From NCBI GenBank assembly GCA_947494145.1, contig CANLTZ010000012.1, positions 62,001-126,000 of the forward strand: a stretch of DNA of 64,000 bases, in the 5' to 3' direction. The position numbers and the translations under genes are program-made. Below the pieces are notes generated by a model. That model had not been told where the DNA came from. It did not search any database and saw nothing but the letters and a program-made list of their open reading frames with translations. The DNA comes from an uncultured Jannaschia sp. GTDB lineage: Bacteria > Pseudomonadota > Alphaproteobacteria > Rhodobacterales > Rhodobacteraceae. Of this stretch, positions 1 through 64,000 are shown piece after piece (the first letter of the stretch is position 1; the number at the start of each line of letters is the position of its first letter).

Positions 1-1122
1 GTGGCCGACGCCATAGGCGACTATCTGGCCAAGGCAGAGGTGCATGACGTATCGGGCGCCAAGCATCGCGGCGTGCTGACCCGCAAGGACATGGCGGCGT
101 GGCGGGCGAGCTATGAGGCGCCGCTGAGCTATGACTACCACGGCTGGACCGTCCACAAGACTCAGGCCTGGGGTCAGGGGCCGGTGCTGTTGCAGGCGTT
201 GGCCATCCTGAAACACCATGATCTGGGCGCGATGGACCCGAAGGGCGCGGCCTTCGTCCATACGGTGATCGAGGCTATGAAGCTCGCCTATGCCGACCGC
301 GAAGCCTATTACGGAGACCCCGATTTCAGCGAAGTGCCGATGGAGCATTTGCTGTCGGAGGCTTACAACGCAGAGCGTGCCAAACTGATCGAGCCGGAGG
401 CGAGCCACGACCAGCGCCCTGGCCGCGTGCCGGGGTTTGAGGCGCAGGCCGACGCTTATATCGCCCGCGCCACGCGGGATTTCGGCGCCGCCGATGCTGC
501 ACCACAAGAACCCACCATGGCGCATCTGACGGAAAAGCGGGGCGATACCGTCCATCTGGATGTGATTGACCGCTGGGGTAACATGGTGGCGTCCACGCCC
601 TCGGGCGGGTGGTTGCAATCGTCCCCGGTGGTGCCGGGCCTGGGCTTTCCGCTCAATTCCCGGGCGCAGATGTTCTGGCTGGAAGAGGGGTTGCCGACCT
701 CGCTCGCGCCCGGCCGCAGGCCGCGCACGACGCTGACGCCGTCGCTGGCCGAACACGAAGACGGGCGGCGGCTGGTCTTCGGCACGCCCGGTGGGGACCA
801 GCAGGATCAATGGCAGCTCATCTGGTTTCTGCGGCTCGTCCACCATGGACTGGACCTTCAGGAAGGGATGGATGCGCCACTGTTCCATTCCATGCACTTT
901 CAGGGCAGCTTCTATCCGCGCGAAGCGAAGCCGGGTGAGATGATGATCGAACCCGCTTTCGGCGACGACGTGATCGCGGCGCTGGAAGCGCGGGGCCACA
1001 TCGTCCACGTGGCCGAACCTTGGACCGTGGGGCGCCTGACAGCGGCCATGCGCGACCCTGACGGGATGCTGCGCGCGGCGGCGACGCCCAGATTGATGCA
1101 AGCCTATGCGGTGGGACGATGA
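1..1122 (+). CDS. Gamma-glutamyltransferase family protein, C-terminal part (5' end outside window)
   Basis: The reading frame is open from the first base, so the gene is cut by the window edge; 373 residues are visible, against roughly 530-590 for the family. Gamma-glutamyltransferases are Ntn-hydrolases that self-cleave ahead of a threonine and transfer or hydrolyse gamma-glutamyl groups, usually in the periplasm. The visible part holds the end of the large subunit (HTVIEAMKLAYADREAYYGD) and the small subunit. The T-x-H-x-x-V-x-D cleavage motif appears as TVHLDVID with Thr183 (codon 547-549) as candidate nucleophile, followed by GNMVAST and the late GTPGGDQQ glycine motif. Its stop overlaps the DUF1028 start (ATGA). 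The true substrate may be another amide, as in cephalosporin-acylase-like members. Family assignment is confident; substrate is not. Confidence 0.9.
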   Translation: MADAIGDYLAKAEVHDVSGAKHRGVLTRKDMAAWRASYEAPLSYDYHGWTVHKTQAWGQGPVLLQALAILKHHDLGAMDPKGAAFVHTVIEAMKLAYADREAYYGDPDFSEVPMEHLLSEAYNAERAKLIEPEASHDQRPGRVPGFEAQADAYIARATRDFGAADAAPQEPTMAHLTEKRGDTVHLDVIDRWGNMVASTPSGGWLQSSPVVPGLGFPLNSRAQMFWLEEGLPTSLAPGRRPRTTLTPSLAEHEDGRRLVFGTPGGDQQDQWQLIWFLRLVHHGLDLQEGMDAPLFHSMHFQGSFYPREAKPGEMMIEPAFGDDVIAALEARGHIVHVAEPWTVGRLTAAMRDPDGMLRAAATPRLMQAYAVGR

Positions 1123-1856
1123 CCTATTCCTTGATTGCGAAAACAGGTGACGAAATCGGGCTTATCGTGGCCTCTAAATTCTTTGCATGTGGCGCGGTGG
1201 TGCCCTTTGTCGGGGCGCGCAGTGCCGTCGCCAGCCAAGCCTTCTGCAACCCCATTTGGGGCAGTGGGGGGCGCGCTCGGCTGGAAGCTGGGGAGGCCGC
1301 CGATGCGGTGCTGGCCGATTTCGTGGCGCGCGATGGCGGGCAGGCCATCCGGCAGGCGCATATGATGGATGCCGAAGGGCGTTTCGCGGCCCATACCGGC
1401 GTCGATTGCGTAGACTGGTGTGGGCATCTGATCAGCGACGACCATTCGGTGGCGGGCAACATGCTGGCTGGGCCTGACGTGATCGAGGCCACGTCAGCGG
1501 CCTTCGCCGCCAGCACCGGCCCCCTGCCCGAGCGGCTGATCACGGCCATGCGCGCGGGTGAGGCCGAAGGCGGCGACAAGCGCGGGCGGCAGGCGGCGGG
1601 CCTGGTCATCCACCGGGGCGAAGCCCATGCCTGGCTGGATCTGCGCGCCGACGACGATGCCGACCCCTTGGGCGAATTGGAGCGGCTTTGGGACGTGGCG
1701 CAGGAACGCTACACCTCGTTCACGCTGGGCATGGCCACAGCAGAGAATTTCAGCGGCATGACCGATCGCGCGCCCATCGACGCGGCGATTGCCGCCGAAG
1801 AGGAACGGCGGAAGGCGGAAGGTCGTCCTTCGCGATCACGGGCGGTGGAGACATGA
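1119..1856 (+). CDS. DUF1028 family putative Ntn-hydrolase
   Basis: A 245-residue protein with the DUF1028 hallmarks: an N-terminal block with VASKFFACGAVVPF, then ASQAFCNP, a central AAHTGVDC and a D-H-S-V-AGNML block near residues 100-120. The family is thought to be an amidohydrolase of the Ntn fold and is often found beside peptide or gamma-glutamyl metabolism genes; no in vivo substrate can be named. The start ATG overlaps the stop of the gamma-glutamyltransferase and the stop overlaps the next start, so the three genes should be translated together. The C-terminal tail (about residues 225-245) is charged and rich in Glu and Arg. Confidence 0.85.
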   Translation: MTYSLIAKTGDEIGLIVASKFFACGAVVPFVGARSAVASQAFCNPIWGSGGRARLEAGEAADAVLADFVARDGGQAIRQAHMMDAEGRFAAHTGVDCVDWCGHLISDDHSVAGNMLAGPDVIEATSAAFAASTGPLPERLITAMRAGEAEGGDKRGRQAAGLVIHRGEAHAWLDLRADDDADPLGELERLWDVAQERYTSFTLGMATAENFSGMTDRAPIDAAIAAEEERRKAEGRPSRSRAVET

Positions 1857-2539
1857 CGGACCCCGTCCGCGCCAAGCTGATGGACCTGATCGCCGCCGGT
1901 GATCTGGGCGAAGGCGGGCGCCTGCCCACCGAGCGTGCTTTGGCCGACCGCTTCGGCACCTCGCGGCGGCTGGTGCGGCAGGCGCTGGACGCGCTGGAAG
2001 CCGAGGGGCTGGTCTGGCGGCGGCAGGGCGCGGGCACGTTTGCGGGTCAGCCCTCGGACCCGACGGGTGATCTGGCGGCGCGGATCGCCGGGGAAACCGA
2101 TCCGATCCAGGTGATGGAGGCGCGGCTCTGCATTGAACCCGCTTTGGCCGCCTTGTCCGCCGAACGCATGACCGACGATGAGATTGCGCGTCTCAGGGCC
2201 CTGGCACGCCAACAGGTGGAGGCCGCGGATCCCCAGGGCACCGAGTTATGGGACGGCGCCTTGCACCGGCTGATCGCCCAAGGCGCGCGCAACCGGCCCC
2301 TGCTGACGGCTTTCGCGCTGTTGGACCGCATCCGCGAAAACCCCGATTGGGTGGCGATCCGCGCGCGGGGTCGGTCGGGCGCCTCTATGGCGGTGTCGCG
2401 GTCGGAACATGCCACGCTGGTGGATGCCATCGCCGCCCGCGACCCGGATGCCGCGCGCCAGGCCATGCACGAACACCTGACCACACGGCTATCGGCCCTG
2501 CAGGCGCAATTGGGGGAACACTTGCGTGCGGGAGAGTAG
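1853..2539 (+). CDS. GntR/FadR-family transcriptional regulator
   Basis: A 228-residue regulator. Residues 1-65 form a GntR winged helix (GRLPTERALADRFGTSRRLV, then ALEAEGLVWRRQGAGTF). The rest is an all-helical FCD-type ligand domain with HEHL/His residues typical of metal-assisted effector binding. The chosen ATG overlaps the DUF1028 stop (ATGA); the open frame extends further upstream but only inside the DUF1028 gene. As the last gene of the amide-hydrolase unit it probably controls that unit in response to a carboxylate product; this is inference from position. No operator could be assigned because the operon start is outside the window. Confidence 0.88.
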   Translation: MTDPVRAKLMDLIAAGDLGEGGRLPTERALADRFGTSRRLVRQALDALEAEGLVWRRQGAGTFAGQPSDPTGDLAARIAGETDPIQVMEARLCIEPALAALSAERMTDDEIARLRALARQQVEAADPQGTELWDGALHRLIAQGARNRPLLTAFALLDRIRENPDWVAIRARGRSGASMAVSRSEHATLVDAIAARDPDAARQAMHEHLTTRLSALQAQLGEHLRAGE

Positions 2540-2561
2540 ACTTTACGCCCATGCATCCTTA

Positions 2562-2579
2562 TGTAGTAACGTTGCTACA
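2562..2579. promoter_or_regulatory. 18-bp imperfect palindrome, candidate toxin-antitoxin operator
   Basis: TGTAGTAACGTTGCTACA reads almost identically on both strands (16 of 18 positions; consensus TGTAGyAACGTTrCTACA). It ends 12 bases before the antitoxin start and directly precedes the AGGAGGG ribosome-binding site. Phd/YefM-type antitoxins repress their own operons through palindromes in this position, so an autoregulatory operator is the simplest reading. Confidence 0.6.
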
Positions 2580-2591
2580 GGAGGGTCGCCC

Positions 2592-2846
2592 ATGGGACTT
2601 CACACTTTCACCAGCCGGGAACTGAACCAGGATATCGCCCGCGCCAAGCGGGCCGCGCGGGACGGGCCCGTCGTGATCACCGATCGCGGGCGTCCGGCCC
2701 ATGTGCTGTTGTCCTACGACGATTACCGCAAGCTGACCGGCGGGGCGCGGTCGTTGGTGGACGCCCTGGCCATGCCGGGCCTGTCGGACATCCCGTTTGA
2801 GCCGGGACGCGCCAATATCACGCCGAAGCCGGTCGATCTGGACTGA
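2592..2846 (+). CDS. Phd/YefM-family antitoxin
   Basis: An 84-residue protein. The N-terminal half (FTSRELNQD, AKRAARDGPVVITDRGRPAHVLLSYDDY) is the typical Phd/YefM DNA-binding fold, and the acidic C-terminal tail would wrap the toxin. The start at 2592 is chosen because AGGAGGG lies six bases upstream; the frame is open 66 bases earlier, but that would run through the palindromic operator. The stop codon is followed immediately by the toxin ATG. The role is to neutralise the PIN ribonuclease and, with it, repress the pair. Confidence 0.85.
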   Translation: MGLHTFTSRELNQDIARAKRAARDGPVVITDRGRPAHVLLSYDDYRKLTGGARSLVDALAMPGLSDIPFEPGRANITPKPVDLD

Positions 2847-3269
2847 ATGTACGTTCTCGATACCAATGTCGTCTCGGAATTGCGGCGCGCCGGGGATGGG
2901 CGCGCCGATTCCAATGTCGTGGCCTGGATCGCGGCGCAGGATGCGGGCGCATTGTTCATCTCGGCCCTGACATTGATGGAACTGGAAATCGGCGTGCTGC
3001 GGCTGGACTGGCGCGACCCGGTGCAGGCGGCGCCCCTGCGCCGGTGGCTGGATGAAAAGGTCGTGCCGGAATTTGAGGGACGCACATTGCCAGTGGACGG
3101 GCCGGTCGCCATGCGCTGCGCCGGGTTGCACGTTCCAGACCCGCGGTCGGACAGGGATGCATTGATCGCAGCGACGGCCCTTATGCACGGCATGGCCGTC
3201 GTGACCCGCAACGTGGCAGATTTCGCGCCGACCGGGGTTCAGATCGTGAACCCTTGGCAGGCGCGCTAG
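2847..3269 (+). CDS. PIN-domain ribonuclease toxin (VapC/FitB-like)
   Basis: A 140-residue PIN domain. The four acidic residues expected for a Mg-dependent RNase are visible: Asp5 in MYVLDTN, Glu near residue 45 in LMELEIGV, Asp in RSDRDALIAATA and Asp in VTRNVADF. The order (Phd-type antitoxin then PIN toxin, zero spacing) is a common hybrid type II module. Toxins of this family cleave tRNA or rRNA and halt translation when the antitoxin is degraded. Nothing indicates inactivation. Specific RNA target cannot be inferred. Confidence 0.9.
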   Translation: MYVLDTNVVSELRRAGDGRADSNVVAWIAAQDAGALFISALTLMELEIGVLRLDWRDPVQAAPLRRWLDEKVVPEFEGRTLPVDGPVAMRCAGLHVPDPRSDRDALIAATALMHGMAVVTRNVADFAPTGVQIVNPWQAR

Positions 3270-3595
3270 GGCATCCGGCGGGCTTTCAGAGCCGGGTCAA
3301 AGCGGTTTTCGAAGAACCTGCGATCAGGATCCTCGAAAATCGCTCTCGGCAAGACTGCCTCAGCGGTTGACCGGCATTCGCCCAAAATAGTCGCTCTTTA
3401 GATTCGCATCGCTAAATCAGAGCCTTGCGAACACGGACGACAGCGTCTCCCTCGTGTCTATTCTTTCGGCACGTCAACGCCCCATGCGCAAAAAACAGGC
3501 ATTCACTCGCATCGCCGGATTTTGGCCGGGCCCCGACCTTGGCCCCCCGGTCGGGGGGTCGCAACGCTCCGGGCGTCTGAGAACGGGGGTTCCTT
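3270..3595. other. 326-bp intergenic region between toxin and urtA
   Basis: No gene was found. It holds a long inverted repeat (3301-3344, listed separately) and, just before urtA, a six-base C/G hairpin (CCCCCC at 3543-3548, GGGGGG at 3553-3558, four-base loop) that would form in the urtA leader RNA. A TTGACC (3367) lies upstream but has no convincing -10 partner. I saw no sigma-54 (GG-N10-GC) element that I would defend, although urea uptake is often nitrogen controlled. Confidence 0.5.
3301..3344. repeat. Long inverted repeat downstream of toxin gene (repeat or terminator)
   Basis: AGCGGTTTTCGA (3301-3312) faces TCGAAAATCGCT (3333-3344), 11 of 12 bases complementary, and inside the loop CCTG (3317) faces CAGG (3325). 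The outer arm word AGCGGTTTT recurs right after two other genes (17346 after the alcohol dehydrogenase, 23307 after the Rieske operon), without the second arm. It may terminate the toxin mRNA or be a small dispersed palindromic repeat. Confidence 0.6.
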
Positions 3596-4870
3596 ATGAA
3601 GACGTATCTGCCACTTCTGTGCACCACACTTTCCATCGCCGCCGCACCTGCCTTTGCGCAGGATTGCCCGGTCAAGGTGGGCGTGCTGCATTCGCTGTCG
3701 GGGACGATGGCCATTTCCGAGACGACCCTGAAAGACACGGTCGAAATGCTCGTGGATATTCAAAACGAAAACGGCGGCCTTCTGGGCTGCGAGGTTGAGG
3801 CGGTCGTGGTCGACCCGGCCTCGGACTGGCCGCTTTTCGCGGAAAAAGCGCGCGAATTGCTGACGGTCGAAGAAGTCGACGTCATCTTCGGATCCTGGAC
3901 GTCGGTCAGCCGCAAATCCGCCCTGCCCGTGTTGGAGGAGTTGAACGGCCTGATGTTCTACCCCGTCCAATATGAGGGCGAGGAAAGCTCCAAGAACGTG
4001 TTCTACACCGGCGCCGCACCCAACCAGCAGGCCATCCCGGCGGTGGATTACTTTCTGGAAGAACTGGGCGTCGAACGCTTCGCGCTGCTGGGCACGGACT
4101 ATGTCTATCCGCGCACCACGAACAACATCCTGGAAGCCTATCTGAAGTCCAAGGGCGTCGCCGAGGAAGACATCTTCGTCAACTACACACCCTTCGGTCA
4201 CAGCGACTGGGCCACCATCGTCGGCGACGTTGTCGAGATGAGCGAAGATGGCCGCCAGGTAGGCGTCATCTCCACCATCAATGGCGACGCCAATATCGGC
4301 TTCTACAAGGAATTGGCCGCTGCCGAGATCTCAGCCGACGACATCCCGGTCGTGGCCTTCTCCGTCGGGGAAGAAGAGCTTTCGGGCCTCGATACCTCGA
4401 ACTTGGTGGGTCACCTGGCCGCCTGGAACTACTTCCAGTCCGCCGAAACCGAAGCCAACGAAGACTTCGTCGCCGCCTGGAAGGCGCGCATGGGTGAGGA
4501 CCGTGTCACCAACGACCCGATGGAGGCCCATTATATCGGCTTCAACATGTGGGTGAATGCCGTGACCGAAGCGGGCACCACCGATGTGGATGCCGTGCGC
4601 GAGGCGATGTATGGCCAGGAATTCCCCAACCTGACCGGGGGCACGGCGGTCATGCTGCCCAACCACCACCTGGCGAAGCCTGTCTTGATCGGTGAAATCA
4701 CCGAAGACGGTCAGTTCGACATCATCTCCCAGACCTCTGAAGTGCCGGGCGATGCCTGGACCGACCATCTGGTGGAATCGGCCAAGCTTATCTCGGACTG
4801 GCCGGGCAAGGGTTGCGGCATGTGGAACACCGAGACGGAAAGCTGCGTCCAGATCCAGTCGAACTACTGA
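3596..4870 (+). CDS. urtA: Urea ABC transporter, periplasmic substrate-binding protein UrtA
   Basis: A 424-residue type I periplasmic binding protein. A signal peptide with cleavage near AFAQ-DC (about residue 22) is followed by VKVGVLHSLSGTMAISE, the hallmark opening of UrtA, then GSWTSVSRKSALPVLEE, FYPVQYEGEESSKN and the Pro-rich NLTGGTAVMLPNHHLAKPV. It would capture urea (or short amides) for the UrtBCDE importer. Length and motif order fit the family well. It is separated from urtB by a strong hairpin, the usual way to keep binding-protein mRNA in excess. No urease genes are in view, which is unusual as urt often adjoins ure genes; they may lie elsewhere. Confidence 0.95.
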   Translation: MKTYLPLLCTTLSIAAAPAFAQDCPVKVGVLHSLSGTMAISETTLKDTVEMLVDIQNENGGLLGCEVEAVVVDPASDWPLFAEKARELLTVEEVDVIFGSWTSVSRKSALPVLEELNGLMFYPVQYEGEESSKNVFYTGAAPNQQAIPAVDYFLEELGVERFALLGTDYVYPRTTNNILEAYLKSKGVAEEDIFVNYTPFGHSDWATIVGDVVEMSEDGRQVGVISTINGDANIGFYKELAAAEISADDIPVVAFSVGEEELSGLDTSNLVGHLAAWNYFQSAETEANEDFVAAWKARMGEDRVTNDPMEAHYIGFNMWVNAVTEAGTTDVDAVREAMYGQEFPNLTGGTAVMLPNHHLAKPVLIGEITEDGQFDIISQTSEVPGDAWTDHLVESAKLISDWPGKGCGMWNTETESCVQIQSNY

Positions 4871-4887
4871 TCTGAAGCGCATCCGAC

Positions 4888-4924
4888 GCGCCGGTCCGGC
4901 CCGCCTTCCCCGCCGGTCCGGCGC
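4888..4924 (+). promoter_or_regulatory. Intercistronic hairpin between urtA and urtB
   Basis: GCGCCGG-T-CCGGC (4888-4900) pairs with GCCGG-T-CCGGCGC (4912-4924): twelve GC pairs interrupted only by a T-T mismatch, 11-base loop, then a pyrimidine run (CCTTTCTTTC). It could protect the urtA message from 3' decay or partly terminate transcription so that urtB-E are made in smaller amounts. Confidence 0.7.
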
Positions 4925-4944
4925 CCTTTCTTTCAGGACATGTC

Positions 4945-6882
4945 ATGACCCTGATCCGCCTGATCGCCGCCCTCTGCCTGCTGGCGCTGCCCGTGACGGC
5001 GCAGGAAGGTGCGGTGCAGACCGTGCTGCAAACCCACGCCGCCGATATCGCCGAGCCGTCGCGCCGCACCATCCAGCCCGTGCTGGATGACCTCGCCGCC
5101 AGTGGCCTGCCCGCCATGCCTGCTTTCCTAGAAGCCTGGGCCGACAGGGGTGTGGTGCAGCGCGACGCCGATGGTCTGTTCTTCTTCGGCGAACGGGACG
5201 GCGACGTCTATATCCTCCGCTCGATCGAAGACGGGTCCGATGCGGGCACCGTAGGCCGCCGCGATGCCGACCAGCTTCGTCCCAATGCGGGCGTGCGCCG
5301 TCTGATCGCCACGGCGCTTGTGCAGTTCCAGTTGAACGACCCCGACCCTGACCGCCGCCGCGCCGCCCTGGATGCCCTCACGCGGAACCCCACGCCCGAC
5401 CTGCTGGCACCGCTGCGCGCCTCCATCGAGGGGGAGGAGGACCGCGCCATTCGCCAGCGCAAGGAAGCGCTGGACAGGCTCATCACCATCCGCTTCGGCG
5501 AAGACCGCACGACCCGGCTGGCCGCCATCTTCTGGATGGCGGATCAGGTGTCGCTTGAAGCGCGGGCCGCCTTGAACGCCGTGCTGACCACAGATACCTT
5601 CGTGGGCCAGCCGCCCGAAGACGCGAACGTCGCCCGCAGCTTGCAAGTGGGCACCGACATCACCCCGGACCAAGCCCTGGCCCTGCTGGCCGCCGAAGGC
5701 ATCCTGCCCGAAGACGTCACCCGCGCCGACCGCGACGCGGCCCTGGTCGCCGCCATCGACGGCGACAGCGTGGCGGGCGTGCCGGTATCCAGCCTCAACA
5801 CCGAAGACGCCCGCTGGGCCGCCTATGCCACCTTGGCCGAAAACGGCGCCGCGCGGCCCCGCCCCCCCGTCAATGCGGTGGAAATCCTGCTGGCCGCCAA
5901 CCCCATCGTGGAAATCTACGATGAACCAGACGCCGCCATCACCGCCGCCGCCGCCGAGGCCCTGACCCAGGTGGAAGCCCGCGTGGCCCGCGCCCAAGCC
6001 GCCGATCTGGGCCTCGACGCGCTGTCGCTGGCCTCGATCTATTTCCTGGCGGCCATCGGCCTGGCCATCACCTTCGGCGTCATGGGCGTGATCAACATGG
6101 CCCATGGCGAATTCATCATGATCGGCGCCTATACCGGCTACGTCGTCCAACTTTTCGTGCCCGACTATACACTCTCGCTCATCATCGCGCTGCCGCTTGC
6201 CTTCTGCACCGCCGCCGCTGCGGGCGTGGCGCTTGAACGGCTGGTCATCCGCCACCTGGCCCACCGCCCGTTGGAGACCCTTCTGGCGACGTTCGGCATC
6301 TCGGTCGCGCTCCAGCAAATCTTCAAGAACATCTTCGGCACCCAGGCCGTGCCGCTGACCTCGCCCGATTGGCTGGCAGGCGCTTGGACGCTGAACGACG
6401 TGGTGGGCATCAGCTATATCCGCATCGCCATCTTCATCCTAGCGCTCCTCTTTCTGGCGCTGCTGGTCTACATCCTGCGCCGCACGCGTCTGGGCCTGGA
6501 AGTCCGCGCCGTCACCCAGAACCCCGGCATGGCCGCATCGCTTGGCATCGACCCCGACCGCGTGGGCATGGCCACTTTCGCGCTTGGGTCCGGCATTGCG
6601 GGTGTGGCGGGCGTGGCCATCGGCCTCTTCGCGCAAGTCACGTCGGAAATGGGCGCCAGCTACATCGTGCAAAGCTTCATGACCGTGGTCGTGGGCGGCG
6701 TGGGCTCGGTCTTCGGCACGCTGGCAGGCGCGGGTCTGATCGGGGGGCTGCAAAAGGGCATTGAATGGCTCAACCCCTCCAACACCTTGGCAGCCCAAAC
6801 CTATATGATCCTCTTCATCATCCTCTTCATCCAGTTCCGCCCGCGCGGCATCGTGGCCCAGAAGGGGAGGTTCGCCCAATGA
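4945..6882 (+). CDS. urtB: Urea ABC transporter permease UrtB, with periplasmic N-terminal domain
   Basis: A 645-residue permease of the branched-chain amino-acid (LivH) type. A signal sequence (cleavage near VTAQ-EG, residue 20) precedes about 330 soluble, helix-rich, Ala/Asp-rich residues that would sit in the periplasm. The membrane domain starts around residue 355 (LASIYFLAAIGLAITFGVMG, INMAHGEFIMIGAYTG) and carries the permease signature GVGSVFGTLAGAGLIGGLQ near residues 580-605. The long N-terminal region is a known feature of UrtB proteins. The stop overlaps the urtC ATG. It forms the channel with UrtC. Confidence 0.93.
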   Translation: MTLIRLIAALCLLALPVTAQEGAVQTVLQTHAADIAEPSRRTIQPVLDDLAASGLPAMPAFLEAWADRGVVQRDADGLFFFGERDGDVYILRSIEDGSDAGTVGRRDADQLRPNAGVRRLIATALVQFQLNDPDPDRRRAALDALTRNPTPDLLAPLRASIEGEEDRAIRQRKEALDRLITIRFGEDRTTRLAAIFWMADQVSLEARAALNAVLTTDTFVGQPPEDANVARSLQVGTDITPDQALALLAAEGILPEDVTRADRDAALVAAIDGDSVAGVPVSSLNTEDARWAAYATLAENGAARPRPPVNAVEILLAANPIVEIYDEPDAAITAAAAEALTQVEARVARAQAADLGLDALSLASIYFLAAIGLAITFGVMGVINMAHGEFIMIGAYTGYVVQLFVPDYTLSLIIALPLAFCTAAAAGVALERLVIRHLAHRPLETLLATFGISVALQQIFKNIFGTQAVPLTSPDWLAGAWTLNDVVGISYIRIAIFILALLFLALLVYILRRTRLGLEVRAVTQNPGMAASLGIDPDRVGMATFALGSGIAGVAGVAIGLFAQVTSEMGASYIVQSFMTVVVGGVGSVFGTLAGAGLIGGLQKGIEWLNPSNTLAAQTYMILFIILFIQFRPRGIVAQKGRFAQ

Positions 6883-8153
6883 GCGACGCTTCCCCATCAC
6901 TGGTCCGCAAATACTCCGGGGGTGCGGGGGCTGGCCCCCGCTCCGGCCCGCTCATCCTGCGCCCGGACGTGCTGATCTTTCTGATCACGCTGGCGGCGTT
7001 GACCATCGGGGCCACCTTCTTGGCCGAAGCGGGTCTGATCTCCACCGCCTTCGTCAAGACGCTGGGCAAGACGCTGTGCTTATGCCTCGCCGCGCTCGCC
7101 ATGGATCTGGTCTGGGGCTACACGGGCATCCTGTCGCTCGGCCATTTCGCCTTCTTCGGCATCGGTGGCTACGCCATCGGAATGTGGCTCATGTGGGACC
7201 GGACCGAGGGGATCGTGCTCGACACGCTCTCGCGCGGACCGCTGCCCCCGACCGCGTTGGAGATCGAGGAACAGATCGGCACGCAGATATTCGGCGTGGT
7301 GGGCTCGTCCGAGGTGCCGTGGCTATGGGCCTTTGCCGGGTCGCTGCCGATCCAACTGGCCTTTGCGGTGCTGGTGCCGGGGTTGATCGCGCTCATCTTC
7401 GGCTGGCTTGCCTTCCGCAGCCGCGTGGCGGGGGTTTACCTGTCGATCCTGACGCAGGCGGGCACGCTGGCCTTGTCGCTGTGGCTCTTCCAGAACGATA
7501 GCGGGCTCAGGGGCAATAACGGCCTGTCGGGCCTTCAGAACATTCCCGGCCTGACGGATGTGCCGCAATCCACGCTCAGCCTGTGGTTCCTCTGGGCTTC
7601 GGCGGCCGCCCTCGCGCTTGCCTATCTGGCCGCCGCCTGGATGGTATCCGGGCGGTTCGGGTCCGTCCTGCGCGGCATCCGCGATGATGAGGCGCGCGTG
7701 CGGTTCCTGGGCTACGAGGTGGAGCACTACAAGCTCGCCATCTTCACCGTCACCGCCATGGCCTGCGGCATCGCGGGCGCGCTTTACTATCCACAGGCGG
7801 GCATCGTGAACCCGGCGGAAATCGCCCCCATTGCGTCCATCTATCTGGCGGTCTGGGTCGCCATCGGCGGGCGCGGGCGGCTTTACGGGGCGGTGATTGG
7901 CGCCGCTGTGGTCAGCCTGGCGTCAAGCTGGTTCACCGGTGGCGGCGCGCCCGATATCGAGCTGGGTTTCTACACCATCCAATGGACGGATTGGTGGCTT
8001 GTGTTGCTGGGCCTGTCCTTCGTGTTGGTCACACTGTTCGCGCCCAAGGGCTTGGGCGGGTTGGTTGACCTTTACACCGACCGGCGTGCGGCCAAGCGCA
8101 ATGCCGATCTAGGCCCCGATGCGGGCGCGCTGCGCAAGGAAGAAGACGCATGA
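6879..8153 (+). CDS. urtC: Urea ABC transporter permease UrtC
   Basis: A 424-residue LivM-type permease. The ATG overlaps the urtB stop (ATGA); upstream in-frame codons lie inside urtB. Membrane segments begin at about residue 28; GNNGLSGLQNIPG, GRFGSVLRGIRDDEARVRF and YYPQAGIVNPAEIAPIASIY are family blocks. Oddly, the first 25 or so codons contain a copy of a palindromic repeat found twice outside genes in this window (6909-6941), which here encodes KYSGGAGAGPRSG. This suggests the cytoplasmic N-terminus grew by repeat insertion. The stop overlaps the urtD start. Confidence 0.93.
   Translation: MSDASPSLVRKYSGGAGAGPRSGPLILRPDVLIFLITLAALTIGATFLAEAGLISTAFVKTLGKTLCLCLAALAMDLVWGYTGILSLGHFAFFGIGGYAIGMWLMWDRTEGIVLDTLSRGPLPPTALEIEEQIGTQIFGVVGSSEVPWLWAFAGSLPIQLAFAVLVPGLIALIFGWLAFRSRVAGVYLSILTQAGTLALSLWLFQNDSGLRGNNGLSGLQNIPGLTDVPQSTLSLWFLWASAAALALAYLAAAWMVSGRFGSVLRGIRDDEARVRFLGYEVEHYKLAIFTVTAMACGIAGALYYPQAGIVNPAEIAPIASIYLAVWVAIGGRGRLYGAVIGAAVVSLASSWFTGGGAPDIELGFYTIQWTDWWLVLLGLSFVLVTLFAPKGLGGLVDLYTDRRAAKRNADLGPDAGALRKEEDA
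6909..6941 (+). repeat. Palindromic dispersed repeat, copy A, inside urtC
   Basis: AAATACTCCGGGGG followed by the near-perfect palindrome GCGGGGGCTGGCCCCCGC (6924-6941). The same arrangement, AAATACTCCGGGG then a GC palindrome around a GGGGC/GCCCC core, occurs at 27887-27940 and, on the minus strand, at 17396-17446. This copy lies in frame in the 5' part of urtC. Confidence 0.7.
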
Positions 8154-8908
8154 GCGCCCTTCTGGAAGTGTCGGGCGTGTCGAAAACCTTCGACGGCTTC
8201 AAGGCCATCGATAATCTGAGTTTTTCCATCAACGAGCCTGAATTGCGTGCCATCATCGGGCCAAACGGCGCGGGCAAGACCACCTTCATGGACCTGGTAA
8301 CTGGCAAGACCCGGCCTGATTCCGGCACCATCCGCTACGGTGAGTTGTCGCGCGACCTAACCCGCATGTCCGAAGCCCGCATTGCGCGAGCGGGCATTGG
8401 CCGCAAGTTCCAGAAACCCACCGTATTCGAGGCGCAAAGCGTCGAAGAAAACCTGACCATGGCCCTGGCCGCGCCCCGCGCGCCCCTGACCGTTCTGTGG
8501 CGGCGCAACCGGGCCCGCGACCGCGCCGCTGAATTGGCCGAGCGGGTGGGCTTGGCCGCCCATCTGGGCAGGCAGGCGGGCACGTTGAGCCATGGACAGA
8601 AGCAATGGCTCGAAATCGGGATGCTGCTGGCGCAGGACCCACGGCTTCTGCTGGTGGACGAACCCGCCGCTGGCATGACCTCGGCCGAGCGGGAGCGAAC
8701 CACCGAAATGCTGGTGGAGGCCGCGAAGTCCCATGCCGTCGTCGTCATCGAACACGACATGGAATTCGTCCGCCGCCTGGATTGCCGCGTCTCGGTCCTC
8801 CATGAAGGGCGGCTGCTCGCCGAAGGCACGCTGGACCACGTCTGCGCCGACCCGCGCGTGATTGACGTCTATCTGGGCCGACCGGAAGAGGAGGCCGCCC
8901 ATGCTTGA
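8150..8908 (+). CDS. urtD: Urea ABC transporter ATP-binding protein UrtD
   Basis: A 252-residue ABC ATPase of the LivG type. Walker A is GPNGAGKTT (residues 38-46), the Q-loop lies in IGRKFQKPTVF, the signature reads LSHGQKQW instead of LSGGQ (as is usual in UrtD), Walker B is LLLVDEPAAG and the switch histidine is in VVIEHDMEFV. It pairs with UrtE to power the UrtBC channel. Start and stop overlap urtC (ATGA) and urtE (8 bases). Confidence 0.94.
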   Translation: MSALLEVSGVSKTFDGFKAIDNLSFSINEPELRAIIGPNGAGKTTFMDLVTGKTRPDSGTIRYGELSRDLTRMSEARIARAGIGRKFQKPTVFEAQSVEENLTMALAAPRAPLTVLWRRNRARDRAAELAERVGLAAHLGRQAGTLSHGQKQWLEIGMLLAQDPRLLLVDEPAAGMTSAERERTTEMLVEAAKSHAVVVIEHDMEFVRRLDCRVSVLHEGRLLAEGTLDHVCADPRVIDVYLGRPEEEAAHA

Positions 8909-9590
8909 GGCTCGCGATATCACGCTGGATTACGGGGGCAGCCGCATCCTGAACGGGGTGGACCTGACGGCCGAGACGGGCTGCGTAACCTGCGTGATGG
9001 GCCTGAACGGAATGGGCAAGACGTCGCTTCTGAAGGCCCTGGCCGGGCGCCACCCCATGGGCGGCACCGTCACGCTGGACGGGCAGGCCTTGCCCGATGG
9101 CGCCAAGGCGCGGGCCCAGGCGGGCATCGCCTATGTCCCGCAGGGGCGAGAGATCTTCGCGCAACTGACCGTGGCCGAAAACCTCGCCACCGGCTTCGCC
9201 TGCCTGCCCCGCGACGACCATCACGTGCCCGAACATATCTTCGACCTGTTTCCTGTTCTGCGTGACATGCGCGGGCGGCGCGGGGGCGATCTGTCGGGCG
9301 GGCAGCAGCAGCAATTGGCTATTGCCCGGGCTTTGATCACCAAGCCAAAGGTGCTGCTTCTTGATGAGCCGACCGAGGGCATCCAGCCCAATATCATCGA
9401 CCAGATCGGCCGCGTGATCGCGGGTCTGCGCGAAGCGGGCGGCATGGCCATCGTGCTGGTGGAACAGCGCTTCGACTTTGCCTGGGGCCTGGCCGATCGC
9501 ATCGTGGCCCTGCGCCGCGGCTCGGTCCTACGTGACGAATTGCGCACCACTGCCGTGCGCGAGGATGTGCTGGCAGACGTCTCTGTCTGA
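8901..9590 (+). CDS. urtE: Urea ABC transporter ATP-binding protein UrtE
   Basis: A 229-residue LivF-type ATPase. Walker A GLNGMGKTS (about residues 35-43), AYVPQGREIFAQLTV Q-loop region, LSGGQQQQLAIARAL signature, VLLLDEPTEGIQP Walker B and VLVEQRFDFA switch region are all present (the switch residue being Gln after Glu, as in LivF/UrtE). The ATG at 8901 was chosen over earlier in-frame codons because GAGG precedes it and the overlap with urtD is only 8 bases. It is the last urt gene; a short GC hairpin (9597-9610) and the next promoter follow. Confidence 0.94.
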   Translation: MLEARDITLDYGGSRILNGVDLTAETGCVTCVMGLNGMGKTSLLKALAGRHPMGGTVTLDGQALPDGAKARAQAGIAYVPQGREIFAQLTVAENLATGFACLPRDDHHVPEHIFDLFPVLRDMRGRRGGDLSGGQQQQLAIARALITKPKVLLLDEPTEGIQPNIIDQIGRVIAGLREAGGMAIVLVEQRFDFAWGLADRIVALRRGSVLRDELRTTAVREDVLADVSV

Positions 9591-9610
9591 CGGGCGCGCG
9601 GAAAACCGCG

Positions 9611-9655
9611 TTGACGCCATGGAGGTGTCGGGCCTAGCGTGACCTTTGCGTCACG
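9611..9655 (+). promoter_or_regulatory. Promoter and inverted-repeat operator of the glp transport operon
   Basis: TTGACG (9611-9616) and TAGCGT (9635-9640), 18 bases apart, resemble a sigma-70 promoter. A perfect six-base inverted repeat, CGTGAC (9638-9643) and GTCACG (9650-9655) with a six-base spacer, overlaps the -10 and the expected transcription start, a position where a repressor would block initiation. The regulator is not encoded next to it. Confidence 0.5.
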
Positions 9656-9672
9656 TAGGGAAGGGGAGGCCC

Positions 9673-9723
9673 ATGTTCGACACATTCAGCCGATCTGTGC
9701 CTGCCGGGAATGCTGCGCCATGA
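9673..9723 (+). CDS. 16-codon upstream ORF coupled to glpS
   Basis: ATG at 9673 follows GGGGAGG (9663-9669), by far the best ribosome-binding site in this leader. It opens a 16-codon frame reading MFDTFSRSVPAGNAAP, and its TGA (9721-9723) overlaps the glpS ATG (9720) as ATGA. glpS itself has no comparable ribosome-binding site, so ribosomes probably reach it by termination-reinitiation. It could be only an entry device or a regulatory leader; the peptide has no recognisable amino-acid run that would point to attenuation. Confidence 0.5.
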   Translation: MFDTFSRSVPAGNAAP

Positions 9724-10808
9724 CGCTCATCCTGGAAAACGTCTCCAAATCCGTGGCCGGCCAGACCCATATCCACCCCACGGATCTGACGCTGGACCCG
9801 TCCACCATGAACGTGCTTCTGGGCCCCACCCTGGCAGGGAAGACCACGCTGATGCGGCTGATGGCGGGGCTCGACAAGCCGGATACGGGGCGCATCGTCT
9901 GGCGGGGCGAAGACGTGACGGGGATGCGGGTGCAGGACCGGGGCGTTGCCATGGTCTATCAGCAATTCATCAACTATCCGGCCATGAATGTGCGCGACAA
10001 CATCGCGTCCCCCCTGAAGCTGAAGGGCGCCAGCCGCGCCGAGGTGGATCGCCGCGTCAGCGAAGTGGCGGAGATGATGCGCCTGACCCCCTTCCTGGAT
10101 CGCCGTCCGCTGGAATTGTCGGGTGGCCAGCAGCAGCGTTGTGCGCTGGCGCGGGCGCTGGTGAAGGATGCGGGGCTTGTCCTGCTGGATGAACCGCTGG
10201 CCAATCTGGACTACAAACTGCGCGAGGAACTGCGCGCTGAGATCCCTCGCATCTTCGCGGAATCGGGCGCCATCTTCGTCTATGCCACGACCGAGCCGGA
10301 GGAAGCCTTGCTGTTGGGCGGCAACACGGCGGCGCTGTGGGAAGGACGGATCACGCAGTTCGGCCCGACGCCCGACGTTTATCGCCGCCCGGTCGACGCC
10401 ACCACGGCGCGTGTCTTCTCGGACCCGCCGATGAACTTTCTGGCGATGGAAAAGCGGGACGGGGAAATCCTGTTCGGCGACAATCACCGCGCCCCCGCCA
10501 CCGGCACCTTGGCCGCTTTGGCCGACGGGCATTACACCGCCGGTTTCCGCCCCAACCATCTGGAGCTTGAGCGTACCGAAGGCGACCCGATCGGCTTTCA
10601 CACTCGGCTGAAGGTGACCGAACTCACCGGCTCTGAAACCTTCGTTCATCTGGACCACCATGGCGAAGACTGGGTCGGCCTGATCCACGGCGTGCGCGAC
10701 CTGACGCCAGGCGCTGATATCACCGCCTGGCTGGCCCCGCGCCATGTCTATGTCTTCGCCCGCGATGGCGGGCTCGTGGCCCAGGCCCCTTATGCGGAGG
10801 CGGCTTGA
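9720..10808 (+). CDS. glpS: Glycerol ABC transporter ATP-binding protein GlpS
   Basis: A 362-residue ATPase of the sugar (MalK/UgpC) type with a C-terminal regulatory OB-like region. Walker A GPTLAGKT (35-42), Q-loop YQQ (80-82), perfect signature LSGGQ (133-137) and Walker B LVLLDEP (Asp157, Glu158) are present, but the switch histidine is missing: the usual YVTHDQ reads YATTEP with Thr191. The partner GlpT has the opposite defect. Gene order matches the glpSTPQUV operon characterised in Rhizobium leguminosarum. The in-frame GTG at 9639 is rejected because it lies in the operator; ATG 9720 is coupled to the upstream ORF. Confidence 0.88.
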   Translation: MTLILENVSKSVAGQTHIHPTDLTLDPSTMNVLLGPTLAGKTTLMRLMAGLDKPDTGRIVWRGEDVTGMRVQDRGVAMVYQQFINYPAMNVRDNIASPLKLKGASRAEVDRRVSEVAEMMRLTPFLDRRPLELSGGQQQRCALARALVKDAGLVLLDEPLANLDYKLREELRAEIPRIFAESGAIFVYATTEPEEALLLGGNTAALWEGRITQFGPTPDVYRRPVDATTARVFSDPPMNFLAMEKRDGEILFGDNHRAPATGTLAALADGHYTAGFRPNHLELERTEGDPIGFHTRLKVTELTGSETFVHLDHHGEDWVGLIHGVRDLTPGADITAWLAPRHVYVFARDGGLVAQAPYAEAA

Positions 10809-11891
10809 ATGGCGCGCATCACGCTCGACAACCTAGCCCATTCCTATCTGGACGCGCCCAAGCGCGAGGATGACTGGGCGCTCAAGCAGTTGGACCATGT
10901 CTGGGAAGACGGCATGGCCTATGCGCTGCTGGGCGCGTCGGGCTGCGGGAAATCGACCCTTCTCAACATCATATCGGGGCTTTTGCGCCCCTCGCGCGGG
11001 CGCATCCTGTTCGGGGATCGCGACGTGACCGAAGCCGAGACGGCGGAGCGTAACATCGCGCAAGTCTTCCAGTTTCCCGTCGTCTACGACACGATGTCGG
11101 TGCGCGATAACCTGGCCTTTCCGCTGAAGAACCGGGGCAACGACCCGGCCTATATCGCCCGCCGTGTCGATGAGATCGCCCGCATGATCGGGATGGAGGC
11201 GGAGCTTGACCGCAAGGCGCGCGGCCTGACTGCCGATGCCAAGCAGAAGATCAGCCTGGGCCGTGGCATGGTGCGCGAAGACGTCAACGCGCTGCTTTTC
11301 GATGAGCCGCTGACCGTCATCGACCCGCACATGAAATGGGAACTTCGCACCCAGTTGAAAGAACTTCACCGCACCTTCGGGCACACCATGATCTATGTGA
11401 CCCACGACCAGACCGAGGCGTTGACCTTCGCAGACCGCGTTGCCGTCATGCATGATGGCCGCGTCGTCCAGATCGGCACCCCGGAGGAGTTGTTCGAGGC
11501 GCCCGAACACACCTTCGTCGGCTATTTCATCGGCTCGCCGGGCATGAACCTGCTGCCCGCCTCTGTCGCAGGGCAGGAAGCGCGGGTGGATGGCCATGCC
11601 GTCGCCCTGCCCGGCGGCTATGACGCGTTTGACGGCGAAGTGGGCGTGCGGCCCGAATTCGTGCGGCTGGAAGCGGGCGGCACGGGCCTGCCGGTGCGGG
11701 TGACGCGTGTGGAAGATGTGGGCCGCCACCGGATCGTGCGCGCCGAAGATGGCGGCGGTCGTCCGGTCAACGCCATCCTGCCCGAAGGTGCGCCGCTGCC
11801 CGAAGGTGCCGACCGCGCCGTGTTCGAGCCGCGGGGCATCCACATCTATCGCGATGGCTGGCGCGTGGCGCCTGATGGGGCCGCGGCATGA
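10809..11891 (+). CDS. glpT: Glycerol ABC transporter ATP-binding protein GlpT
   Basis: A 360-residue ATPase, paralogue of GlpS. Walker A GASGCGKST (42-50), Q-loop Gln88, Walker B LLFDEP (Asp165, Glu166) and switch His199 in YVTHDQTEA are intact, but the ABC signature is replaced by LTADAKQ (140-146). In a GlpS-GlpT dimer the GlpT nucleotide site would use the GlpS LSGGQ and be complete, while the other site would lack both signature and switch histidine. The gene starts directly after the glpS stop and overlaps glpP by four bases. Not to be confused with the E. coli glycerol-3-phosphate antiporter of the same name. Confidence 0.88.
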   Translation: MARITLDNLAHSYLDAPKREDDWALKQLDHVWEDGMAYALLGASGCGKSTLLNIISGLLRPSRGRILFGDRDVTEAETAERNIAQVFQFPVVYDTMSVRDNLAFPLKNRGNDPAYIARRVDEIARMIGMEAELDRKARGLTADAKQKISLGRGMVREDVNALLFDEPLTVIDPHMKWELRTQLKELHRTFGHTMIYVTHDQTEALTFADRVAVMHDGRVVQIGTPEELFEAPEHTFVGYFIGSPGMNLLPASVAGQEARVDGHAVALPGGYDAFDGEVGVRPEFVRLEAGGTGLPVRVTRVEDVGRHRIVRAEDGGGRPVNAILPEGAPLPEGADRAVFEPRGIHIYRDGWRVAPDGAAA

Positions 11892-12757
11892 AGACACGCA
11901 ACGAAAAGGCCTGGTTCCTCGTCCTGCCCGTCCTGATCCTGGTGGCGTTTTCGGCGGTCATCCCACTGATGACAGTGGTCAATTACTCGGTCCAGGACAC
12001 GTTCGGGAACAACGTCTTCTTCTGGAACGGCATCGCCTGGTTCGAAGAAATCCTCACGTCGGAGCGTATTCACGCGGCCCTTGGACGGCAATTCCTGTTC
12101 TCGGCCATTATCCTGGCCATCGAGATCCCGCTGGGCGTGTTCATCGCGCTCAACATGCCGAAAAAAGGCGTCTGGGCCAGCGTTTGCCTTGTGCTCATGG
12201 CGCTGCCGCTCTTGATTCCGTGGAACGTTGTGGGCACGATCTGGCAGATCTTCGGGCGCGTCGATATCGGCCTTCTGGGCCGCACGCTTGATACGCTGGG
12301 CATCGATTACAACTACACCTCCAACGTGATCGATGCCTGGGTGACCGTGGTCGTCATGGATGTCTGGCACTGGACATCGCTGGTGGCGCTGCTGGCCTAT
12401 GCCGGGCTGCAATCCATCCCCGAGGCGTATTACCAGGCCGCCAAGATCGACCAGGCGAGCCGGTGGGCCGTCTTCCGCTATATCGAACTGCCCAAGATGG
12501 CAGGTGTCCTGATGATCGCCATCCTGCTGCGGTTCATGGACAGTTTCATGATTTACACGGAGCCCTTCGTCGTCACCGGCGGGGGCCCGGGCAACGCCAC
12601 GACCTTCCTGTCGATCGACCTGGTCAAGATGGCCCTGGGCCAGTTCGATCTGGGCCCGGCGGCGGCGTTCTCGATCATGTATTTCCTGGTGATCCTGTTG
12701 ATTTCCTGGGTGTTCTACACGGTGATGACCAACCTGGATAAGAGGGACGGGGTATGA
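11888..12757 (+). CDS. glpP: Glycerol ABC transporter permease GlpP
   Basis: A 289-residue inner-membrane permease of the MalF type with six predicted membrane segments beginning at residue 9 (AWFLVLPVLILVAFSAVIPL). The EAA loop that contacts the ATPases is near residues 178-200 (IPEAYYQAAKIDQASRWAVF). Late segment motifs include MIYTEPFVVTGGGPGNATTF. It overlaps glpT (ATGA) and is followed by a 109-base gap with a hairpin before glpQ. Confidence 0.9.
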   Translation: MKTRNEKAWFLVLPVLILVAFSAVIPLMTVVNYSVQDTFGNNVFFWNGIAWFEEILTSERIHAALGRQFLFSAIILAIEIPLGVFIALNMPKKGVWASVCLVLMALPLLIPWNVVGTIWQIFGRVDIGLLGRTLDTLGIDYNYTSNVIDAWVTVVVMDVWHWTSLVALLAYAGLQSIPEAYYQAAKIDQASRWAVFRYIELPKMAGVLMIAILLRFMDSFMIYTEPFVVTGGGPGNATTFLSIDLVKMALGQFDLGPAAAFSIMYFLVILLISWVFYTVMTNLDKRDGV

Positions 12758-12798
12758 GGGTACGGGTTCCTTCTGTCATCGACGCCACTGCTTTGGAG

Positions 12799-12833
12799 GG
12801 CACGGACCCAAGGGGCTTCGGTCCCGCCGTGCC
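12799..12833 (+). other. Hairpin in the glpP-glpQ spacer
   Basis: GGCAC-GGACC (12799-12808) can pair with GGTCC (12820-12824) and GTGCC (12829-12833) with a small bulge. There is no T run, so it more likely shapes mRNA stability or glpQ translation than ends transcription. Confidence 0.45.
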
Positions 12834-12866
12834 AAGGCCGGTCCGGCCCCAACCGGAGGCGCATCC

Positions 12867-13754
12867 ATGACCGACGCGACCTCCGCTCCGGGCGCGGCCA
12901 CGATCCCAGGCGATGTGACGGCAAACCGGGCCAAGGCCGGGCGCGGGCGCTTTCGGCCCAACGGCTCGGCCATCGTGATGATCCTCTACCTGCTGTTTCT
13001 GCTGCTGCCGATCTATTGGCTGCTGAACATGAGCCTGAAAACAAACGCGGAAATCCTGGGCAGCTTCACGCTGTGGCCCCGCAATCTGACCTTCGAGAAC
13101 TACATCACCATTCTGACGGACCCGGCCTGGTATTCGGGCTACCTGAACTCGATCACCTATGTGACGCTGAACGTCATCATCACCCTGACCGTTGCCCTGC
13201 CCGCCGCCTACGCCTTCAGCCGGTACACGTTTATGGGCGATAAGCACTTGTTTTTCTGGTTGTTGACCAACCGAATGGCGCCGCCCGCTGTCTTCGCCCT
13301 GCCGTTCTTCCAGCTCTATTCCTCCGTCGGCCTGTTCGACACGCATATCGCGGTGGCGTTGGCCCATTGCCTGTTCAACGTGCCGCTGGCCGTCTGGATC
13401 CTGGAAGGGTTCATGCGCGGCGTCCCGAAAGAGATCGACGAGACCGCCTATATCGACGGCTATTCCTTCCCGCGCTTCTTCATCCGCATCTTCATGCCGC
13501 TGATCGCGTCGGGCATCGGCGTCGCCGCCTTCTTCACCTTCATGTTCTCCTGGGTCGAATTGCTGCTGTCGCGCACCCTGACATCGGTCGACGCCAAGCC
13601 CATCGCCGCCACCATGACCCGCACCGTCGGCGCCTCGGGCGTCGACTGGGGCGTGCTGGCGGCCGCCGGAGTGCTGACGATCGTGCCGGGCGCTTTGGTG
13701 ATTTGGTTCGTGCGGAATTACATCGCCAAGGGTTTCGCGTTGGGGAGGGTCTAA
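12867..13754 (+). CDS. glpQ: Glycerol ABC transporter permease GlpQ
   Basis: A 295-residue MalG-type permease. A 30-residue cytoplasmic N-terminus rich in Ala and Lys/Arg precedes six membrane segments (first IVMILYLLFLLLPIYWLLNM). The EAA loop is GVPKEIDETAYIDGYSFPRF (about residues 185-205). The C-terminal GVLTIVPGALVIWFVRNYIA matches GlpQ/MalG ends. It is followed three bases after its stop by an AT-rich gene not known from other glp operons. Confidence 0.9.
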   Translation: MTDATSAPGAATIPGDVTANRAKAGRGRFRPNGSAIVMILYLLFLLLPIYWLLNMSLKTNAEILGSFTLWPRNLTFENYITILTDPAWYSGYLNSITYVTLNVIITLTVALPAAYAFSRYTFMGDKHLFFWLLTNRMAPPAVFALPFFQLYSSVGLFDTHIAVALAHCLFNVPLAVWILEGFMRGVPKEIDETAYIDGYSFPRFFIRIFMPLIASGIGVAAFFTFMFSWVELLLSRTLTSVDAKPIAATMTRTVGASGVDWGVLAAAGVLTIVPGALVIWFVRNYIAKGFALGRV

Positions 13755-13757
13755 GTA

Positions 13758-14105
13758 ATGTGGAACATGGTAGGAACATTAGTAGCATTTGCCGTCGTTG
13801 TAGGTGGCGGCGTGGCAGCCTTCACAAGGCTCGAAAATAGGGTAGCGGCCATAGAGATGGAGGTCGAAGAATTAAAGAGTCGTGTCGCCAACAATCTCGT
13901 GTTTCCGAAAAATTCGATAATTTTTATTGTTGGACCAGAGGCCTGTCCTGATGGCTGGGGCGTTGGTGGAAGGCACGCAATCGAAGTGGAAGACAGGTTT
14001 TACGACAACATATCGCTTTACCAGGATGTCAATATAAGCGACGGCGGGGACTCCCGAACGAATTATAATATGATAGGTCTATATTCCTGTATTAAAGGTC
14101 TGTAG
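13758..14105 (+). CDS. AT-rich membrane-anchored protein inserted in the glp operon
   Basis: A 115-residue protein I do not recognise. It has a membrane anchor (TLVAFAVVVGGGVAAF, residues 7-22), a coiled-coil stretch with heptad spacing (RLENRVAAIEMEVEELKSRV, 24-43) and a C-terminal part opening FPKNSIIFIVGPEACPDGWG, which resembles the CPxGW motif of tail-fibre or collar-like domains. GC in 60-base rows is about 40-55%, against about 65% around it, so it looks acquired. GGGGAGG about ten bases before the ATG lies in the end of glpQ, so it would be translated with the operon. It sits exactly where glpQ normally meets glpU. Confidence 0.6.
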   Translation: MWNMVGTLVAFAVVVGGGVAAFTRLENRVAAIEMEVEELKSRVANNLVFPKNSIIFIVGPEACPDGWGVGGRHAIEVEDRFYDNISLYQDVNISDGGDSRTNYNMIGLYSCIKGL

Positions 14106-14107
14106 CC

Positions 14108-14383
14108 ATGCTTGACTGGATGGCCTGGACCTGGCCCACCGCCGCCTTCTTCGGCATCATCGCCGCGCTGCTGGTCACCATGACCGTGCTCGCCATCAAA
14201 TTCCCGGAGACGCCCCGCGTGGGTATCCTCCGGATCGAAACGACCCGTGGTGACAGGCTGTTCATCACGTTGCTCGGCTCGGCCTTTATCAATCTGGCCT
14301 GGCTCGGGCTGATCGACGCCCCGCAATGGGGCGCGCTGGTCGTCTGTGCCGCCTATGCCGCAGCGGTGTTCCGCTGGGTCTAG
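14108..14383 (+). CDS. glpU: DUF2160 small membrane protein GlpU
   Basis: A 91-residue membrane protein with the DUF2160 pattern: MLDWMAWTWPTAAFFG at the start, a second segment after a KFPETPRVGILRIETTRGDR loop, and a C-terminal segment ending in YAAAVFRWV. DUF2160 proteins accompany this glycerol transporter; in Rhizobium leguminosarum the gene is glpU. Its function in the transporter is not known. Start is two bases after the stop of the inserted gene. Confidence 0.9.
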   Translation: MLDWMAWTWPTAAFFGIIAALLVTMTVLAIKFPETPRVGILRIETTRGDRLFITLLGSAFINLAWLGLIDAPQWGALVVCAAYAAAVFRWV

Positions 14384-14414
14384 GCCAACGATGTTCATTC
14401 CAGGGAGGAACGAC

Positions 14415-16127
14415 ATGAACAGAATCCTGACAACGACCACCGCCGTCGCGCTGGCCTTTACCGGCCTGCCGGCCTTCGCCGACATGGAGGCGGCGCGCGC
14501 GTTCCTTGACGAACGGATCGAGCGCTCGGCCCTGACCCGGGAGGAGCAGGAAGCCGAAATGCAGTGGTTCATCGACGCCGCCGAACCCTTCCAGGGCATG
14601 GAAATCTCGGTCGTGTCCGAGACGATCACGACCCACGAATTCGAAGCCCAGGTCCTTGCCCCGGCCTTCACCGCCATCACCGGCATTCAGGTCACCCATG
14701 ACCTGATCGGCGAAGGCGATGTGGTCGAGCGTCTGCAAACCCAGATGCAATCGGGCGAAAACATCTATGACGCCTATGTCAATGACAGCGACCTGATCGG
14801 CACCCACTGGCGCTACCAGCAGGCGCGCAACCTGACGGATTGGATGGCGGGCGAAGGCGCCTCGGTCACCAACCCCAACCTGAACCTCGACGATTTCATC
14901 GGGCTGCAGTTCACCACTGGGCCCGACGGCAAGCTCTACCAACTGCCCGACCAGCAATTCGCGAACCTCTACTGGTTCCGCTACGATTGGTTCACCGACG
15001 AAAAGAACATGTCGGATTTCGAGGCGGAATACGGCTACCCCCTCGGCGTGCCGGTCACCTGGTCGGCCTATGAGGACATCGCCGCTTTCTTCACCGGCCG
15101 CGACCTGAGCCATATGGGCGTGGACGGCGAAGTCTTCGGCCATATGGATTACGGCAAGAAGGATCCGTCGCTCGGCTGGCGCTTCACCGATGCGTGGATG
15201 TCCATGGCCGGTATGGGCGATGTGGGTGAACCCAACGGCTTGCCCGTCGATGAATGGGGCATCCGCGTCAACGAAAACAGCCAGCCCGTGGGCTCCTGCG
15301 TGGAACGGGGCGGCGCGACCAACTCGCCCGCCGCGGTCTACGCCATCGAAAAGTACGTCGATTGGCTGACCAACTATGCCCCGCCCGCAGCCAGCGGCAT
15401 GACGTTCGGCGAAGCCGGGCCCATCCCCGCGCAGGGCAACGTGGCGCAGCAGATGTTCTGGTACACCGCCTTCACCGCCGACATGGTGGGCGATGGCGCG
15501 TCTGCGGTGCTCAACGACGATGGCTCCCCCCGGTGGCGGATGGCGCCCAGCCCCCATGGCAAATACTGGGAAGACGGCATGAAGGTCGGCTACCAGGATG
15601 CCGGGTCCTGGACATTGATGGAATCGACCCCCGTGGACCGCGCCCAGGCCGCCTGGCTTTACGCGCAGTTCGTCACGTCGATGACCGTGGATGTGGAAAA
15701 GTCCCATGCGGGTCTGACCTTCATCCGCGAAAGCACCATCAACCACGACAGCTTCACCGAACGCGCCGCCAATCTGGGTGGTCTGGTGGAATTCTACCGC
15801 TCGCCCGCCCGGGTGGCCTGGTCGCCCACGGGCACCAATGTGCCGGATTATCCACGTCTGGCGCAACTTTGGTGGCAGAATATCGGCGATGCGTCGTCCG
15901 GTGCAAAATCGGCCCAGGAGGCGCTGGATGCGCTCTGCGAACAGCAGGAAGCCGTGCTTGAACGGCTTGAGCGTGCAGGCGTCCAGGGCGATTTGGGCCC
16001 GGTGATGAACGACCCGCAGGATGCGTCCGTCTGGCTGGAACAGCCCGGCGCGCCCAAGGCCATGATCGCCGACGAAGAGGCACCGCAGACGGTGTCCTAT
16101 GATGAGCTGATCCAGTCCTGGCAGTGA
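14415..16127 (+). CDS. glpV: Glycerol ABC transporter substrate-binding protein GlpV
   Basis: A 570-residue periplasmic binding protein, the large size expected for GlpV. A signal peptide ends near PAFA-DM (residue 23). Blocks such as TTHEFEAQVLAPAFTAITGI, DAYVNDSDLIGTHWRY, LPDQQFANLYWFRYDWF and VGYQDAGSWTLMES fit family 1 carbohydrate-binding proteins of this operon. The start at 14415 has GGGAGGA six bases upstream; an earlier in-frame ATG overlaps glpU and is rejected. A Rho-independent terminator follows at 16167. Confidence 0.9.
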   Translation: MNRILTTTTAVALAFTGLPAFADMEAARAFLDERIERSALTREEQEAEMQWFIDAAEPFQGMEISVVSETITTHEFEAQVLAPAFTAITGIQVTHDLIGEGDVVERLQTQMQSGENIYDAYVNDSDLIGTHWRYQQARNLTDWMAGEGASVTNPNLNLDDFIGLQFTTGPDGKLYQLPDQQFANLYWFRYDWFTDEKNMSDFEAEYGYPLGVPVTWSAYEDIAAFFTGRDLSHMGVDGEVFGHMDYGKKDPSLGWRFTDAWMSMAGMGDVGEPNGLPVDEWGIRVNENSQPVGSCVERGGATNSPAAVYAIEKYVDWLTNYAPPAASGMTFGEAGPIPAQGNVAQQMFWYTAFTADMVGDGASAVLNDDGSPRWRMAPSPHGKYWEDGMKVGYQDAGSWTLMESTPVDRAQAAWLYAQFVTSMTVDVEKSHAGLTFIRESTINHDSFTERAANLGGLVEFYRSPARVAWSPTGTNVPDYPRLAQLWWQNIGDASSGAKSAQEALDALCEQQEAVLERLERAGVQGDLGPVMNDPQDASVWLEQPGAPKAMIADEEAPQTVSYDELIQSWQ

Positions 16128-16166
16128 TCGTCGCGCGGGGCCTCATAGCCCCGGCTTGAAGATTGG

Positions 16167-16198
16167 CGCGCGCCGGTGGGGTCATCGGCGCGCGTTTT
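16167..16198 (+). terminator. Rho-independent terminator of the glp operon
   Basis: CGCGCGCCG (16167-16175) and CGGCGCGCG (16186-16194) form a perfect nine-pair stem with a ten-base loop, directly followed by TTTT. It lies 40 bases after glpV and ends 32 bases before the alcohol dehydrogenase start. Confidence 0.8.
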
Positions 16199-16229
16199 CC
16201 ATGTTCGAGACATGTGCGAGGCTTGGCCC

Positions 16230-17345
16230 ATGACAGATTTCGATTTCGCCGCCCCTGGCCGGGTGCTGTTTGGCCGGGGCCGGGCGGCGATGTTGCCAGG
16301 GCTTTGCCAAGGGCTCGGCGCGCGGGCCCTGCTGGTGCGCGGCAAATCCTCGACCTTCGGACGGGACGCGGCTGCGATGCTGCGCGACTCTGGCCTTGGC
16401 GTCAGCGAATTGATCGCCAGCGGCGAGCCCGACATCGCCTCCGTCGAAGGGGCGGTGGCGGCAGGCCGTGCGGCAGAAGCCGATCTGGTGGTGGCCATCG
16501 GCGGCGGCTCGGTCATCGACTTGGGCAAGGCGGCGGCCGCGCTTATCCCCTCGGACGGCGACTGGATGCGCCATCTGGAGGTGGTGGGCCAGGGCGCACC
16601 GCTGGACGCCGCCCCCCTGCCCCTGGTCGCGCTGCCCACCACGTCCGGCACCGGGGCGGAGGCCACGCGCAACGCAGTGATCGGCGTGCCAGAGGCTGGC
16701 CGCAAGGTCAGCCTGCGCGATGCGCGGATGCTGCCCGACATCGCGCTGGTGGATCCCGCGCTGACCGACGGATCGCCCTGGTCCGTGACGCTGGGCCCTG
16801 GGCTTGATGCCTTCGTGCAATTGGTGGAGGCGTGGCTGTCAACCAAGGCCACACCCTGGACCGACGGCCTGGTCGCCCCCCTCATTCCCACGGTTCTGCC
16901 CGCGTTGGAGATGCTGCGCCAGCGCGAAGACCCAGCCGCGCGCGATGCCATGGCGCTGGCTTCACTCAGCAGCGGGATGGCCTTGGCCAATGGCGGCCTC
17001 GGCGCGGCCCATGGATTGGCAGGGGTGCTGGGCGGACGGCTCGGCGCGCCCCACGGCGCGCTGTGCGGGCGGCTGATGGGCCCGGTTTTGCGCGCCAACC
17101 GCGCGGCGGGCGGCGAGGTCGCGGGCCGGGTGGCGCAGGTCGAAGCTTGGGTGGAGGGCGCCCTGAGCAAGAAGCTGGACGATTGGGCCGACGATGCGGG
17201 CCTGCCCCGCCTGTCGGTGATGGGCCTGCGCACCGCCGACCGGGACGAGATCGCCCGGGCCGCGCAGGCCTCGTCCTCCATGAAGGGCAACCCGGTGGTG
17301 CTGTCGGTGGGGGCGCTTGCGGCGATATTGGGTGAAGCCAGCTAA
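16230..17345 (+). CDS. Iron-containing alcohol dehydrogenase family protein
   Basis: A 371-residue group III (iron-type) alcohol dehydrogenase fold. The NAD-binding GGGSVIDLGKA is near residues 90-100 and PTTSGTGAEAT follows at about 135. Metal ligands: the Asp of GLDAFVQLVEAW is present but the usual His four residues later is Gln; the two later His residues (GAAHGLAG, GAPHGAL) are kept. Such Gln variants occur in a subfamily, so it may use another metal set or be maleylacetate-reductase-like. Start chosen at the MTDFDF methionine; ATG 16212 is an alternative. It follows the glp terminator and so is probably separately expressed; substrate unknown. Confidence 0.8.
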   Translation: MTDFDFAAPGRVLFGRGRAAMLPGLCQGLGARALLVRGKSSTFGRDAAAMLRDSGLGVSELIASGEPDIASVEGAVAAGRAAEADLVVAIGGGSVIDLGKAAAALIPSDGDWMRHLEVVGQGAPLDAAPLPLVALPTTSGTGAEATRNAVIGVPEAGRKVSLRDARMLPDIALVDPALTDGSPWSVTLGPGLDAFVQLVEAWLSTKATPWTDGLVAPLIPTVLPALEMLRQREDPAARDAMALASLSSGMALANGGLGAAHGLAGVLGGRLGAPHGALCGRLMGPVLRANRAAGGEVAGRVAQVEAWVEGALSKKLDDWADDAGLPRLSVMGLRTADRDEIARAAQASSSMKGNPVVLSVGALAAILGEAS

Positions 17346-17395
17346 AGCGGTTTTCGGGAAGCATCACGGAAAGCATCAAGGGCGAACATGGATGG

Positions 17396-17446
17396 GTGAG
17401 GGGCGCTGCCCCTCACACTCCCCGGAGTATTTTCGCCAGGATGAAG
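17396..17446 (-). repeat. Palindromic dispersed repeat, copy C
   Basis: On the plus strand a nine-pair stem (GTGAGGGGC 17396-17404, GCCCCTCAC 17408-17416) is followed by CTCCCCGGAGTATTT and CGCCAGGATGAAG. Read on the minus strand it matches the copy at 27887-27940 from CTTCATCCTGGC through AAATACTCCGGGGAG into the stem. It lies between two convergent genes and could also terminate both. Confidence 0.7.
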
Positions 17447-17498
17447 GGGCGAGCCTGCCCGCCCATGGACAGGATTTCTAGGTGGAAGGACCGCGAGA

Positions 17499-18737
17499 TC
17501 AGGCCTTCTGGATGGTGCCGCTATCCGCGCGCATCTTTACAGACAAGGCCCCGGCCGCCACCGTCAACGCGCCCAGGGTCAGCACCGCCATGGGCCAGCC
17601 TTGCGCCTCGAACACGCGGCCGATCAGGAAGGCGCCCGACAGGCCGCCCAGGTAATAGGCCGCCAGGTAGAGCCCATTGGCCGCCGCATGGTCGTGGGTC
17701 GCCGTTCGGCCCACATGACCGGTGGCGACTGATTGCGCAAAGAACAGACCGCTGCCGACCAGGGCCAGGCCCAGCAGGAAGGCGGGCAGGGACGGGGTCA
17801 GCAGCAGGGTCAGGCCCAGCAAGGTGCCCGTAATGCCGCCCATAAAGCTGGGCCAGGGGCCCCATTTGGCCACTGCGCCCGCCGCCAGCGGCGTCGTCAG
17901 AATGGCGGGGACGAAGACGAAATAGACGAGCCCGATACGGGCTTGCGGCAGGTTGAAAGGCTCCGCCGCCAGCACGCCATTGGCATAGGTGAAGGTGGCC
18001 ACGAAGACGAACAGCAGCACGAAGCCGATGGCGAACATCGCCGTGAGCCGCGTGTTGCCCAGATGGTCGCGCCAGGCGGCCAGGACGGACCCGGCTTCGT
18101 TGCCCAAAGGCGTGCGCGGGCCGTCCTTTGTGCCGATGTAATAGGCCGCGACCGCAGCGCCCATCAGGTTGAGGACGGCGAAGCCATAAAAGCTGTGGGC
18201 CAGGCCGAAATCATTGGCCAGTTCCGACGCGAGCAATCGCCCAAACAGGTTCGAGGCCACGTTGCCCGTGATATAAGCCGCCATGGCCCCTCCAAGCGCG
18301 GTGATGGAACACTCCTCGGACAGATAGGTCAGCGTCAGCGTGAAGGCAGCGGACATGAAGACGCCCTGCACAACCCGCAAGGCGGTGAAAGTCGTCAGGT
18401 CAGGCGCATGGGCCAGCAGCGTCGTGGGGATGGAGAGAAGCGCCAGGCAGACCCAGATGCCGCGTTTGCGGTCGATGCGCCTGGCCAGCAGGGCCACGAT
18501 GATGCTGGCCGCCGCCATCCCGATGGTCGAGGCATTGACCGCCACACCCATGCGGGCCGCCGACACATCGAAGGTTTCCATCAAGGTGGGCAACAGGGCC
18601 TGGCTGCCGAAAAGGTCGATCAGCGTCAGGAACGCGATGACCGCGATCATCGCGGAGCGATGCAGCACCATGCGGCGGGTTTCGCGCGGGTATCCGTCGA
18701 GCGCGTCGCCCAACCCCGCCATCGTCGCTGCGGCCAT
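17499..18737 (-). CDS. MFS transporter
   Basis: A 412-residue major facilitator with about 12 hydrophobic segments. The first begins near residue 28 (MIAVIAFLTLIDLFGSQALL); RRIDRKRGIW after segment 2 is the conserved cytoplasmic loop; a long loop at about 200-225 separates the halves. NGLYLAAYYLGGLSGAFLIG near residue 355 matches the YnfM/AraJ-like drug-efflux branch. It starts three bases after the end of the bicupin gene and is the last of a three-gene unit (patatin, bicupin, MFS). Substrate unknown. Confidence 0.82.
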   Translation of the reverse strand: MAAATMAGLGDALDGYPRETRRMVLHRSAMIAVIAFLTLIDLFGSQALLPTLMETFDVSAARMGVAVNASTIGMAAASIIVALLARRIDRKRGIWVCLALLSIPTTLLAHAPDLTTFTALRVVQGVFMSAAFTLTLTYLSEECSITALGGAMAAYITGNVASNLFGRLLASELANDFGLAHSFYGFAVLNLMGAAVAAYYIGTKDGPRTPLGNEAGSVLAAWRDHLGNTRLTAMFAIGFVLLFVFVATFTYANGVLAAEPFNLPQARIGLVYFVFVPAILTTPLAAGAVAKWGPWPSFMGGITGTLLGLTLLLTPSLPAFLLGLALVGSGLFFAQSVATGHVGRTATHDHAAANGLYLAAYYLGGLSGAFLIGRVFEAQGWPMAVLTLGALTVAAGALSVKMRADSGTIQKA

Positions 18738-18740
18738 GTC

Positions 18741-19607
18741 TCAGCCCCCGTGGCTACCGTGTGCCAATGGCGCGGTGCGTGGGACGCCCTCGACCTCCGC
18801 CGCGGGTTCCACCACACCGAAATAGAGGATCGCGACCGCGTCGCCGGTGTTTTCCCACCAGCCGGTGGCCCCTTGGGCCAGGCCGCCGCCGGTATGATTG
18901 GCCAAGTCTGCCGTGCCAGCGGTGTCGTGCTGCGTGACGGCACCCTCCCAGACGAAGACCTGCAATGGCTCACCCGCGCCGGTGAAGTCCGGCAGCACGC
19001 CGCCGGGTTCCAGCGTAGCGCGGTAGGTGCTCAACACCCAGCTATCGCCGGTGCCATCGCCGAAATGGGCACCGATATCGACGACGCCCAACAACTCCAA
19101 AGCGGCTTGGCTGATCTCAGGCAGCTCCATCGTGCCGGGGTCTGGAACGGCGGTTACCGCATCGGACGTGTTGCCCGGAGCAAAGACATCGAAGGCAATC
19201 AGGTGGACGGTCTCGGCGCCCTCGTTTTCCCACCAATGGGCGACGACGCCCTCTTCCAGCGCGAGACCGCCGGTCTTGTGTAAGATGCGGCCTTCGGTGA
19301 GGGAGGAATACTCGTAGATCTCACCCGACGCGACGGTAAAGACGGCGGGGCGGTCGGCATGGTCGTGAATCGGAACGACCCCGCCCTGGGGGATGGTCCA
19401 GAAGCGCGTGCGCAGGTGGCGGCCTGCCAGATTGCCGATGCCCTCTGCGCCAAGCGGCATGTTTCCGGTGACATCGTTGGAAATGCCACGCGCCTGCGAC
19501 GGTCCTTCCAGGCCATGGATGACGCGGGTGGGCAGCCCTTCGGGCAATTCGGCCATCAGAGGCGTGGCCACGAGAACAAGGATCAGCGCAGAAAAAACGG
19601 TCTTCAT
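18741..19607 (-). CDS. Secreted two-cupin-domain protein
   Basis: A 288-residue protein with a signal peptide (MKTVFSALILVLVATPLMA, cleavage about residue 19). Two cupin-like halves are visible: residues 60-125 with GGVVPIHDHADRPAVFTVAS and residues 180-250 with TLEPGGVLPDF and QVFVWEGAV. Only the first half keeps a clear HxH metal motif. It would act in the periplasm as a metal-dependent enzyme or ligand-binding protein; no reaction can be named. It is sandwiched between the patatin gene (one base away) and the MFS gene. Confidence 0.7.
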   Translation of the reverse strand: MKTVFSALILVLVATPLMAELPEGLPTRVIHGLEGPSQARGISNDVTGNMPLGAEGIGNLAGRHLRTRFWTIPQGGVVPIHDHADRPAVFTVASGEIYEYSSLTEGRILHKTGGLALEEGVVAHWWENEGAETVHLIAFDVFAPGNTSDAVTAVPDPGTMELPEISQAALELLGVVDIGAHFGDGTGDSWVLSTYRATLEPGGVLPDFTGAGEPLQVFVWEGAVTQHDTAGTADLANHTGGGLAQGATGWWENTGDAVAILYFGVVEPAAEVEGVPRTAPLAHGSHGG

Positions 19608-19608
19608 G

Positions 19609-20706
19609 TCAGCCCACCTTTCCGGGTTTCAATTCCAGGACGTTGCCTTCGCGGGGTTTGCCGAAATCATCGAACAGGTCCCGCAGGATGAGGGTCGATT
19701 TGACTTCGATGTCATTGAAGTTCGCCTTCAGCCACCGGTCGGCATGGTGGCGGCCGATGTCGCGCAGATGGGTCAGGAACCCCCATTCGGAATTCATCTT
19801 GGAAGACGCATCCAGCTTCAACATATCGTCGCAGCCATCGATCAGATGCAGGAACATCCGGCGATATTGCTTGTCCGACAGCGCCCCTTCCTCGATCAGC
19901 CGGTCCACCAAGTCGATGGCCCTAAGATCGCGCAGAAGCGACGCGTTGAACGTGATCTCATTGATGCGGTTCTGGATATCGCGCGCCCGGGTGGGCGTGC
20001 CGGGCCGCATCAGCGGGTTGATCTGCACGATCAGGATATCGGGGCTGGGCGAATGGTCGATGAATGGAAACAGGACGGGGTTGCCCATGAAGCCCCCGTC
20101 CCAATAAGGCACGCCGTCGATTTCCACCGCCTTGAACATATTGGGCAGGCAGGCCGAGGCCATGACCACATCGAGCGTCACCTCGTGGCGGTGAAACACG
20201 CGCGCGCGCCCCGTTTCCACATTGGTAGCCGAGATATAGAGGCCCATATCCTCTTCGCCCGCGACCTTTTCGAAATCGACGAAATTGCCGACCAGATCGC
20301 GCAGCGGGTTCACGTTGAACGGGTTGAGATCGTAGGGCGACGCCATGCGATTGACGAGGTCCATCATCAGATAGCCCGGGCTCCGCTCCATCGACCAGGA
20401 GCCGAGGAAGACATCCAACGGGGTGCGTTTCATCGGACTCGATTGGCCGGCATGGCTGATCTGTTTCCAGAACGCTTCCAACGCAGCACGCGCGCCCAGG
20501 GCGGCGCCATCATACATGCCCTGTGCCGCCACGACGGCGTTCATTGCACCGGCGGACGTGCCGCTGATCGCCTCGATCCAAAGCGCGTCTTCTTCGAACA
20601 TGCGATCCAGCACGCCCCAGGTGAACGCCCCGTGGCTTCCGCCGCCCTGCAGCGCAAGATTGATCGCTTTCTTGTGGTGGGGCTGACGCCCGCTGCCCTT
20701 GGCCAT
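19609..20706 (-). CDS. Patatin-like phospholipase
   Basis: A 365-residue patatin. The oxyanion loop GGGSHGAF is at about residues 21-28, the nucleophile elbow GTSAG (Ser about 50) and the catalytic Asp in DGGFMGNP (about 200). The rest carries charged helices typical of bacterial patatins of about 340-370 residues. These enzymes cleave acyl esters with a Ser-Asp dyad; no signal peptide is seen, so it is probably cytoplasmic. The 194-base gap to the divergent gene at 20901 should hold promoters for both directions. Confidence 0.9.
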   Translation of the reverse strand: MAKGSGRQPHHKKAINLALQGGGSHGAFTWGVLDRMFEEDALWIEAISGTSAGAMNAVVAAQGMYDGAALGARAALEAFWKQISHAGQSSPMKRTPLDVFLGSWSMERSPGYLMMDLVNRMASPYDLNPFNVNPLRDLVGNFVDFEKVAGEEDMGLYISATNVETGRARVFHRHEVTLDVVMASACLPNMFKAVEIDGVPYWDGGFMGNPVLFPFIDHSPSPDILIVQINPLMRPGTPTRARDIQNRINEITFNASLLRDLRAIDLVDRLIEEGALSDKQYRRMFLHLIDGCDDMLKLDASSKMNSEWGFLTHLRDIGRHHADRWLKANFNDIEVKSTLILRDLFDDFGKPREGNVLELKPGKVG

Positions 20707-20900
20707 TACGGTCCCTTTCTGTCCCCTCCACGACTGGTCAGGCCAGCCTGACGCTGCAATGCAGCATCACTCCGTTACCCTTGGGCAGGTCGGCGGGATT
20801 CGGTCAAGCGCGGCCGGGCGTTAAGGCGGCGATGTCAACGAAAGGTGATCACCCGTGTGCGGGCCTTGCGCCTCAGCGCCGCGACGGGCATCGAAGGGGC

Positions 20901-21263
20901 ATGGACAGCGCCGCGACGATCATACTGGGGACCGAAATCTGGATGGGGATCGGGGCCGCAGTGGCCGTCGTGTTCCTTTTATGGGGGATCGACCGCGTGG
21001 ATGAGGACGCCCAGGGCGCCTATATCTTCCGCCCGCTGCTTATCCCCGCGATCCTGCTGATCTGGCCCTTGGTTCTGTGGCGCTGGTGGGCACTGGAAGC
21101 TACGCGCGACGTGCCCCAGGCGCGTTATCGGCCCAAGCGCGTGCTGCACCGATGGGGCGTGCTGGCCATGGCGGTCGCGATGGCCCTGTTCATCATCGCA
21201 GGCCTCGCGGTGCGCCAGGACTGGCCCGCAGACATCGCCCCCGTCCGCCTGGATACCCAATGA
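20901..21263 (+). CDS. Small two-helix membrane protein of the Rieske/ferric-reductase operon
   Basis: A 120-residue protein with three hydrophobic stretches (residues 7-27, 42-58 and 82-101) and a basic loop. I do not recognise a named family. The ATG at 20901 has GAAGGGG just upstream; the open frame extends 120 bases earlier without membrane features. Its TGA overlaps the next ATG, as do the following two junctions, so four genes form one tight unit. The role is likely assembly or anchoring of the cytochrome b-Rieske protein; this is inference from position only. Confidence 0.6.
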   Translation: MDSAATIILGTEIWMGIGAAVAVVFLLWGIDRVDEDAQGAYIFRPLLIPAILLIWPLVLWRWWALEATRDVPQARYRPKRVLHRWGVLAMAVAMALFIIAGLAVRQDWPADIAPVRLDTQ

Positions 21264-22315
21264 GCGTCAAATACATACCCGTCCAGTGGAACCCCAACAA
21301 ATGGGTCTACGACGCCGTTCTGATCGCCGGCGCGGGGCTCTTTCTGTGGGTGTTTCTCTACATCACGCCCGAGACGCTGAGCCACGAGTTTCCAATCAAC
21401 GGACAGATCCACAATGCCCGCGCCTTCGGGGCCTGCGCCTTCGTGATGCTGACGGTGATCTTGTGCATCGGGCCCTTGGCGCGGATCGACCGGCGGTTTC
21501 TACCGCTTCTCTATAATCGGCGACATTTCGGCGTGCTGACGACGCTCGTGGCGCTGACCCATGTGGGCTACATCCTGGGCTGGTATTTCGCCTTTTCACC
21601 GTCCGACCGGATGGAGGCGCTGCTGCGCGCCAACACCAGCTACGGCCAAATCGCCGGTTTCCCGTTCGAAGCCCTTGGCATCGCGGCCCTGCTGATCCTG
21701 CTGGTGCTGGCCGCCACAAGCCATGATTTCTGGCTCAAGTTCCTGACACCGCCGGTTTGGAAGAAGCTGCATCTGCTGATCTACGTGGCCTATGCCGCCG
21801 TCGTCGGCCATGTGGCCTTGGGCGTGTTGCAGGACCAGCAAAACCATGTGGTCACCGTGATCTTCATCGCCTGCGCTGCCCTGGTGGCGGGGCTGCACAT
21901 TTGGGCCGCTGCTTTGGATTGGAACACGCGCGCCCCCGCACCCGCCGATTGGCTGCCGGTCTGCGACGCCACCGACATCGCCGATGGCCGCGCGCGCATC
22001 ACGCTGCTGCCCAGCGGCGACCGGGTGGCCGTGTTTCGTCAGGGCGAGGCGCTCAGCGCCATCGCCAATGCCTGCGCCCATCAGAACGGCCCCTTGGGCG
22101 AAGGCCGCGTCATCGACTGTCTGGTGACCTGCCCCTGGCACGGCTTTCAGTATGACGTGACCAACGGCCGCTCGCCCGCGCCCTTCACCGAAAGGGTGCC
22201 CACCTACAACCTGCGCCTCGATGGGGCGCGCGTGCTGGTCGACCCTGCGCCCAACGCGCCGGGCACGCCCGTCGCGCCACTCTCCATCACCCATCTGCTG
22301 GGGGAAAGCCCATGA
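21260..22315 (+). CDS. Ferric-reductase-like cytochrome b fused to a Rieske [2Fe-2S] domain
   Basis: A 351-residue fusion. Residues 15-225 carry six membrane segments of the ferric reductase/MsrQ type with candidate haem ligands in ALTHVGYILGWY and in KKLHLLIYVAYAAVVGH. Residues about 232-330 are a Rieske ferredoxin domain with both cluster motifs: CAH (ACAHQNGPLG) and CPWH (TCPWHGFQYD). Electrons could pass between the iron-sulfur cluster and membrane haems. No flavin or NAD domain is present, so a partner must supply or accept electrons. The translated frame runs further upstream but only within the preceding gene; ATG 21260 overlaps its stop. Confidence 0.85.
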   Translation: MSVKYIPVQWNPNKWVYDAVLIAGAGLFLWVFLYITPETLSHEFPINGQIHNARAFGACAFVMLTVILCIGPLARIDRRFLPLLYNRRHFGVLTTLVALTHVGYILGWYFAFSPSDRMEALLRANTSYGQIAGFPFEALGIAALLILLVLAATSHDFWLKFLTPPVWKKLHLLIYVAYAAVVGHVALGVLQDQQNHVVTVIFIACAALVAGLHIWAAALDWNTRAPAPADWLPVCDATDIADGRARITLLPSGDRVAVFRQGEALSAIANACAHQNGPLGEGRVIDCLVTCPWHGFQYDVTNGRSPAPFTERVPTYNLRLDGARVLVDPAPNAPGTPVAPLSITHLLGESP

Positions 22316-23067
22316 AAGACGACCCGTTCTTCGTGGGATACGCCCCCATGCCCCGGGCGTGGCGGGCGCTTTACGGCGTCGTGATCGTGGCCTTCGTGGC
22401 CTTCTTCGCAGCCGTCGGTTTCATGCTGGGCGGCAACCAGGACGCGCCCGAGGCGGCAGGCTTCCGCTTCGATTACGGTCGCCAGACCGTGACCGGCGTG
22501 ATCGAAATGTCGCCCTACCCCATCCTTCATGTCACCGAAGGCACCGAACGCATTCCGGCGGGGCGGTCCCTGCTGATGTCGGGCCAGGGCAAGACCGGCA
22601 TCGACACACGCCTTGCCCCGATGGAGGGGCAGTTGGCCACCGTATCCGGCGTCCCGCTGGAACGGGGCACGATCGACGCGCTTCAAGTGCGCGGCGGCCA
22701 GCGCGGCGTGGCGCCCGCCGAGGGCACCGCCCCCGACATCCCGGTCGAAGATCTGGGCCGCTGGCGCCTGGCGGGCGAAATCTGTGACGGCAAATGCCTG
22801 GTCGGCGCCATGCGCCCCGGGCGCGGGCTGGCGCATAAGGCCTGTGCGAACCTGTGCATCCTGGGCGAGGTCCCGCCCGTCTTCGTGTCGAGCCAGCCAG
22901 TCGAGGGCACGGATTTCATGCTGATCACCGGGCCCGACGCCACCCCCCTGCCGGTCGAGGCTTATGACCGCATCGGCCAGTTCATCAGCCTGGAAGGGCA
23001 GTTGGAGCGGCGCGGCGACCTTCTGGTGCTGCGCATGGACCCGACCACGATGGAGCTTTTGCCGTGA
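22312..23067 (+). CDS. Single-pass membrane protein of the Rieske/ferric-reductase operon
   Basis: A 251-residue protein with one membrane segment (residues 20-43, LYGVVIVAFVAFFAAVGFML) and a large domain outside. The domain holds four cysteines in the pattern C-DGK-C and ACANLC (about residues 160-185), which could bind metal or form disulfides. I do not recognise the family. It overlaps the Rieske fusion and the next gene by four bases each, so a shared complex is likely. Its ending (QFISLEGQLERRGDLLVLRM) reads like a small beta-barrel. Confidence 0.6.
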   Translation: MKDDPFFVGYAPMPRAWRALYGVVIVAFVAFFAAVGFMLGGNQDAPEAAGFRFDYGRQTVTGVIEMSPYPILHVTEGTERIPAGRSLLMSGQGKTGIDTRLAPMEGQLATVSGVPLERGTIDALQVRGGQRGVAPAEGTAPDIPVEDLGRWRLAGEICDGKCLVGAMRPGRGLAHKACANLCILGEVPPVFVSSQPVEGTDFMLITGPDATPLPVEAYDRIGQFISLEGQLERRGDLLVLRMDPTTMELLP

Positions 23068-23306
23068 CGCGCCGCGTGCTTCTGCTGACCCTCACGGTCT
23101 GCACCTGCGTGGTCCTGTTCTACGCCTCGCGCTACTGGCCGCTTCGCCTTTGGGGCCGCGATGAATTCTTCGGCCTGCCCCCCGGCGGCGGCTTGGTGCG
23201 CCAATGGCTCCGCGGCACCGATTTCGCCCCGTTCGAGCTTCTGATTTGGGGCATCGGGTCCTTCCTGATCCTGACGGGGCTGCAAAAACTGTTTGAGCGG
23301 GGGTAG
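23064..23306 (+). CDS. Small membrane protein closing the Rieske/ferric-reductase operon
   Basis: An 80-residue protein with two hydrophobic stretches (residues 4-20 and 56-72) and a short polar loop (YWPLRLWGRDEFFGL). Not recognised. It overlaps the preceding gene by four bases. The word AGCGGTTTTT follows the stop, as after two other genes in the window. Confidence 0.55.
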   Translation: MTRRVLLLTLTVCTCVVLFYASRYWPLRLWGRDEFFGLPPGGGLVRQWLRGTDFAPFELLIWGIGSFLILTGLQKLFERG

Positions 23307-23441
23307 AGCGGTTTTTGCCGCGCATGGTCCAAGTCGGTCGCTTAACTTCGACGTGGTGAAAGGCAGCTTCGAGCCCAGTTCGTCTGATGCTGCGTGCTGC
23401 ACGAATGGTAGCTTTTGCGGAGTTGCCCATAAGTGTATCGA

Positions 23442-23485
23442 CATCTAACTAGTTATACATTGTTGTGGGTATAACCGGTTAGATG
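23442..23485. promoter_or_regulatory. Twin palindromes in a long inverted repeat before the ATPase gene
   Basis: CATCTAACTAGTTATAC (23442-23458) and GTATAACCGGTTAGATG (23469-23485) are inverted copies with two mismatches and a ten-base spacer. Each arm contains its own perfect ten-base palindrome, TAACTAGTTA (23446-23455) and TAACCGGTTA (23472-23481), with centres 26 bp apart. The element ends 11 bases before the ATPase ATG. It looks like a double operator (TAAC-N2-GTTA) that could also fold as RNA over the ribosome-binding site. Confidence 0.6.
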
Positions 23486-23496
23486 TAGGTAAACCA

Positions 23497-24672
23497 ATGG
23501 ACCCTGTTAGAAACCCATTCGCGCCCGGAGCGGGTTCGCAACCACCGGAACTTGCAGGTCGGGATGAGATAATCTCAGACGCAAACACTGCTTTGAAGAG
23601 AATGTTGCTTGGCAAGCATGCGCAGTTACAAATGCTGCTTGGACTACGCGGGACTGGCAAGACCGTTTTACTCAACACTATCGAAAATGCAGCAGAAGAA
23701 AATGGCTATCTGACCTCTGTTATCGAAGCACCGGAGGACAAGCCGCTTGCTGAGCTCTTGTACCCAAAGATGCAGCAAGTGCTCCGAAAGTTGTCGTTGA
23801 TAGAGAACGCCAAAGCAAAAACGCACGCGGCAATGAAGGCTCTGAGAAGCTTTGCAAGTGCTTTCAAAGTGCAAATCGGCGATTTATCAGTTTCTGTCGA
23901 TCCAGAGCCAGGCGTAGCAGATAGTGGAAATCTCGAATATGATCTTTCTGATATGTTTGTTGCGATTGGACATGCGGCAAAAGCTGCTGACAAGGGTTGG
24001 TGTCTTCTCATTGATGAGGTTCAATACCTGAAATCCGCTGAGCTTGCGGCGCTTATTGTTGCTATCCACAAGGTTGGGCAAAAACAACTTCCAGTCATCT
24101 TTTTTGGCGCAGGGCTTCCACAGCTAGCTGGTCTTTCTGGAGACGCTAAATCATATGCAGAACGGCTTTTTTCTTACCCAAAAGTTGGGGCTCTCAACGA
24201 AGGCGCGGCCTTAAAGGCGGTGCAAGGACCTATAAATGAAGAGGGTGAAAGAATAACCGGCAATGCTCTGAGTGAAATATGCAAAATCACTGAAGGTTAC
24301 CCATACTTTCTGCAAGAGTGGGGCTTTCAGACTTGGAATACTGCCGACGGGTCGCCAATTGATGCTAGCGATGTCAACAAGGCCACCGCAAGCGCTCTCA
24401 AGAGACTGGATCAAGGGTTCTTCCAAGTCAGGTTCGATAGGTTAACTCCGAAGGAGCGCGAGTACGTGATTGCTATGGCTGAACTGGGCAAGGGTCCTTA
24501 TCGGTCATCAGAGGTCGCTGACCGTTTAGGTGAGCCTCCATCCAAACTCGGGCCTCGTCGAGCGCAAATTATCGACAAGGGTATGATCTATAGCCCTCAG
24601 TATGGCGACATAGACTTCACTGTCCCAATGTTTGACGATTATCTTCGGCGGAACTGGGAGTTAAGCGACTGA
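23497..24672 (+). CDS. Orphan AAA-type ATP-binding protein
   Basis: A 391-residue P-loop ATPase of the archaeal-ATPase/ORC-like AAA type. Walker A is GLRGTGKT (about residues 48-55), Walker B is CLLIDEVQYL (about 168-177), and a sensor-like VIFFGAGLPQL follows. The last 80 residues (ELGKGPYRSSEVADRLGEPP, IIDKGMIYSP) look like a winged helix. GC is clearly lower than in neighbours (many A/T third positions), indicating acquisition. Such proteins occur singly on islands; roles in defence or mobile-element biology have been proposed, but none can be shown here. It may bind the twin palindromes in front of its own gene. Confidence 0.75.
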   Translation: MDPVRNPFAPGAGSQPPELAGRDEIISDANTALKRMLLGKHAQLQMLLGLRGTGKTVLLNTIENAAEENGYLTSVIEAPEDKPLAELLYPKMQQVLRKLSLIENAKAKTHAAMKALRSFASAFKVQIGDLSVSVDPEPGVADSGNLEYDLSDMFVAIGHAAKAADKGWCLLIDEVQYLKSAELAALIVAIHKVGQKQLPVIFFGAGLPQLAGLSGDAKSYAERLFSYPKVGALNEGAALKAVQGPINEEGERITGNALSEICKITEGYPYFLQEWGFQTWNTADGSPIDASDVNKATASALKRLDQGFFQVRFDRLTPKEREYVIAMAELGKGPYRSSEVADRLGEPPSKLGPRRAQIIDKGMIYSPQYGDIDFTVPMFDDYLRRNWELSD

Positions 24673-25007
24673 AAACAATTTAGTCGTAGTCGTAAGCGTT
24701 TCGGTTCCAGACAAAGATGACTAAAGCAGCCATTGGTCCAATTGCAGCGAAATTCGGCAAAGTCCGCACGCGGGACATTTATCGTCGCCGCCCCCCAAAA
24801 GCCCCTTGATCCAGCCCCACTCATCCTCCGTGACACGTCGCGACACACCTTGACAAGGCATGCCGACAGCCAGCACTCGGGACAGGGGGGGTGTACGGGG
24901 GTGCATGGCATCCGGCGCGGATCGCACGGGCGATCCGGACGACACAACCCTTTGACAACGAAGTTAAAAAGCACCCCAGCCCTTCGGGCCATCAACACGC
25001 CCCAAAA
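24673..25007. other. 335-bp region without a convincing gene, downstream of the ATPase
   Basis: Two overlapping minus-strand frames exist (up to 119 codons) but neither has a ribosome-binding site or a family look, so I call none. The segment from about 24730 to 24775 (AATTCGGCAAAGTCCGCACG and around it) resembles the short Rhodobacteraceae intergenic sequences that carry AAAGTCCGC words; the part from 24830 to 24960 is GC-rich with homopolymer runs. It looks like decayed or imported sequence at the island border. Near 24980-25000 a small AGCCC/GGGC hairpin and, on the minus strand, a T run could end the creatininase operon. Confidence 0.4.
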
Positions 25008-25790
25008 TCACCGTTGCGCCGGCGCGCGCGGGACCGGGGTCGAGACCATGGCGCGGCAAAGCTCCAGGAACCCCGCGGCCTGATATGCGGCCAAGTCGCG
25101 GCCCTTTTCCGCCGTGGCCAGATGCGCTTCGCCCACCACGCCGCTATCGGACAGGTCCGCCGCGATCCAACCGTAAGAGGTTGGTCCGATTGGCGCAATC
25201 GCCGCGTCCTCGGCGGTGGAACGGAAATCCCGCGCGGCCCCCATATCCACCGTCTCTGGCCGGAAAGCCAGCATCAGCGACGTCTCCCGATCCCCCCCAT
25301 GGATGCCGAACTGCGCCTCCTGCGGGCTGAACATGCCGTCGGGCGCACCGAAACTCATCCACTGCGTCTTCACCGCCAGCATCCCGGCCTGCACCCGCAA
25401 TTCCCGGCTCAGGATCGACACAAGATCCAGATTGCCGCCATGGGAATTGACGATCACAATCTTGCGCAATCCCGCCCGCGCCACCGACAGCCCGATTTCC
25501 GTCCAGGCGCGCAAGGCCGTTTCCGCCGTCAGCGTACAGGTCCCCGCAGCCCACAGATGTTCGTTGGACTTGCCCACCGCCTGCACCGGCAGGATCAGCA
25601 AACCCAGATCCGCGGGGCATTGGCGCCGCACCTCCGCCAGCATCCCTTCCGCGATCGACGTATCCGTCCCCACCGGCAGATGGGGCCCATGCTGTTCGAT
25701 GGCCGCCGTAGGCAGAACGACAATCGTCCGGTTTGGATCCAGCCCTGCGAAGTCAGGGGCCCGCAGATCGGACCAGTCCCGCGCGCTCAT
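25008..25790 (-). CDS. Creatininase-family amidohydrolase
   Basis: A 260-residue metal amidohydrolase. The family motifs are visible: VLPTAAIEQHGPHLPVGTD (about residues 25-43), NSHGGN (about 113-118) and a HGGDRET variant of the usual HAGExET (about 165). These supply Zn/Mn ligands. Besides creatinine, members open or deformylate pyrimidine, inosose and peptide amides, so the substrate should not be taken as creatinine. It is the last gene of the nine-gene minus-strand operon and overlaps the oxygenase gene by four bases, which suggests a late hydrolytic step. Confidence 0.88.
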   Translation of the reverse strand: MSARDWSDLRAPDFAGLDPNRTIVVLPTAAIEQHGPHLPVGTDTSIAEGMLAEVRRQCPADLGLLILPVQAVGKSNEHLWAAGTCTLTAETALRAWTEIGLSVARAGLRKIVIVNSHGGNLDLVSILSRELRVQAGMLAVKTQWMSFGAPDGMFSPQEAQFGIHGGDRETSLMLAFRPETVDMGAARDFRSTAEDAAIAPIGPTSYGWIAADLSDSGVVGEAHLATAEKGRDLAAYQAAGFLELCRAMVSTPVPRAPAQR

Positions 25791-26710
25791 GCGACCGGCG
25801 CCTTCGGGGCGTAGGTGGCGTCCAGGCGGCTCATCAAGTAATCCGCCGCCCGGATCGGCGGATACTTCGCCTCGCCCGTCCCGGGCAGGGCCGCGACTAT
25901 GGTGTCTGGGTTCGCCTCTACGAAGAACGCGACGGAGCGGCGCTGGCGCTTAGGCGGCAGCACACGGTGCGGGGTCGAAACATAGATGTCGTTGGTCCAG
26001 CGCATCAGGCAATCGCCGATATTGACGACATAGGCGCCCGGCACATGGGGCACATCCACCCAGTCACCACCGCGGGGGCGCACCTGCAGCCCCGGCTCTC
26101 CGTCGGTCATGAGAAGCGTGATGGCGCCATAATCCGTATGGGCGCCTGCGCCGATTTCCCCCGCCGCCCCGGTGCTTGGCGGGTAATGCAGCAGCCGCAA
26201 GGCCGCCAGGGGCTCTTGGAACAAGCGGTCGAAGTGGTCGTCCACCAGCCCCAGGTCGCGGGCGAAAGCACGGTGCAGCGCCACGCCCTGGGCCAAAGCC
26301 GCGGCGTAATAGGCCAGCATGGTGTCGCGAAAACCCGGCAGATCGGGCCACTGATTGACGCCGCGAAATGGCTCGCCCGCGACGACACGCGGGTCATCGG
26401 GCGCCAGATCGTAGCCAATGTTGAAGCTCTGCTTTGTATCCACTTCGGGCGCGGTTTCATCCAGCGACTCATCGCCCGGCTTGGCCCAACCCCGAAAATG
26501 CGGCGTGTTCAGGATCGACAGCTTGCCCTTGTCCACCTCGGGCAAGGTGAAGAATGCATCCGCCTGGGCAAAGACCGCATCGCGCAGATCGCGCGGCACC
26601 ATCGGGTTTGCGAGTAAAAAGAACCCCGTCTGCCGCACCGCACGCCCCAGATCGGTGACAAAACCATCGGGGTCAGTACCAAACCGCGCCCAATCAAGAA
26701 CGGGGATCAT
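25787..26710 (-). CDS. 2-Oxoglutarate/Fe(II)-dependent oxygenase (isopenicillin-N-synthase type)
   Basis: A 307-residue oxygenase. It starts MIPVLDWARF, the usual N-terminal strand of this group, and carries the iron facial triad as HTD (GAHTDYGAITLLM, about residues 190-200) and the distal His in TPHRVLPP, with the RxS motif that binds 2-oxoglutarate in RRSVAFF. The same fold includes thymine 7-hydroxylase, which oxidises a pyrimidine methyl group; that is one reason to suspect a pyrimidine here. The start was moved to ATG 26710, which overlaps the stop of the upstream gene; the open frame further upstream lies in that gene. Confidence 0.9.
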   Translation of the reverse strand: MIPVLDWARFGTDPDGFVTDLGRAVRQTGFFLLANPMVPRDLRDAVFAQADAFFTLPEVDKGKLSILNTPHFRGWAKPGDESLDETAPEVDTKQSFNIGYDLAPDDPRVVAGEPFRGVNQWPDLPGFRDTMLAYYAAALAQGVALHRAFARDLGLVDDHFDRLFQEPLAALRLLHYPPSTGAAGEIGAGAHTDYGAITLLMTDGEPGLQVRPRGGDWVDVPHVPGAYVVNIGDCLMRWTNDIYVSTPHRVLPPKRQRRSVAFFVEANPDTIVAALPGTGEAKYPPIRAADYLMSRLDATYAPKAPVA

Positions 26711-27300
26711 GCGCACATCCTGTCTACCTTTGCGGCCACCTTTGCCAGATGCTTCGCCCGGCTCTCGGCGGATGAGCTGTCCATCAGATGATTCGCCGTA
26801 TAATACGTCCGACACCTCTTGGCACAAATGGCCCGCACCCCGCGCGTCAGCGTCCGCTTGCCCGGCGCGCCGATGATCTGGGTCAACCACCAAGACGCCC
26901 CGCAGGTGGTGAAGACGCCCATCCGCGTGATGTTGGTAAGGCCCGGTTTGATATCTTCGCCGTCCTTGGGCATGATAAAGGCCACACCCGGTACCAGCAC
27001 CCGGTCCAACCAGCCCTTCAACATCGCCGGCAATCCATACCACCAGGTCGGGTAGACGAAGATAAGCGTATCCGCCCATTGCAGGTCCGCCACGTCTTGG
27101 GCCACGGGCTCGATATTGGCGGCCTCGTCCAGATAGATGTCCCATTCATGGGCCGTCAGCACCGGTGAGAAATTCGACCGATAAAGGTCACGCACCCGGT
27201 ATTCCGCACCGGCCGCCTCCAGCCGCTCGGTCACCACCCCCAGAATGGCCGCGGAGAAGCTGTCTTGCTTGGGGTGGGCAAACACGATCAAGGCCCGCAT
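26707..27300 (-). CDS. NAD(P)H oxidoreductase, flavodoxin-like fold (copy 2)
   Basis: A 197-residue flavodoxin_2 protein of the NQO/MdaB group. The opening MRALIVFAHPKQDSFSAAIL gives the FMN/FAD phosphate loop; the central FVYPTWWYGLPAMLKGWLDRV is the conserved YPxWWxxxPAxLKGWxDRV motif, and TTCGASWW lies at the expected isoalloxazine-contact position. It reduces quinones, flavins or an oxygenase partner with NAD(P)H. It is a paralogue of the gene just upstream. ATG 27300 is used; a TTG one codon earlier is possible. The junction to the upstream gene is TGATG. Confidence 0.88.
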   Translation of the reverse strand: MRALIVFAHPKQDSFSAAILGVVTERLEAAGAEYRVRDLYRSNFSPVLTAHEWDIYLDEAANIEPVAQDVADLQWADTLIFVYPTWWYGLPAMLKGWLDRVLVPGVAFIMPKDGEDIKPGLTNITRMGVFTTCGASWWLTQIIGAPGKRTLTRGVRAICAKRCRTYYTANHLMDSSSAESRAKHLAKVAAKVDRMCA

Positions 27301-27881
27301 CAAAACGCCCCCAATGTGCGCTCGACGCGGCCCATAAACCGGGCGCGGTCCCCTTTGGTGGCCCGGTTCATGTCATAAAGCGCAAGGTACTTCATCGACC
27401 GCGGCTGGCACACATAGCGCACCGCCCGCGTCACACAGCAGCGCGGCGGATCGCCCGCCAGGATCGCCCGCATTCGTGTGCCGCCATAGGTCGTTACCGC
27501 CGCCAAGCGCCTGATCTTGGTCAGATTGGGCCGCACATTCCCGTCCACCAGCTTGAAGGACACGCCCGGCAGAAAGACCCTGTCCAGAAAACCCTTCAGC
27601 ATCGCCGGATAGCCGAAATTCCAGACCGGGAAAACCATCACCAGCACGTCGGCAGCTTGCAGGCGCTCCACATAAAGCCGCACGGCGTCGATATTGCCGG
27701 GCTCATCGTGATAGCCACGCCGCTCCGCTTCACTCAACACGGGGTCGAAGCCTTCGGCGTACAGGTCGCAATCGTCCACCTCCCATCCGCGGCCCTGCAA
27801 CACCTCCACCGTTTTCGCGTGAAGCGCCGCATTAAAACTGTCGGGCACCGGGTGGGCCGCGAGCACAAGCGCCCGGGTCAT
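27300..27881 (-). CDS. NAD(P)H oxidoreductase, flavodoxin-like fold (copy 1)
   Basis: A 193-residue member of the same family as the next gene: MTRALVLAAHPVPDSFNAAL at the start, FPVWNFGYPAMLKGFLDRVF in the middle and TTYGGTRMR for the flavin contact. The ATG at 27881 is preceded by AAGGAGG six bases upstream, so the ATG five codons earlier is rejected. Two tandem reductases in one catabolic operon suggest either a heteromeric enzyme or two electron-consuming steps. Confidence 0.88.
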   Translation of the reverse strand: MTRALVLAAHPVPDSFNAALHAKTVEVLQGRGWEVDDCDLYAEGFDPVLSEAERRGYHDEPGNIDAVRLYVERLQAADVLVMVFPVWNFGYPAMLKGFLDRVFLPGVSFKLVDGNVRPNLTKIRRLAAVTTYGGTRMRAILAGDPPRCCVTRAVRYVCQPRSMKYLALYDMNRATKGDRARFMGRVERTLGAF

Positions 27882-27886
27882 GGCTG

Positions 27887-27940
27887 CCTCCTTCATCCTG
27901 GCTCAAATACTCCGGGGAGCGCGAGGGGCTGGCCCCTCGC
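27887..27940 (+). repeat. Palindromic dispersed repeat, copy B
   Basis: CTTCATCCTGGCTC then AAATACTCCGGGGAG (27905-27919), then the near-perfect palindrome GCGAGGGGCTGGCCCCTCGC (27921-27940). It matches copies at 6909-6941 and 17396-17446. Here it sits inside the catabolic operon, in the 74-base gap between the FAD oxidase and the first reductase gene, where its stem could modulate downstream expression. Confidence 0.75.
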
Positions 27941-27955
27941 TCCGCCCCGCTCAAA

Positions 27956-29350
27956 TCACTCCGCCGCCTGCAATTTCGGATAGGCGTACATCTCGGCATA
28001 ATCCCAATCGGGGTCGTCCCAGGCGATCATCTTGCCGGGGTTCAGCAACCCCTTCGGGTCCGCCTCGCGCTTGAACGCCAATTGCCGGTCATCCACCGAT
28101 TGCCGCCCGCCTTCTTCCAGCGTGTAGCGATGGGGGTTGAAAATCATCGCGCCCGCGTCTTCGTGCATCCGAACGATTTCATCGAGACGTTCCTCGGTGG
28201 TGAACTTCACCAGCGACAGCCCCGCGAACATGACCTTCCCGTTTTCCTTGAGCACTTCGAGATGCTGCAAAACCTCGGGCGAGAGCGCGTCGCGCATCTG
28301 CTCAATCAATTCCAGATGCTGCGGGAAACCGTAGCGCACTTGCAGATAGGTGATGGACGGATCCACTTTCAGCGCGCGCAGGGTCGTGTGGTTCCAGCCA
28401 TACTCAAAAACCGGGCCAGGGGTGCGGGCCCAATCGTGATCGTCGTGGCGATAGATCAGCTTCATATGCGGGCGGCGGCCCAAGAAAGTCATGAAGCCCT
28501 CTATGGAATGGGGAGCCACCATCAGGCCGATCATGTTGTCGCCGGGTTCCACGTAAGGGGCGACGCGCTGGAAGTAGTCTTTGGCGACGGGTGCTTCGAA
28601 CACGGTGGCCAGCTTGATCAGAATGCCGTCTTCGTTGGCCAGTTCTTCGGCGAAGCGCGCGGCGTCCATGAAGTCGTCGCAGGTCAGGAACATCTCGACC
28701 CAGTCATAGGCGGGGGCAAGCGGCATCTCGATTTCAGTGATGATGCCATTGGTGCCATAGGCGTGGCTGACGCGGGCCAGTTCTTCGCCGCGGAATTCGA
28801 GGATGCGCGGCTCGGCCTCCATCGTGACGACGCGCAGACGGATGATGTTGCCCAGATCGCGCAAACTGCCCCACGTGCAGGAGCCGACGCCGCCGGACCC
28901 GCCCGCGATGAACCCGCCGATTGTGGCCGTGGCCCAGGTGGAGCTGAACATGCGGATTTCCTGGCCCGAATGGTCCTTGCAGGCCGCGTCCAGGTCTTTC
29001 AGCAGAACGCCCGGTTCTGTGATCACACGACCCGGGTGGATTTCCTTGACGTTGTTCATGTGGTGCAGATGCAGGACGCAGCCACCTTCCAGGGGCATGG
29101 CCTGGCCGTAATTGCCGGTACCTGCGCCGCGGGTGGTGACCGGCACGTCATGTTCGAAACAGACCTTCAGCACCTCGATCACCTCGGCCTCGGATTTGGG
29201 CGAGACGACGAAATCGGCCTCCACATGGTCCAGGCGGGATTTGAGGACGGGGGAATACCAGAAGAAATCGCGCGATTTGGCGCGGATGGCTGCATCCGAT
29301 TGTTCGATATCGAGATGGGCCAGGGCGGCTTTTGCGGCGTCGATATTCAT
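27956..29350 (-). CDS. FAD-binding oxidase/dehydrogenase (GlcD/vanillyl-oxidase type)
   Basis: A 464-residue flavoenzyme. The FAD_binding_4 (PCMH) domain spans about residues 40-220 with VPVTTRGAGTGNYGQAMPLE as the pyrophosphate loop and GGFIAGGSGGVGSCTWGSLR as the second FAD block. The C-terminal part ends AFKREADPKGLLNPGKMIAW, a signature of D-lactate/glycolate-type dehydrogenases. It would oxidise an alcohol, hydroxyacid or amine intermediate. ATG 29350 overlaps the stop of the deaminase gene (ATGA). No Cys or His in the usual covalent-FAD position could be assigned with certainty. Confidence 0.87.
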   Translation of the reverse strand: MNIDAAKAALAHLDIEQSDAAIRAKSRDFFWYSPVLKSRLDHVEADFVVSPKSEAEVIEVLKVCFEHDVPVTTRGAGTGNYGQAMPLEGGCVLHLHHMNNVKEIHPGRVITEPGVLLKDLDAACKDHSGQEIRMFSSTWATATIGGFIAGGSGGVGSCTWGSLRDLGNIIRLRVVTMEAEPRILEFRGEELARVSHAYGTNGIITEIEMPLAPAYDWVEMFLTCDDFMDAARFAEELANEDGILIKLATVFEAPVAKDYFQRVAPYVEPGDNMIGLMVAPHSIEGFMTFLGRRPHMKLIYRHDDHDWARTPGPVFEYGWNHTTLRALKVDPSITYLQVRYGFPQHLELIEQMRDALSPEVLQHLEVLKENGKVMFAGLSLVKFTTEERLDEIVRMHEDAGAMIFNPHRYTLEEGGRQSVDDRQLAFKREADPKGLLNPGKMIAWDDPDWDYAEMYAYPKLQAAE

Positions 29351-30606
29351 AGGCTCCCCCAGAGATGGTCGAGTTCGGAATAATCGGGCAGGGTGCGGTC
29401 GATCTGCGCCCCCGCCCGCAGCACGATACGGTCCGATTGCGGCCGGGCGAAAAGCTCGGTCCATTCCCGGGCCTTGAAGATCACCAGATCCGCCGGGTCA
29501 CCCTTTGCAAACGTCTGTTTGGTGAAGCCGCAGGTATCCGTGGGCATAGCGATGAAGGCATCTACCCAATCGGTGCGCGAATGGTCCAGATGGGCGATGC
29601 GCGTGGCCTGGCGCATAACCTCCAGCATATCCAGATCGCCATAGGCATAGAACGGGTCGCGCGTGTTATCGGAGGCGAAGCTGACCGGAATGCCCCGGTC
29701 GCGCATTTCGTGGACCAGCGTGACGCCCCGCCCGCGCGGCGTGCCGTGCCCGCGATCTTGCAGATAGAGGTTGCACATCGGCAGGCTGACCACGTTGATC
29801 CCGGCCTTGGCCACCAGATCCAGCGTGTCGAGCGCGCGGGCCTCATCCTGGGTGGACAACGAACAGCAATGGCCGACCGTGACGGGTGCGGCGAAGCCGG
29901 TTTCCAGTACGGTTTCCGCGATCAGGCGGAGCGTCTCAGAGGTCGGGTCCATGGTTTCGTCGACGTGAAAGTCGGCGTGGAGGTTGCGCGCCTCGGCCAG
30001 CCGGAAAAAGCCCAGCAGCCGGTCTTTCAGGTCGGGCACCGGATAGGTGACCATGCCCAACACGCCGCCATGTTCCGCCACCAGATCGGCGGTCACACGG
30101 AAATCACCGTCTTCGGAGAAGCTATCGCAGCCGATGAGGCAGACGCCTTGCAGGTCGATGCGGCCCCGCCATTCGTCGCGCAGTTCGGCGAATAGGGGCC
30201 AGGTGATTTGCGGCTGGGGTGGGATGGAATCCAGATGGGTGCGGATCGCCCGCGTCCCGTGGGCATAGGCGGATTTCAGGGCGAATTCGATCCGGGGGCG
30301 CAGGTCTTGGGCAGACCAATTGGCGTGGTCGGCGCGCACGGTGGTCAGCGCGCCCATGAACGACCCGTCGGGATTGGACGCGCGGGGCCAGATATGACCC
30401 TTGTCCAGATGGGTGTGCATGTCGGTGAAGCAGGGCAGCACCATGGCACGGCCCATGTCGATGCTCTGGCCCGGCTGGTCTGTGATCACACCATCCGCGA
30501 TATGCAGATCGGTGCGGACCAAATCGCCAGTTTGGTCGAGCAGGTGGGCAGGGACGGTGACGTTTGAAAGGGTGATAGGGCCGCTGGGCAAAGCGCGAAA
30601 GTCCAT
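29347..30606 (-). CDS. Cytosine-deaminase-like amidohydrolase
   Basis: A 419-residue amidohydrolase-superfamily enzyme. Metal ligands: HTHLDKGH (about residues 62-69), the His of HADFHVDE (about 207-214), VGHCCSLS (about 240) and the Asp of FASDNTRDPF (about 310). This is the CodA/isopropylammelide-amidohydrolase group, which removes an amino group from cytosine-like or triazine rings. Beside the importer it probably performs the first step on the imported ring. The start ATG at 30606 overlaps the permease stop (TGATG). Confidence 0.85.
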   Translation of the reverse strand: MDFRALPSGPITLSNVTVPAHLLDQTGDLVRTDLHIADGVITDQPGQSIDMGRAMVLPCFTDMHTHLDKGHIWPRASNPDGSFMGALTTVRADHANWSAQDLRPRIEFALKSAYAHGTRAIRTHLDSIPPQPQITWPLFAELRDEWRGRIDLQGVCLIGCDSFSEDGDFRVTADLVAEHGGVLGMVTYPVPDLKDRLLGFFRLAEARNLHADFHVDETMDPTSETLRLIAETVLETGFAAPVTVGHCCSLSTQDEARALDTLDLVAKAGINVVSLPMCNLYLQDRGHGTPRGRGVTLVHEMRDRGIPVSFASDNTRDPFYAYGDLDMLEVMRQATRIAHLDHSRTDWVDAFIAMPTDTCGFTKQTFAKGDPADLVIFKAREWTELFARPQSDRIVLRAGAQIDRTLPDYSELDHLWGSL

Positions 30607-31469
30607 CAACCCTCCCGCTTTAGGGCGGATTCGTGCCACTTGCGCAGCAGCATATGCGACAGCAGCGACAAGGCCGCGAAGATGAAGACCCCCATGGCGG
30701 CCACGATGGCAAGGGCCGCGAACATTCGCGCGATGTTGAGCCTGTAGCCCGCCTCTTGGATGCGGAAGGCCAGCCCCGTGCCCACACCGCCGGTGCCCGC
30801 CACAAGCTCGGCCACGACGGCGCCGATCAAGCTGAGCCCGCCCGCGATTTTCAGCCCGCCCAGAAAGTAGGGCAAGGCAGACGGTAATTGCAGCATCCAG
30901 AGCTTTTGCCACCGTGACGCGCCATAGATGCGGAAGAGGTCGCGCAAATTGTGGTCGACGGAGTTGAGGCCAAGCGTGGTGGATGACAGGACGGGAAAGA
31001 AGGCCACGATCCACGCGCAAAGGAGCATTCCGACGGTTTTGGATTCGACATAGATGAAGATGAGCGGCGCGATGGCCACGACCGGCGTCACCTGCAAGAT
31101 GACCGCATAGGGGTAAAGCGAGAGTTCGACCATCTTGGATTGGTTGAACAAAATCGCCAAGCCCGCGCCGCCCACGACGGCAATGACCAGCGCCATGAGC
31201 GTGATGCGCCCGGTCAGCAGGGCCGCATCCCACAGAATGGGCCAATCCCCGGTCAGCGAGCCCCAGACGCGGTCCGGCCCCGGCAGAATGAAATGGGGGA
31301 TTTCGTTCCAGACGACAATGCGGTCCCAAAGCCAGATCATCAGGATCATAACGGCGACGGGCAGCAGATAACGCGCGGTTGCCTCGATCTTACGCTTGCG
31401 CGCACGCCGTGCTTCTTCGGCGTCGACCACGGGCTTGCCCATTGGTCCGGTCAGGGGGGCGTCGGTCAT
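30606..31469 (-). CDS. ABC transporter permease (nitrate/taurine/pyrimidine type)
   Basis: A 287-residue permease of the SsuC/TauC/ThiX group with six membrane segments from about residue 32 (LLPVAVMILMIWLWDRIVVW). The EAA loop is FRIYGASRWQKLWMLQLPSALPYFLGGLK (about residues 180-208), and GGVGTGLAF follows. ATG 31469 overlaps the ATPase stop; the earlier ATG is within the ATPase gene. It works with the next two genes as an importer for a small nitrogen compound. Confidence 0.88.
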   Translation of the reverse strand: MTDAPLTGPMGKPVVDAEEARRARKRKIEATARYLLPVAVMILMIWLWDRIVVWNEIPHFILPGPDRVWGSLTGDWPILWDAALLTGRITLMALVIAVVGGAGLAILFNQSKMVELSLYPYAVILQVTPVVAIAPLIFIYVESKTVGMLLCAWIVAFFPVLSSTTLGLNSVDHNLRDLFRIYGASRWQKLWMLQLPSALPYFLGGLKIAGGLSLIGAVVAELVAGTGGVGTGLAFRIQEAGYRLNIARMFAALAIVAAMGVFIFAALSLLSHMLLRKWHESALKREG

Positions 31470-32245
31470 GCGGCCTCCATGGCGTGTTCCAGCGCTTTGG
31501 ATGCTGCGCGGCAATGGGCGGCGTATTCGGCGGAGGTTCGGAACTCTTCGTCGCGCGGATATGGCGCATCCACGCGCACTTCTTCGATCACGCGGCCCGG
31601 GCGGGCGGCCATGACGACGATGCGGTCAGACAGGAACACGCTTTCGAACACGGAATGGGTCACGAAGATCACGGTACAGCCAATGCGGGCCTGCATTTCC
31701 AGCAGATCGTTGTTGAGCTTGAAGCGCGTGATTTCATCGAGCGCGGCAAAGGGTTCATCCATCAAAATCAGCTTGGGCTGCGTAACCATGGCCCGCGCGA
31801 TCGACACGCGCATCTTCATGCCGCCCGACAATTCGCGCGGATAGGAATTCTGAAACTTGTCCAACCCCACCAATTTCAACGCATCCAGAATGTCATCCCT
31901 GACACTGGTGTAGGATTTCCCCTCCAGCCGGAAGGGCAGATAGACGTTCTGGGACACGGTGGCCCAGGGCATCAAGGTCGGTTCCTGAAAGACGACGCCC
32001 AGGTCACCATCCTTGCGCGGTTCGTCCCATTCGATGCGGCCCGATGTGGGCTCCGACAGGCCGGCGATCAGGCGCAGGGCCGTGGACTTTCCGCAGCCCG
32101 ACGGCCCCAATAGCGAGATGAAATCCCCGGCACGCACACTGAGCGACATGTCCTTCAACGCCTGGACATCACCGGGGAAGACCTTGTCCACGGCATTGAC
32201 GCGCAGAACCTCTGCGCGATCATCGAACGGGGCGACTTTTCGCAT
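31466..32245 (-). CDS. ABC transporter ATP-binding protein (SsuB/TauB/ThiZ type)
   Basis: A 259-residue ATPase. Walker A GPSGCGKST (about residues 46-54), VFQEPTLMPWATV Q-loop, LSGGMKMRVSIARAM signature, LILMDEPFAALDE Walker B and VTHSVFESV switch are complete. ATG 32245 is preferred because GAGGTGA lies just upstream; the ATG 96 bases earlier falls inside the binding-protein gene. Confidence 0.9.
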   Translation of the reverse strand: MRKVAPFDDRAEVLRVNAVDKVFPGDVQALKDMSLSVRAGDFISLLGPSGCGKSTALRLIAGLSEPTSGRIEWDEPRKDGDLGVVFQEPTLMPWATVSQNVYLPFRLEGKSYTSVRDDILDALKLVGLDKFQNSYPRELSGGMKMRVSIARAMVTQPKLILMDEPFAALDEITRFKLNNDLLEMQARIGCTVIFVTHSVFESVFLSDRIVVMAARPGRVIEEVRVDAPYPRDEEFRTSAEYAAHCRAASKALEHAMEAA

Positions 32246-32294
32246 CTTCACCTCGGGCTTCGGGCGGCCATAGGGGGCCGCCCGGATGTCGGCC

Positions 32295-33287
32295 TTACTG
32301 GTCCTTGATTTCCTTGCCGACACCCTTGTTGGTGAATTCAAGCGTGTAGGAGGCCTGCCAATTCACATCCTCTTCGATCACGCCCGCATCGACCATCTTC
32401 TGGAAGAAATCGCCGATCACCTCATCGGTCATGGACCCGATGCCAAGCTCTAGCGCGGGGCCGCTATCCACGATGCCTTCTTCGCGCATCATGTTCTTGG
32501 CGAAGTCGATCTTGTCCTGGGTCATGTCGGCATTGGCTTCCAGGATCAGCGCGTCAGCAGCCGAGGAATCGCCGTATAGGTAATTGTACCATCCCGTCAG
32601 CGAGCCATCGACGAAGCATTCGACCACTTCGGGTGAATTGTCGATGGTGGCCTGCATCGTCTCGATCGTGGTGGCGTAGGACGAATAGCCATTGTCGGCG
32701 ATCAGGAAGACGTTGGGCGTGAAGCCCGCTTCCTTTTGTACCAGATAGGGCTCGGACGACAGATAGCCCTGCATCGCCGTGTCGGTATTGGCGATGAAGG
32801 GCGCCGGGTTGAACGTATAGGGCTGGCGCTGTTCGGCGGTGAAGCCGTGGGCCGCGATCATCCACTGATAATAGCTGGAAAAGCCGTTGTCGCCGATAAG
32901 CAGGGTCTTGTCCTTCAGGTCCTCCCAGCTTTCCACATCCGGGTGCGCCACGATGACCTGCGGGTGCTTCTGGAAGATGGCGGCGACGGCCACGACCGGG
33001 ATTTCTTCCTTCACGGCATTGAAGGCCTGCAACATATCGCCGCCCATGTGGAACTGGATGCGGTCGGCAAGCATCAGAGCGCGGTTGTTCACCTGCGGCC
33101 CGCCCGACACGATGGTCACATCAAGCCCACATTCATTGTAGGTGCCATCGGCCACCGATTGGTAGAAGCCGCCATGCTCTGCCTGGGCCAGCCAGTTGGT
33201 GCCGAAGGTGACGGGCGTCAGGTCTTGAGCAAAAGCGGCGGCGGGCAGAAGGGCGCAGGCCGCGGCGATGGGCGTGAGTTTCGTCAT
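32295..33287 (-). CDS. NMT1/THI5-like ABC transporter substrate-binding protein
   Basis: A 330-residue periplasmic protein. A signal peptide ends near AAFAQ-DL (residue 21). The mature part opens LTPVTFGTNWLAQAEHGGFY, the NMT1/THI5 pattern (TNWxAxAEHGGFYQA), which in characterised members binds pyrimidines such as HMP or formylaminopyrimidine. GGPQVNNRALML and SWEDLKDKTLLIGDNGFSSYY are further family blocks. It is the first gene of the operon; GGGGAG precedes ATG 33287. Together with the deaminase this is the strongest hint that the imported compound is pyrimidine-like. Confidence 0.88.
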   Translation of the reverse strand: MTKLTPIAAACALLPAAAFAQDLTPVTFGTNWLAQAEHGGFYQSVADGTYNECGLDVTIVSGGPQVNNRALMLADRIQFHMGGDMLQAFNAVKEEIPVVAVAAIFQKHPQVIVAHPDVESWEDLKDKTLLIGDNGFSSYYQWMIAAHGFTAEQRQPYTFNPAPFIANTDTAMQGYLSSEPYLVQKEAGFTPNVFLIADNGYSSYATTIETMQATIDNSPEVVECFVDGSLTGWYNYLYGDSSAADALILEANADMTQDKIDFAKNMMREEGIVDSGPALELGIGSMTDEVIGDFFQKMVDAGVIEEDVNWQASYTLEFTNKGVGKEIKDQ

Positions 33288-33495
33288 TGTGCAGTCTCCC
33301 CAGAATGGCACGTTGAACGTCGCGTGACAGACTCCGCGCCGAAGCGGCGAAGGGAAGCGGACGGACGTGCGCGCCGACCTCGGAGTGATTGGTTTCGAGG
33401 CGAGCGCTCAGTCTTTGTGCACATGTCCCGGGATTCGGGCAAGTTTGTTAACGCGGCCTCTGGCGCGTCCGGCGAGCGCACCCGAAGATGCGCCC

Positions 33496-33894
33496 ATGGA
33501 TGATCACAAGACAGCCCTGACCCCCACGGGCATCGCCCCACCCTTCGGCGCCTATTCCCACGGGATCGCAGTGCCGCCCGGCGGGCTGATCGTGACATCG
33601 GGCCAGTTGGGCCTGGCCGCCGACGGAACCTGCCCGCCGGACGTCACGGGCCAGGCAGAGATCTGTCTGGCGGCCATCGACGCGATCTTGGCGGAAGGGG
33701 GGGCCACGCGCGCCGATGTGCTGCGGCTCAACGCCTATGTCACGCGGCGCGACGACTTCCCGGCCTGGATGGCCGCGCGCGATGCCTGGCTGGCCGATGT
33801 GGTGGTGAAACCGGCCTCCACGCTGATGATCGTGACGGGCTTCACACGGCCGGACTTCCTGGTCGAGGTCGAAGCATTGGCCCGACGCCCCTGA
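33496..33894 (+). CDS. RidA/YjgF-family protein lacking the catalytic arginine
   Basis: A 132-residue trimeric-fold Rid protein, divergent from the catabolic operon across a 208-base gap. GAYSHGIAVPPGGLIVTSGQ and NAYVTRRDDFPAWM fit the family. The substrate-binding Arg found in PARSxVEV of true RidA is replaced: the segment reads KPASTLMIVTGF, so it is unlikely to hydrolyse 2-aminoacrylate and belongs with the Rid subfamilies found in catabolic clusters (compare RutC in uracil breakdown). ATG 33496 is chosen because the residues upstream are unlike the family. Confidence 0.85.
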   Translation: MDDHKTALTPTGIAPPFGAYSHGIAVPPGGLIVTSGQLGLAADGTCPPDVTGQAEICLAAIDAILAEGGATRADVLRLNAYVTRRDDFPAWMAARDAWLADVVVKPASTLMIVTGFTRPDFLVEVEALARRP

Positions 33895-33908
33895 TGCGCC
33901 CCTGCCCG

Positions 33909-33930
33909 CCCCTCGGGTATTTGCCCGATA
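33909..33930. promoter_or_regulatory. Shared 22-bp palindromic element, copy 1
   Basis: The core TCGGGTATTTGCCCGA (33913-33928) is flanked by CCCC and TA. A second copy with only two changes (T to C in both symmetric positions) is at 36158-36179. This copy lies 56 bases before the alpha/beta-hydrolase gene that leads into the LuxR-type regulator, so it is a candidate binding site for that regulator. Confidence 0.55.
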
Positions 33931-33985
33931 GCCGCCGCCCTGCCTTGGTGTGAGCTTGGGCCAGCCCCAGGAAAGACGCACGCCG

Positions 33986-34708
33986 ATGGATCACCAGCAA
34001 GACTTCCATGTCGTGGCCGTTCCCGGCTTTGCGCTGACGGGCGCGGTTTTCGACCCGCTGCGCGCGGCACTGGCCACCGAAGGTGTCGGCCTGACGGCCG
34101 CGACACTGCCTCGCCTCGGGGCGCAGGACCCTTCGGCAAAGCAATCAATCATCGCTGCCGCTTGCGCGCATGTTCACGGCGTGGCCGAAGCCCTGCCCGA
34201 TGCCCCGCCGATCCTGTGGTTGGGCCATTCCATGGGCGCCCATATCGCCACGCTCTGCGCCAATGCGTGGGCGGGGACATCGGTCGCCCTCGTCTCGCTG
34301 GAAGGCAACTTGCATCCCGAAGACGGCGCATTGTCGAACCGGGCCGACCAGCACGCCGCGCAAGCGGCGTTCCATGCCGATATCTGCGCCACGCTCTCGG
34401 CTGTGCCAAAGCACGGCCCAGTCTTGCGTGCGCAGGCAGAAAAGGCCGCGCCAAGCATGCTCTGGCATCTGGCGAAAGAGTTGATGGATATCGGACGGCA
34501 AAATGCCTTTCTGACCGCGTTTAACGCCCCAGGCCCACCGCGGCACTACTGGCTGGCAAAACCCAATAGATCCGCCGCGACCGTCGCCTATCTTCACCGG
34601 GCCCCCTTCTCGGTGCGGTATCTGGATGGAACCAGCCATTGGCCAATGCTCGACGCGCCCGGGCAACTGGCGCGCATGTTGATCGATACAGTCAGGTCCA
34701 GGTCATGA
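33986..34708 (+). CDS. Alpha/beta-hydrolase
   Basis: A 240-residue hydrolase. The oxyanion/opening strand is VVAVPGFALTG (residues 8-18), the nucleophile elbow GHSMGA (about residues 86-91, Ser88) and the catalytic His is in TSHWPMLDAP near residue 218. No signal peptide. The start at ATG 33986 has AGGAAAG upstream; a GTG/ATG-like codon 36 bases earlier is less supported. It overlaps the regulator gene by four bases, so a link between this hydrolase and the regulator's signal is likely, as seen for RsbQ-type hydrolases and their partners; the substrate is unknown. Confidence 0.82.
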   Translation: MDHQQDFHVVAVPGFALTGAVFDPLRAALATEGVGLTAATLPRLGAQDPSAKQSIIAAACAHVHGVAEALPDAPPILWLGHSMGAHIATLCANAWAGTSVALVSLEGNLHPEDGALSNRADQHAAQAAFHADICATLSAVPKHGPVLRAQAEKAAPSMLWHLAKELMDIGRQNAFLTAFNAPGPPRHYWLAKPNRSAATVAYLHRAPFSVRYLDGTSHWPMLDAPGQLARMLIDTVRSRS

Positions 34709-36153
34709 CAGACCCCAATAAAGCCCCCCCAAGACTGGCGCAAATGATCGGCACGCTGGCCTTCGCCGGCGATCTGAGCATGGGGCAGCCGGTGGACCAT
34801 TCGCCGCGAACCGCGCTGCTGGCGCGGGCGCTGTGTCGGGCCCTCGGGCTCGACGCCGACACGACCGCGACGGCCCAACTTCTGGCCCTTCTACGTTGGA
34901 GCGGCTGCACCGCAAATGCGCGGGAATTCTCGGACCTCTTCGGCGACGATGTGGCAGGGCGCGCCGCGCTGATCTCGGGGCGCAATCCCTTCGTGGCGCG
35001 CCAGCCCCCGGTGGGTCTGCCCCTGGGCGGCTTGATCGCGCCCTTGTCGGAAATGCATTGCGCCACCGTCGCCACACTTGCGGGCCGCTTGCCCCTGGCT
35101 GCCCCCCTTCGCCAGGGCATCGAAGACGCCGCGCCCGATTTCTTCGAACAATGGGACGGGTCAGGATATCCGGCTGCGAAACGCGGGGAAGAGATCTCCC
35201 TTACCGCGCAGATCGTCACGATCTGCGGCGATCTGGAAGTCTGGGGGCGCATCTATGGCACGACAAAGGCCCTTGCCCTGGTCGAGGCGGGGGCGGACAT
35301 CCGGTCCGACCCGGGCCTGGTCCGGCAGGTCCTTGCCCACGGGGCGGCCTGGTTGACAGAGGCCGCCGCAGGCGATGCCTGGGCCCGCTGCCTGGCGGAT
35401 CTACCCGCCGCCGCCAGCGCGTTCGACCTGGACGCCGCAGTGACGCTTCTGGGCGATTACGCCGATCTCAAGACCCCCGCGCGGGTGGGCGAGGCGCGCA
35501 AAGCGGGCAAGATCGCTGGCCATGCCGCCGCGATTGCGGGCCTTGATGCGGTGGCCAGCACCCATCTTGAGCGGGCCGCCATGTTGCATGGCCTGGGGCA
35601 AGTCGCCGTCCCAAACGCGGTGTTGGACATGTCCGCCCCATCGGAAGCCGATCGAGAGCAGATCCGCCTGATCCCCTATCTGACCGAACGGGCCCTGTCC
35701 CGCTTCCCGGACCTGGCCGCCGAGGCGCGGCTGGCTTCCTTCGCCTTCGAACGCCTGGATGGCAGCGGATACCATCGCGGGTTGCGCGGCACCGAAATCG
35801 GCCTCGATGCGCGCTTGCTGCAATGCTGTGTGGCTCTGGCCCGGGGCGAAAACGACACGGCGGGGCTGGACGCCGATGCGCTCGCCCGCGCCCAGGTCGC
35901 GGCTCGGGCCGACGGCGCCCCCCGCCGCGCGGCGGCACAGGTTATGGACGCACGGCCAAGCGTGACCGCGCGCGAGACCGAGGTGCTGGCCCTGCTGGTC
36001 ACGGGCCTGTCCAACAAGGAAATCGCCCGCGACCTGCAAATCGCCCCGCGCACGGTCGGCACCCATGTCGAAAGCCTCTACCGCAAACTCGATGTGACCA
36101 ACCGGGCCACCGCCACGCTGAAAGCGTTGGAGCTTCGCTTGATCGAACCCTGA
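34705..36153 (+). CDS. LuxR-family regulator with degenerate tandem HD-GYP domains
   Basis: A 482-residue protein. Two HD-GYP-like halves (about 10-210 and 245-400) each keep the GYP loop (DGSGYPAAKRGEE and DGSGYHRGLRGTE), but the HD and HHE metal residues are gone: FFEQW and AFERL replace HHE, and MLHGLGQVAVPN replaces HDxGK. The C-terminal 65 residues are a LuxR/FixJ helix-turn-helix (LSNKEIARDLQIAPRTVGTH). It is thus a sensor-regulator rather than a phosphodiesterase. It is translated with the hydrolase (ATGA) and may bind the 22-bp palindromes at 33909 and 36158. Confidence 0.82.
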   Translation: MTDPNKAPPRLAQMIGTLAFAGDLSMGQPVDHSPRTALLARALCRALGLDADTTATAQLLALLRWSGCTANAREFSDLFGDDVAGRAALISGRNPFVARQPPVGLPLGGLIAPLSEMHCATVATLAGRLPLAAPLRQGIEDAAPDFFEQWDGSGYPAAKRGEEISLTAQIVTICGDLEVWGRIYGTTKALALVEAGADIRSDPGLVRQVLAHGAAWLTEAAAGDAWARCLADLPAAASAFDLDAAVTLLGDYADLKTPARVGEARKAGKIAGHAAAIAGLDAVASTHLERAAMLHGLGQVAVPNAVLDMSAPSEADREQIRLIPYLTERALSRFPDLAAEARLASFAFERLDGSGYHRGLRGTEIGLDARLLQCCVALARGENDTAGLDADALARAQVAARADGAPRRAAAQVMDARPSVTARETEVLALLVTGLSNKEIARDLQIAPRTVGTHVESLYRKLDVTNRATATLKALELRLIEP

Positions 36154-36157
36154 CACC

Positions 36158-36179
36158 CCCCTCGGGCATTCGCCCGATA
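36158..36179. promoter_or_regulatory. Shared 22-bp palindromic element, copy 2
   Basis: Core TCGGGCATTCGCCCGA (36162-36177), a perfect six-base inverted repeat around ATTC, flanked by CCCC and TA like copy 1. It starts five bases after the LuxR-type gene and 77 bases before the periplasmic protein gene, in promoter position for the cytochrome b/molybdoenzyme operon. It could instead be a terminator stem for the regulator gene, although no T run follows. Confidence 0.55.
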
Positions 36180-36255
36180 TCGGCAGCCGGGGCCTCCGGG
36201 CATCCTGATCGGGCAAGGGCCGCATGTCGCGGACCCGCCAGACCCGGACAGGATC

Positions 36256-36852
36256 ATGACCCAGACACTTCGCCTTTCCTTCGCCGCCCTGCTGCTCAGC
36301 GCCGTCTCCGCCACCGCCGACGACGACCCCCATATCCGCGGTGAAATCACTGCCATCGACGGGGATGCCGTCACCGTCGAAACCGCGTCCGGTCAAAGCG
36401 TCGAGGTCACCATGGCCGAGGATTACACCGTCCTCGTCTATAGCCCCATGACCTTCGACGACCTGCACATGGATGACTACCTTGCCATCCCCTCGATCCA
36501 TAAGGTCGGCGGCGGCAAGGAAGCGATGGCCGTCATCGTCTTTCCCGAAGCCATGCGCGGTTTCGCCGAAGGCGAAGGCGCCTGGGACCTGGTCCCCGGC
36601 AGCCGCATGACCAATGCGTCGCTGGCACAGATCACCGCAACGACCGCCGGGCGCGAGGTCACGGTCAGCTATGGCGGCATGACCGACACCATCGCCGTGC
36701 CCGTCAGCGCGCCGGTCGTCACCTTCGCCCCCGACCCGGAGCGGCGGCTGGAAGTGGGCGACAACACCATCCTGTTCGCCAAATCCAACGGGGACGGCCT
36801 CAGCGCCGGCCTGGCAGGCATCAGCACGGACGGAACCCTCCCCCCGCTCTGA
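36256..36852 (+). CDS. Periplasmic protein of the cytochrome b/molybdoenzyme operon
   Basis: A 198-residue protein with a signal peptide (TLRLSFAALLLSAVSATA, cleavage about residue 20). Residues 24-90 (IRGEITAIDGDAVTVETASG) resemble the small beta-barrel DUF5666 type. No catalytic or haem motif is seen. It is followed by a strong hairpin and then the cytochrome b gene. Role unknown; the operon context suggests a periplasmic redox partner or chaperone. Confidence 0.65.
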   Translation: MTQTLRLSFAALLLSAVSATADDDPHIRGEITAIDGDAVTVETASGQSVEVTMAEDYTVLVYSPMTFDDLHMDDYLAIPSIHKVGGGKEAMAVIVFPEAMRGFAEGEGAWDLVPGSRMTNASLAQITATTAGREVTVSYGGMTDTIAVPVSAPVVTFAPDPERRLEVGDNTILFAKSNGDGLSAGLAGISTDGTLPPL

Positions 36853-36863
36853 GCTGACACGGC

Positions 36864-36893
36864 GGGCCGCCCTCCACTCCCCGCGGGCGGCCC
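36864..36893 (+). other. Nine-pair hairpin before the cytochrome b gene
   Basis: GGGCCGCCC (36864-36872) and GGGCGGCCC (36885-36893) pair perfectly over a 12-base loop. No T run follows, so it may stabilise the upstream message or reduce read-through into the cytochrome b gene rather than act as a full terminator. Confidence 0.6.
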
Positions 36894-36915
36894 CCACCAT
36901 CACAGGAGACATCCG

Positions 36916-37518
36916 ATGACCCGCCATATCCGCTCTGGCCCTGAACGCATCCTTCACTGGCTCAACGCAGCCGCGATCCTGATCCTGATGGGAAGCGGCT
37001 GGGAAATCTTCCGGGCCGATCCCTTCTATCCGCTGGACATCCCACCGGCCCTGACCCTGGGCGACGATTTGACCGCCGCCCTGCGCCTGCACTTCGCCGC
37101 CATGTGGCTTTGCACCTTCGCGACGATCACCCTGCTTCTGCGCCGCTTGCTGCCCGGCCGCGCCGTGCCCTTGCGCCCGCTGAACCCGCGGGGCGTCCTG
37201 CGGGACACCACTGCTGCCCTGCGCGGCCGCCTTGGCCACGACCTGACGGCCTACAACCACGTCCAGCGCCTGCTTTATAGCGGCGTCTTCGCACTCATCA
37301 CCGCGTCCGCCCTGTCGGGCCTTGCCATCTGGAAACCGGTCCAACTGGCGCCCCTGACCGACCTGCTGGGCGGGTATGAGGCCGCGCGCCGCGTCCATTT
37401 CTGGGCCATGGCCGCCATCGGTGCCTTCGTCCTGCTGCACGTGACCATGGCGCTGCTGGTCCCCCGAACCCTGGCCGCGATGCTCTTCGGCCTCACCAAG
37501 ACGGAATCCAAACCATGA
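36916..37518 (+). CDS. Cytochrome b561/formate-dehydrogenase-gamma-type membrane subunit
   Basis: A 200-residue protein with four membrane segments. Haem-ligand candidates are His15 (ERILHWLNAAAILILM), the His of LRLHFAAMW, the His of YNHVQRLLYSGVF and the His pair in RRVHFWAM and LLHVTMALL. This is the di-haem cytochrome b layout. It would pass electrons between quinol and the molybdoenzyme encoded next, with which it overlaps by four bases. AGGAGA precedes the start. Confidence 0.85.
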   Translation: MTRHIRSGPERILHWLNAAAILILMGSGWEIFRADPFYPLDIPPALTLGDDLTAALRLHFAAMWLCTFATITLLLRRLLPGRAVPLRPLNPRGVLRDTTAALRGRLGHDLTAYNHVQRLLYSGVFALITASALSGLAIWKPVQLAPLTDLLGGYEAARRVHFWAMAAIGAFVLLHVTMALLVPRTLAAMLFGLTKTESKP

Positions 37519-38225
37519 CCCGACCCGATCTGTCCCGCCGCGCGGTCCTGACAGGATTGGCCGGGCTCGCCACAGGTGGCGGAGCGTTGGCCACCCAAAT
37601 CCTCTCCCCCAGTCTCAGCGCACCGGCCCTGAACGCGATGTCTCGCTGGAATGACCGGGTGCAGGGCGCCCTGTTCGATGCGGACCCGGTGCCGCAATAC
37701 GACACCGCCCAGATCACCTCGCCCTTCCCGTTCAACGGCATCTATCCCCCGTCACTCGCCCCGGATGTGGACCCAGCGGCCTGGCGGCTCGACGTGTCGG
37801 GCCGGGTGACCCGCCCGCTATCCCTAAGCCTCGATGCCCTGCGCCGCCTTCCGGCCGCGGCGCAGACGACGCGCCTCATCTGCATTGAAGGCTGGTCTGC
37901 CATCGGTCGCTGGGCGGGGCCTTCGCTACCCGACATACTGAAAGCGGCGGGGGCCGACAGAGCCGCCCGCTACGTGGCCATCCATTGCGCCGATGGCTAT
38001 TGGACGTCGCTCGACATGGCATCGGCCCTGCACCCGCAGACTATCCTGGCCCTCGACTTCCTGGATCGTCCCCTGCCCCGCGCATTCGGCCAACCTGCCC
38101 GCCTGCGCATCCCCACAAAGCTGGGCTTCAAGAACGCCAAGCACGTGACCGCCCTAAAAGTCACCAACGACTGGGTGGGCGGCTATTGGGAAGACCAGGG
38201 ATACAACTGGTTCGCTGGTATCTGA
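37515..38225 (+). CDS. Molybdopterin-dependent oxidoreductase, MsrP/sulfite-oxidase type
   Basis: A 236-residue protein. The N-terminus carries a twin-arginine-like signal (LSRRAVLTGLAGLATGG), fitting export of a folded cofactor protein. The sulfite-oxidase fold covers residues 85-225; the molybdenum-binding Cys is in RLICIEGWSAIGRW (about residue 120), and IPTKLGFKNAKHVTALKVTN is the C-terminal family block. The genuine MsrP is longer (about 300) and pairs with MsrQ; here the partner is a b561-like cytochrome, so the substrate may be different. It ends 30 bases from the convergent RTX gene. Confidence 0.87.
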   Translation: MTRPDLSRRAVLTGLAGLATGGGALATQILSPSLSAPALNAMSRWNDRVQGALFDADPVPQYDTAQITSPFPFNGIYPPSLAPDVDPAAWRLDVSGRVTRPLSLSLDALRRLPAAAQTTRLICIEGWSAIGRWAGPSLPDILKAAGADRAARYVAIHCADGYWTSLDMASALHPQTILALDFLDRPLPRAFGQPARLRIPTKLGFKNAKHVTALKVTNDWVGGYWEDQGYNWFAGI

Positions 38226-38255
38226 TCGGCCTTCCCAAGGGATGCTGGTCCCCCG

Positions 38256-39500
38256 TCAGCCGAAGATGAAATCGTCCGACGACAGCGACGCAAGCCGCAC
38301 ATCTTCAAGCCGCAGGGAACTGCCGGACCCGAAATTGATCAGCACGTCATCACCGCCATCCACGCTGCGCGCGATGGCCAGAACATCCGACAGGCTCGAA
38401 ACACCCAAGGCCCGGTCAAGCTCGATCACGTCGCCCGCTCGGAAGTCTTCGATCACATCCTGGCCGCGACCAAAGATGAACGTGTCCGCACCGGCGCCGC
38501 CTTCCAGCGTGTCGTTCCCGGCACTGCCATCCAGTGTGTCGCGCCCGCCGCCGCCGCTCAGCTCATCCCGGCCGCCGCCGCCGTCCAAACGGTCATCGCC
38601 GTTGCCGCCGTCCAGATCGTCGCGCCCATTGCCACCATAGAGAAGGTCATCGCCCCCGTCGCCATCCAGCTCGTCATAGCCAAGACCGCCGATCAGACGG
38701 TCATTGCCGCTGCCCCCATCCAGCGTGTCATTGCCGCTATCGCCATCCAAGACATCCCGGCCAGCACCGCCGCTCAGGTCATCGCGTCCGCCCCCACCGT
38801 TGAGAACATCGTTCCCGGCAGAGCCGTCGATCTCATCACGGCCATTGCCACCATAGACGACGTCATTGCCGCTATCGCCGTCGATGTCGTCATGGCCAAG
38901 GCCGCCGATGATACGGTCATTGCCATCGCCCCCGTCCAGCGTGTCATTGCCCGCAAGCCCGTCGATCGTGTCGTTGCCACCAAGCCCATCGATGTCGTCG
39001 CGACCGGCCGTGCCCTCCAACCGGTCGGCACCAGCGGTGCCGTCACCGGGCTCGGGCGTGACGGGCGTTGGCGGTGTGTCGGCATCGAAGCCGAATTGAT
39101 TCGCCGAAAGTTGCGCGATGCGCACGTCTTCCAGCAGCAAGGTGTTTCCACCCCCGAAATCGAACAGCGTGCTATCCCCGCCATCCACGGTCCGGGCCGC
39201 GTCCAGCAGGGCTGAGAAATTCGAGATGCCGAATCGGCTGTCGAGAACGATGCGATCCTGGCTTGCGAACCCGTCGATGGAGTCCCGGCCAGAGCCATAG
39301 ATGAACGTATCCGCGCCGCCGCCGCCCGTCAGGTCGTCATTGCCAGCCCCGCCATCCAGCGTGTCGTTGCCCGCACCGCCGTAAAGGTCGTCGTTCCCGC
39401 CCAGGCCCGACAGAACGTCATTGCCGCCCCGCGCCTCGATATCGTCGGAAGCGCCGGTTCCGGTCAGAGTGTCATTGCCGTTTGTGCCATAGATATCCAT
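38256..39500 (-). CDS. RTX calcium-binding protein with duplicated C-terminal module
   Basis: A 414-residue acidic protein made of GGxGxDxLx nonapeptides in two blocks (about residues 5-70 and 150-330). Each block is followed by the same kind of 75-residue domain (GADTFIYGSGRDSIDGFASQ at about 72 and GADTFIFGRGQDVIEDF at about 335), the module that usually ends type I-secreted RTX proteins. It thus looks like an internal duplication. No enzyme domain is present. Secretion by a type I system is expected, but none is in the window. ATG 39500 is preferred because GGCAGGAG lies upstream; ATG 39518 is the alternative. Confidence 0.88.
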   Translation of the reverse strand: MDIYGTNGNDTLTGTGASDDIEARGGNDVLSGLGGNDDLYGGAGNDTLDGGAGNDDLTGGGGADTFIYGSGRDSIDGFASQDRIVLDSRFGISNFSALLDAARTVDGGDSTLFDFGGGNTLLLEDVRIAQLSANQFGFDADTPPTPVTPEPGDGTAGADRLEGTAGRDDIDGLGGNDTIDGLAGNDTLDGGDGNDRIIGGLGHDDIDGDSGNDVVYGGNGRDEIDGSAGNDVLNGGGGRDDLSGGAGRDVLDGDSGNDTLDGGSGNDRLIGGLGYDELDGDGGDDLLYGGNGRDDLDGGNGDDRLDGGGGRDELSGGGGRDTLDGSAGNDTLEGGAGADTFIFGRGQDVIEDFRAGDVIELDRALGVSSLSDVLAIARSVDGGDDVLINFGSGSSLRLEDVRLASLSSDDFIFG

Positions 39501-39523
39501 GTCGTGTGCTCCTGCCATTGGTG

Positions 39524-39543
39524 CTGACCGGAGATTCGGTCAG
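39524..39543. promoter_or_regulatory. Seven-base inverted repeat before the RTX gene
   Basis: CTGACCG (39524-39530) and CGGTCAG (39537-39543) are perfect inverted copies six bases apart, 24 bases upstream of the RTX start. The word CTGACCGGA is shared with the direct repeat at 39575, so both may be sites for the neighbouring response regulator. Confidence 0.45.
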
Positions 39544-39574
39544 GCTTTGATGGCGCGACAAATGGGCACCTTCC

Positions 39575-39591
39575 CTGACCGGAATCTGACG
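39575..39591 (+). promoter_or_regulatory. Direct repeat CTGACC-N5-CTGACG, candidate response-regulator site
   Basis: Two CTGAC words with an 11-base period (39575-39580 and 39586-39591), the geometry bound by OmpR/PhoB-type dimers. The same 6-5-6 arrangement, CTGACG-N5-CTGACG, is at 41712-41728 before the response-regulator gene. Here it lies 75 bases upstream of the minus-strand RTX gene, just after the histidine-kinase gene. Confidence 0.5.
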
Positions 39592-39602
39592 AAGCACCAC
39601 AA

Positions 39603-40952
39603 TCAGGCGCTTGGGTAAGACAGGCGAAAACCTGCGCCCCCCTCGGGGATATTGCGTGCTTCCACACCGCCCTTCTGGGCCTGCTGAAGGCGGTCCACGA
39701 TGGCCAGGCCCAGGCCCGTGCCCCCCGGCGCCGCGTCCCGCCCGCGCCAGAACGGGTCGAACAGCCGGTTTTGCGCATCCGGCGGAAGACCGGGGCCATG
39801 GTCGCGCACGTCGATGACGGGGCCCGGACCAACGGTGATGTCCACCGGGCCCTGGCCCGCATGCAAGATGGCATTCTCGACCAGGTTCGACAAAGCCAGT
39901 TCCACACCCTCCGCATCGGCGCGCGCCATGACCGGGTCGTCGGGCAAGGCAAGCGATAGCGCCACACCCTTGCCGTGGGCAAAGGGCGCCAATGCCGCCG
40001 TCACCGTCTCGGCCGGGCGGCGCAGGTCCAGCGTGTCGGTGTCGCCCACCAGCACCCCATCGGCCCGCGATGAGGCCAACACCTGCTGCACCGTCCGCGA
40101 CAAGGCCGCCAGATCGGCGGCCAGCCGATCGGTCATGTCGCCCGGCGGCAGCGCGTCGATCCGGGCGACCAGCACGGCGACGGGCGTGCGCAGGGCATGG
40201 GCCGCCTCGGCGGCGCGGCGCTTTTCAGTGGCCAGTGCTTCGGTCAGGCGGTCAAGCGACCGCTGCGTCGCTTCGACCAGATCGGCGATTTCCGCTGGCA
40301 GGCGCGCATCCGGGGGCGGCGATGTCGGGGCGCCGGGGCGCAAATTGCGCGCCCAGGCGGCGGCTTCCCCAATCGGGGCCAGGCCGCGGCGGATCAGGAA
40401 GGTATTCGCACCGATCAACAACAGCACCAGCGGCAGGATCGGTAGCCAGACATGACCGTAGATTTCATTCAGATAAGCCCGCCACATCAGCCTGGCCGGA
40501 TCCTCGACCATGACGAAGACCATGCGCAGGCCGTCATCGCGGCTTTCGAATGCGTGCCCAGCCACGAATAGCGGCCCGTCGCCCGGTCGGTCGACGCGCG
40601 TGATCCAGTCATCCGCGGCGATCTCCGCCGCCCCCAAGGGGATGAGATCGGGGTTCATGCTGTCCAAAATGACAGCGCCCCGCCCCACCAGCGCAAAGGC
40701 ATAGGCCTGCGGATAATTCGCATAGATCGCGCGAAAGGGCGCATCCGCTGGCAGCGTCACCCCATCCAGCGCCTGCTCTAACCGCTGGGTTTGGGTCAAG
40801 ACGACTTCGGAGCGGAGCGCCCTGGGGTCGGACCCATAATAAAGACCGACCACAACGGAGTTCACGACAAAGACCACACCCGCGATCAGCGCCAGGCTGC
40901 GTGCCAGAACCTTTGCCAGGGGTGGGCCGTGCGGCGGCGCGACACGGCTCAA
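39603..40952 (-). CDS. Membrane sensor histidine kinase
   Basis: About 449 residues. Two membrane segments (about 18-38 and 150-172) enclose a periplasmic sensor of some 110 residues. HAMP-like linker, then the phosphorylation His in EAAHALRTPVAVL, N box LSNLVENAILH, G1 VRDHGPGLP and G2 GGTGLGLAI give a complete kinase. I take the TTG at 40952 as start, because it overlaps the response-regulator stop (TTGA) and no ATG lies in a suitable place; the longer frame would intrude into the regulator gene. Signal unknown; the neighbouring RTX genes hint at an envelope or surface cue. Confidence 0.85.
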   Translation of the reverse strand: MSRVAPPHGPPLAKVLARSLALIAGVVFVVNSVVVGLYYGSDPRALRSEVVLTQTQRLEQALDGVTLPADAPFRAIYANYPQAYAFALVGRGAVILDSMNPDLIPLGAAEIAADDWITRVDRPGDGPLFVAGHAFESRDDGLRMVFVMVEDPARLMWRAYLNEIYGHVWLPILPLVLLLIGANTFLIRRGLAPIGEAAAWARNLRPGAPTSPPPDARLPAEIADLVEATQRSLDRLTEALATEKRRAAEAAHALRTPVAVLVARIDALPPGDMTDRLAADLAALSRTVQQVLASSRADGVLVGDTDTLDLRRPAETVTAALAPFAHGKGVALSLALPDDPVMARADAEGVELALSNLVENAILHAGQGPVDITVGPGPVIDVRDHGPGLPPDAQNRLFDPFWRGRDAAPGGTGLGLAIVDRLQQAQKGGVEARNIPEGGAGFRLSYPSA

Positions 40953-41626
40953 TGCGCGTCCTCTCGCGGCAGCATCCAACCCACGCCGCGCACCGTGACG
41001 ATGGGCAAGGGGCATTCCGCCGCCTCCAGCGCGCGGCGCAATCGCGAGACCGAGGCTTCCAGCGCGTTGGGTCCGACTTCGTCGTCGAAACCGTAAACCG
41101 CTTCTTCCAAGGCGCGGCGCGGCGCGACCCGGCCAGCGGCGCGGATGAGATGTTCCAGAACCGCGACCTCCCGCCGGCCCAGTGGCACGGGCGCGCCGCC
41201 GACGCTGGCGCTTCGCGCGGCGGTGTCCAACGCGATGGGCCCAAGCTGCAAGGTCGTGCCGGACCGGTCGCCCGGGCGACGCAGAACCGCACGGCAGCGG
41301 GCGACGAGTTCCGGCATCTCCACCGGCTTGACGACGTAATCGTCCGCGCCGCCATCCAGCCCCGCCAGACGGTCCGTCAACTGGTCGCGGGCCGTCAGCA
41401 CGATGACCGGCACCCGCCCATCCTTGCGCAGCGACGGCAGCAGGCGCAGGCCATCCGCATCCGGCAGGCCCAGATCCAGCAGCACCAGATCATGGTCCAC
41501 AAGCGCCGACATCTCCCGCGCGTCGCCCGCCGTTCCGGCATGGTCGACCGCAAAGCCCGCACGGTGCAGCGCGTCACGGACGGCATCGGCAAGCGGTGGG
41601 TGATCCTCGACAAGCAGCACACGCAT
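40949..41626 (-). CDS. OmpR/PhoB-family response regulator
   Basis: A 225-residue regulator. The receiver domain has the acidic pocket (Glu7, Asp8), phospho-acceptor Asp51 (VLLDLGLPDADG), Thr in VLTARD and Lys in VVKPVEM. Residues 130-225 form a winged helix (LGRREVAVLEHLIRAAGRVA, ASVSRLRRALE, VRGVGWML). ATG 41626 has GAGGAATT upstream; the frame is open earlier without family likeness. It precedes and overlaps the kinase gene. The paired direct repeats at 41712 and 39575 are likely targets. Confidence 0.9.
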   Translation of the reverse strand: MRVLLVEDHPPLADAVRDALHRAGFAVDHAGTAGDAREMSALVDHDLVLLDLGLPDADGLRLLPSLRKDGRVPVIVLTARDQLTDRLAGLDGGADDYVVKPVEMPELVARCRAVLRRPGDRSGTTLQLGPIALDTAARSASVGGAPVPLGRREVAVLEHLIRAAGRVAPRRALEEAVYGFDDEVGPNALEASVSRLRRALEAAECPLPIVTVRGVGWMLPREDAH

Positions 41627-42006
41627 GATGCGAATTCCTCCGATGGGCACCGGGATGCCATGTGAAATAGCGCGCCAGGGCACGTTGGTCAGGGCGGTAT
41701 GATGGCGGAAGCTGACGAATACCTGACGGGATACCTTGCCATGGCCTGGCGCACCTCCCCCCGACGCGGGCCTACGGGATGTTGCCGGGCCGGGCCGCCC
41801 GCCCACTCGCCTCAGACGCGAGGCAGCGCGCCGCAGATACCGATGCGCGGGAACATGCGTAAGCACCTGACTTACCGATACTAAGCGGAAGCTTGCCTGC
41901 ACTCAGATGCCCTGATTGACCAAGCATGCCAAGCCGGAAGGATCGATGGACCAGCGCAAACCAAGACCTGCGCGGCCAAGCGACCTACAGAAAGAAGATC
42001 CCCCAA
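41627..42006. other. 380-bp divergent control region between response regulator and RTX-pectate-lyase-like gene
   Basis: No gene is seen. It contains the CTGACG direct repeat (41712-41728) and a single CTGACT at 41867. GC drops around 41860-41900 (ACCGATACTAAGCG), where a promoter for the plus-strand gene could lie, but I could not match both -35 and -10 boxes. The gene to the right has only a weak ribosome-binding site (AAAGAAG). Confidence 0.45.
41712..41728 (+). promoter_or_regulatory. Direct repeat CTGACG-N5-CTGACG, candidate response-regulator site
   Basis: Exact six-base repeats at 41712-41717 and 41723-41728, 11-base period. It lies 86 bases upstream of the response-regulator start and 279 bases upstream of the plus-strand RTX gene, so it could serve autoregulation, activation of the secreted enzyme, or both. 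Confidence 0.55.
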
Positions 42007-45000
42007 ATGAACGACCAAATTTCAGGCAATGCGCCCGTCAAAGAAGCACGCTCCCACATCCTTGCCGATCCGCTCTTCAATGCTGCGGCACCGTCGGTCG
42101 GAACCCCGGACGCAGACACCCTGATCGGGACGGACGCAGCGGACGAGATAAGCGGCGAAGCCGGTCGCGACAGCATCACGGGCCTGGGCGGCGACGACAC
42201 GATTGATGGCGGCTCCCAATGGGACACGATCGACGCGGGCGCCGGGGATGACGTGGTCGATGGCGGGTGGGGCAGCGACAGCGTCGCACTGGGCGACGGC
42301 AACGACCTCTTCGAAGATAACGGACAAAACGACACCAATGGCCGCGATACCGTCGATGGCGCCGCGGGCAATGACACGATTGCCGGACTTGGCGGCGATG
42401 ACGTCTTTTTGGGCGGCGACGGCAATGACCAGATCTCGGGCGGCATCGGCGACGATGTCCTGGACGGCGGCAACGGGAACGACATTCTGGAAGGCGGCGA
42501 CGGGAACGACACGATCCGCGGCGGCAGCCAATACGACACGATAGATGCAGGCGCAGGCGACGACGATGTCGATGGCGGCAACGGGCGCGACAGCGTGCAG
42601 TTGGGCGATGGCAACGACATCTTTCGCGACAATGGCCAGGGCGGCATCCACGGGCTCGACTTCGTCGAGGGCGGCGCGGGCGATGACACGATCCTGGGCG
42701 GCGGCGGAGACGACACGTTCCGCGGCGACAGTGGCCGCGACGATATCTCCGGCGGCGACGGAAACGACGTAGTCGATGGTGGCAACGGCCAAGACCTGCT
42801 GACCGGCGGGGCGGGCGCCGATACCATCGACGGCGGCAGCCAGTACGACACCATCGATGCGGGCGACGGCGACGACGTGGTCTTGGGCGGCAATGGCCGC
42901 GACGATGTGCAGCTTGGCGACGGCGACGACATCTTTCAGGACAACAACCAGACCGGCACCCATGCGCTCGACACCGTCGACGGCGGCGCGGGCAACGACA
43001 CGATCTTGGGCGGCGGCGGCGATGACGACTTCGCGGGCGGCGCGGGCGACGACCAGATTTCGGGCGGCGCCGGGGATGACCTGCTGAGCGGCGGGGCCGG
43101 GGCCGACACGTTCGTCTTCGACACCGACGATGGCACAGACATCATCACCGATTTCGTCAGCGGCGAAGACGCAATCGTGTTCGAAGGCGTCGATGCGGGC
43201 TTCGCCGATCTTCTGATCCAAGATGCCGGGCCCAACCTGTCGGTCACCCTGGGCGACACCACGATCCAGCTGGAAGGCGTCGCCGCCGCCGATCTATCGG
43301 CAAACGATTTCGCCTTCCCCGATGGGACGCCTGTCAATGTCGACCCCGATGCCATCGTCATGCCCGACTTCGCGACCATCATCGACGTCGCCGATTTCGG
43401 CATCATTGCAGATGACGGCATCGACGACACCGCCGCCATCCAGGCCATGCTCGATACCACCGACCGCAGTACATATTTCTTCTCGGACGGTGTTTATGAT
43501 ATCTCGGACACGATCATCATCCCCGATGGCCGCGGCACCTCCGTCCCTAGTTTCGTAACCCTTCAGGGCGAAAGCGAAGACGGCACCGTCTTCAAGCTGG
43601 CCGACGGGCTGGACCACCAAGGCCCGATCTTCGGCTCCGAGGGGAATGTGGCGCAGGCCTTCAACAACCGCGTCCGCGACCTCACGTTCGATATCGGCAC
43701 CGGCAATCCGAACGCCACGGGCCTGCAATTCGCGGGCAACAACCAATCCACCGTTAAGGATGTCACCATCCGGTCAGAGGATGGCGGCTCAGTGGGTCTG
43801 GACCTGGCCAGCCAATCTCAATTCGGCCCCGCCTTGATCGAAGACGTCACGGTGGAGGGGTTCGACATCGGAATCTCCATGGCCATTCAGGTCAACAGCG
43901 TCACCTTGGAGGATATCGATCTGATCGGCCAGGAAACCGGCATTGTCAGCACCCTGGCCCATGTCGCCTTCCTTCGCGGCATCGACTACGACGGCGCGGG
44001 CGTCGCCGTCGACAATGACGGCGTGTCCCGGATGCTGCTGATCGACAGTGATCTGCGATCATCGGACCCGGGCCAAGCTGATCAAGTGGCCATCGAAAAC
44101 GGCTTCTCCCTTTACGCATCCGATGTCGCCGTCACCGGCTTCGATACGTCCATCGAATACACAACGAACAATTTCCTGGGCAACCGGCTCGAATCGAGCG
44201 GCGATGTTGACGAATACTGGGCCTTCGGCGACGCGCCCACCGCACGCGGCGGCACGTTCCAGCTGTTCGACAGCCCCGAAACCGGCCTTGGCCTGGACGT
44301 TCGGGAAACGCCTGAGACAGTCTGGAACTCCAATGTCGGCACCTGGGTCGATGTGCGCGATTTCGGCGCCGTCGAGGGCGAGGATGCGTCGGCGGCATTC
44401 CAGGCCGCCATCGATTCCGGCGCCACCACGGTCTACGTCCCCGACGGGTTTTGGACCCTCGAAAGCGAGGTTGTGCTGCGCGGCAATGTGGAGCAATTCC
44501 TGAGCGCAGGCTACGCCAGGACCGCGCCGGGCTCGGTGTTCCGCATCGCCGAGGGTGCCTCCGACCAGATCATGATCGAGGGCATCCACGGTCCCATGAA
44601 CGGCCGCGATGCGACGCTCTTCCTGCATGACAGCGACCGGACCGTGGTCATGCGCGACATGGCGGCCACGCGCTATGAGGCCGTCGCCGATGGCGAGCAG
44701 GGCGATGTCTACCTGGCCAATGTGACGGGCAAACACATGTCCTTCCACGACCAGAACGTCTGGGCCCGCCAACTCAACGTCGAAGGCGACAATGCAGAGA
44801 CCGGCATCGAGGCGAAGGTGCTCAACGATGGGGCCGCCGTCTGGATAATGGGGCTGAAGACCGAAGATCCCGGCACAGTCGTCAAGACGATCAATGGCGG
44901 CCAAACCGAATTGATGGGCTCCTACCACAACGGCCCCGTCGACGTTTCCATTCCCCGCTTCATCACCGAAGATGCGAGCTTCTTCACAACCATTGTCGAC

Positions 45001-45573
45001 GGCTCCACCGCCTCGCAAGACTTCGATCTGGTGCGCGAAACCCGCGACGGCGTCACGCGGGAAGGCAACATCAAGGAAAACAACAATCGCGGCGACGCCT
45101 ATTCCGCCTTCGATCCCGCGGTCATCGCCGACCGGGTCATCATCGTCGACAATGACGATGCCTCGACCACGGGCACCTGGCAAAGTGCCACGTCCTTCCC
45201 GGGTGGCTTTCTGGGCGGTGACTTCCTGTTTGCCCAAGGCGACAGCGGTGCAAGCATCGAATACAGCGCCACCGCCGTCGCGGCGGGCAGCTATACGGTG
45301 TCTCTGCGGATAATCGACGAACGCGGCGGCCAACCCAACAGCGGACATAGCCGCGAGGTCGATGTCGAATTCGGCACGGATGACGATGTCTTCGTGTTCG
45401 AGGATGTGGACTTACGGACTGTCGAAGGCCCGTGGCTGGATCTCGGCGTGATCGAGGTTGCCACCGATGGCCAGATGTTCGTCCGCCTCGACACCGATGG
45501 CGTCACCGGCAACGTGATCGCCGACAGCGTGCGCTTCGAACGGCTGGAGCCGGAGGATACCCTCCTGGGCTAA
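42007..45573 (+). CDS. Large RTX protein with two pectate-lyase-type beta-helix domains and a golvesin-like domain
   Basis: A 1188-residue exported protein. Residues 30-370 are GGxGxDxLx calcium repeats with recurring GGSQYDTIDAGDGDD variants; 370-440 is the module that normally ends RTX proteins (GADTFVFDTDDGTDIITDF). Then come two pectate_lyase_3/GH28-related segments (VADFGIIADDGIDDTAAIQA at 457 and VRDFGAVEGEDASAAFQAAI at 780) in parallel beta-helices, and a golvesin-like beta-sandwich (from about 1043, IVDNDDASTTGTWQ to ADSVRFERL). The secretion-type module is internal rather than terminal, an unusual order. It may degrade or bind an acidic polysaccharide. ATG 42007 is used; an ATG 81 bases upstream is possible. 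Confidence 0.85.
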   Translation: MNDQISGNAPVKEARSHILADPLFNAAAPSVGTPDADTLIGTDAADEISGEAGRDSITGLGGDDTIDGGSQWDTIDAGAGDDVVDGGWGSDSVALGDGNDLFEDNGQNDTNGRDTVDGAAGNDTIAGLGGDDVFLGGDGNDQISGGIGDDVLDGGNGNDILEGGDGNDTIRGGSQYDTIDAGAGDDDVDGGNGRDSVQLGDGNDIFRDNGQGGIHGLDFVEGGAGDDTILGGGGDDTFRGDSGRDDISGGDGNDVVDGGNGQDLLTGGAGADTIDGGSQYDTIDAGDGDDVVLGGNGRDDVQLGDGDDIFQDNNQTGTHALDTVDGGAGNDTILGGGGDDDFAGGAGDDQISGGAGDDLLSGGAGADTFVFDTDDGTDIITDFVSGEDAIVFEGVDAGFADLLIQDAGPNLSVTLGDTTIQLEGVAAADLSANDFAFPDGTPVNVDPDAIVMPDFATIIDVADFGIIADDGIDDTAAIQAMLDTTDRSTYFFSDGVYDISDTIIIPDGRGTSVPSFVTLQGESEDGTVFKLADGLDHQGPIFGSEGNVAQAFNNRVRDLTFDIGTGNPNATGLQFAGNNQSTVKDVTIRSEDGGSVGLDLASQSQFGPALIEDVTVEGFDIGISMAIQVNSVTLEDIDLIGQETGIVSTLAHVAFLRGIDYDGAGVAVDNDGVSRMLLIDSDLRSSDPGQADQVAIENGFSLYASDVAVTGFDTSIEYTTNNFLGNRLESSGDVDEYWAFGDAPTARGGTFQLFDSPETGLGLDVRETPETVWNSNVGTWVDVRDFGAVEGEDASAAFQAAIDSGATTVYVPDGFWTLESEVVLRGNVEQFLSAGYARTAPGSVFRIAEGASDQIMIEGIHGPMNGRDATLFLHDSDRTVVMRDMAATRYEAVADGEQGDVYLANVTGKHMSFHDQNVWARQLNVEGDNAETGIEAKVLNDGAAVWIMGLKTEDPGTVVKTINGGQTELMGSYHNGPVDVSIPRFITEDASFFTTIVDGSTASQDFDLVRETRDGVTREGNIKENNNRGDAYSAFDPAVIADRVIIVDNDDASTTGTWQSATSFPGGFLGGDFLFAQGDSGASIEYSATAVAAGSYTVSLRIIDERGGQPNSGHSREVDVEFGTDDDVFVFEDVDLRTVEGPWLDLGVIEVATDGQMFVRLDTDGVTGNVIADSVRFERLEPEDTLLG

Positions 45574-45587
45574 AGCCCGCTGCTCGG

Positions 45588-45614
45588 GCACGGTGGGCCA
45601 TCCGCCCGCCGTGC
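45588..45614. terminator. Bidirectional terminator-like hairpin between convergent genes
   Basis: GCACGGTGGGC (45588-45598) pairs with GCCCGCCGTGC (45604-45614), 11 pairs including one G-U, five-base loop. It lies 14 bases after the RTX gene and 33 bases after the end of the opposing TetR gene. No T run. Confidence 0.65.
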
Positions 45615-45647
45615 CAGCAACGACCCATCAGACCGGCCGCGCATCCG

Positions 45648-46217
45648 TCATGCGCCCAGACGCCTGGACAGCAGGGCCAAGGCCTCGTCGAACCGGGTCG
45701 GGTCTTGGGCGACCCGGGCCGCCAATTGCGCCCCTTCCAAAAGGGGCAGCGTCGCCGCGGCTTCCACCGCCGGGTTTTCCACCTGCCAGATCGTTCCGTC
45801 CGCCTTGCCCCGCGCAAAGGTCTTGGCCAACCAGTCCAGCATCATCGACCGGAAACGGGTCATTTCACGCACGGTATCGGACGATAGGCTTTCCACGCTC
45901 GTGGAAAAAGACACGCACAGACACAGGCGTTGGCCCCCATCCAGCGCCCCGCGATACCGGTCGATCAGCGCCGCAAGGCGGCCCGCCCCGCTGGCCCATT
46001 CCGCATCTATTTCGGCACAGGCCGCTTCCAAATCCGAATAGTAGCGCTTCATCAAGGCGACCGACAAAGCCGCCTTGCTGGGGAAATGGTGATGAACGCT
46101 CGCCTTTCGAATGCCGACATCGGCCGCCAGATCGGCATAGCTGAACCCGTCGAAACCGCGACTGCGCGCGGCGCGTTCCGCGGCATCCAACAGCGCCGTC
46201 TTCGTGTCCAAGCTCAT
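45648..46217 (-). CDS. TetR-family transcriptional regulator
   Basis: A 189-residue TetR protein. The N-terminal helix-turn-helix is residues 8-50 (ALLDAAERAARSRGFDGFSY, ADVGIRKASVHHHFPSKAAL). The ligand domain contains cysteines in LCLCVSF (about residues 95-101). It is the last gene after the cupin and amine oxidase (four-base overlap) and probably represses this operon through the palindrome at 47991-48018. The length and layout resemble regulators of the AcrR/TetR_C_11 kind. Confidence 0.88.
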   Translation of the reverse strand: MSLDTKTALLDAAERAARSRGFDGFSYADLAADVGIRKASVHHHFPSKAALSVALMKRYYSDLEAACAEIDAEWASGAGRLAALIDRYRGALDGGQRLCLCVSFSTSVESLSSDTVREMTRFRSMMLDWLAKTFARGKADGTIWQVENPAVEAAATLPLLEGAQLAARVAQDPTRFDEALALLSRRLGA

Positions 46218-47275
46218 ATGCGGGCCCGCGACATGTCCAGCGTTTCCAATACGGTCTCAGCGGCTTCCAAGGCCCCTTCGATATAACCCCCGAACTGGGC
46301 GGCCACCTCCGTCCCTGCCAAAAGCAGCCGTCCCCCCCAAAGATTGGCCATCTCGCGCGGCAGCCCATAGGTCGGGTGGGTGTAAAGCGGCGCCTTGTCC
46401 GCATCCGTCGAGGTATGGGGGTCAAAGGCCCAATCCTTGATCAACAGATGCCGCGGCGCCCCGGCCCTGGGCCCGAACAACCGGGTCAACTGGGCCAACA
46501 GATGGGTGCGCAGACGATTTTCATCCGCCCGCCCCCCGGGCGGGACACCGATGAAGCCGAACAGGGCATAGGGGCCGCCAGTCGCGGGCGACGCATCGTG
46601 GATTTCGACCATCGGCCCCACACGGCTCATGGCGTCGCCCGACAGGCCCGCGTCGCGCCAGAACGGCTGGTCATAGACCGCCACCGCCTTGGCCTGCCCC
46701 GCCATCCAGGTGGGGATGTTGCGCATGGCGCCCACGACCGGGTCCGGCAGGGTGGGCGCATAGGTCAGGCGGGCGGCCACGCGCGGCGGCAGGGCCAGAA
46801 CCACCCGATCCGCGCTGAGCCTCTCACCCCCCGCCAGGGTCACAACGCAGCGCGCACCCTCATTCTCGACCCTGGAAACCGGCGCAGCCAAGCGCTTCTT
46901 GGCGTCGGGAAGGTGGTCGGCCAGGGCACTTGTCAGCGCGGCCAAGCCACCCTCAAGCCGCCAGGATCCTTCCATCGACGCATGGCCCCTGCCCCGCTGC
47001 ACCTGCCCGCGCTCATCCTCGAACAGCAACGCCCCATCGGAAAACTGGTCGAACGTCGTCAGGCCCAGACGCGCGATCAACGCCGCGATGCGCGGCTGCC
47101 CCGGCCAAAACCAGGCGGGCCCCATATCGTAATAGCCCGCCCCATCCCGTTCGGTCTTGATCCGTCCGCCAAAGCGCGGTCGCGCCTCGACCAGCAGGTA
47201 ATCCTGTCCCCGGGCTTCCAACCGTTCGGCCAGCGCAAGGCCGGACAGCCCGCCGCCCACAATAAGCACACTCAT
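46214..47275 (-). CDS. FAD-dependent amine oxidase (flavin monoamine oxidase type)
   Basis: A 353-residue flavoprotein. The N-terminal dinucleotide-binding motif [17 protein letters not shown] with a following [11 protein letters not shown] is the amine-oxidase fingerprint; the C-terminal [20 protein letters not shown] is the matching FAD block. It is shorter than classic MAO (about 450-500) with a reduced substrate domain. Substrates of such proteins include amines and polyamines; none can be named. ATG 47275 overlaps the cupin stop. Confidence 0.87.
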
Positions 47276-47940
47276 GTGGCAGGTGCTTTGGCGTAGCGCA
47301 AATGGCCGGTCTTGACCCAGACCTTTGCGCCCTCGGGTCCCGCTGTCGCCGACAAGCCCTGCCCGTCGGGCAAGCGCAGCCACGCCCCCTTGCCAAGCGT
47401 CTCGCCGCTTTCGCTGACCGACCCGTCAAGGACAAGCATCTCGCTCCCGCCGATATCCGCGTTGTCGAGCGTGGCACCCGGCGCAAGATGGCTGAAGGTC
47501 ACCGTCTCGCGGCTATCTCGGTGCAACTCAGCCGTGGCCACGCCGTCGACCGGCGCAGCCAACGCCTCCGCCATGTCCTTTCGGAACTGGTTCCGGTCGT
47601 CCATGTCGAACTGCCAGAGCTTCACAAAAATCGTGCAGCCCGGTGCCGATCCTGGCGTGTGCGACGTCGTCGGCGGGTTGCGGACATAGGTGCCCACTGG
47701 ATAGTCGCCATGCTCATCCTGGAACACGCCGTCCAGCACGATGAATTCTTCGCCGCCCGTATGGGTATGCGCCGAGAACGTGCTGCCGGGCGCGTAGCGC
47801 ACGATGGTCGTGGCGCGCGCCACTTCGCCGCCAATCCGGTCGAGCATCCGACGGTCCACGCCCGGCATCGGGGACGCAATCCAGTCGATCTGCTCTGAGT
47901 GGATGACCACCCGCTCCGAAAAGTCGGCATTCAATTCCAC
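47272..47940 (-). CDS. ChrR-type double-cupin protein
   Basis: A 222-residue protein with two cupin-like repeats (residues 30-115 and 125-215). The first keeps a metal site ([14 protein letters not shown] and a later His in TTSH), as in the C-terminal cupin of the anti-sigma factor ChrR, which responds to singlet oxygen and oxidised lipids. The ChrR zinc-binding N-terminal anti-sigma domain is absent, so it is not itself an anti-sigma factor. The start codon is GTG with AGGA upstream. First gene of the cupin-amine oxidase-TetR operon; an oxidative-stress role is a reasonable guess. Confidence 0.8.
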
Positions 47941-47990
47941 ATTCTATCCTTTCGAGTTGGGCGCAGCTTGGCGTCAGTGTTCGGACGGCA

Positions 47991-48027
47991 TGCGCGCCTA
48001 TCTACCAGTAGGCAGGCATACACGCAA
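47991..48027 (-). promoter_or_regulatory. Promoter with overlapping palindromic operator for the cupin operon
   Basis: On the minus strand TTGCGT (48027-48022) and TAGATA (48004-47999) are 17 bases apart, a good sigma-70 promoter. The inverted repeat TGCGCGCCTA (47991-48000) and TAGGCAGGCA (48009-48018), 8 of 10 matching, with an inner CTAC/GTAG, covers the -10 and spacer. That is the expected place for TetR-type repression. It lies about 60 bases before the cupin GTG. Confidence 0.6.
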
Positions 48028-48144
48028 ATAAACGGCGCGGGCCCGTCGACATAGACCGCCTCGGGGATGTTCCGTTCGCCCACATCTCTATGGATATTGA
48101 ATGAGAAAGCCGCGATGGACGCCTACAAGCGCTCTATGGCGTGG

Positions 48145-48172
48145 CGGCGTGAAACGCCGGGACGGTCCCGGC
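48145..48172 (-). terminator. Hairpins downstream of the LOV-like PAS gene
   Basis: CGGCGT (48145-48150) pairs with ACGCCG (48154-48159) over GAA, directly followed by a second small palindrome CGGGACGGTCCCG. They lie about 75 bases after the minus-strand PAS gene and may end the XRE-PAS transcript. No T run, so the call is tentative. Confidence 0.4.
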
Positions 48173-48237
48173 CAGACGCGCCGTTACCATTGACGTCCAA
48201 CCTAGGGTAAAAGACGCAAAAAGCAGTCTGCGATCGA

Positions 48238-48627
48238 CTATGCCGGGCGCTGCACCGCCACGAAATGTGTGACGACGCCTTCGCTGCTCCAGATGGGTCG
48301 CAATTCGCAGATATGTGTGAAGCGGGTTCCGTCCCGGCGGTAGTTGGTGATCCGCACCAGACCAGCTTTGCGCTCGGCGATCAGGGCCTGGAACCGAGCG
48401 ACGGCCTCGGGTTCGGTTTCGGGCCCTTGCAGAAATGACAGACTGCGCCCCACGGCGTCTGATTGACTGTAGCCCGTATGCGCCTCGAAGGCGGGTGAGA
48501 CATAGATGACCGGCGTCCCTGCCGTGGCGAGGCAGATGACCGAAGACGCCTCGGACATGTCGTCGGGAAGCGCGGCATCGTCTTGCGCGGCGACGAAGGT
48601 GTCGAAGGTGCTGAACTGTTTAGCCAT
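48238..48627 (-). CDS. LOV-like PAS domain protein lacking the photoactive cysteine
   Basis: A 129-residue single PAS domain with strong LOV resemblance: TPVIYVSPAFEAHTGYS, then GRSLSFLQGPETEPEAV where LOV proteins have GRNCRFLQG, NYRRDGTRF and VVTHFVAVQ. The flavin-adduct Cys is Leu63 and the preceding Asn is Ser62, while Asn95 and Gln126, which contact the flavin ring, are kept. Cys-less LOV proteins can still signal through flavin photoreduction, or act as redox or non-light sensors. There is no output domain; the partner is probably the XRE regulator whose gene overlaps by eight bases. ATG 48627 was chosen as the first codon outside that gene's core. Confidence 0.82.
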   Translation of the reverse strand: MAKQFSTFDTFVAAQDDAALPDDMSEASSVICLATAGTPVIYVSPAFEAHTGYSQSDAVGRSLSFLQGPETEPEAVARFQALIAERKAGLVRITNYRRDGTRFTHICELRPIWSSEGVVTHFVAVQRPA

Positions 48628-49054
48628 CGTGCTCGCCCGGGTTGCGATGTCGAGGGGGCACGAGTGTTTCGACCAGCTGCACAAGCCGCAGCTTACCCCC
48701 CCGATCTTCCATGCGAACGAAGGCGCTGACCAAACGGGAAAGCAGATCGGCCTCATTGGCCAGTTGCGTATCTGGGTCGATCTCACCCGGTGTTGGTGTT
48801 TCGACCGGCAGCAGGTCGTTGATGTGGACGCCGTAATGCGCTGCCAGCTTTAGCAGATAGGGCAAGCTGCACTTGCTCTGGGCGTCTTCGTATTTCTGAT
48901 ATTGCTGCGGGCTGACAGAGATGATGGACGCAACCTGCGCCTGGGTCATTCCGCGGGCGACACGCAGGCCCCGCAGCCTGCCGCCGACATAGCGATAAAC
49001 GCAGTCCATTTCAGGCGGAGCGGTATCCGTTATCAAATTCCGATCTTCGAGCAT
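48620..49054 (-). CDS. XRE-family helix-turn-helix regulator
   Basis: A 144-residue regulator. An XRE/Cro helix-turn-helix covers residues 22-80 (LRGLRVARGMTQAQVASIIS, then SPQQYQKYEDAQSKCSLPYL). The C-terminal 60 residues are helical and charged (LLSRLVSAFVRMEDRGGKLR). ATG 49054 has GAGG seven bases upstream; an ATG four codons earlier is possible. It is translated with the LOV-like PAS protein, which suggests that the PAS protein modulates its DNA binding. It is divergent from the kinase-phosphatase-BLUF row. Confidence 0.85.
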   Translation of the reverse strand: MLEDRNLITDTAPPEMDCVYRYVGGRLRGLRVARGMTQAQVASIISVSPQQYQKYEDAQSKCSLPYLLKLAAHYGVHINDLLPVETPTPGEIDPDTQLANEADLLSRLVSAFVRMEDRGGKLRLVQLVETLVPPRHRNPGEHDG

Positions 49055-49322
49055 ACCGGTCCTCATGCGGTGATCTTTCGCGGACGGGTCACCCCGTCAC
49101 GTCCAGCAGCATAGGACCGGCAGCACTCGGAAAGTGAGGAAAAATCAGGGCAATTGCCGTAACGTCCGCCCATTTTTCGACATTCTGCGCCCGGGCGGTT
49201 CTGAAATGCCCTGGAATCGCCCCCGTCCAGCGGCATTCGCCTGCGTTCCGTCCATAATTTCGCCTGAAAAGAGGTGTTTCTCAAAAAACGAGATAGCCGT
49301 CGCGTTAACGAGAGAACCGATT

Positions 49323-51266
49323 ATGAGTGCCGAGTCCCAGAAGGCCCCTGCCACGCCCTTTTCGGAGCACCTCCCCGAGGGCACGGAGCTGTTGCTTGGG
49401 CAGTACCGGATCACGAAATACCTGAACTCCGGCGGGTTTGGCATCACCTATCTGGCGGTCGACAGCCTTGAGCGGACAGTGGTCGTCAAGGAATGTTTCC
49501 CCGGGGCGTTCTGCCGTCGCGACGGCCTTCTGGTTCAGGCCCGCACGCAACAGCATGTGGCCGAGCTTGAGGCTGTGGTGGGGCTGTTCCTGCGCGAGGC
49601 CCGCGCCTTGTCGAAGCTGCAACATCCCAACATCGTCGGCGTGCACCAGGTCTTCGAATTCAACAACACGGCCTATATGGCGCTCGACTTCATCGAGGGG
49701 CGTGACTTGCTCCAACTGGTGAATTCGCCAGGCCGATCTCTCACGCCACGACAGATACGCTCAATTCTCGAAAAGCTGCTCAGCGCAGTCGGTGCCGTGC
49801 ACGAGGCCGGGTTGCTGCACCGCGATATCTCGCCCGACAATGTCATTGTCACCGCCGACTACGACCCGATCATGATCGACTTCGGCGCGGCGCGTGATCA
49901 GGCAACGAAGGCGACGCAGGCCCTGTCTGCCCTTCGGGTGGTCAAGGACGGATATTCCCCGCAGGAATTCTATCTTGCAGGCAGCGGCCAGGGCCCTTTC
50001 AGCGATCTCTACTCGCTGGCGGCAACCTTCTATCACGTGATCACCGGCGAAGTGCCCCCAGACAGCCAGCGTCGCCTTTCGGCCCATGTGGCGGGCGATT
50101 CCGATCCATATATCCCCCTGCGCGAAAAGACCTCGGCCTACGATGTCGCGTTCTGTGACGCGCTCGACCGCGCAATGGCGATCCTGCCCAAGGACCGTAT
50201 CCAGAACGCCGAGACATGGCGCCGGATGATGAACGAAACGCCCGAGCCGAAGAAGCGGTCCTCGCTGATCAACCGCTCGGTGCCGATTGCCATCAGCAAG
50301 CCGCGCACCGGTTCCACCACGCCCGCCGCGTCGCGGCCCACCAAGCCTGTCGCCACCCCGACACCGAAACCTGCGCCCAAGGCCAAGGCCAAGGCGGCAT
50401 CGAAGCGCGGCAAGGCCCCACTGATGCTGGCAGGCGCCGCGCTCGCGATGGTGGCAGCGGGCGTGTTCTTTGCCCCACAACAGGACGAAACGGCCGCAGT
50501 GGCGGTCAATCCGGGTCCGACAGGCGTGGCCGACACGGCCATGGCGACCGCCGATGCGACAGCCACCGACGCCCCCCTAGCCGAACGCGGCGAACCAGTG
50601 GCGGATGCCGCCGCCGTTGCTTCGCCCGACCCATCGCCGCTTCCGGCGCTTGCACCTTTGCCATCGGACGCGCCCAACGCGCTGGATGATCTGCCCGGCG
50701 ATCTGGCCGACGGACGCGTGACGCTGAACTGGCATGTCACCGCGCCGTTCTCGGTCGATGCAGATGGCATCGTGACGGACGTGTCCGGCCCGCAAGCCGG
50801 GCCCATCGCGCCCGGCTGGCAAGTGACCGAGATCGGCGGCGTGCCGTTCGATCCCTCGGTCGAGTTGGATGTGGCGCTGCGCGCGGCCGCGCATTCCGAA
50901 GACGGCCGCAGTGCCACCATCCTTGTCGCGGCGACCTCCCCTGGCGATGCCGCCACCACGATCAGCCGGGTCGAGGCCCCGCTGACCTACAAGGCAAGCA
51001 TTGGCGCGGACCTCGAAGTCGAAACCAAGGCCCAACGCGACGGGTGGCAAAGCCATGTGGTCGCCGCGCCATCCACCAGCGCGCTGCGCGCGGGCGACGA
51101 AGTGGTGGCCATTGTGGGGACGGGTGACCGGCTCCAACGCGGGGACGCCATGGCGCGCGCCGCCGCTGACGGTGTCGAAGCCAATTCCAGTGCCCTGAAA
51201 GTCGCGGTGCGCCGTGACGGATTGATGTGGTCCGCCGATCTGCCGCTGCCTGCGGCCCAGGACTGA
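49323..51266 (+). CDS. Transmembrane Ser/Thr protein kinase with periplasmic PDZ-like repeats
   Basis: A 647-residue Hanks-type kinase. Kinase domain about 27-300: glycine loop NSGGFG (35-40), Lys56 (VVVKE), Glu92, HRDISPDN with Asp168, and DFG at 186-188, all intact. A Pro/Ala/Lys linker (310-360) leads to one membrane segment (363-382). The outside part (about 480-640) has two PDZ-like repeats (GWQVTEIGGVPFD and LRAGDEVVAIVG). It would phosphorylate cytoplasmic targets in response to a periplasmic or membrane cue. ATG 49323 is used; the frame is open further upstream without kinase features. First gene of a six-gene row with a PP2C phosphatase. Confidence 0.9.
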   Translation: MSAESQKAPATPFSEHLPEGTELLLGQYRITKYLNSGGFGITYLAVDSLERTVVVKECFPGAFCRRDGLLVQARTQQHVAELEAVVGLFLREARALSKLQHPNIVGVHQVFEFNNTAYMALDFIEGRDLLQLVNSPGRSLTPRQIRSILEKLLSAVGAVHEAGLLHRDISPDNVIVTADYDPIMIDFGAARDQATKATQALSALRVVKDGYSPQEFYLAGSGQGPFSDLYSLAATFYHVITGEVPPDSQRRLSAHVAGDSDPYIPLREKTSAYDVAFCDALDRAMAILPKDRIQNAETWRRMMNETPEPKKRSSLINRSVPIAISKPRTGSTTPAASRPTKPVATPTPKPAPKAKAKAASKRGKAPLMLAGAALAMVAAGVFFAPQQDETAAVAVNPGPTGVADTAMATADATATDAPLAERGEPVADAAAVASPDPSPLPALAPLPSDAPNALDDLPGDLADGRVTLNWHVTAPFSVDADGIVTDVSGPQAGPIAPGWQVTEIGGVPFDPSVELDVALRAAAHSEDGRSATILVAATSPGDAATTISRVEAPLTYKASIGADLEVETKAQRDGWQSHVVAAPSTSALRAGDEVVAIVGTGDRLQRGDAMARAAADGVEANSSALKVAVRRDGLMWSADLPLPAAQD

Positions 51267-51292
51267 CCAGACGAGACGACGGAGGACATTAG

Positions 51293-52264
51293 ATGCGCAG
51301 AACATCCGAGCCCCGCTTCGATGTGGCGACCGTGACCGATTGCGGCGCGCGTCCCTATCAGCAAGACGCACTCGTTGCGAACTTCTCCACCGGCGAAGAG
51401 ATCGGCATCGGCGTCCTGGCTGACGGGATGGGCGGGCATGATGGCGGCGATGTCGCCAGCGCGCTCGTCGTCGGCCGCGCCTTCGCCGAAATCCGCGCCG
51501 GTTTCGCCTCCGGGGCGACGGGCGCGGTCAAAGTCGGGCCGGTCTTGCGCGAAGCCGTCGATGTCGCCAACGACGCCGTCCGCACCCGTATCGAAGCCGA
51601 CCGGAACCTGCGTGGCATGGGCTCGACCCTGGTTGCCTGCCTGACCATCGGGCCGGACCTGCACTGGGTCTCGGTCGGAGATTCGCCGCTCTACCTCGTG
51701 CGCGATGGCTTGCTCGAACAACTCAACGAAGATCATTCGATGCGCCCCCAAATCGAAGCGATGGCCGCCACGGGCATGATCGACGCGGAACTGGCGCGGA
51801 ACCACCCGGACCGCAATCAACTGCTGTCCGCGATCTGCGGACGCGCAATCGACCATGTGGATTGCCGGGACACCCCCTTCGCGTTGCGCCTGGGCGACGT
51901 CGTGATCGCCGCCAGCGACGGGCTCCAAACACTGAGTGACGATGAAATCCGCCGGATCGTGGCAAGCAACCGCCAGGCCTGCGCGACCGACATCGCCCAG
52001 GCGCTGATGCAGGCGGTCAAGAAAGTCGCGCTGCCCGATCAGGACAATGTCGCGATCATGGCCATCAAGGTCCTGTCCGATCGCCCTTTGCGCACGTCTG
52101 AGCCCCTGCCGCGCGCAGAGATGATTGCGCCTGCGCCCGCGGCAGAAGAACCCGCCGTCTTCGACGCAGTTCCCATCGACGATGCGCCCAAGCCCCCTGA
52201 CGCGGCACCGGCAGAAAGCCTTGAACGCGCCCCCGACGACCTAGAGCGGGCGCTCGCGCTTTGA
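51293..52264 (+). CDS. PP2C-family Ser/Thr phosphatase
   Basis: A 323-residue PPM phosphatase, residues 8-245. Metal-binding motifs are visible: RPYQQDA, GVLADGMGGHDGGDVAS, LHWVSVGDSPLYLVRDG, GDVVIAASDGLQTLSD and the final DNVAIMAI. A Pro/Glu/Asp-rich, probably disordered tail follows (250-323). It should reverse the phosphorylation made by the kinase encoded 26 bases upstream. GGAGGA precedes the start. The pairing of a Hanks kinase with a PP2C enzyme is common; the pairing with a BLUF gene downstream is not. Confidence 0.92.
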   Translation: MRRTSEPRFDVATVTDCGARPYQQDALVANFSTGEEIGIGVLADGMGGHDGGDVASALVVGRAFAEIRAGFASGATGAVKVGPVLREAVDVANDAVRTRIEADRNLRGMGSTLVACLTIGPDLHWVSVGDSPLYLVRDGLLEQLNEDHSMRPQIEAMAATGMIDAELARNHPDRNQLLSAICGRAIDHVDCRDTPFALRLGDVVIAASDGLQTLSDDEIRRIVASNRQACATDIAQALMQAVKKVALPDQDNVAIMAIKVLSDRPLRTSEPLPRAEMIAPAPAAEEPAVFDAVPIDDAPKPPDAAPAESLERAPDDLERALAL

Positions 52265-52313
52265 TCGCGCCCGTCCGAAACCCTCAGATCCAACCCATGA
52301 GCAGGATAGCCGA

Positions 52314-52526
52314 ATGATTGTCTACTCCCACCGCTTCTCCAGCGTCCTTCAACAGCTGGTGGTCGAGCTTGGTCTCGACCTCATCCTTTCTGACGGGACT
52401 TCACCGGTCAGCCTGAAGGAAAACGAGATGATGCTGCACGACGTGGCCAACGGCCTCGGCATTGACGTCAAGAAGCTGGCCGCCGCCGATGGCAGCGTCC
52501 TGTTCAAGTTCCAGCGTCGGGCCTGA
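52314..52526 (+). CDS. Small unrecognised protein in the kinase-BLUF row
   Basis: A 70-residue protein, predicted alpha/beta and acidic (LQQLVVELGLDLILSDGTSP, MMLHDVANGLGIDVKKLAAA). No membrane segment, no family recognised. It lies 50 bases after the phosphatase gene; its TGA overlaps the next ATG (TGATG). The position suggests an adaptor or substrate of the kinase-phosphatase pair, which is inference. Confidence 0.6.
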   Translation: MIVYSHRFSSVLQQLVVELGLDLILSDGTSPVSLKENEMMLHDVANGLGIDVKKLAAADGSVLFKFQRRA

Positions 52527-53143
52527 TGACAGCGAAGCCACAGATATCGGACGGTGCAGGCACAGGCGCACGGGTCGGCGTCCCGCTCGCGCGGGCGCAA
52601 CGGCTTGCCGCACGATCCACGACGCCGCAGGGAAAGCCACGGCTTCCCGCGATACTCATCGGGGTCGCGTTCACGGGTCTTGTGGCTGCCGGCATTTTCG
52701 CGCCAAGGCACGCCTCGGACCCGTCCGTCCCCGCCGATGGTCTGGTGGCTGTGGCGGACACCGCGCTCGCATCGTCGGAGTTCGCGGACCTGCCGCCGCT
52801 CGCCGCGCCGCAGCCCACCTCCCGCGCCCGCTTCGTCCCCTGCGTGGGCCGGATCGAAAATCAACTCAGGGTGCTGGCCGGGCCGACCGCGTCGCCGGAC
52901 GGCGGGACCGAACCTTCGGACCAATTGTCGTCCCTCGTCCAAAGCACACTGGATTGCCGCGAGGCCGGGCTTGAAATCCAAGGCAGCCTTGAACTCGTCA
53001 CCGCAGGGATCGCCGACCTCCGCGTGAGGTGGGACCGTGACACCAGCCGATTGTACTTGAGCGTCATCGATCCGCGCGAAGCCGCGGAAACACAAGCCGC
53101 CTTTGCCGAAGACGGATTGCCGGTCACGTTCGTCGTTCACTAG
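52526..53143 (+). CDS. Unrecognised single-pass membrane protein in the kinase-BLUF row
   Basis: A 205-residue protein. A basic, Ser/Thr-containing N-terminus of about 38 residues precedes a membrane segment (LPAILIGVAFTGLVAAGIFA, residues 40-59), then a Pro/Ala linker and a folded periplasmic domain (about 100-205, CVGRIENQLRVLAG to LPVTFVVH) with two cysteines. The cytoplasmic tail could be a kinase target. Family unknown. It overlaps the previous gene by one base. Confidence 0.6.
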   Translation: MTAKPQISDGAGTGARVGVPLARAQRLAARSTTPQGKPRLPAILIGVAFTGLVAAGIFAPRHASDPSVPADGLVAVADTALASSEFADLPPLAAPQPTSRARFVPCVGRIENQLRVLAGPTASPDGGTEPSDQLSSLVQSTLDCREAGLEIQGSLELVTAGIADLRVRWDRDTSRLYLSVIDPREAAETQAAFAEDGLPVTFVVH

Positions 53144-53157
53144 AGAAAGGTTACAGA

Positions 53158-53580
53158 ATGGATTTTCCCGAATATCTGAAGTCCGCCTCGGACTGGGTCG
53201 CTGCGGCAGGCCCCATGCTTTCCTCTGCACGCGACTGGTCCGTCGAGGCTAGCAGCTGGCTGCTGGCAGTCGATCTGCCCGTGCCGGATATCGCCCTTGT
53301 GGGTGCCTTCGCCTTGGCTGTCGCGGCGACGACCTTGTCGCAGCGTGGCCGCAACCAAGCCGCACAAGGCGAAGTCGAAGACCTGTACCGCGCCGAATTG
53401 CTGACCGCGAACCGCCGCGCCCAGCAAGCGCGGGGCGAATTGCGCCAGGCCAAACAGGCCATCGAGCGTGAACGCCAGAAGCGCCGGCGGGAGGCCGCGG
53501 GCTCCAAACCCCATGCCCGCCTCAAGAACCGTCCTATCCAAATGCGTCGACCCGACGACCGGATCGCCGCGACAGCCTAG
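53158..53580 (+). CDS. Membrane-anchored coiled-coil protein in the kinase-BLUF row
   Basis: A 140-residue protein. A hydrophobic segment (VPDIALVGAFALAVAATTL, about residues 41-60) is followed by a long charged helix of coiled-coil type (EVEDLYRAELLTANRRAQQA to QAIERERQKRRREAAG, 70-115) and a basic tail. Not recognised. AGAAAGG precedes the ATG. A scaffold role under the membrane would fit. Confidence 0.58.
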   Translation: MDFPEYLKSASDWVAAAGPMLSSARDWSVEASSWLLAVDLPVPDIALVGAFALAVAATTLSQRGRNQAAQGEVEDLYRAELLTANRRAQQARGELRQAKQAIERERQKRRREAAGSKPHARLKNRPIQMRRPDDRIAATA

Positions 53581-53626
53581 TCACCGACCCTTCCCATTCC
53601 TCAAATCTCAGATCGGATAAAGACCC

Positions 53627-54040
53627 ATGAACCTCACCCGTCTCGTCTATTACAGTCAACGCAACCCGTCGCTGTCGCTCAACATGGATGAGCTGCTCGC
53701 CGTCTGTCAGCGCAATAATGGCCCGATGAACGTCACCGGCATCCTGCATTACAATGGCAACTATTTCCTGCAGGTCCTCGAAGGCGGTCGGGCCGAAGTC
53801 AGCGCGATCTATCACCGCATTGCCGCAGATCCCCGCCACATCAACATCATCCTGATCTCTTGCCAGGACGTGCGCGAACGGATCTTCCCCACCTGGTCGA
53901 TGGGCCTGCATGAAGGCATGGACGAGGAAACGAAGAGCATCTTCCTGCGGTACTTCCCGTCCAACAACGTCAACCCCGAGGCCGTGAGCACGGATAGTCT
54001 CCTGGATTTCCTCCAGGATGTGTCCTCCGAGCTTACCTAA
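53627..54040 (+). CDS. BLUF-domain blue-light sensor
   Basis: A 137-residue short BLUF protein. The flavin-site residues are all present: Tyr8 (RLVYYS), Asn35 (NVTGIL), Gln49 (FLQVLEGG) and Trp90/Met92 (PTWSMG). In BLUF proteins blue light rearranges the Tyr-Gln-flavin hydrogen bonds and changes the C-terminal helices, here residues 105-137 (EAVSTDSLLDFLQDVSSEL). There is no output domain, so it must act through a partner. It is the last gene in the kinase-phosphatase row, 46 bases after the coiled-coil gene, and is followed by two hairpins. Confidence 0.93.
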   Translation: MNLTRLVYYSQRNPSLSLNMDELLAVCQRNNGPMNVTGILHYNGNYFLQVLEGGRAEVSAIYHRIAADPRHINIILISCQDVRERIFPTWSMGLHEGMDEETKSIFLRYFPSNNVNPEAVSTDSLLDFLQDVSSELT

Positions 54041-54060
54041 ACCGGTGGCCAGCGTGATTG

Positions 54061-54086
54061 CCCGCGTTCCGCTTGTGGAACGCGGG
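54061..54086 (+). terminator. Ten-pair hairpin after the BLUF gene
   Basis: CCCGCGTTCC (54061-54070) and GGAACGCGGG (54077-54086) pair perfectly over the loop GCTTGT, 20 bases after the BLUF stop. No T run follows, but position and strength favour a 3' end or termination role. Confidence 0.65.
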
Positions 54087-54131
54087 GCTGATCCCAATGC
54101 CGAGGGGGGTGTCTTTGCGATGCGGTCTGGA

Positions 54132-54180
54132 CGGGTGTCGCACCTGCTGGCTCAACGCCTTCGCAGGTCGACGACACCCG
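54132..54180. other. Second long stem-loop between BLUF and LacI genes
   Basis: CGGGTGTCG (54132-54140) pairs with CGACACCCG (54172-54180), and inside it ACCTGC (54142-54147) pairs with GCAGGT (54163-54168): 15 pairs with a one-base and a three-base bulge, 15-base loop. It could terminate the opposing LacI transcript or be part of a small structured RNA. Confidence 0.5.
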
Positions 54181-54280
54181 CGCCATGGCGGTGGCCATCG
54201 TCAGGTTTGGGCAGGTCAGCGCGGGCACTCTGCCCTCCCGCGCCGCAACGGCGCCGTGAGTTGGCCTGGCGCAATGCGGG

Positions 54281-55300
54281 CTATGTCCACAGATGCGAGG
54301 CGCGCAGCAACGGCGTTGGCCGGATCTCGTGATGCTCAAAATCGCCCGTTTCGCTGCTGTCTCGGAAAAGACGGCGGATCACCACTTGGCTCAGCAGGTG
54401 GGCCACGCGCGCATCCTCGGTCGAAAACGTCGAAAGCGGGGGGGCGGTATGTTCGGACCCCGGAAAGTTCTGCCCACCGAAAACCGTCAGGTCGCGCCCC
54501 ACAATCAAGCCTGCCGCGGCAGCGGCGCGGTAGACACCGAAAGCCAGCGAATCCTGGATGCACGCAAAGGCGGGCCGGTCACGTCCGGCCAGGATGCGCG
54601 CGGCCACATCTGTGCCCGCCGCCTCGGTCATTTCCACCCGCCAGACCTTGGGCCCCGGCGCGCCTGACCGGGCGGCTTCTTCCACCGCGCCAGCCACGTA
54701 ATTGTCGGCGAAGTTCAGACCCTCCGGCGCGCTCAGGACATGCAGGCCCCCGGCCGTCACGGGCTTGAGCGTGCTGACGGCAAGGCGGCCCGCCTGGGTA
54801 TAGTCGATCTCCACCGTTGGGTGTCGATGGGACCAATCCGTCTTGCCGAAGGTGACGAAGGGAAAGCCGTGATCCAGCAGGAACTTGACGCGCGGGTCGG
54901 CCTTGCGCGTGCGGCCCAGCACAAGGGCATCGGCCAGGCGTTCCTCCACGATCTGGCGCACGATATCGACTTCTTCGTCGCGGGCGCGGGCGGCAAAGAC
55001 GGCCAGGTTCAGGCCCTTGTCGCGCAGGTGCTGGTCGAGGGTGGATAGTAATTCAAGAAAGATCGGAGAGGCGAAACGCTGTTGCGGCGGCGACAGCAGC
55101 ACGGCCACGCGCCCCGTCTTGCCCCCGCGCAGGGCGCGGGCGGCGGCATTGGGGCGATAGCCGTAGCGATCCGCCAGGTCGCGCACGGCCACCCGTGTCT
55201 CGGCCCGCACCCGCGGGTCACCACGCAGCGCGCGGGACACGGTGGACACATCCACCCCCAACTCCACCGCCAGCGTTTTCAATCCGATCCGTTTCTGCAT
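54281..55300 (-). CDS. LacI-family transcriptional regulator of the glycoside cluster
   Basis: A 339-residue LacI/GalR protein. The helix-turn-helix is residues 5-27 (IGLKTLAVELGVDVSTVSRA) with the hinge helix after NAAARALRGGKTG. The periplasmic-binding-like domain follows (VAVLLSPPQQRFASPIFLEL to SHLWT). It is divergent from the GH31-ABC transporter operon, and a perfect LacI-type operator lies 58 bases upstream of its start. It should repress the operon until a specific oligosaccharide binds. Confidence 0.92.
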   Translation of the reverse strand: MQKRIGLKTLAVELGVDVSTVSRALRGDPRVRAETRVAVRDLADRYGYRPNAAARALRGGKTGRVAVLLSPPQQRFASPIFLELLSTLDQHLRDKGLNLAVFAARARDEEVDIVRQIVEERLADALVLGRTRKADPRVKFLLDHGFPFVTFGKTDWSHRHPTVEIDYTQAGRLAVSTLKPVTAGGLHVLSAPEGLNFADNYVAGAVEEAARSGAPGPKVWRVEMTEAAGTDVAARILAGRDRPAFACIQDSLAFGVYRAAAAAGLIVGRDLTVFGGQNFPGSEHTAPPLSTFSTEDARVAHLLSQVVIRRLFRDSSETGDFEHHEIRPTPLLRASHLWT

Positions 55301-55357
55301 GGGTTCCAGGCCAAGCGATTACCAAGACGGGACCTGCCACAGCGCCAGTGCCGCGCC

Positions 55358-55375
55358 AATACAAACGTTTGTATT
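55358..55375. promoter_or_regulatory. Perfect 18-bp LacI-type operator
   Basis: AATACAAACGTTTGTATT is identical on both strands, with the central CG typical of LacI/GalR sites. It lies between the divergent lacI-like gene (start 55300) and the GH31 gene (55489), so one site can govern both. A TTGACC at 55374 may be a -35 box toward the GH31 gene. Confidence 0.8.
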
Positions 55376-55488
55376 GACCCACATGCCGGAATCAGCGTCC
55401 ATTCGAACCATGGGCTTAGGGCTGGGGGATATGATCGGACGAATGGCGGCACGGCTGGCCTCGGAAGTGCGGCGTTAGGGTGGCTGGG

Positions 55489-57570
55489 ATGGGAGCGTTC
55501 TCTCAAACCGATGGCGGGCTCGAATGCCGCTTCATGGGCGAGGTGCTGCGCATCGCGCCCTGGGGCGACGACGCGCTGCGGGTGCGCGCCCGGCCCGGAA
55601 CGGCGCTGGTGCCCGGCCCCGTGGACGCGCTTCTGCCCGTGCAGGACCAGACCGCCCGGATCGAGATCGGGGAAGATCGCGCCAGCATCACGCGCGGGCG
55701 CCTGCGCGCCGAAATCACGCTGACGACCCGCTACGGCGCAGACATCAAACGCGAGGCGGTGATCCGCTTCCTGCGCGCCGATACCGGGGCCGAGCTTCTG
55801 GCCGAGACGCGCAGCCATTTCGCCGGACCCCGAACGCGCAACTTCAAGGCCATCGCTTCCGGCTCCTGGCGGTTGGAACAGCAATTCGCGGCCTATGAGG
55901 GCGAAAGCCTGTGGGGCATGGGCCAGCCGCAGCATGGCTGCATGGACCTCAAGGGCGTGTCCACCACGCTGTTGCAGCAGAATGCCCATGCGGTCGTCCC
56001 CTTTGTCATCTCGTCGCGCGGCTATGGCCTCTTGTGGAACAACCCGGCGGTGGGCCGGGCCGAATTCGCGCGCAACGTCACCCGCTGGACGGCCGAGGCG
56101 ACGGGGGGCCTGGATTATTGGGTCACCGCAGGCGACACCCCCGCCCAGATCGTGCGCGCCTATGTGGGCGCGACGGGGCGGTCACCTGATGTGCCCGACT
56201 GGGTGCTGGGCTTCTGGCAATGCAAATTGCGCTACCGCACACAGGACGAATTGCTGGGCATCGCACGGGACTACAAGCGCCGGGGCCTGCCGCTTTCCTG
56301 CATCGTCATCGACTTCTTCGCCTGGACGCGCCAGGGCGAATGGAAGTTCGATCCCGCCGACTGGCCCGACCCAAAGGCCATGGTGCAGGAATTGCGCGAC
56401 ATGGGCGTGGAACTGATGGTGTCCATCTGGCCCACCGTTTCGGCGTCGTCCGAACACTACAAGACCATGACCGAACGGGGCCTGCTTCTGACAACCGAAC
56501 GGGGCATCCCGGCGGTCATCCCCTTCCCAGACAAGGACCCGTTCGGGCCCGGCTTCTTCACCTATTACGACGCCTTCAACCCCGAGGCGCGCGCCTTCCA
56601 CTGGGACATCGTCAAGCGCAACTATCTTGGCCACGGCATCCGCCATTTCTGGTTGGATGCCTGTGAGCCGGAGATGCGCCCAGCCCATCCCGAAAACGTC
56701 CGCACCGCCCTGGGCAATGGGGCCGAGATGCTATGCGCTTATCCGCTGCTCCATGAAGGGGCTTACCGCGAAGGTCTGGCACAGGCGGGGGCAGGCGACG
56801 GCGTGCTTCTCTGCCGGTCCGCCTGGGCCGGGTCGCAGCGCCATGGCGTGATCCTATGGTCGGGCGATGTCTGGTCCGATTGGGATTGGTTCCGCGCGCA
56901 GATACCGGCGGGTCTGCATGCGGGCATGGCTGGCCTGGGCTGGTGGACCACAGATATCGGTGGCTTCTACGATGGCCATGGCGGGTCCGACGCCTTTCGC
57001 GAATTGCTGGTGCGCTGGTTCGAATTCGGGGTGTTTTCCCCCATCTGCCGCCTGCACGGCTTTCGCGTGCCCGATGACGTCCCGCCGCCCGCGCCGGGGC
57101 AGCCGGTCAGCTACGGGCAGGACACATTCAACATCTTCACCAATAGCGGCGGCTCCAACGAGGTTTGGAGCTTCGGGAAAACCGTCGAAGACGTCCTGGT
57201 GCACTTGCTGGCCCTGCGGGAACGTCTGCGGCCCTATCTCGAAGCCGCGTTTCGCCACTATGCCCAGACGGGCGACCCGGTCATGGCGCCGCTCTTCTAC
57301 CACTTCCCCGACCAGCCCGCATTGCATGACCGCGCCGATGCCTACATGCTCGGCCCCGACCTTCTCGTCGCGCCCGTGTTGCAGCCCGGGGCGACCGGCA
57401 GACATGTCGCGCTGCCCGAGGGGGAAGATTGGGTCCATGCCTGGACCGGCACCGCCCATACCGGCGGCACATCGCCCGAAATCGATGCGCCCTGGGGCCA
57501 GATACCCGTCTTCCTGCGCGCCGCGCGGGCAAAGGCCCTGGCCCCGCTCTTTGAAACAGCGGCGACGTAG
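55489..57570 (+). CDS. GH31 alpha-glycosidase (first copy)
   Basis: A 693-residue family 31 glycosidase. N-terminal beta-sandwich (1-220), then the catalytic barrel with GFWQCKLRYRTQDELLGIAR, IVIDFFAWTRQGEWKFD, the nucleophile Asp390 in FWLDACEPE and the acid/base Asp460 in WSGDVWSDW. RSAWAGSQRHG between them is the usual GH31 block. No signal peptide, so it acts on imported sugars. The WLDACEPE form fits alpha-xylosidases and alpha-glucosidases acting on short oligosaccharides; linkage is not decided. ATG 55489 is chosen over GTG 55480 because GGGTGG lies at a proper distance. Confidence 0.9.
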   Translation: MGAFSQTDGGLECRFMGEVLRIAPWGDDALRVRARPGTALVPGPVDALLPVQDQTARIEIGEDRASITRGRLRAEITLTTRYGADIKREAVIRFLRADTGAELLAETRSHFAGPRTRNFKAIASGSWRLEQQFAAYEGESLWGMGQPQHGCMDLKGVSTTLLQQNAHAVVPFVISSRGYGLLWNNPAVGRAEFARNVTRWTAEATGGLDYWVTAGDTPAQIVRAYVGATGRSPDVPDWVLGFWQCKLRYRTQDELLGIARDYKRRGLPLSCIVIDFFAWTRQGEWKFDPADWPDPKAMVQELRDMGVELMVSIWPTVSASSEHYKTMTERGLLLTTERGIPAVIPFPDKDPFGPGFFTYYDAFNPEARAFHWDIVKRNYLGHGIRHFWLDACEPEMRPAHPENVRTALGNGAEMLCAYPLLHEGAYREGLAQAGAGDGVLLCRSAWAGSQRHGVILWSGDVWSDWDWFRAQIPAGLHAGMAGLGWWTTDIGGFYDGHGGSDAFRELLVRWFEFGVFSPICRLHGFRVPDDVPPPAPGQPVSYGQDTFNIFTNSGGSNEVWSFGKTVEDVLVHLLALRERLRPYLEAAFRHYAQTGDPVMAPLFYHFPDQPALHDRADAYMLGPDLLVAPVLQPGATGRHVALPEGEDWVHAWTGTAHTGGTSPEIDAPWGQIPVFLRAARAKALAPLFETAAT

Positions 57571-57628
57571 ACGACCATAAGGCCTGACGGACGAGCAGGC
57601 GCTGCAATGACAACAAGGAGGACCCTAT

Positions 57629-58843
57629 ATGAAACACCCACTCAGCCTCTCTGCTCTGGCCGTGGTGCTGGGCACCGGCGGCGCGCTGGCGCAGGACGTG
57701 ACCCTGACGCTCTGGACCGAAAGCGCCACGGCGCCCGAAGGGGTCTTCGCGCAGGAATTTTCCGAGATGGACAACGGCATCACCATCGACGTGCGCGAAA
57801 TCCGCTTCGACGATCTGGTGACCGACACGCTGCGCGCCGTGGCCACCAACACCAACCCCGACCTGATCGCCATCGACAACCCCGACCACGCGGCCTTCGC
57901 CTCGCGCGGGGCGTTTCTGGACATCACCGACCGGGTGGCCGCGTCGGACGTCATCGATATCGAGGCGGTCTTTCCCGGCCCACGCGCCAGCCTGACCTGG
58001 GACGGGCAGGTCTATGGCATCCCGCGGGCGTCCAACACCATCGCGCTCTACTACAACCGCGATATGTTCGAAGCCGCAGGGCTCGACCCCGACAGCCCGC
58101 CCACCACCTGGGATGAGTTGCTGGACGCCGCGCGCACCCTCACCGACCCCGACAACGATGTCTACGGCATCGCCTTTTCCGCCCGCGCGTCCGAGGAAGG
58201 CACGTTCCAGTTCCTGCCCTGGGCCCAGATGGCCGGCGGCGGGTTTGAGAATATCAACGCCGATGGCGTGTCGGACGCGCTGGCGCTGTGGAAGACCTTC
58301 CTGGACGAAGGCCTCGCCTCGCCAGACACCCTGACCCGTGGCCAATGGGATTCCACCGGCACCTTCAACGGGGGCAATGCCGCCATGGCGATTTCGGGCC
58401 CCTGGGAATTGGGGCGCATGGCGACGGATGCCAACTTCAACTGGGGCGTCACGCTTCTGCCCGTCAAGGAAGAAGGCGGCCCGCGCGCCTCGGCCCTGGG
58501 CGACTTCAACATCGCCGTCTTCGCCAATTCCGAAAACCCCGACGCCGCCTTTCAGTTCTTGGAATATTACTGGAGCCAGCTGGACCGCGTCTGGCCCGAA
58601 TTCACCCGTCTGCCATCGGTCGCGGGGGTTGAGCTTGCGCCCACCGGCGATGACCGCATCGACGCGGCCGCGGCCGTCTTCACCGAACAGCTTGGCTATG
58701 CCGTAAATCGCGGCCCCCATCCCGACTGGCCCCGCATCTCGAAGGAAATCCAAGATGCGTTCCAAGCCGTGCTGACCGGCCAGGCCGACGCGCAAGAAGC
58801 ACTCGACGACGCCGCCGACGGCATCGACAGCATCATCAACTGA
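57629..58843 (+). CDS. Sugar ABC transporter substrate-binding protein
   Basis: A 404-residue family 1 carbohydrate-binding protein. Signal peptide MKHPLSLSALAVVLGTGGALAQ (cleavage about residue 22), mature start VTLTLWTESA. Blocks YGIPRASNTIALYYNRDMF, TTWDELLDAARTL and GNAAMAISGPWELGRM are typical of maltose/trehalose-type binding proteins. AAGGAGG lies seven bases before the ATG. A ten-pair hairpin follows the gene, as expected for a highly expressed binding protein. Confidence 0.92.
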   Translation: MKHPLSLSALAVVLGTGGALAQDVTLTLWTESATAPEGVFAQEFSEMDNGITIDVREIRFDDLVTDTLRAVATNTNPDLIAIDNPDHAAFASRGAFLDITDRVAASDVIDIEAVFPGPRASLTWDGQVYGIPRASNTIALYYNRDMFEAAGLDPDSPPTTWDELLDAARTLTDPDNDVYGIAFSARASEEGTFQFLPWAQMAGGGFENINADGVSDALALWKTFLDEGLASPDTLTRGQWDSTGTFNGGNAAMAISGPWELGRMATDANFNWGVTLLPVKEEGGPRASALGDFNIAVFANSENPDAAFQFLEYYWSQLDRVWPEFTRLPSVAGVELAPTGDDRIDAAAAVFTEQLGYAVNRGPHPDWPRISKEIQDAFQAVLTGQADAQEALDDAADGIDSIIN

Positions 58844-58851
58844 ACCCGCGC

Positions 58852-58875
58852 CGGGCCGGGGGGCACCCCGGCCCG
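58852..58875 (+). promoter_or_regulatory. Intercistronic hairpin after the sugar-binding-protein gene
   Basis: CGGGCCGGGG (58852-58861) and CCCCGGCCCG (58866-58875) pair perfectly over the loop GGCA. It starts nine bases after the binding-protein stop and has no T run; it likely protects the upstream message and lowers expression of the permease genes. Confidence 0.7.
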
Positions 58876-58901
58876 CATTCCAGACAACCGAAGGGGGCCA
58901 G

Positions 58902-59804
58902 ATGCGACGCGCCTTGCAGTCCATGCGTGACGGGATCGGGTTCGACACGATGCTGGTGATTCTGGCGCTCAGCTATCTGTTCGTCTTCGCCGGTCTGCCG
59001 CTGATCTACAACGTGGTCATCAGCTTCCAGACCGTGGACGTGTTCAGCCTGGGCACGTTGCTGCACCCGTCCGCCGGGGCGGAAAACTACGAAAACATCT
59101 TCGATGACCGGCAGGCGGGCACCGTCCTTTGGAACACCATCATCTTCACCCTGGGTTCCGTCGCCATCCAGTTCACGCTGGGCTTTGCCCTGGCGCTGTT
59201 CTTCCACCAGAACTTCACCGGCGCCACGTGGATCCGGGGCCTGTTCCTGGCCGCCTGGGTGATGCCGGGCCTGGTGGTGGGCGTTTTGTGGAATTGGCTT
59301 CTGTCGGGCGATTTCGGGGTGATCAACCATGTGCTGGAAAGCCTTGGGATCATTGATCAACCGGTGTTCTGGCGGTCCAACCCCGACACCTCGCTCTATT
59401 CCGTCATGATCGCCAATATCTGGTACGGCACGCCCTTCAACATGATCCTGCTGGCCGTGGGCCTGTCCGCCATCCCCGAAGATCTGTACGAGGCCGCCGA
59501 ACTCGACGGGGCCAACGCCTTCCAGCGGTTCTGGACCATCACGCTGCCAATGATGCGCGCGACCATCGGGGCCGTGCTGGCGCTTGGCGTCATCTTCACG
59601 CTCCAGCAATTCGACCTTTTCGCCGCGATCACCCAGGGCGGGCCCGCCGGGTCGTCCACCGTGGCGCAATATTGGTCGTGGGAGCTTTCGTTCCGCGAAT
59701 TCGACTTCGGGCGCGGCGCCGTTATTTCGGTGCTGATGATCGTCGTCGTCCTGTTCGTCAGCCTGTTCTATGTCCGCTCCACAAAGGCGGAGACCCAGTT
59801 GTGA
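58902..59804 (+). CDS. Sugar ABC transporter permease (MalF type)
   Basis: A 300-residue permease with six membrane segments from about residue 18 (MLVILALSYLFVFAGLPLIY). The EAA loop is IPEDLYEAAELDGANAFQRF (about residues 188-208). FTLQQFDLFAAITQGGPAG near residue 230-250 is the conserved MalF block. Its stop overlaps the next gene's GTG start (GTGA). Confidence 0.92.
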   Translation: MRRALQSMRDGIGFDTMLVILALSYLFVFAGLPLIYNVVISFQTVDVFSLGTLLHPSAGAENYENIFDDRQAGTVLWNTIIFTLGSVAIQFTLGFALALFFHQNFTGATWIRGLFLAAWVMPGLVVGVLWNWLLSGDFGVINHVLESLGIIDQPVFWRSNPDTSLYSVMIANIWYGTPFNMILLAVGLSAIPEDLYEAAELDGANAFQRFWTITLPMMRATIGAVLALGVIFTLQQFDLFAAITQGGPAGSSTVAQYWSWELSFREFDFGRGAVISVLMIVVVLFVSLFYVRSTKAETQL

Positions 59805-60628
59805 GCCCCGCGCTCACCAACCGGCTGATGCTGCTGGCGGCTTTGCTGTTGGCGGCTGTGTACCTGTTCCCGCTCTACTGGATGTATGTCACCAGCCTGA
59901 AGACCCAGTCCTCGATCTTCGCGGTGCCGCCGGAATTTCTGCCCGGCGTGCCGCAATGGGAAAACTACGCCACCATATGGGAGGTGGCGAACATCCCCCG
60001 ATTCATGTGGAACTCGCTTGTCATCGCCGTGGGCGTCACGCTGATCACTGGGCTCTTCGGGTCGGGCTGCGCCTACGTGCTGGCGCGCTATCGCAACGGC
60101 TGGATCGACGCCGCCCTCTTTGCGGTGCTGATGCTTCAGGTGCTGCCGCCCTCGCTGATGGTGACACCCATCTTCGTGGGCTTTTCCTGGGCCGGGCTGC
60201 TGGATTATCCGCGTTTTGCCACCGTGCTGGCCATCTCGGCCAAGACCATGCCGTTCTTCGTCATCCTCTGCCGCGCGGCCTTCATGACCGTGCCCCGTGA
60301 GTTGGAGGAAGCCGCGCTGGTCGACGGCAACAGCCGGGCCGGGGCCTTCTTCATGATCGTGCTGCCTTTGGCCCGCAACGGACTGCTCATCTCGGCGCTG
60401 CTGGTCTTCATGCAGGGCTTCGGCGAATACGTCTATTCCGCCTCGATCATCGCCGACAATCGCTTGCAGCCCGCCTCCATCGGGATGACGAATTACCTGC
60501 AACCCAATCAGGTCAACTGGAACGCCATCATGGCCTTTGCCGCCACTTACGTGACCCCCATCCTCGCCGCTTTCGTGCTGCTGCAACGCCAGATCGTGAA
60601 TGGCCTGACCGCGGGGGCCTTGAAATGA
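59801..60628 (+). CDS. Sugar ABC transporter permease (MalG type)
   Basis: A 275-residue permease starting with GTG, which overlaps the preceding TGA. Six membrane segments; the EAA loop is VPRELEEAALVDGNSRAGAF (about residues 165-185). It ends with TAGALK, a usual MalG-type ending, and overlaps the ATPase start. The open frame before 59801 belongs to the upstream gene. Confidence 0.9.
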   Translation: MSPALTNRLMLLAALLLAAVYLFPLYWMYVTSLKTQSSIFAVPPEFLPGVPQWENYATIWEVANIPRFMWNSLVIAVGVTLITGLFGSGCAYVLARYRNGWIDAALFAVLMLQVLPPSLMVTPIFVGFSWAGLLDYPRFATVLAISAKTMPFFVILCRAAFMTVPRELEEAALVDGNSRAGAFFMIVLPLARNGLLISALLVFMQGFGEYVYSASIIADNRLQPASIGMTNYLQPNQVNWNAIMAFAATYVTPILAAFVLLQRQIVNGLTAGALK

Positions 60629-61698
60629 CCGCACAGATCGAACTGGAAAACGTCCAGAAGCATTACGGCACCTTCCATGCGCTCAAGGACATCGACCTCA
60701 GCATCCCCAAGGGCCAATTCGTCGCCCTTGTGGGCCCGTCGGGCTGCGGCAAGTCCACGCTTCTGCGCTCCATCGCGGGGTTGGAGCGGATTTCCAGCGG
60801 CACGCTCAGCATCGAAGGCACGGTGGTCAACGACATGCCGCCCCGCAAGCGCGACCTGGCCATGGTATTCCAATCCTACGCGCTTTATCCGCATATGAGC
60901 GTGCGGGACAATCTGACCTATGCGCTGCGGCTCAAGGGTGTTTCCAAGGCCGACCGCGCCAAGGCAGCCCAAGAGGTCGCGGGCGTGATCGGCCTGCAAG
61001 ACCTGCTGGACCGCAAACCGAAGGAGCTTTCGGGCGGCCAGCGCCAGCGCGTCGCCATGGGCCGCGCCATCATCCGAGAGCCGAAGGCGTTTCTATTTGA
61101 TGAACCGCTGTCGAATTTGGATGCGGCCCTTCGGGTGCGGATGCGCAAGGAAGTCCGCGCGCTGCATGATCGGATCGGCGCCACCAGCGTCTATGTCACC
61201 CACGACCAGATCGAGGCCATGACGATGGCCGACCATGTCGTCGTGCTGCAAGCGGGCGTGATCGAACAACAGGGCGCCCCGATGGCGCTTTATGAGCGTC
61301 CGGCCAACCGGTTCGTGGCCGGGTTCATCGGCTCGCCCGCCATGAACTTCGTCCCCGGCGTGGTCACCGAAACGGGTCGCGGCGTGCGGCTGGACATGCC
61401 CGGCGCGCCCGAGATTGCCACCGAAATCGACGCCGCGCCCGGCCGGGCCGTCGACGTCGGCCTGCGGCCCGAGCATCTGGCCATCGGCGCCAGCCACGGC
61501 ACGTCCTTTCCCGTGCAGGTCGCCGCCGTCGAGCAGACGGGCTCATCCTGCTATCTCTTCACCGAAGGCGCGCCGGAATTGCTGGTCACCACCGATGGCA
61601 CGTCCGCCCTGCGGGCCGGGGCCGCCATCGACCTGTCCATCGCGCCGGGCCAAGTGCATCTGTTCGACCCGGAAACCGGGCTGTCGCTGCGCGATTGA
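60625..61698 (+). CDS. Sugar ABC transporter ATP-binding protein (UgpC/MsmK type)
   Basis: A 357-residue ATPase with all motifs intact: Walker A GPSGCGKST (about residues 37-45), LSGGQRQRVAMGRAI signature, AFLFDEPLSNLD Walker B and YVTHDQIEAMTMAD switch. The C-terminal regulatory OB-like domain includes GSPAMNFVPG and VDVGLRPEHLAIG. Contrast the split motifs in GlpS and GlpT in this window. It overlaps the permease gene (ATGA). Confidence 0.94.
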   Translation: MTAQIELENVQKHYGTFHALKDIDLSIPKGQFVALVGPSGCGKSTLLRSIAGLERISSGTLSIEGTVVNDMPPRKRDLAMVFQSYALYPHMSVRDNLTYALRLKGVSKADRAKAAQEVAGVIGLQDLLDRKPKELSGGQRQRVAMGRAIIREPKAFLFDEPLSNLDAALRVRMRKEVRALHDRIGATSVYVTHDQIEAMTMADHVVVLQAGVIEQQGAPMALYERPANRFVAGFIGSPAMNFVPGVVTETGRGVRLDMPGAPEIATEIDAAPGRAVDVGLRPEHLAIGASHGTSFPVQVAAVEQTGSSCYLFTEGAPELLVTTDGTSALRAGAAIDLSIAPGQVHLFDPETGLSLRD

Positions 61699-61822
61699 TG
61701 GGCTGCGGGACGACCATGGCACGGCGCCCGACGACGCGCGCCCCCCGACCCGCCTTTGCATTTGCGTTTTCACCGGCGCCGCCCGTAACTGCACGCCACG
61801 GCGCGCCAACCCGGCGGACCCC

Positions 61823-63898
61823 ATGACAGAACAGGCCCCGCCCATGCTGCCTCCCGTTTTTTCCACCCAAGACGATGAGCTTATCTGCCGCATCGGGCGC
61901 GAAACGCTTCGGCTTTCGCCGGTCGGTCCCTCGGCCATCCGGGTGCGGGCCACCAAGAACGCCCAGTTCGACGACACCCTGCCCAGCGGCCTGCTGCCGG
62001 ACATTGCCCCGACCCAGCCGCACCGCATCGTCATCGACGGCGACCTGGCCATTGTGACGAACGGACGGCTGCGCGCGGAAGTGCGCAAGATGCCCCGCGG
62101 GCTTGAGCCCACGTTGGAGCTTGCCTTCTTCGACACTGAAACCGGCGAGACACTGCTGGAAGAAGAAATCCCCCACATCCTCTATCCCAACACCCGCAAC
62201 TACGACGCCGAAGACGGCCACCTCTGGCGCATCGAGACGCGCTTCAAAGCCCATGACGGGGAACGCTTCTATGGCCTGGGTCAGCACCAGCATGGGCGGC
62301 TGGACCAGAAGGGCTGCGTCATCGACCTGTTGCAGATGAACACCGAAGTGGTCATCCCCTTTCTGGTGTCGTCCCGCGGCTACGGCTTCATCTGGAACAA
62401 TCCCGGCACCGGCCGCGTGGAACTGGCGGCCAACCGCACCAAATGGACGCTCGAAGCGTCGCCCCAGATCGACTACGTCGTGCTGGCGGGGCCGGGGCCC
62501 CGCGATGTGCTGGCAGGCTACGCCGCGTTGACCGGCCATCCGCCCATGATGCCCGACTGGGCCATGGGCTTCTGGCAATGCAAGCTGCGCTATTCGACCC
62601 AGGATGAAGTGTTGCGGATCGCCCGCGGCTATGTCGATCGCGGCCTGCCCATTGCCTGCCTCGTGATCGACTTCTTCAACTGGACGCGGGGCGGCGAATG
62701 GCGCCTGAACCCCGAAGACTTCCCCGACCCTGCCGCCATGGTGGCGGAATTGAAGGCCATGGGGATCATGCCCATGGTTTCCATCTGGCCCGCCGTGAAC
62801 GCCAATGCCGAAAACTTCGGCGAGCTGCGCGATGCCGGGTTCCTGATCGAACATCGCCGCGGGGTGCAGGCCGCGTCCGTCTTCGTGGATGCCGGGTCCG
62901 ACGGCATGGTGCCCCTGTCCTTCTATGACGCCACCAACCCCGAGGCGCGCGCCTATCACTGGGCGCGGCTGAAGGATGGCTATGTCAAACACGGCTTCGC
63001 CTCCTTCTGGATGGATGCCAACGAGCCGGAGGTCTATCCGACCCATCCCGACAACATGCGCTACCACCTGGGCGACGGGCGGGCGGTGACCAATGCCTAT
63101 CCGGTGCTCCACCAGCAGGGCTATGCGGATCACATGGCCCAGGACGCGCTGACCGACGGGGTGATGCTGTCGCGCTCTGCCTGGCTCGGGACGCAGCGCT
63201 ATCCGGTGGTGGTCTGGTCGGGTGACGTCAAATCCACCTTTGCCGATCTGGCCCGCCAGGTGCGCGCCGGGCTCAACATGGCGCTTAGCGGCATCCCCTG
63301 GTGGACCACCGATATGGGCGGCTTCAAGGGCGGCGATATCCGCGACCCGGCCTTCCACGAATTGCTGGTGCGCTGGTTCCAATACGGCGTGTTCTGCCCC
63401 GTCTTCCGCCTGCATGGCTTCCGGCAGGACAGTGCGGGCGACCCTCGGCTTGGCCGCGAATTCCTGTTCGGCGGCGCCGATAATGAGGTCTGGAGCTTCG
63501 GACCCGAGATCGAGGCGCATCTTACCGCTTGCCTGCATCTGCGCGAGCGGCTGCGCCCCTATCTGGCCCGGCAGATGGCCACCGCCCACCGCACGGGCCT
63601 GCCGCCCATGCGCCCCCTGTTCCTGGAATTCCCCGACGATGCCCAAGCCGTGGATATCGCCGACCAATTCATGCTCGGCCCCGATATCCTGGTGGCCCCG
63701 GTGTTGGAGGCGGGCGCGTCCATTCGGCGGCTTTACCTGCCCGCTGGCCAGGATTGGCGCGACCCCTGGACGGGGACGGATCATGCGGGTGGCCAATGGG
63801 TTGATCTGCGCTGTCCCATCAACCGCTGCCCCGTTCTTCTGCGCGGTGGCGCCGATACGGGGCTATCCGATGCGCTGGCGCGACCTTCAGCCGAATAG
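61823..63898 (+). CDS. GH31 alpha-glycosidase (second copy)
   Basis: A 691-residue GH31 enzyme, paralogue of the gene at 55489. The catalytic nucleophile is Asp398 in FWMDANEPE and the acid/base Asp468 in VWSGDVKSTF; GFWQCKLRYSTQDEVLRIAR and IPWWTTDMGGF are shared blocks. No signal peptide. It lies 124 bases after the transporter ATPase; ATG 61823 is the first codon with family similarity, and the longer frame upstream runs inside the ATPase gene. The nucleophile loops differ (ACEPE against ANEPE), so the two enzymes may split different linkages of the same imported sugar. Confidence 0.9.
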   Translation: MTEQAPPMLPPVFSTQDDELICRIGRETLRLSPVGPSAIRVRATKNAQFDDTLPSGLLPDIAPTQPHRIVIDGDLAIVTNGRLRAEVRKMPRGLEPTLELAFFDTETGETLLEEEIPHILYPNTRNYDAEDGHLWRIETRFKAHDGERFYGLGQHQHGRLDQKGCVIDLLQMNTEVVIPFLVSSRGYGFIWNNPGTGRVELAANRTKWTLEASPQIDYVVLAGPGPRDVLAGYAALTGHPPMMPDWAMGFWQCKLRYSTQDEVLRIARGYVDRGLPIACLVIDFFNWTRGGEWRLNPEDFPDPAAMVAELKAMGIMPMVSIWPAVNANAENFGELRDAGFLIEHRRGVQAASVFVDAGSDGMVPLSFYDATNPEARAYHWARLKDGYVKHGFASFWMDANEPEVYPTHPDNMRYHLGDGRAVTNAYPVLHQQGYADHMAQDALTDGVMLSRSAWLGTQRYPVVVWSGDVKSTFADLARQVRAGLNMALSGIPWWTTDMGGFKGGDIRDPAFHELLVRWFQYGVFCPVFRLHGFRQDSAGDPRLGREFLFGGADNEVWSFGPEIEAHLTACLHLRERLRPYLARQMATAHRTGLPPMRPLFLEFPDDAQAVDIADQFMLGPDILVAPVLEAGASIRRLYLPAGQDWRDPWTGTDHAGGQWVDLRCPINRCPVLLRGGADTGLSDALARPSAE

Positions 63899-64000
63899 CG
63901 CGTGTATCGGATCATCTCAGGCACGCCCGGGCCCGGTGGAACGCAGCGGATGGGCCATTCATGTCGGTGCCACCCCATCCATGCGAAGCGCTGCGATCAG
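63899..64000. other. Window end, no gene recognised
   Basis: About 100 bases after the second GH31 gene. I see no convincing start, stop or hairpin, and cannot say whether a gene begins beyond the edge. Confidence 0.3.

Follow-up and report, generated by a model that had tools for sequence, protein, structure and literature searches.

A putative light-signalling cassette around a short PixD-type BLUF photoreceptor of marine Rhodobacteraceae, joined to a Ser/Thr kinase and phosphatase in one lineage

To our knowledge, few partners have been described through which short BLUF proteins signal. In the AppA-PpsR system of Rhodobacter sphaeroides, which belongs to the same bacterial family as the locus analysed here, light input also comes through BLUF; AppA has an additional domain of its own, and the solved AppA entries are distant matches (E 1.3e-8 or weaker) of the BLUF protein encoded in the window, our term for the whole 64,000-nucleotide stretch of an uncultured Jannaschia sp. 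that was analysed. In the BluF-BluR system of Escherichia coli, BLUF input is tied to YcgZ and other small proteins. In contrast to that system, the gene row of the window encodes neither an EAL domain nor a MerR-type regulator according to Pfam, and its 70-aa protein (P70) matches no YcgZ-like family there. We know of no P70-type cassette in Acinetobacter, whose BlsA is likewise a short BLUF protein and works via separate proteins, including Fur (PMC5955987). Also close to our case is PixD of Synechocystis (Slr1694), which works via the separate partner protein PixE and is described in a source that also names BluF-BluR as a BLUF system (PMC5899715). It shares with the window protein the short BLUF build, the extension at the C-terminus, which is homologous, and the Tyr8/Asn/Gln network (residues as given in PMC5899715). 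PixE differs from the putative partners in the window, being response-regulator-like and serving phototaxis, whereas the window has P70, two transmembrane (TM) proteins and, in one lineage, a kinase/PP2C pair. No receiver domain was found by Pfam among the proteins of the row, which thus encodes no PixE-like response-regulator partner.

The window also encodes a LOV-like PAS protein. Among solved structures it is closest to entries named blue-light photoreceptor (E 3e-19), which we take to be the short DsLOV of Dinoroseobacter shibae. The pairing of this protein with a regulator resembles LdaP, which is an example of a LOV protein whose target is a transcription regulator (PMC10890935). Unlike LdaP, the window PAS is without histidine-kinase-like domains, and it departs from the D. 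shibae LOV proteins in having Leu for the adduct Cys and an XRE regulator rather than PpsR.

Layout of the locus and its signalling proteins

The plus-strand row consists of six uninterrupted, intact ORFs (kinase, PP2C, P70, P205, P140 and BLUF; Table 1), separated by 26 bp, 49 bp, an overlap, 14 bp and 46 bp, and such short spacing makes it plausible that the row is co-transcribed as one unit. The overlapping XRE and PAS genes run divergently on the minus strand, with a gap of 256 bp between the XRE and kinase starts. Site prediction between 48900 and 54300 returned one promoter and three terminators, which does not exceed chance level, and scans of the window gave no Rfam match at gathering scores and no tRNA. 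The gene positions and intactness reported in the initial annotation were correct, and so was its description of an intact short BLUF protein, a complete transmembrane Hanks kinase and a complete PP2C phosphatase, the latter two being borne out by Pfam and motifs, and the kinase also by a candidate TM stretch.

Table 1. Features of the locus, with positions in the window
Feature	Position	Strand	Basis
LOV-like PAS protein of 129 aa with Leu in place of the adduct Cys	48238..48627	-	PAS_9, 5e-14
XRE-type HTH regulator, overlapping the PAS gene	48620..49066	-	HTH_31, 1.3e-10
Candidate operator-like inverted repeat TCTCAAAAAACGAGA	49279..49293	.	29 bp upstream of kinase ATG; weak evidence
Transmembrane Hanks-type Ser/Thr kinase	49323..51266	+	Pfam Pkinase, 2.3e-25
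PP2C-type phosphatase, 323 aa	51293..52264	+	Pfam PP2C_2, 1e-8
P70, 70 aa, constant partner of this BLUF	52314..52526	+	neighbour in 28/30 clade loci
P205, 205 aa, one TM and a degenerate OmpA-like domain, predicted periplasmic	52526..53143	+	profile-profile match
P140, 140 aa, one TM and a basic coiled-coil-like tail, predicted cytosolic	53158..53580	+	hydropathy, charge
Short PixD-type BLUF photoreceptor, 137 aa	53627..54040	+	Pfam BLUF, 3.5e-26

The BLUF protein is encoded by the only BLUF gene found in a search of the genome. Its nearest solved protein is Slr1694/PixD (E 3.3e-22, aligned over residues 1-133), and this alignment includes the PixD-like C-terminal extension. Y8, N31, Q49 and M92 are invariant in all 30 aligned rows, and the Tyr8/Asn/Gln flavin network expected of a BLUF domain is therefore complete. 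As no further Pfam domain scored above cut-off, an output domain is absent. Judged by these residues and this alignment, it is a short PixD-type photoreceptor that retains the photochemical residues.

For the kinase, the best ATG was chosen by eye, and a GTG at 49134 is a possible alternative start. The catalytic motifs VVVKE (Lys), HRDISPDN and DFG can all be read by eye, and a single TM at about 367-385 would separate a cytosolic kinase domain from a periplasmic C-terminal region that is predicted to be PDZ-like; the orthologue at locus L067 matches PDZ at 4.5e-5, and the window kinase itself has no Pfam PDZ match. The phosphatase shows the acidic metal-site motifs DGMGGH, GDS, SDG and DQDN (also by eye), and it reached 9.3e-41 against an Stp1-type model, under that model's cut-off.

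The divergent XRE-PAS pair

Where LOV domains have GRNCRFLQ, the window PAS reads GRSLSFLQ, and the pattern GRSL(S/A/K)(F/I)LQ is shared with its counterparts at L071, L072 and L073, so that the photoactive Cys is Leu in 4/4 copies. Among the LOV flavin-contact positions, some are presumably kept and others changed, as judged by eye. Because of the missing Cys in all four copies, the PAS is not a canonical LOV photosensor, and its candidacy as a second photosensor of that kind was dropped. Of the two flavin photosensor-like proteins in the initial annotation, the BLUF thus stands, and the PAS stands as LOV-like, not as a canonical LOV photosensor. A fifth XRE-PAS pair carries the same Cys-to-Leu change, and no kinase or BLUF was found near it.

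The XRE orthologues at L071-L073 also adjoin the row and are 54-59% identical. The pattern TCTYRN5YRAGA, its own reverse complement, has a single match in the window, and all four divergent gaps contain one match each, with none elsewhere in those four sequences. Matches in at least three gaps occurred in 0/20,000 shuffled sets, for a pattern itself derived from these sequences. In an unbiased palindrome search (arms of 5, loops of 3-8, against 150 shuffles) the best result was another word, with 5 mismatches, equalled by 7/150 shuffles; TCTYRN5YRAGA had 6 mismatches, equalled by 55/150, and was not significant. The search for ungapped shared words gave TTTCTCAAAA as the best 10-mer; in the window it overlaps the inverted repeat. 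It had 3 mismatches vs 4 for the best of 20 shuffles, and words of 12 to 20 did no better than the best shuffles. We therefore treat the inverted repeat as a lead and not as an established shared operator, given the non-significant palindrome test.

The conserved neighbours of the BLUF gene

Linkage was assessed at 30 distinct loci that carry this BLUF subfamily, a single clade, in marine Rhodobacteraceae. The three small proteins, whose co-occurrence with BLUF the initial annotation had left to be checked, are its constant companions in these genomes: P70 lies beside BLUF at 28/30 loci (the misses being one contig end and one Jannaschia rubra), P205 at 29/30, one of these a mere fragment, and a P140 profile matches at 29/30. 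In J. rubra the BLUF is retained without P70, P205 or P140, an observation that counts against the explanation we prefer below. The kinase, PP2C, XRE and PAS genes are joined to the cassette at 4/30 loci, namely in the window, Yoonia maricola, Yoonia litorea and a Silicimonas MAG. At the other 26 loci the kinase/PP2C pair was not found, the contigs of L080 and L087 being only about 5 kb long. The BLUF cassette, present without the pair at so many loci (a Tateyamaria strain, for instance, has the kinase-free form), does not need it, which is another point against the preferred explanation. The initial annotation had made this pair the core partner of BLUF, which these counts do not uphold, nor do 248 family genomes, where the kinase occurs in 22/85 with BLUF vs 32/163 others (p=0.26). 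Within those 22 genomes the two are adjacent only in the window's genome and the Silicimonas MAG, as read from position lists with four kinase candidates scored per genome.

A lack of BLUF conservation beside the kinase row, which would have told against the same annotation, was not what we saw: three further genomes carry the complete set of eight genes, and the arrangement is beyond chance. The four loci form one BLUF clade (support 98/94), and their differing surroundings and kinases about 45% identical imply that the eight-gene set has been maintained over long times. Subtype-I loci mostly occupy one common chromosomal site, so their adjacency is largely a single inherited event, and this too weighs against the preferred explanation. 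The eight subtype-II loci keep the cassette although their flanking gene families barely overlap, and it occurs in both gene orientations. In the window's own genus, this BLUF is present in only 3/20 genomes.

P70 carries the invariant motifs Y-x-H-R and LGL across 26 aligned rows, has no NCBIfam match, and reaches no better than 0.06 against Pfam in any of 26 members. Its predicted fold is alpha-beta-alpha-beta-beta (pLDDT 85.5), and its best structural match, a SepF-like protein (E 0.07), is not significant. The P70 profile matches 8/394 family genomes, and in each of the 8 a BLUF and a P205/OmpA gene lie no more than 1.5 kb away. A search of 289 class genomes yielded the window's own genome alone. 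In the genomes searched, P70 turned up only next to this BLUF. Of 31 BLUF loci of the family that were scanned, 26 carry other BLUF genes and have no P70 in their 1.5-kb flanks. None was found on plasmids, where every BLUF match is below 60% identity.

The window P205, like P70, has no Pfam match, and Foldseek returned nothing significant for its model, OmpA or other. The lack of a significant structural match for these two models is a further point against our preferred explanation. The relatives of P205 at L069/L070 match Pfam OmpA (6.6e-11/2.3e-9), and hhalign aligns P205 with the intact OmpA-like group at 98.2% probability (E 6e-14). The signature GHxD...SWxR is kept in 20/21 subtype-I loci, the exception (L079) being an N-terminal fragment only, and lost in the window and 7 other subtype-II loci. 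P205 thus appears to be a degenerate OmpA-like protein, recognisable via its relatives. Subtype-I relatives have a single TM followed by an OmpA-like domain at the C-terminus and so resemble TM-anchored OmpA-domain proteins of the YiaD, TssL and MotB type, from which the window copy differs in its lost GHxD signature. P140 has no Pfam match above cut-off. Hydropathy gives one candidate TM stretch each in the kinase, P205 and P140, in agreement with the initial annotation that two small proteins are membrane-anchored; of its three unrecognised small proteins, P205 no longer deserves that label.

A possible working of the cassette and its alternatives

We consider it reasonably probable that these genes form a light-signalling cassette based on a short PixD-type BLUF, to which one lineage has added a kinase/phosphatase switch. 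Its core would be the BLUF, P70, the TM/OmpA-like protein and the TM coiled-coil-like protein. The cytosolic BLUF may bind or release P70 according to blue light, in the manner of PixD and PixE, and P70 would in turn inform the two proteins of the inner membrane; these may carry the light state to the cell envelope or anchor it there. In the window lineage, the transmembrane kinase, with its PDZ-like periplasmic end, and the PP2C phosphatase are joined to the cassette; most likely, a phosphorylation switch there merges the light state with a signal from the envelope. The XRE regulator and the Cys-less PAS, perhaps redox-sensing, probably control expression. The parts, their intactness and their conserved linkage are established at the level of sequence; we infer all contacts between them, which way the signal runs, which proteins it targets and any effect of light on phosphorylation. 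A bolder version, which we put forward only tentatively, has the detached BLUF gating the kinase and PP2C via P70 as a new adaptor family, with blue light and the envelope signal sensed by the PDZ-like end joined in one Ser/Thr phosphorylation decision, and the kinase-free form signalling straight to peptidoglycan-anchored membrane proteins.

A serious contender, to which we give somewhat less than an even chance, links BLUF with P70, P205 and P140 only and makes the kinase-PP2C pair an independent envelope-signal unit, sharing transcript and regulator in four genomes, its activity untouched by BLUF. The rarity of the pair at the clade loci, the missing association across the family and the few genomes in which the two lie together all agree with this; the long-maintained eight-gene set in one clade argues against it. 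That the adjacency is a functionally meaningless relic of common ancestry could be argued from the site common to most subtype-I loci, and we hold this to be highly improbable in view of the eight further loci with almost no common flanks, the two orientations, the divergent partner sequences and the confinement of P70, in the genomes searched, to the vicinity of this BLUF. The original model of two photosensors, in which BLUF gates the kinase/PP2C and light switches the operon through a LOV-XRE pair, appears distinctly unlikely. It can draw on the co-conservation of the eight genes, on LdaP as a LOV antirepressor acting on PpsR in D. shibae (PMC10890935) and on natural Cys-less LOV-like regulators that respond to chemical or photoreduction (PMC4682037), but the Cys is gone from all four PAS copies and the fifth pair, C61A abolished the photocycle of LdaP, itself a canonical LOV protein (PMC10890935), and a common operator in the divergent gaps is not established.

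The cassette might instead regulate anoxygenic photosynthesis, as PufL/M (PF00124) are found in 20/27 P70-bearing genomes (11/11 plus 9/16) vs 100/248 family genomes (Fisher p=0.0009, uncorrected for kinship, with 5 genomes in both sets and with L087, where P70 is cut off, and L097 left out). We regard this as rather unlikely, because seven cassette genomes (five Litoreibacter, S. noctilucae and a Sulfitobacter MAG) lack PufL/M, because the enrichment is general to BLUF genomes (48/85 vs 52/163 others), and because in the window's genus PufL/M occur in 14/20 genomes and this BLUF in 3/20. A strict tie was also considered, for which the 11/11 and J. rubra, where both cassette and PufL/M are missing, are suggestive; the 7/16 cassette genomes without PufL/M exclude it.

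Returning to the light-signalling cassette, the combination of BLUF, membrane genes and kinase/phosphatase suggests a light-controlled membrane signalling module. It could yield a new optogenetic adaptor pair. Compact and conserved, with a small partner family of its own and two envelope proteins, the BLUF cassette also provides a concrete new candidate for how short BLUF proteins signal. In the four kinase-bearing genomes, light and bacterial Ser/Thr phosphorylation would be naturally linked; two of these genomes come from deposited strains, Yoonia maricola DSM 29128 and Y. litorea DSM 29433, so that the question can be tested directly.

The six-gene row and its photoreceptor

The initial annotation had described a six-gene row with a divergent XRE-PAS pair. 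Our analysis confirmed this arrangement, with all frames open and no intergenic gap within the row larger than 49 bp, and found it conserved beyond what could be seen in the window alone. A search of the genome itself found no BLUF gene besides the window copy.

Coordinates of the row and of the divergent PAS gene in the window
Feature	Position	Remarks
Kinase	49323-51266	first gene of the row, open frame
PP2C	51293-52264	second gene, open frame
P70	52314-52526	third gene, open frame
P205	52526-53143	fourth gene, open frame
P140	53158-53580	fifth gene, open frame
BLUF	53627-54040	last gene, open frame
PAS gene	48238-48627	overlaps the stop of the XRE gene at 48620; pair divergent to the row

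The closest solved proteins to the window BLUF are PixD (Slr1694, 3.3e-22) and Tll0078. Its Y8, N31, and Q49 are the counterparts of Tyr8, Asn32, and Gln50 of PixD, which are named in PMC5899715. These three residues and M92 are invariant in all 30 rows of the BLUF alignment (which includes the distant relative L098 and omits the locus of genome G378), and W90 is present in 29. The protein is very probably a working photoreceptor.

Directly past the XRE-PAS pair lies a ChrR-type cupin gene (47272-47940; Cupin_7, 3e-43); ChrR-like cupins are singlet-oxygen sensors. A 1215-aa ORF at 41926-45573, whose first part by eye contains RTX-like glycine/aspartate repeats, possibly encodes a secreted polysaccharide-active protein.

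A cassette of BLUF, P70, and two membrane proteins

We queried 248 family genomes for BLUF, the kinase, and P70. BLUF was present in 85 and P70 in five, each time with BLUF within 1.5 kb. A BLUF alignment scanned against genome contigs brought up 28 loci. This subfamily accounts for 27 of them, at 60-90% identity to the query; the distant relative L098, at 34%, was excluded from clade counts. Together with the window, G187 (L069), and G378 (L109), and with duplicate genomes removed, this made 30 clade loci. Co-occurrence of the three small proteins with BLUF was borne out by profiles derived from the five initial members, which detected P70 in 28 loci, P205 in 29 (only an N-terminal fragment in L079, E 5.5e-5), and P140 in 29 (some matches weak, to E 3e-4). 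P70 is missing from two loci: L087, which is cut off by the contig end, and Jannaschia rubra, whose orphan clade BLUF (L092:9001-9411) has none of the three beside it and whose genome has no PufL/M match.

As these loci were collected via their BLUF, the reverse search from P70 matters. The P70 profile matched eight of 394 family genomes, and in all eight BLUF and P205/OmpA lie no more than 1.5 kb away; its one match in a set of 289 class genomes was the window's own genome. In a control of 31 BLUF-centred loci with 1.5-kb flanks (our own locus and 30 high-scoring matches of the 248-genome search), P70 was found in none of the 26 non-clade loci, compared with the five clade members.

The cassette falls into two subtypes, with the J. 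rubra locus in neither. Subtype I comprises 21 loci (Tateyamaria, Sulfitobacter, Litoreibacter, Nereida, Marivivens, L087, G187, and G378) with BLUF convergent to its partners. Most have flanking gene families in common (crude gene calling), so the position is for the most part a single inherited one; by eye, pyk, rplT, pheS, and pheT flank L069 and L070. Both P205 copies scanned against Pfam hit OmpA (6.6e-11 and 2.3e-9), and P205 carries a GHxD...SWxR signature in 20 of 21 loci, the exception being the L079 fragment. Subtype II comprises eight: the window, Yoonia maricola, Y. litorea, a Silicimonas MAG, Actibacterium, J. pohangensis, a Shimia MAG, and an uncultured Rhodobacteraceae bacterium. 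Here P205 has lost the signature in 8/8 loci and is still homologous to the OmpA-like group (hhalign 98.2%). BLUF is collinear with its partners in five loci and convergent in three, and flanks are nearly all distinct, with a single recurring family, in L071 (Y. maricola) and L097 (crude gene calling); the set therefore seems to have been kept intact through repeated moves. Second TM/OmpA-like gene copies adjoin the cassette at L109:5456-6787 (G378), followed there by a second P140-like gene, and at L086:10989-11780.

P70 has no NCBIfam match, and its 26 members gave only chance-level matches to Pfam. Its model (pLDDT 85.5) is helix-strand-helix-strand-strand, and a structural search returned no significant match. 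The window P205 model is confident in its C-terminal domain and poor in its N-terminal half, with no significant Foldseek match. By a simple hydropathy and charge rule rather than a dedicated predictor, the kinase and P205 are predicted to be N-in with periplasmic ends and the P140 tail to lie inside.

The kinase row and the XRE-PAS pair

Relatives of the kinase, PP2C, XRE, and PAS occur in three of the 29 other clade loci, or four counting the window (28 loci and G378 scanned; L080 and L087 contigs only ~5 kb), and the four BLUFs form one clade (support 98/94). Identities to the window are 71-81% for P70, 54-59% for XRE, 54-58% for PAS, 49-54% for PP2C, and 45-46% for the kinase. The 137-aa BLUF is under strong constraint, at 87-90% across genera (L071-L073), compared with 32-40% for P205 of the same cassette. 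Among the eight genes, BLUF and P70 show the strongest constraint. Kinase relatives at E 1e-30 occur in 54 of 248 family genomes (four candidates per genome scored), with no association with BLUF (22/85 BLUF genomes versus 32/163 others, p=0.26), and PP2C adjoins the kinase in five of 30 kinase loci (1.5-kb flanks), two being window-type rows. As an association of genes, the proposed BLUF-kinase/PP2C link holds in one lineage (4/30 loci); as a mechanism it is putative. The BLUF-P70-membrane cassette is the more robust finding. The genome also encodes a paralogous kinase (G000:C21:8058-8966; 740-aa open frame, 58% identical over the kinase domain).

PAS had been read as a second flavin photosensor-like protein. 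It is LOV-like by its best solved matches, blue-light photoreceptor entries for the short LOV protein of Dinoroseobacter shibae. In all four copies, however, GRSL replaces GRNC. A fifth XRE-PAS pair (G153:C5, L130:7779-8556; 50% and 52% identical) also has GRSL. With neither a kinase nor a BLUF gene in the 17 kb read around this fifth pair, XRE-PAS looks like a separate unit that became attached to the kinase row in the window lineage. A small gene, roadblock/LC7-like by eye, lies divergent to the fifth pair. XRE-PAS probably controls the row, and control by light is unlikely.

Possible origin and proposed signaling

Two other genomes, G684 and G685, are placed in the genus of the window's genome; their BLUF loci match those of J. 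pohangensis (L075) and J. rubra (L092), respectively, without any difference. Clade BLUF occurs at E 1e-30 in three of 20 genus genomes, and P70 had no match in G310, the sole genus-mate among the 394 family genomes searched. The window BLUF groups with Yoonia and Silicimonas, and this tree position and the locus flanks suggest horizontal acquisition of the eight-gene set. PufL/M occur in 20 of 27 P70-bearing genomes tested versus 100/248 family genomes (kinship ignored); this enrichment is not strict (seven lack them), and BLUF genes in general are also enriched (48/85 versus 52/163).

In open-access literature, which excludes subscription journals and preprints, none of the papers listed describes the cassette in its title or opening abstract, and no paper came up for BLUF with a Hanks-type kinase, with a threonine kinase and PP2C, or with OmpA in Rhodobacteraceae; this does not prove the cassette unpublished. 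Two genome papers (PMC3910544 and PMC4770636) mention a BLUF gene in passages that do not name its neighbors.

At the sequence level, the parts, their linkage, and the intact photochemical residues are established. The earlier interpretation was partly right: BLUF linkage with the small proteins is conserved, but among the clade loci kinase relatives turned up in one lineage only. BLUF likely acts through P70, P205, and P140, while an effect on kinase or phosphatase output is doubtful. BLUF would contact P70, given the PixD-PixE analogy and P70 being its constant, strongly conserved companion, and the signal would be relayed to the membrane via P140 and P205. In four genomes, it may be combined with a kinase/PP2C switch.
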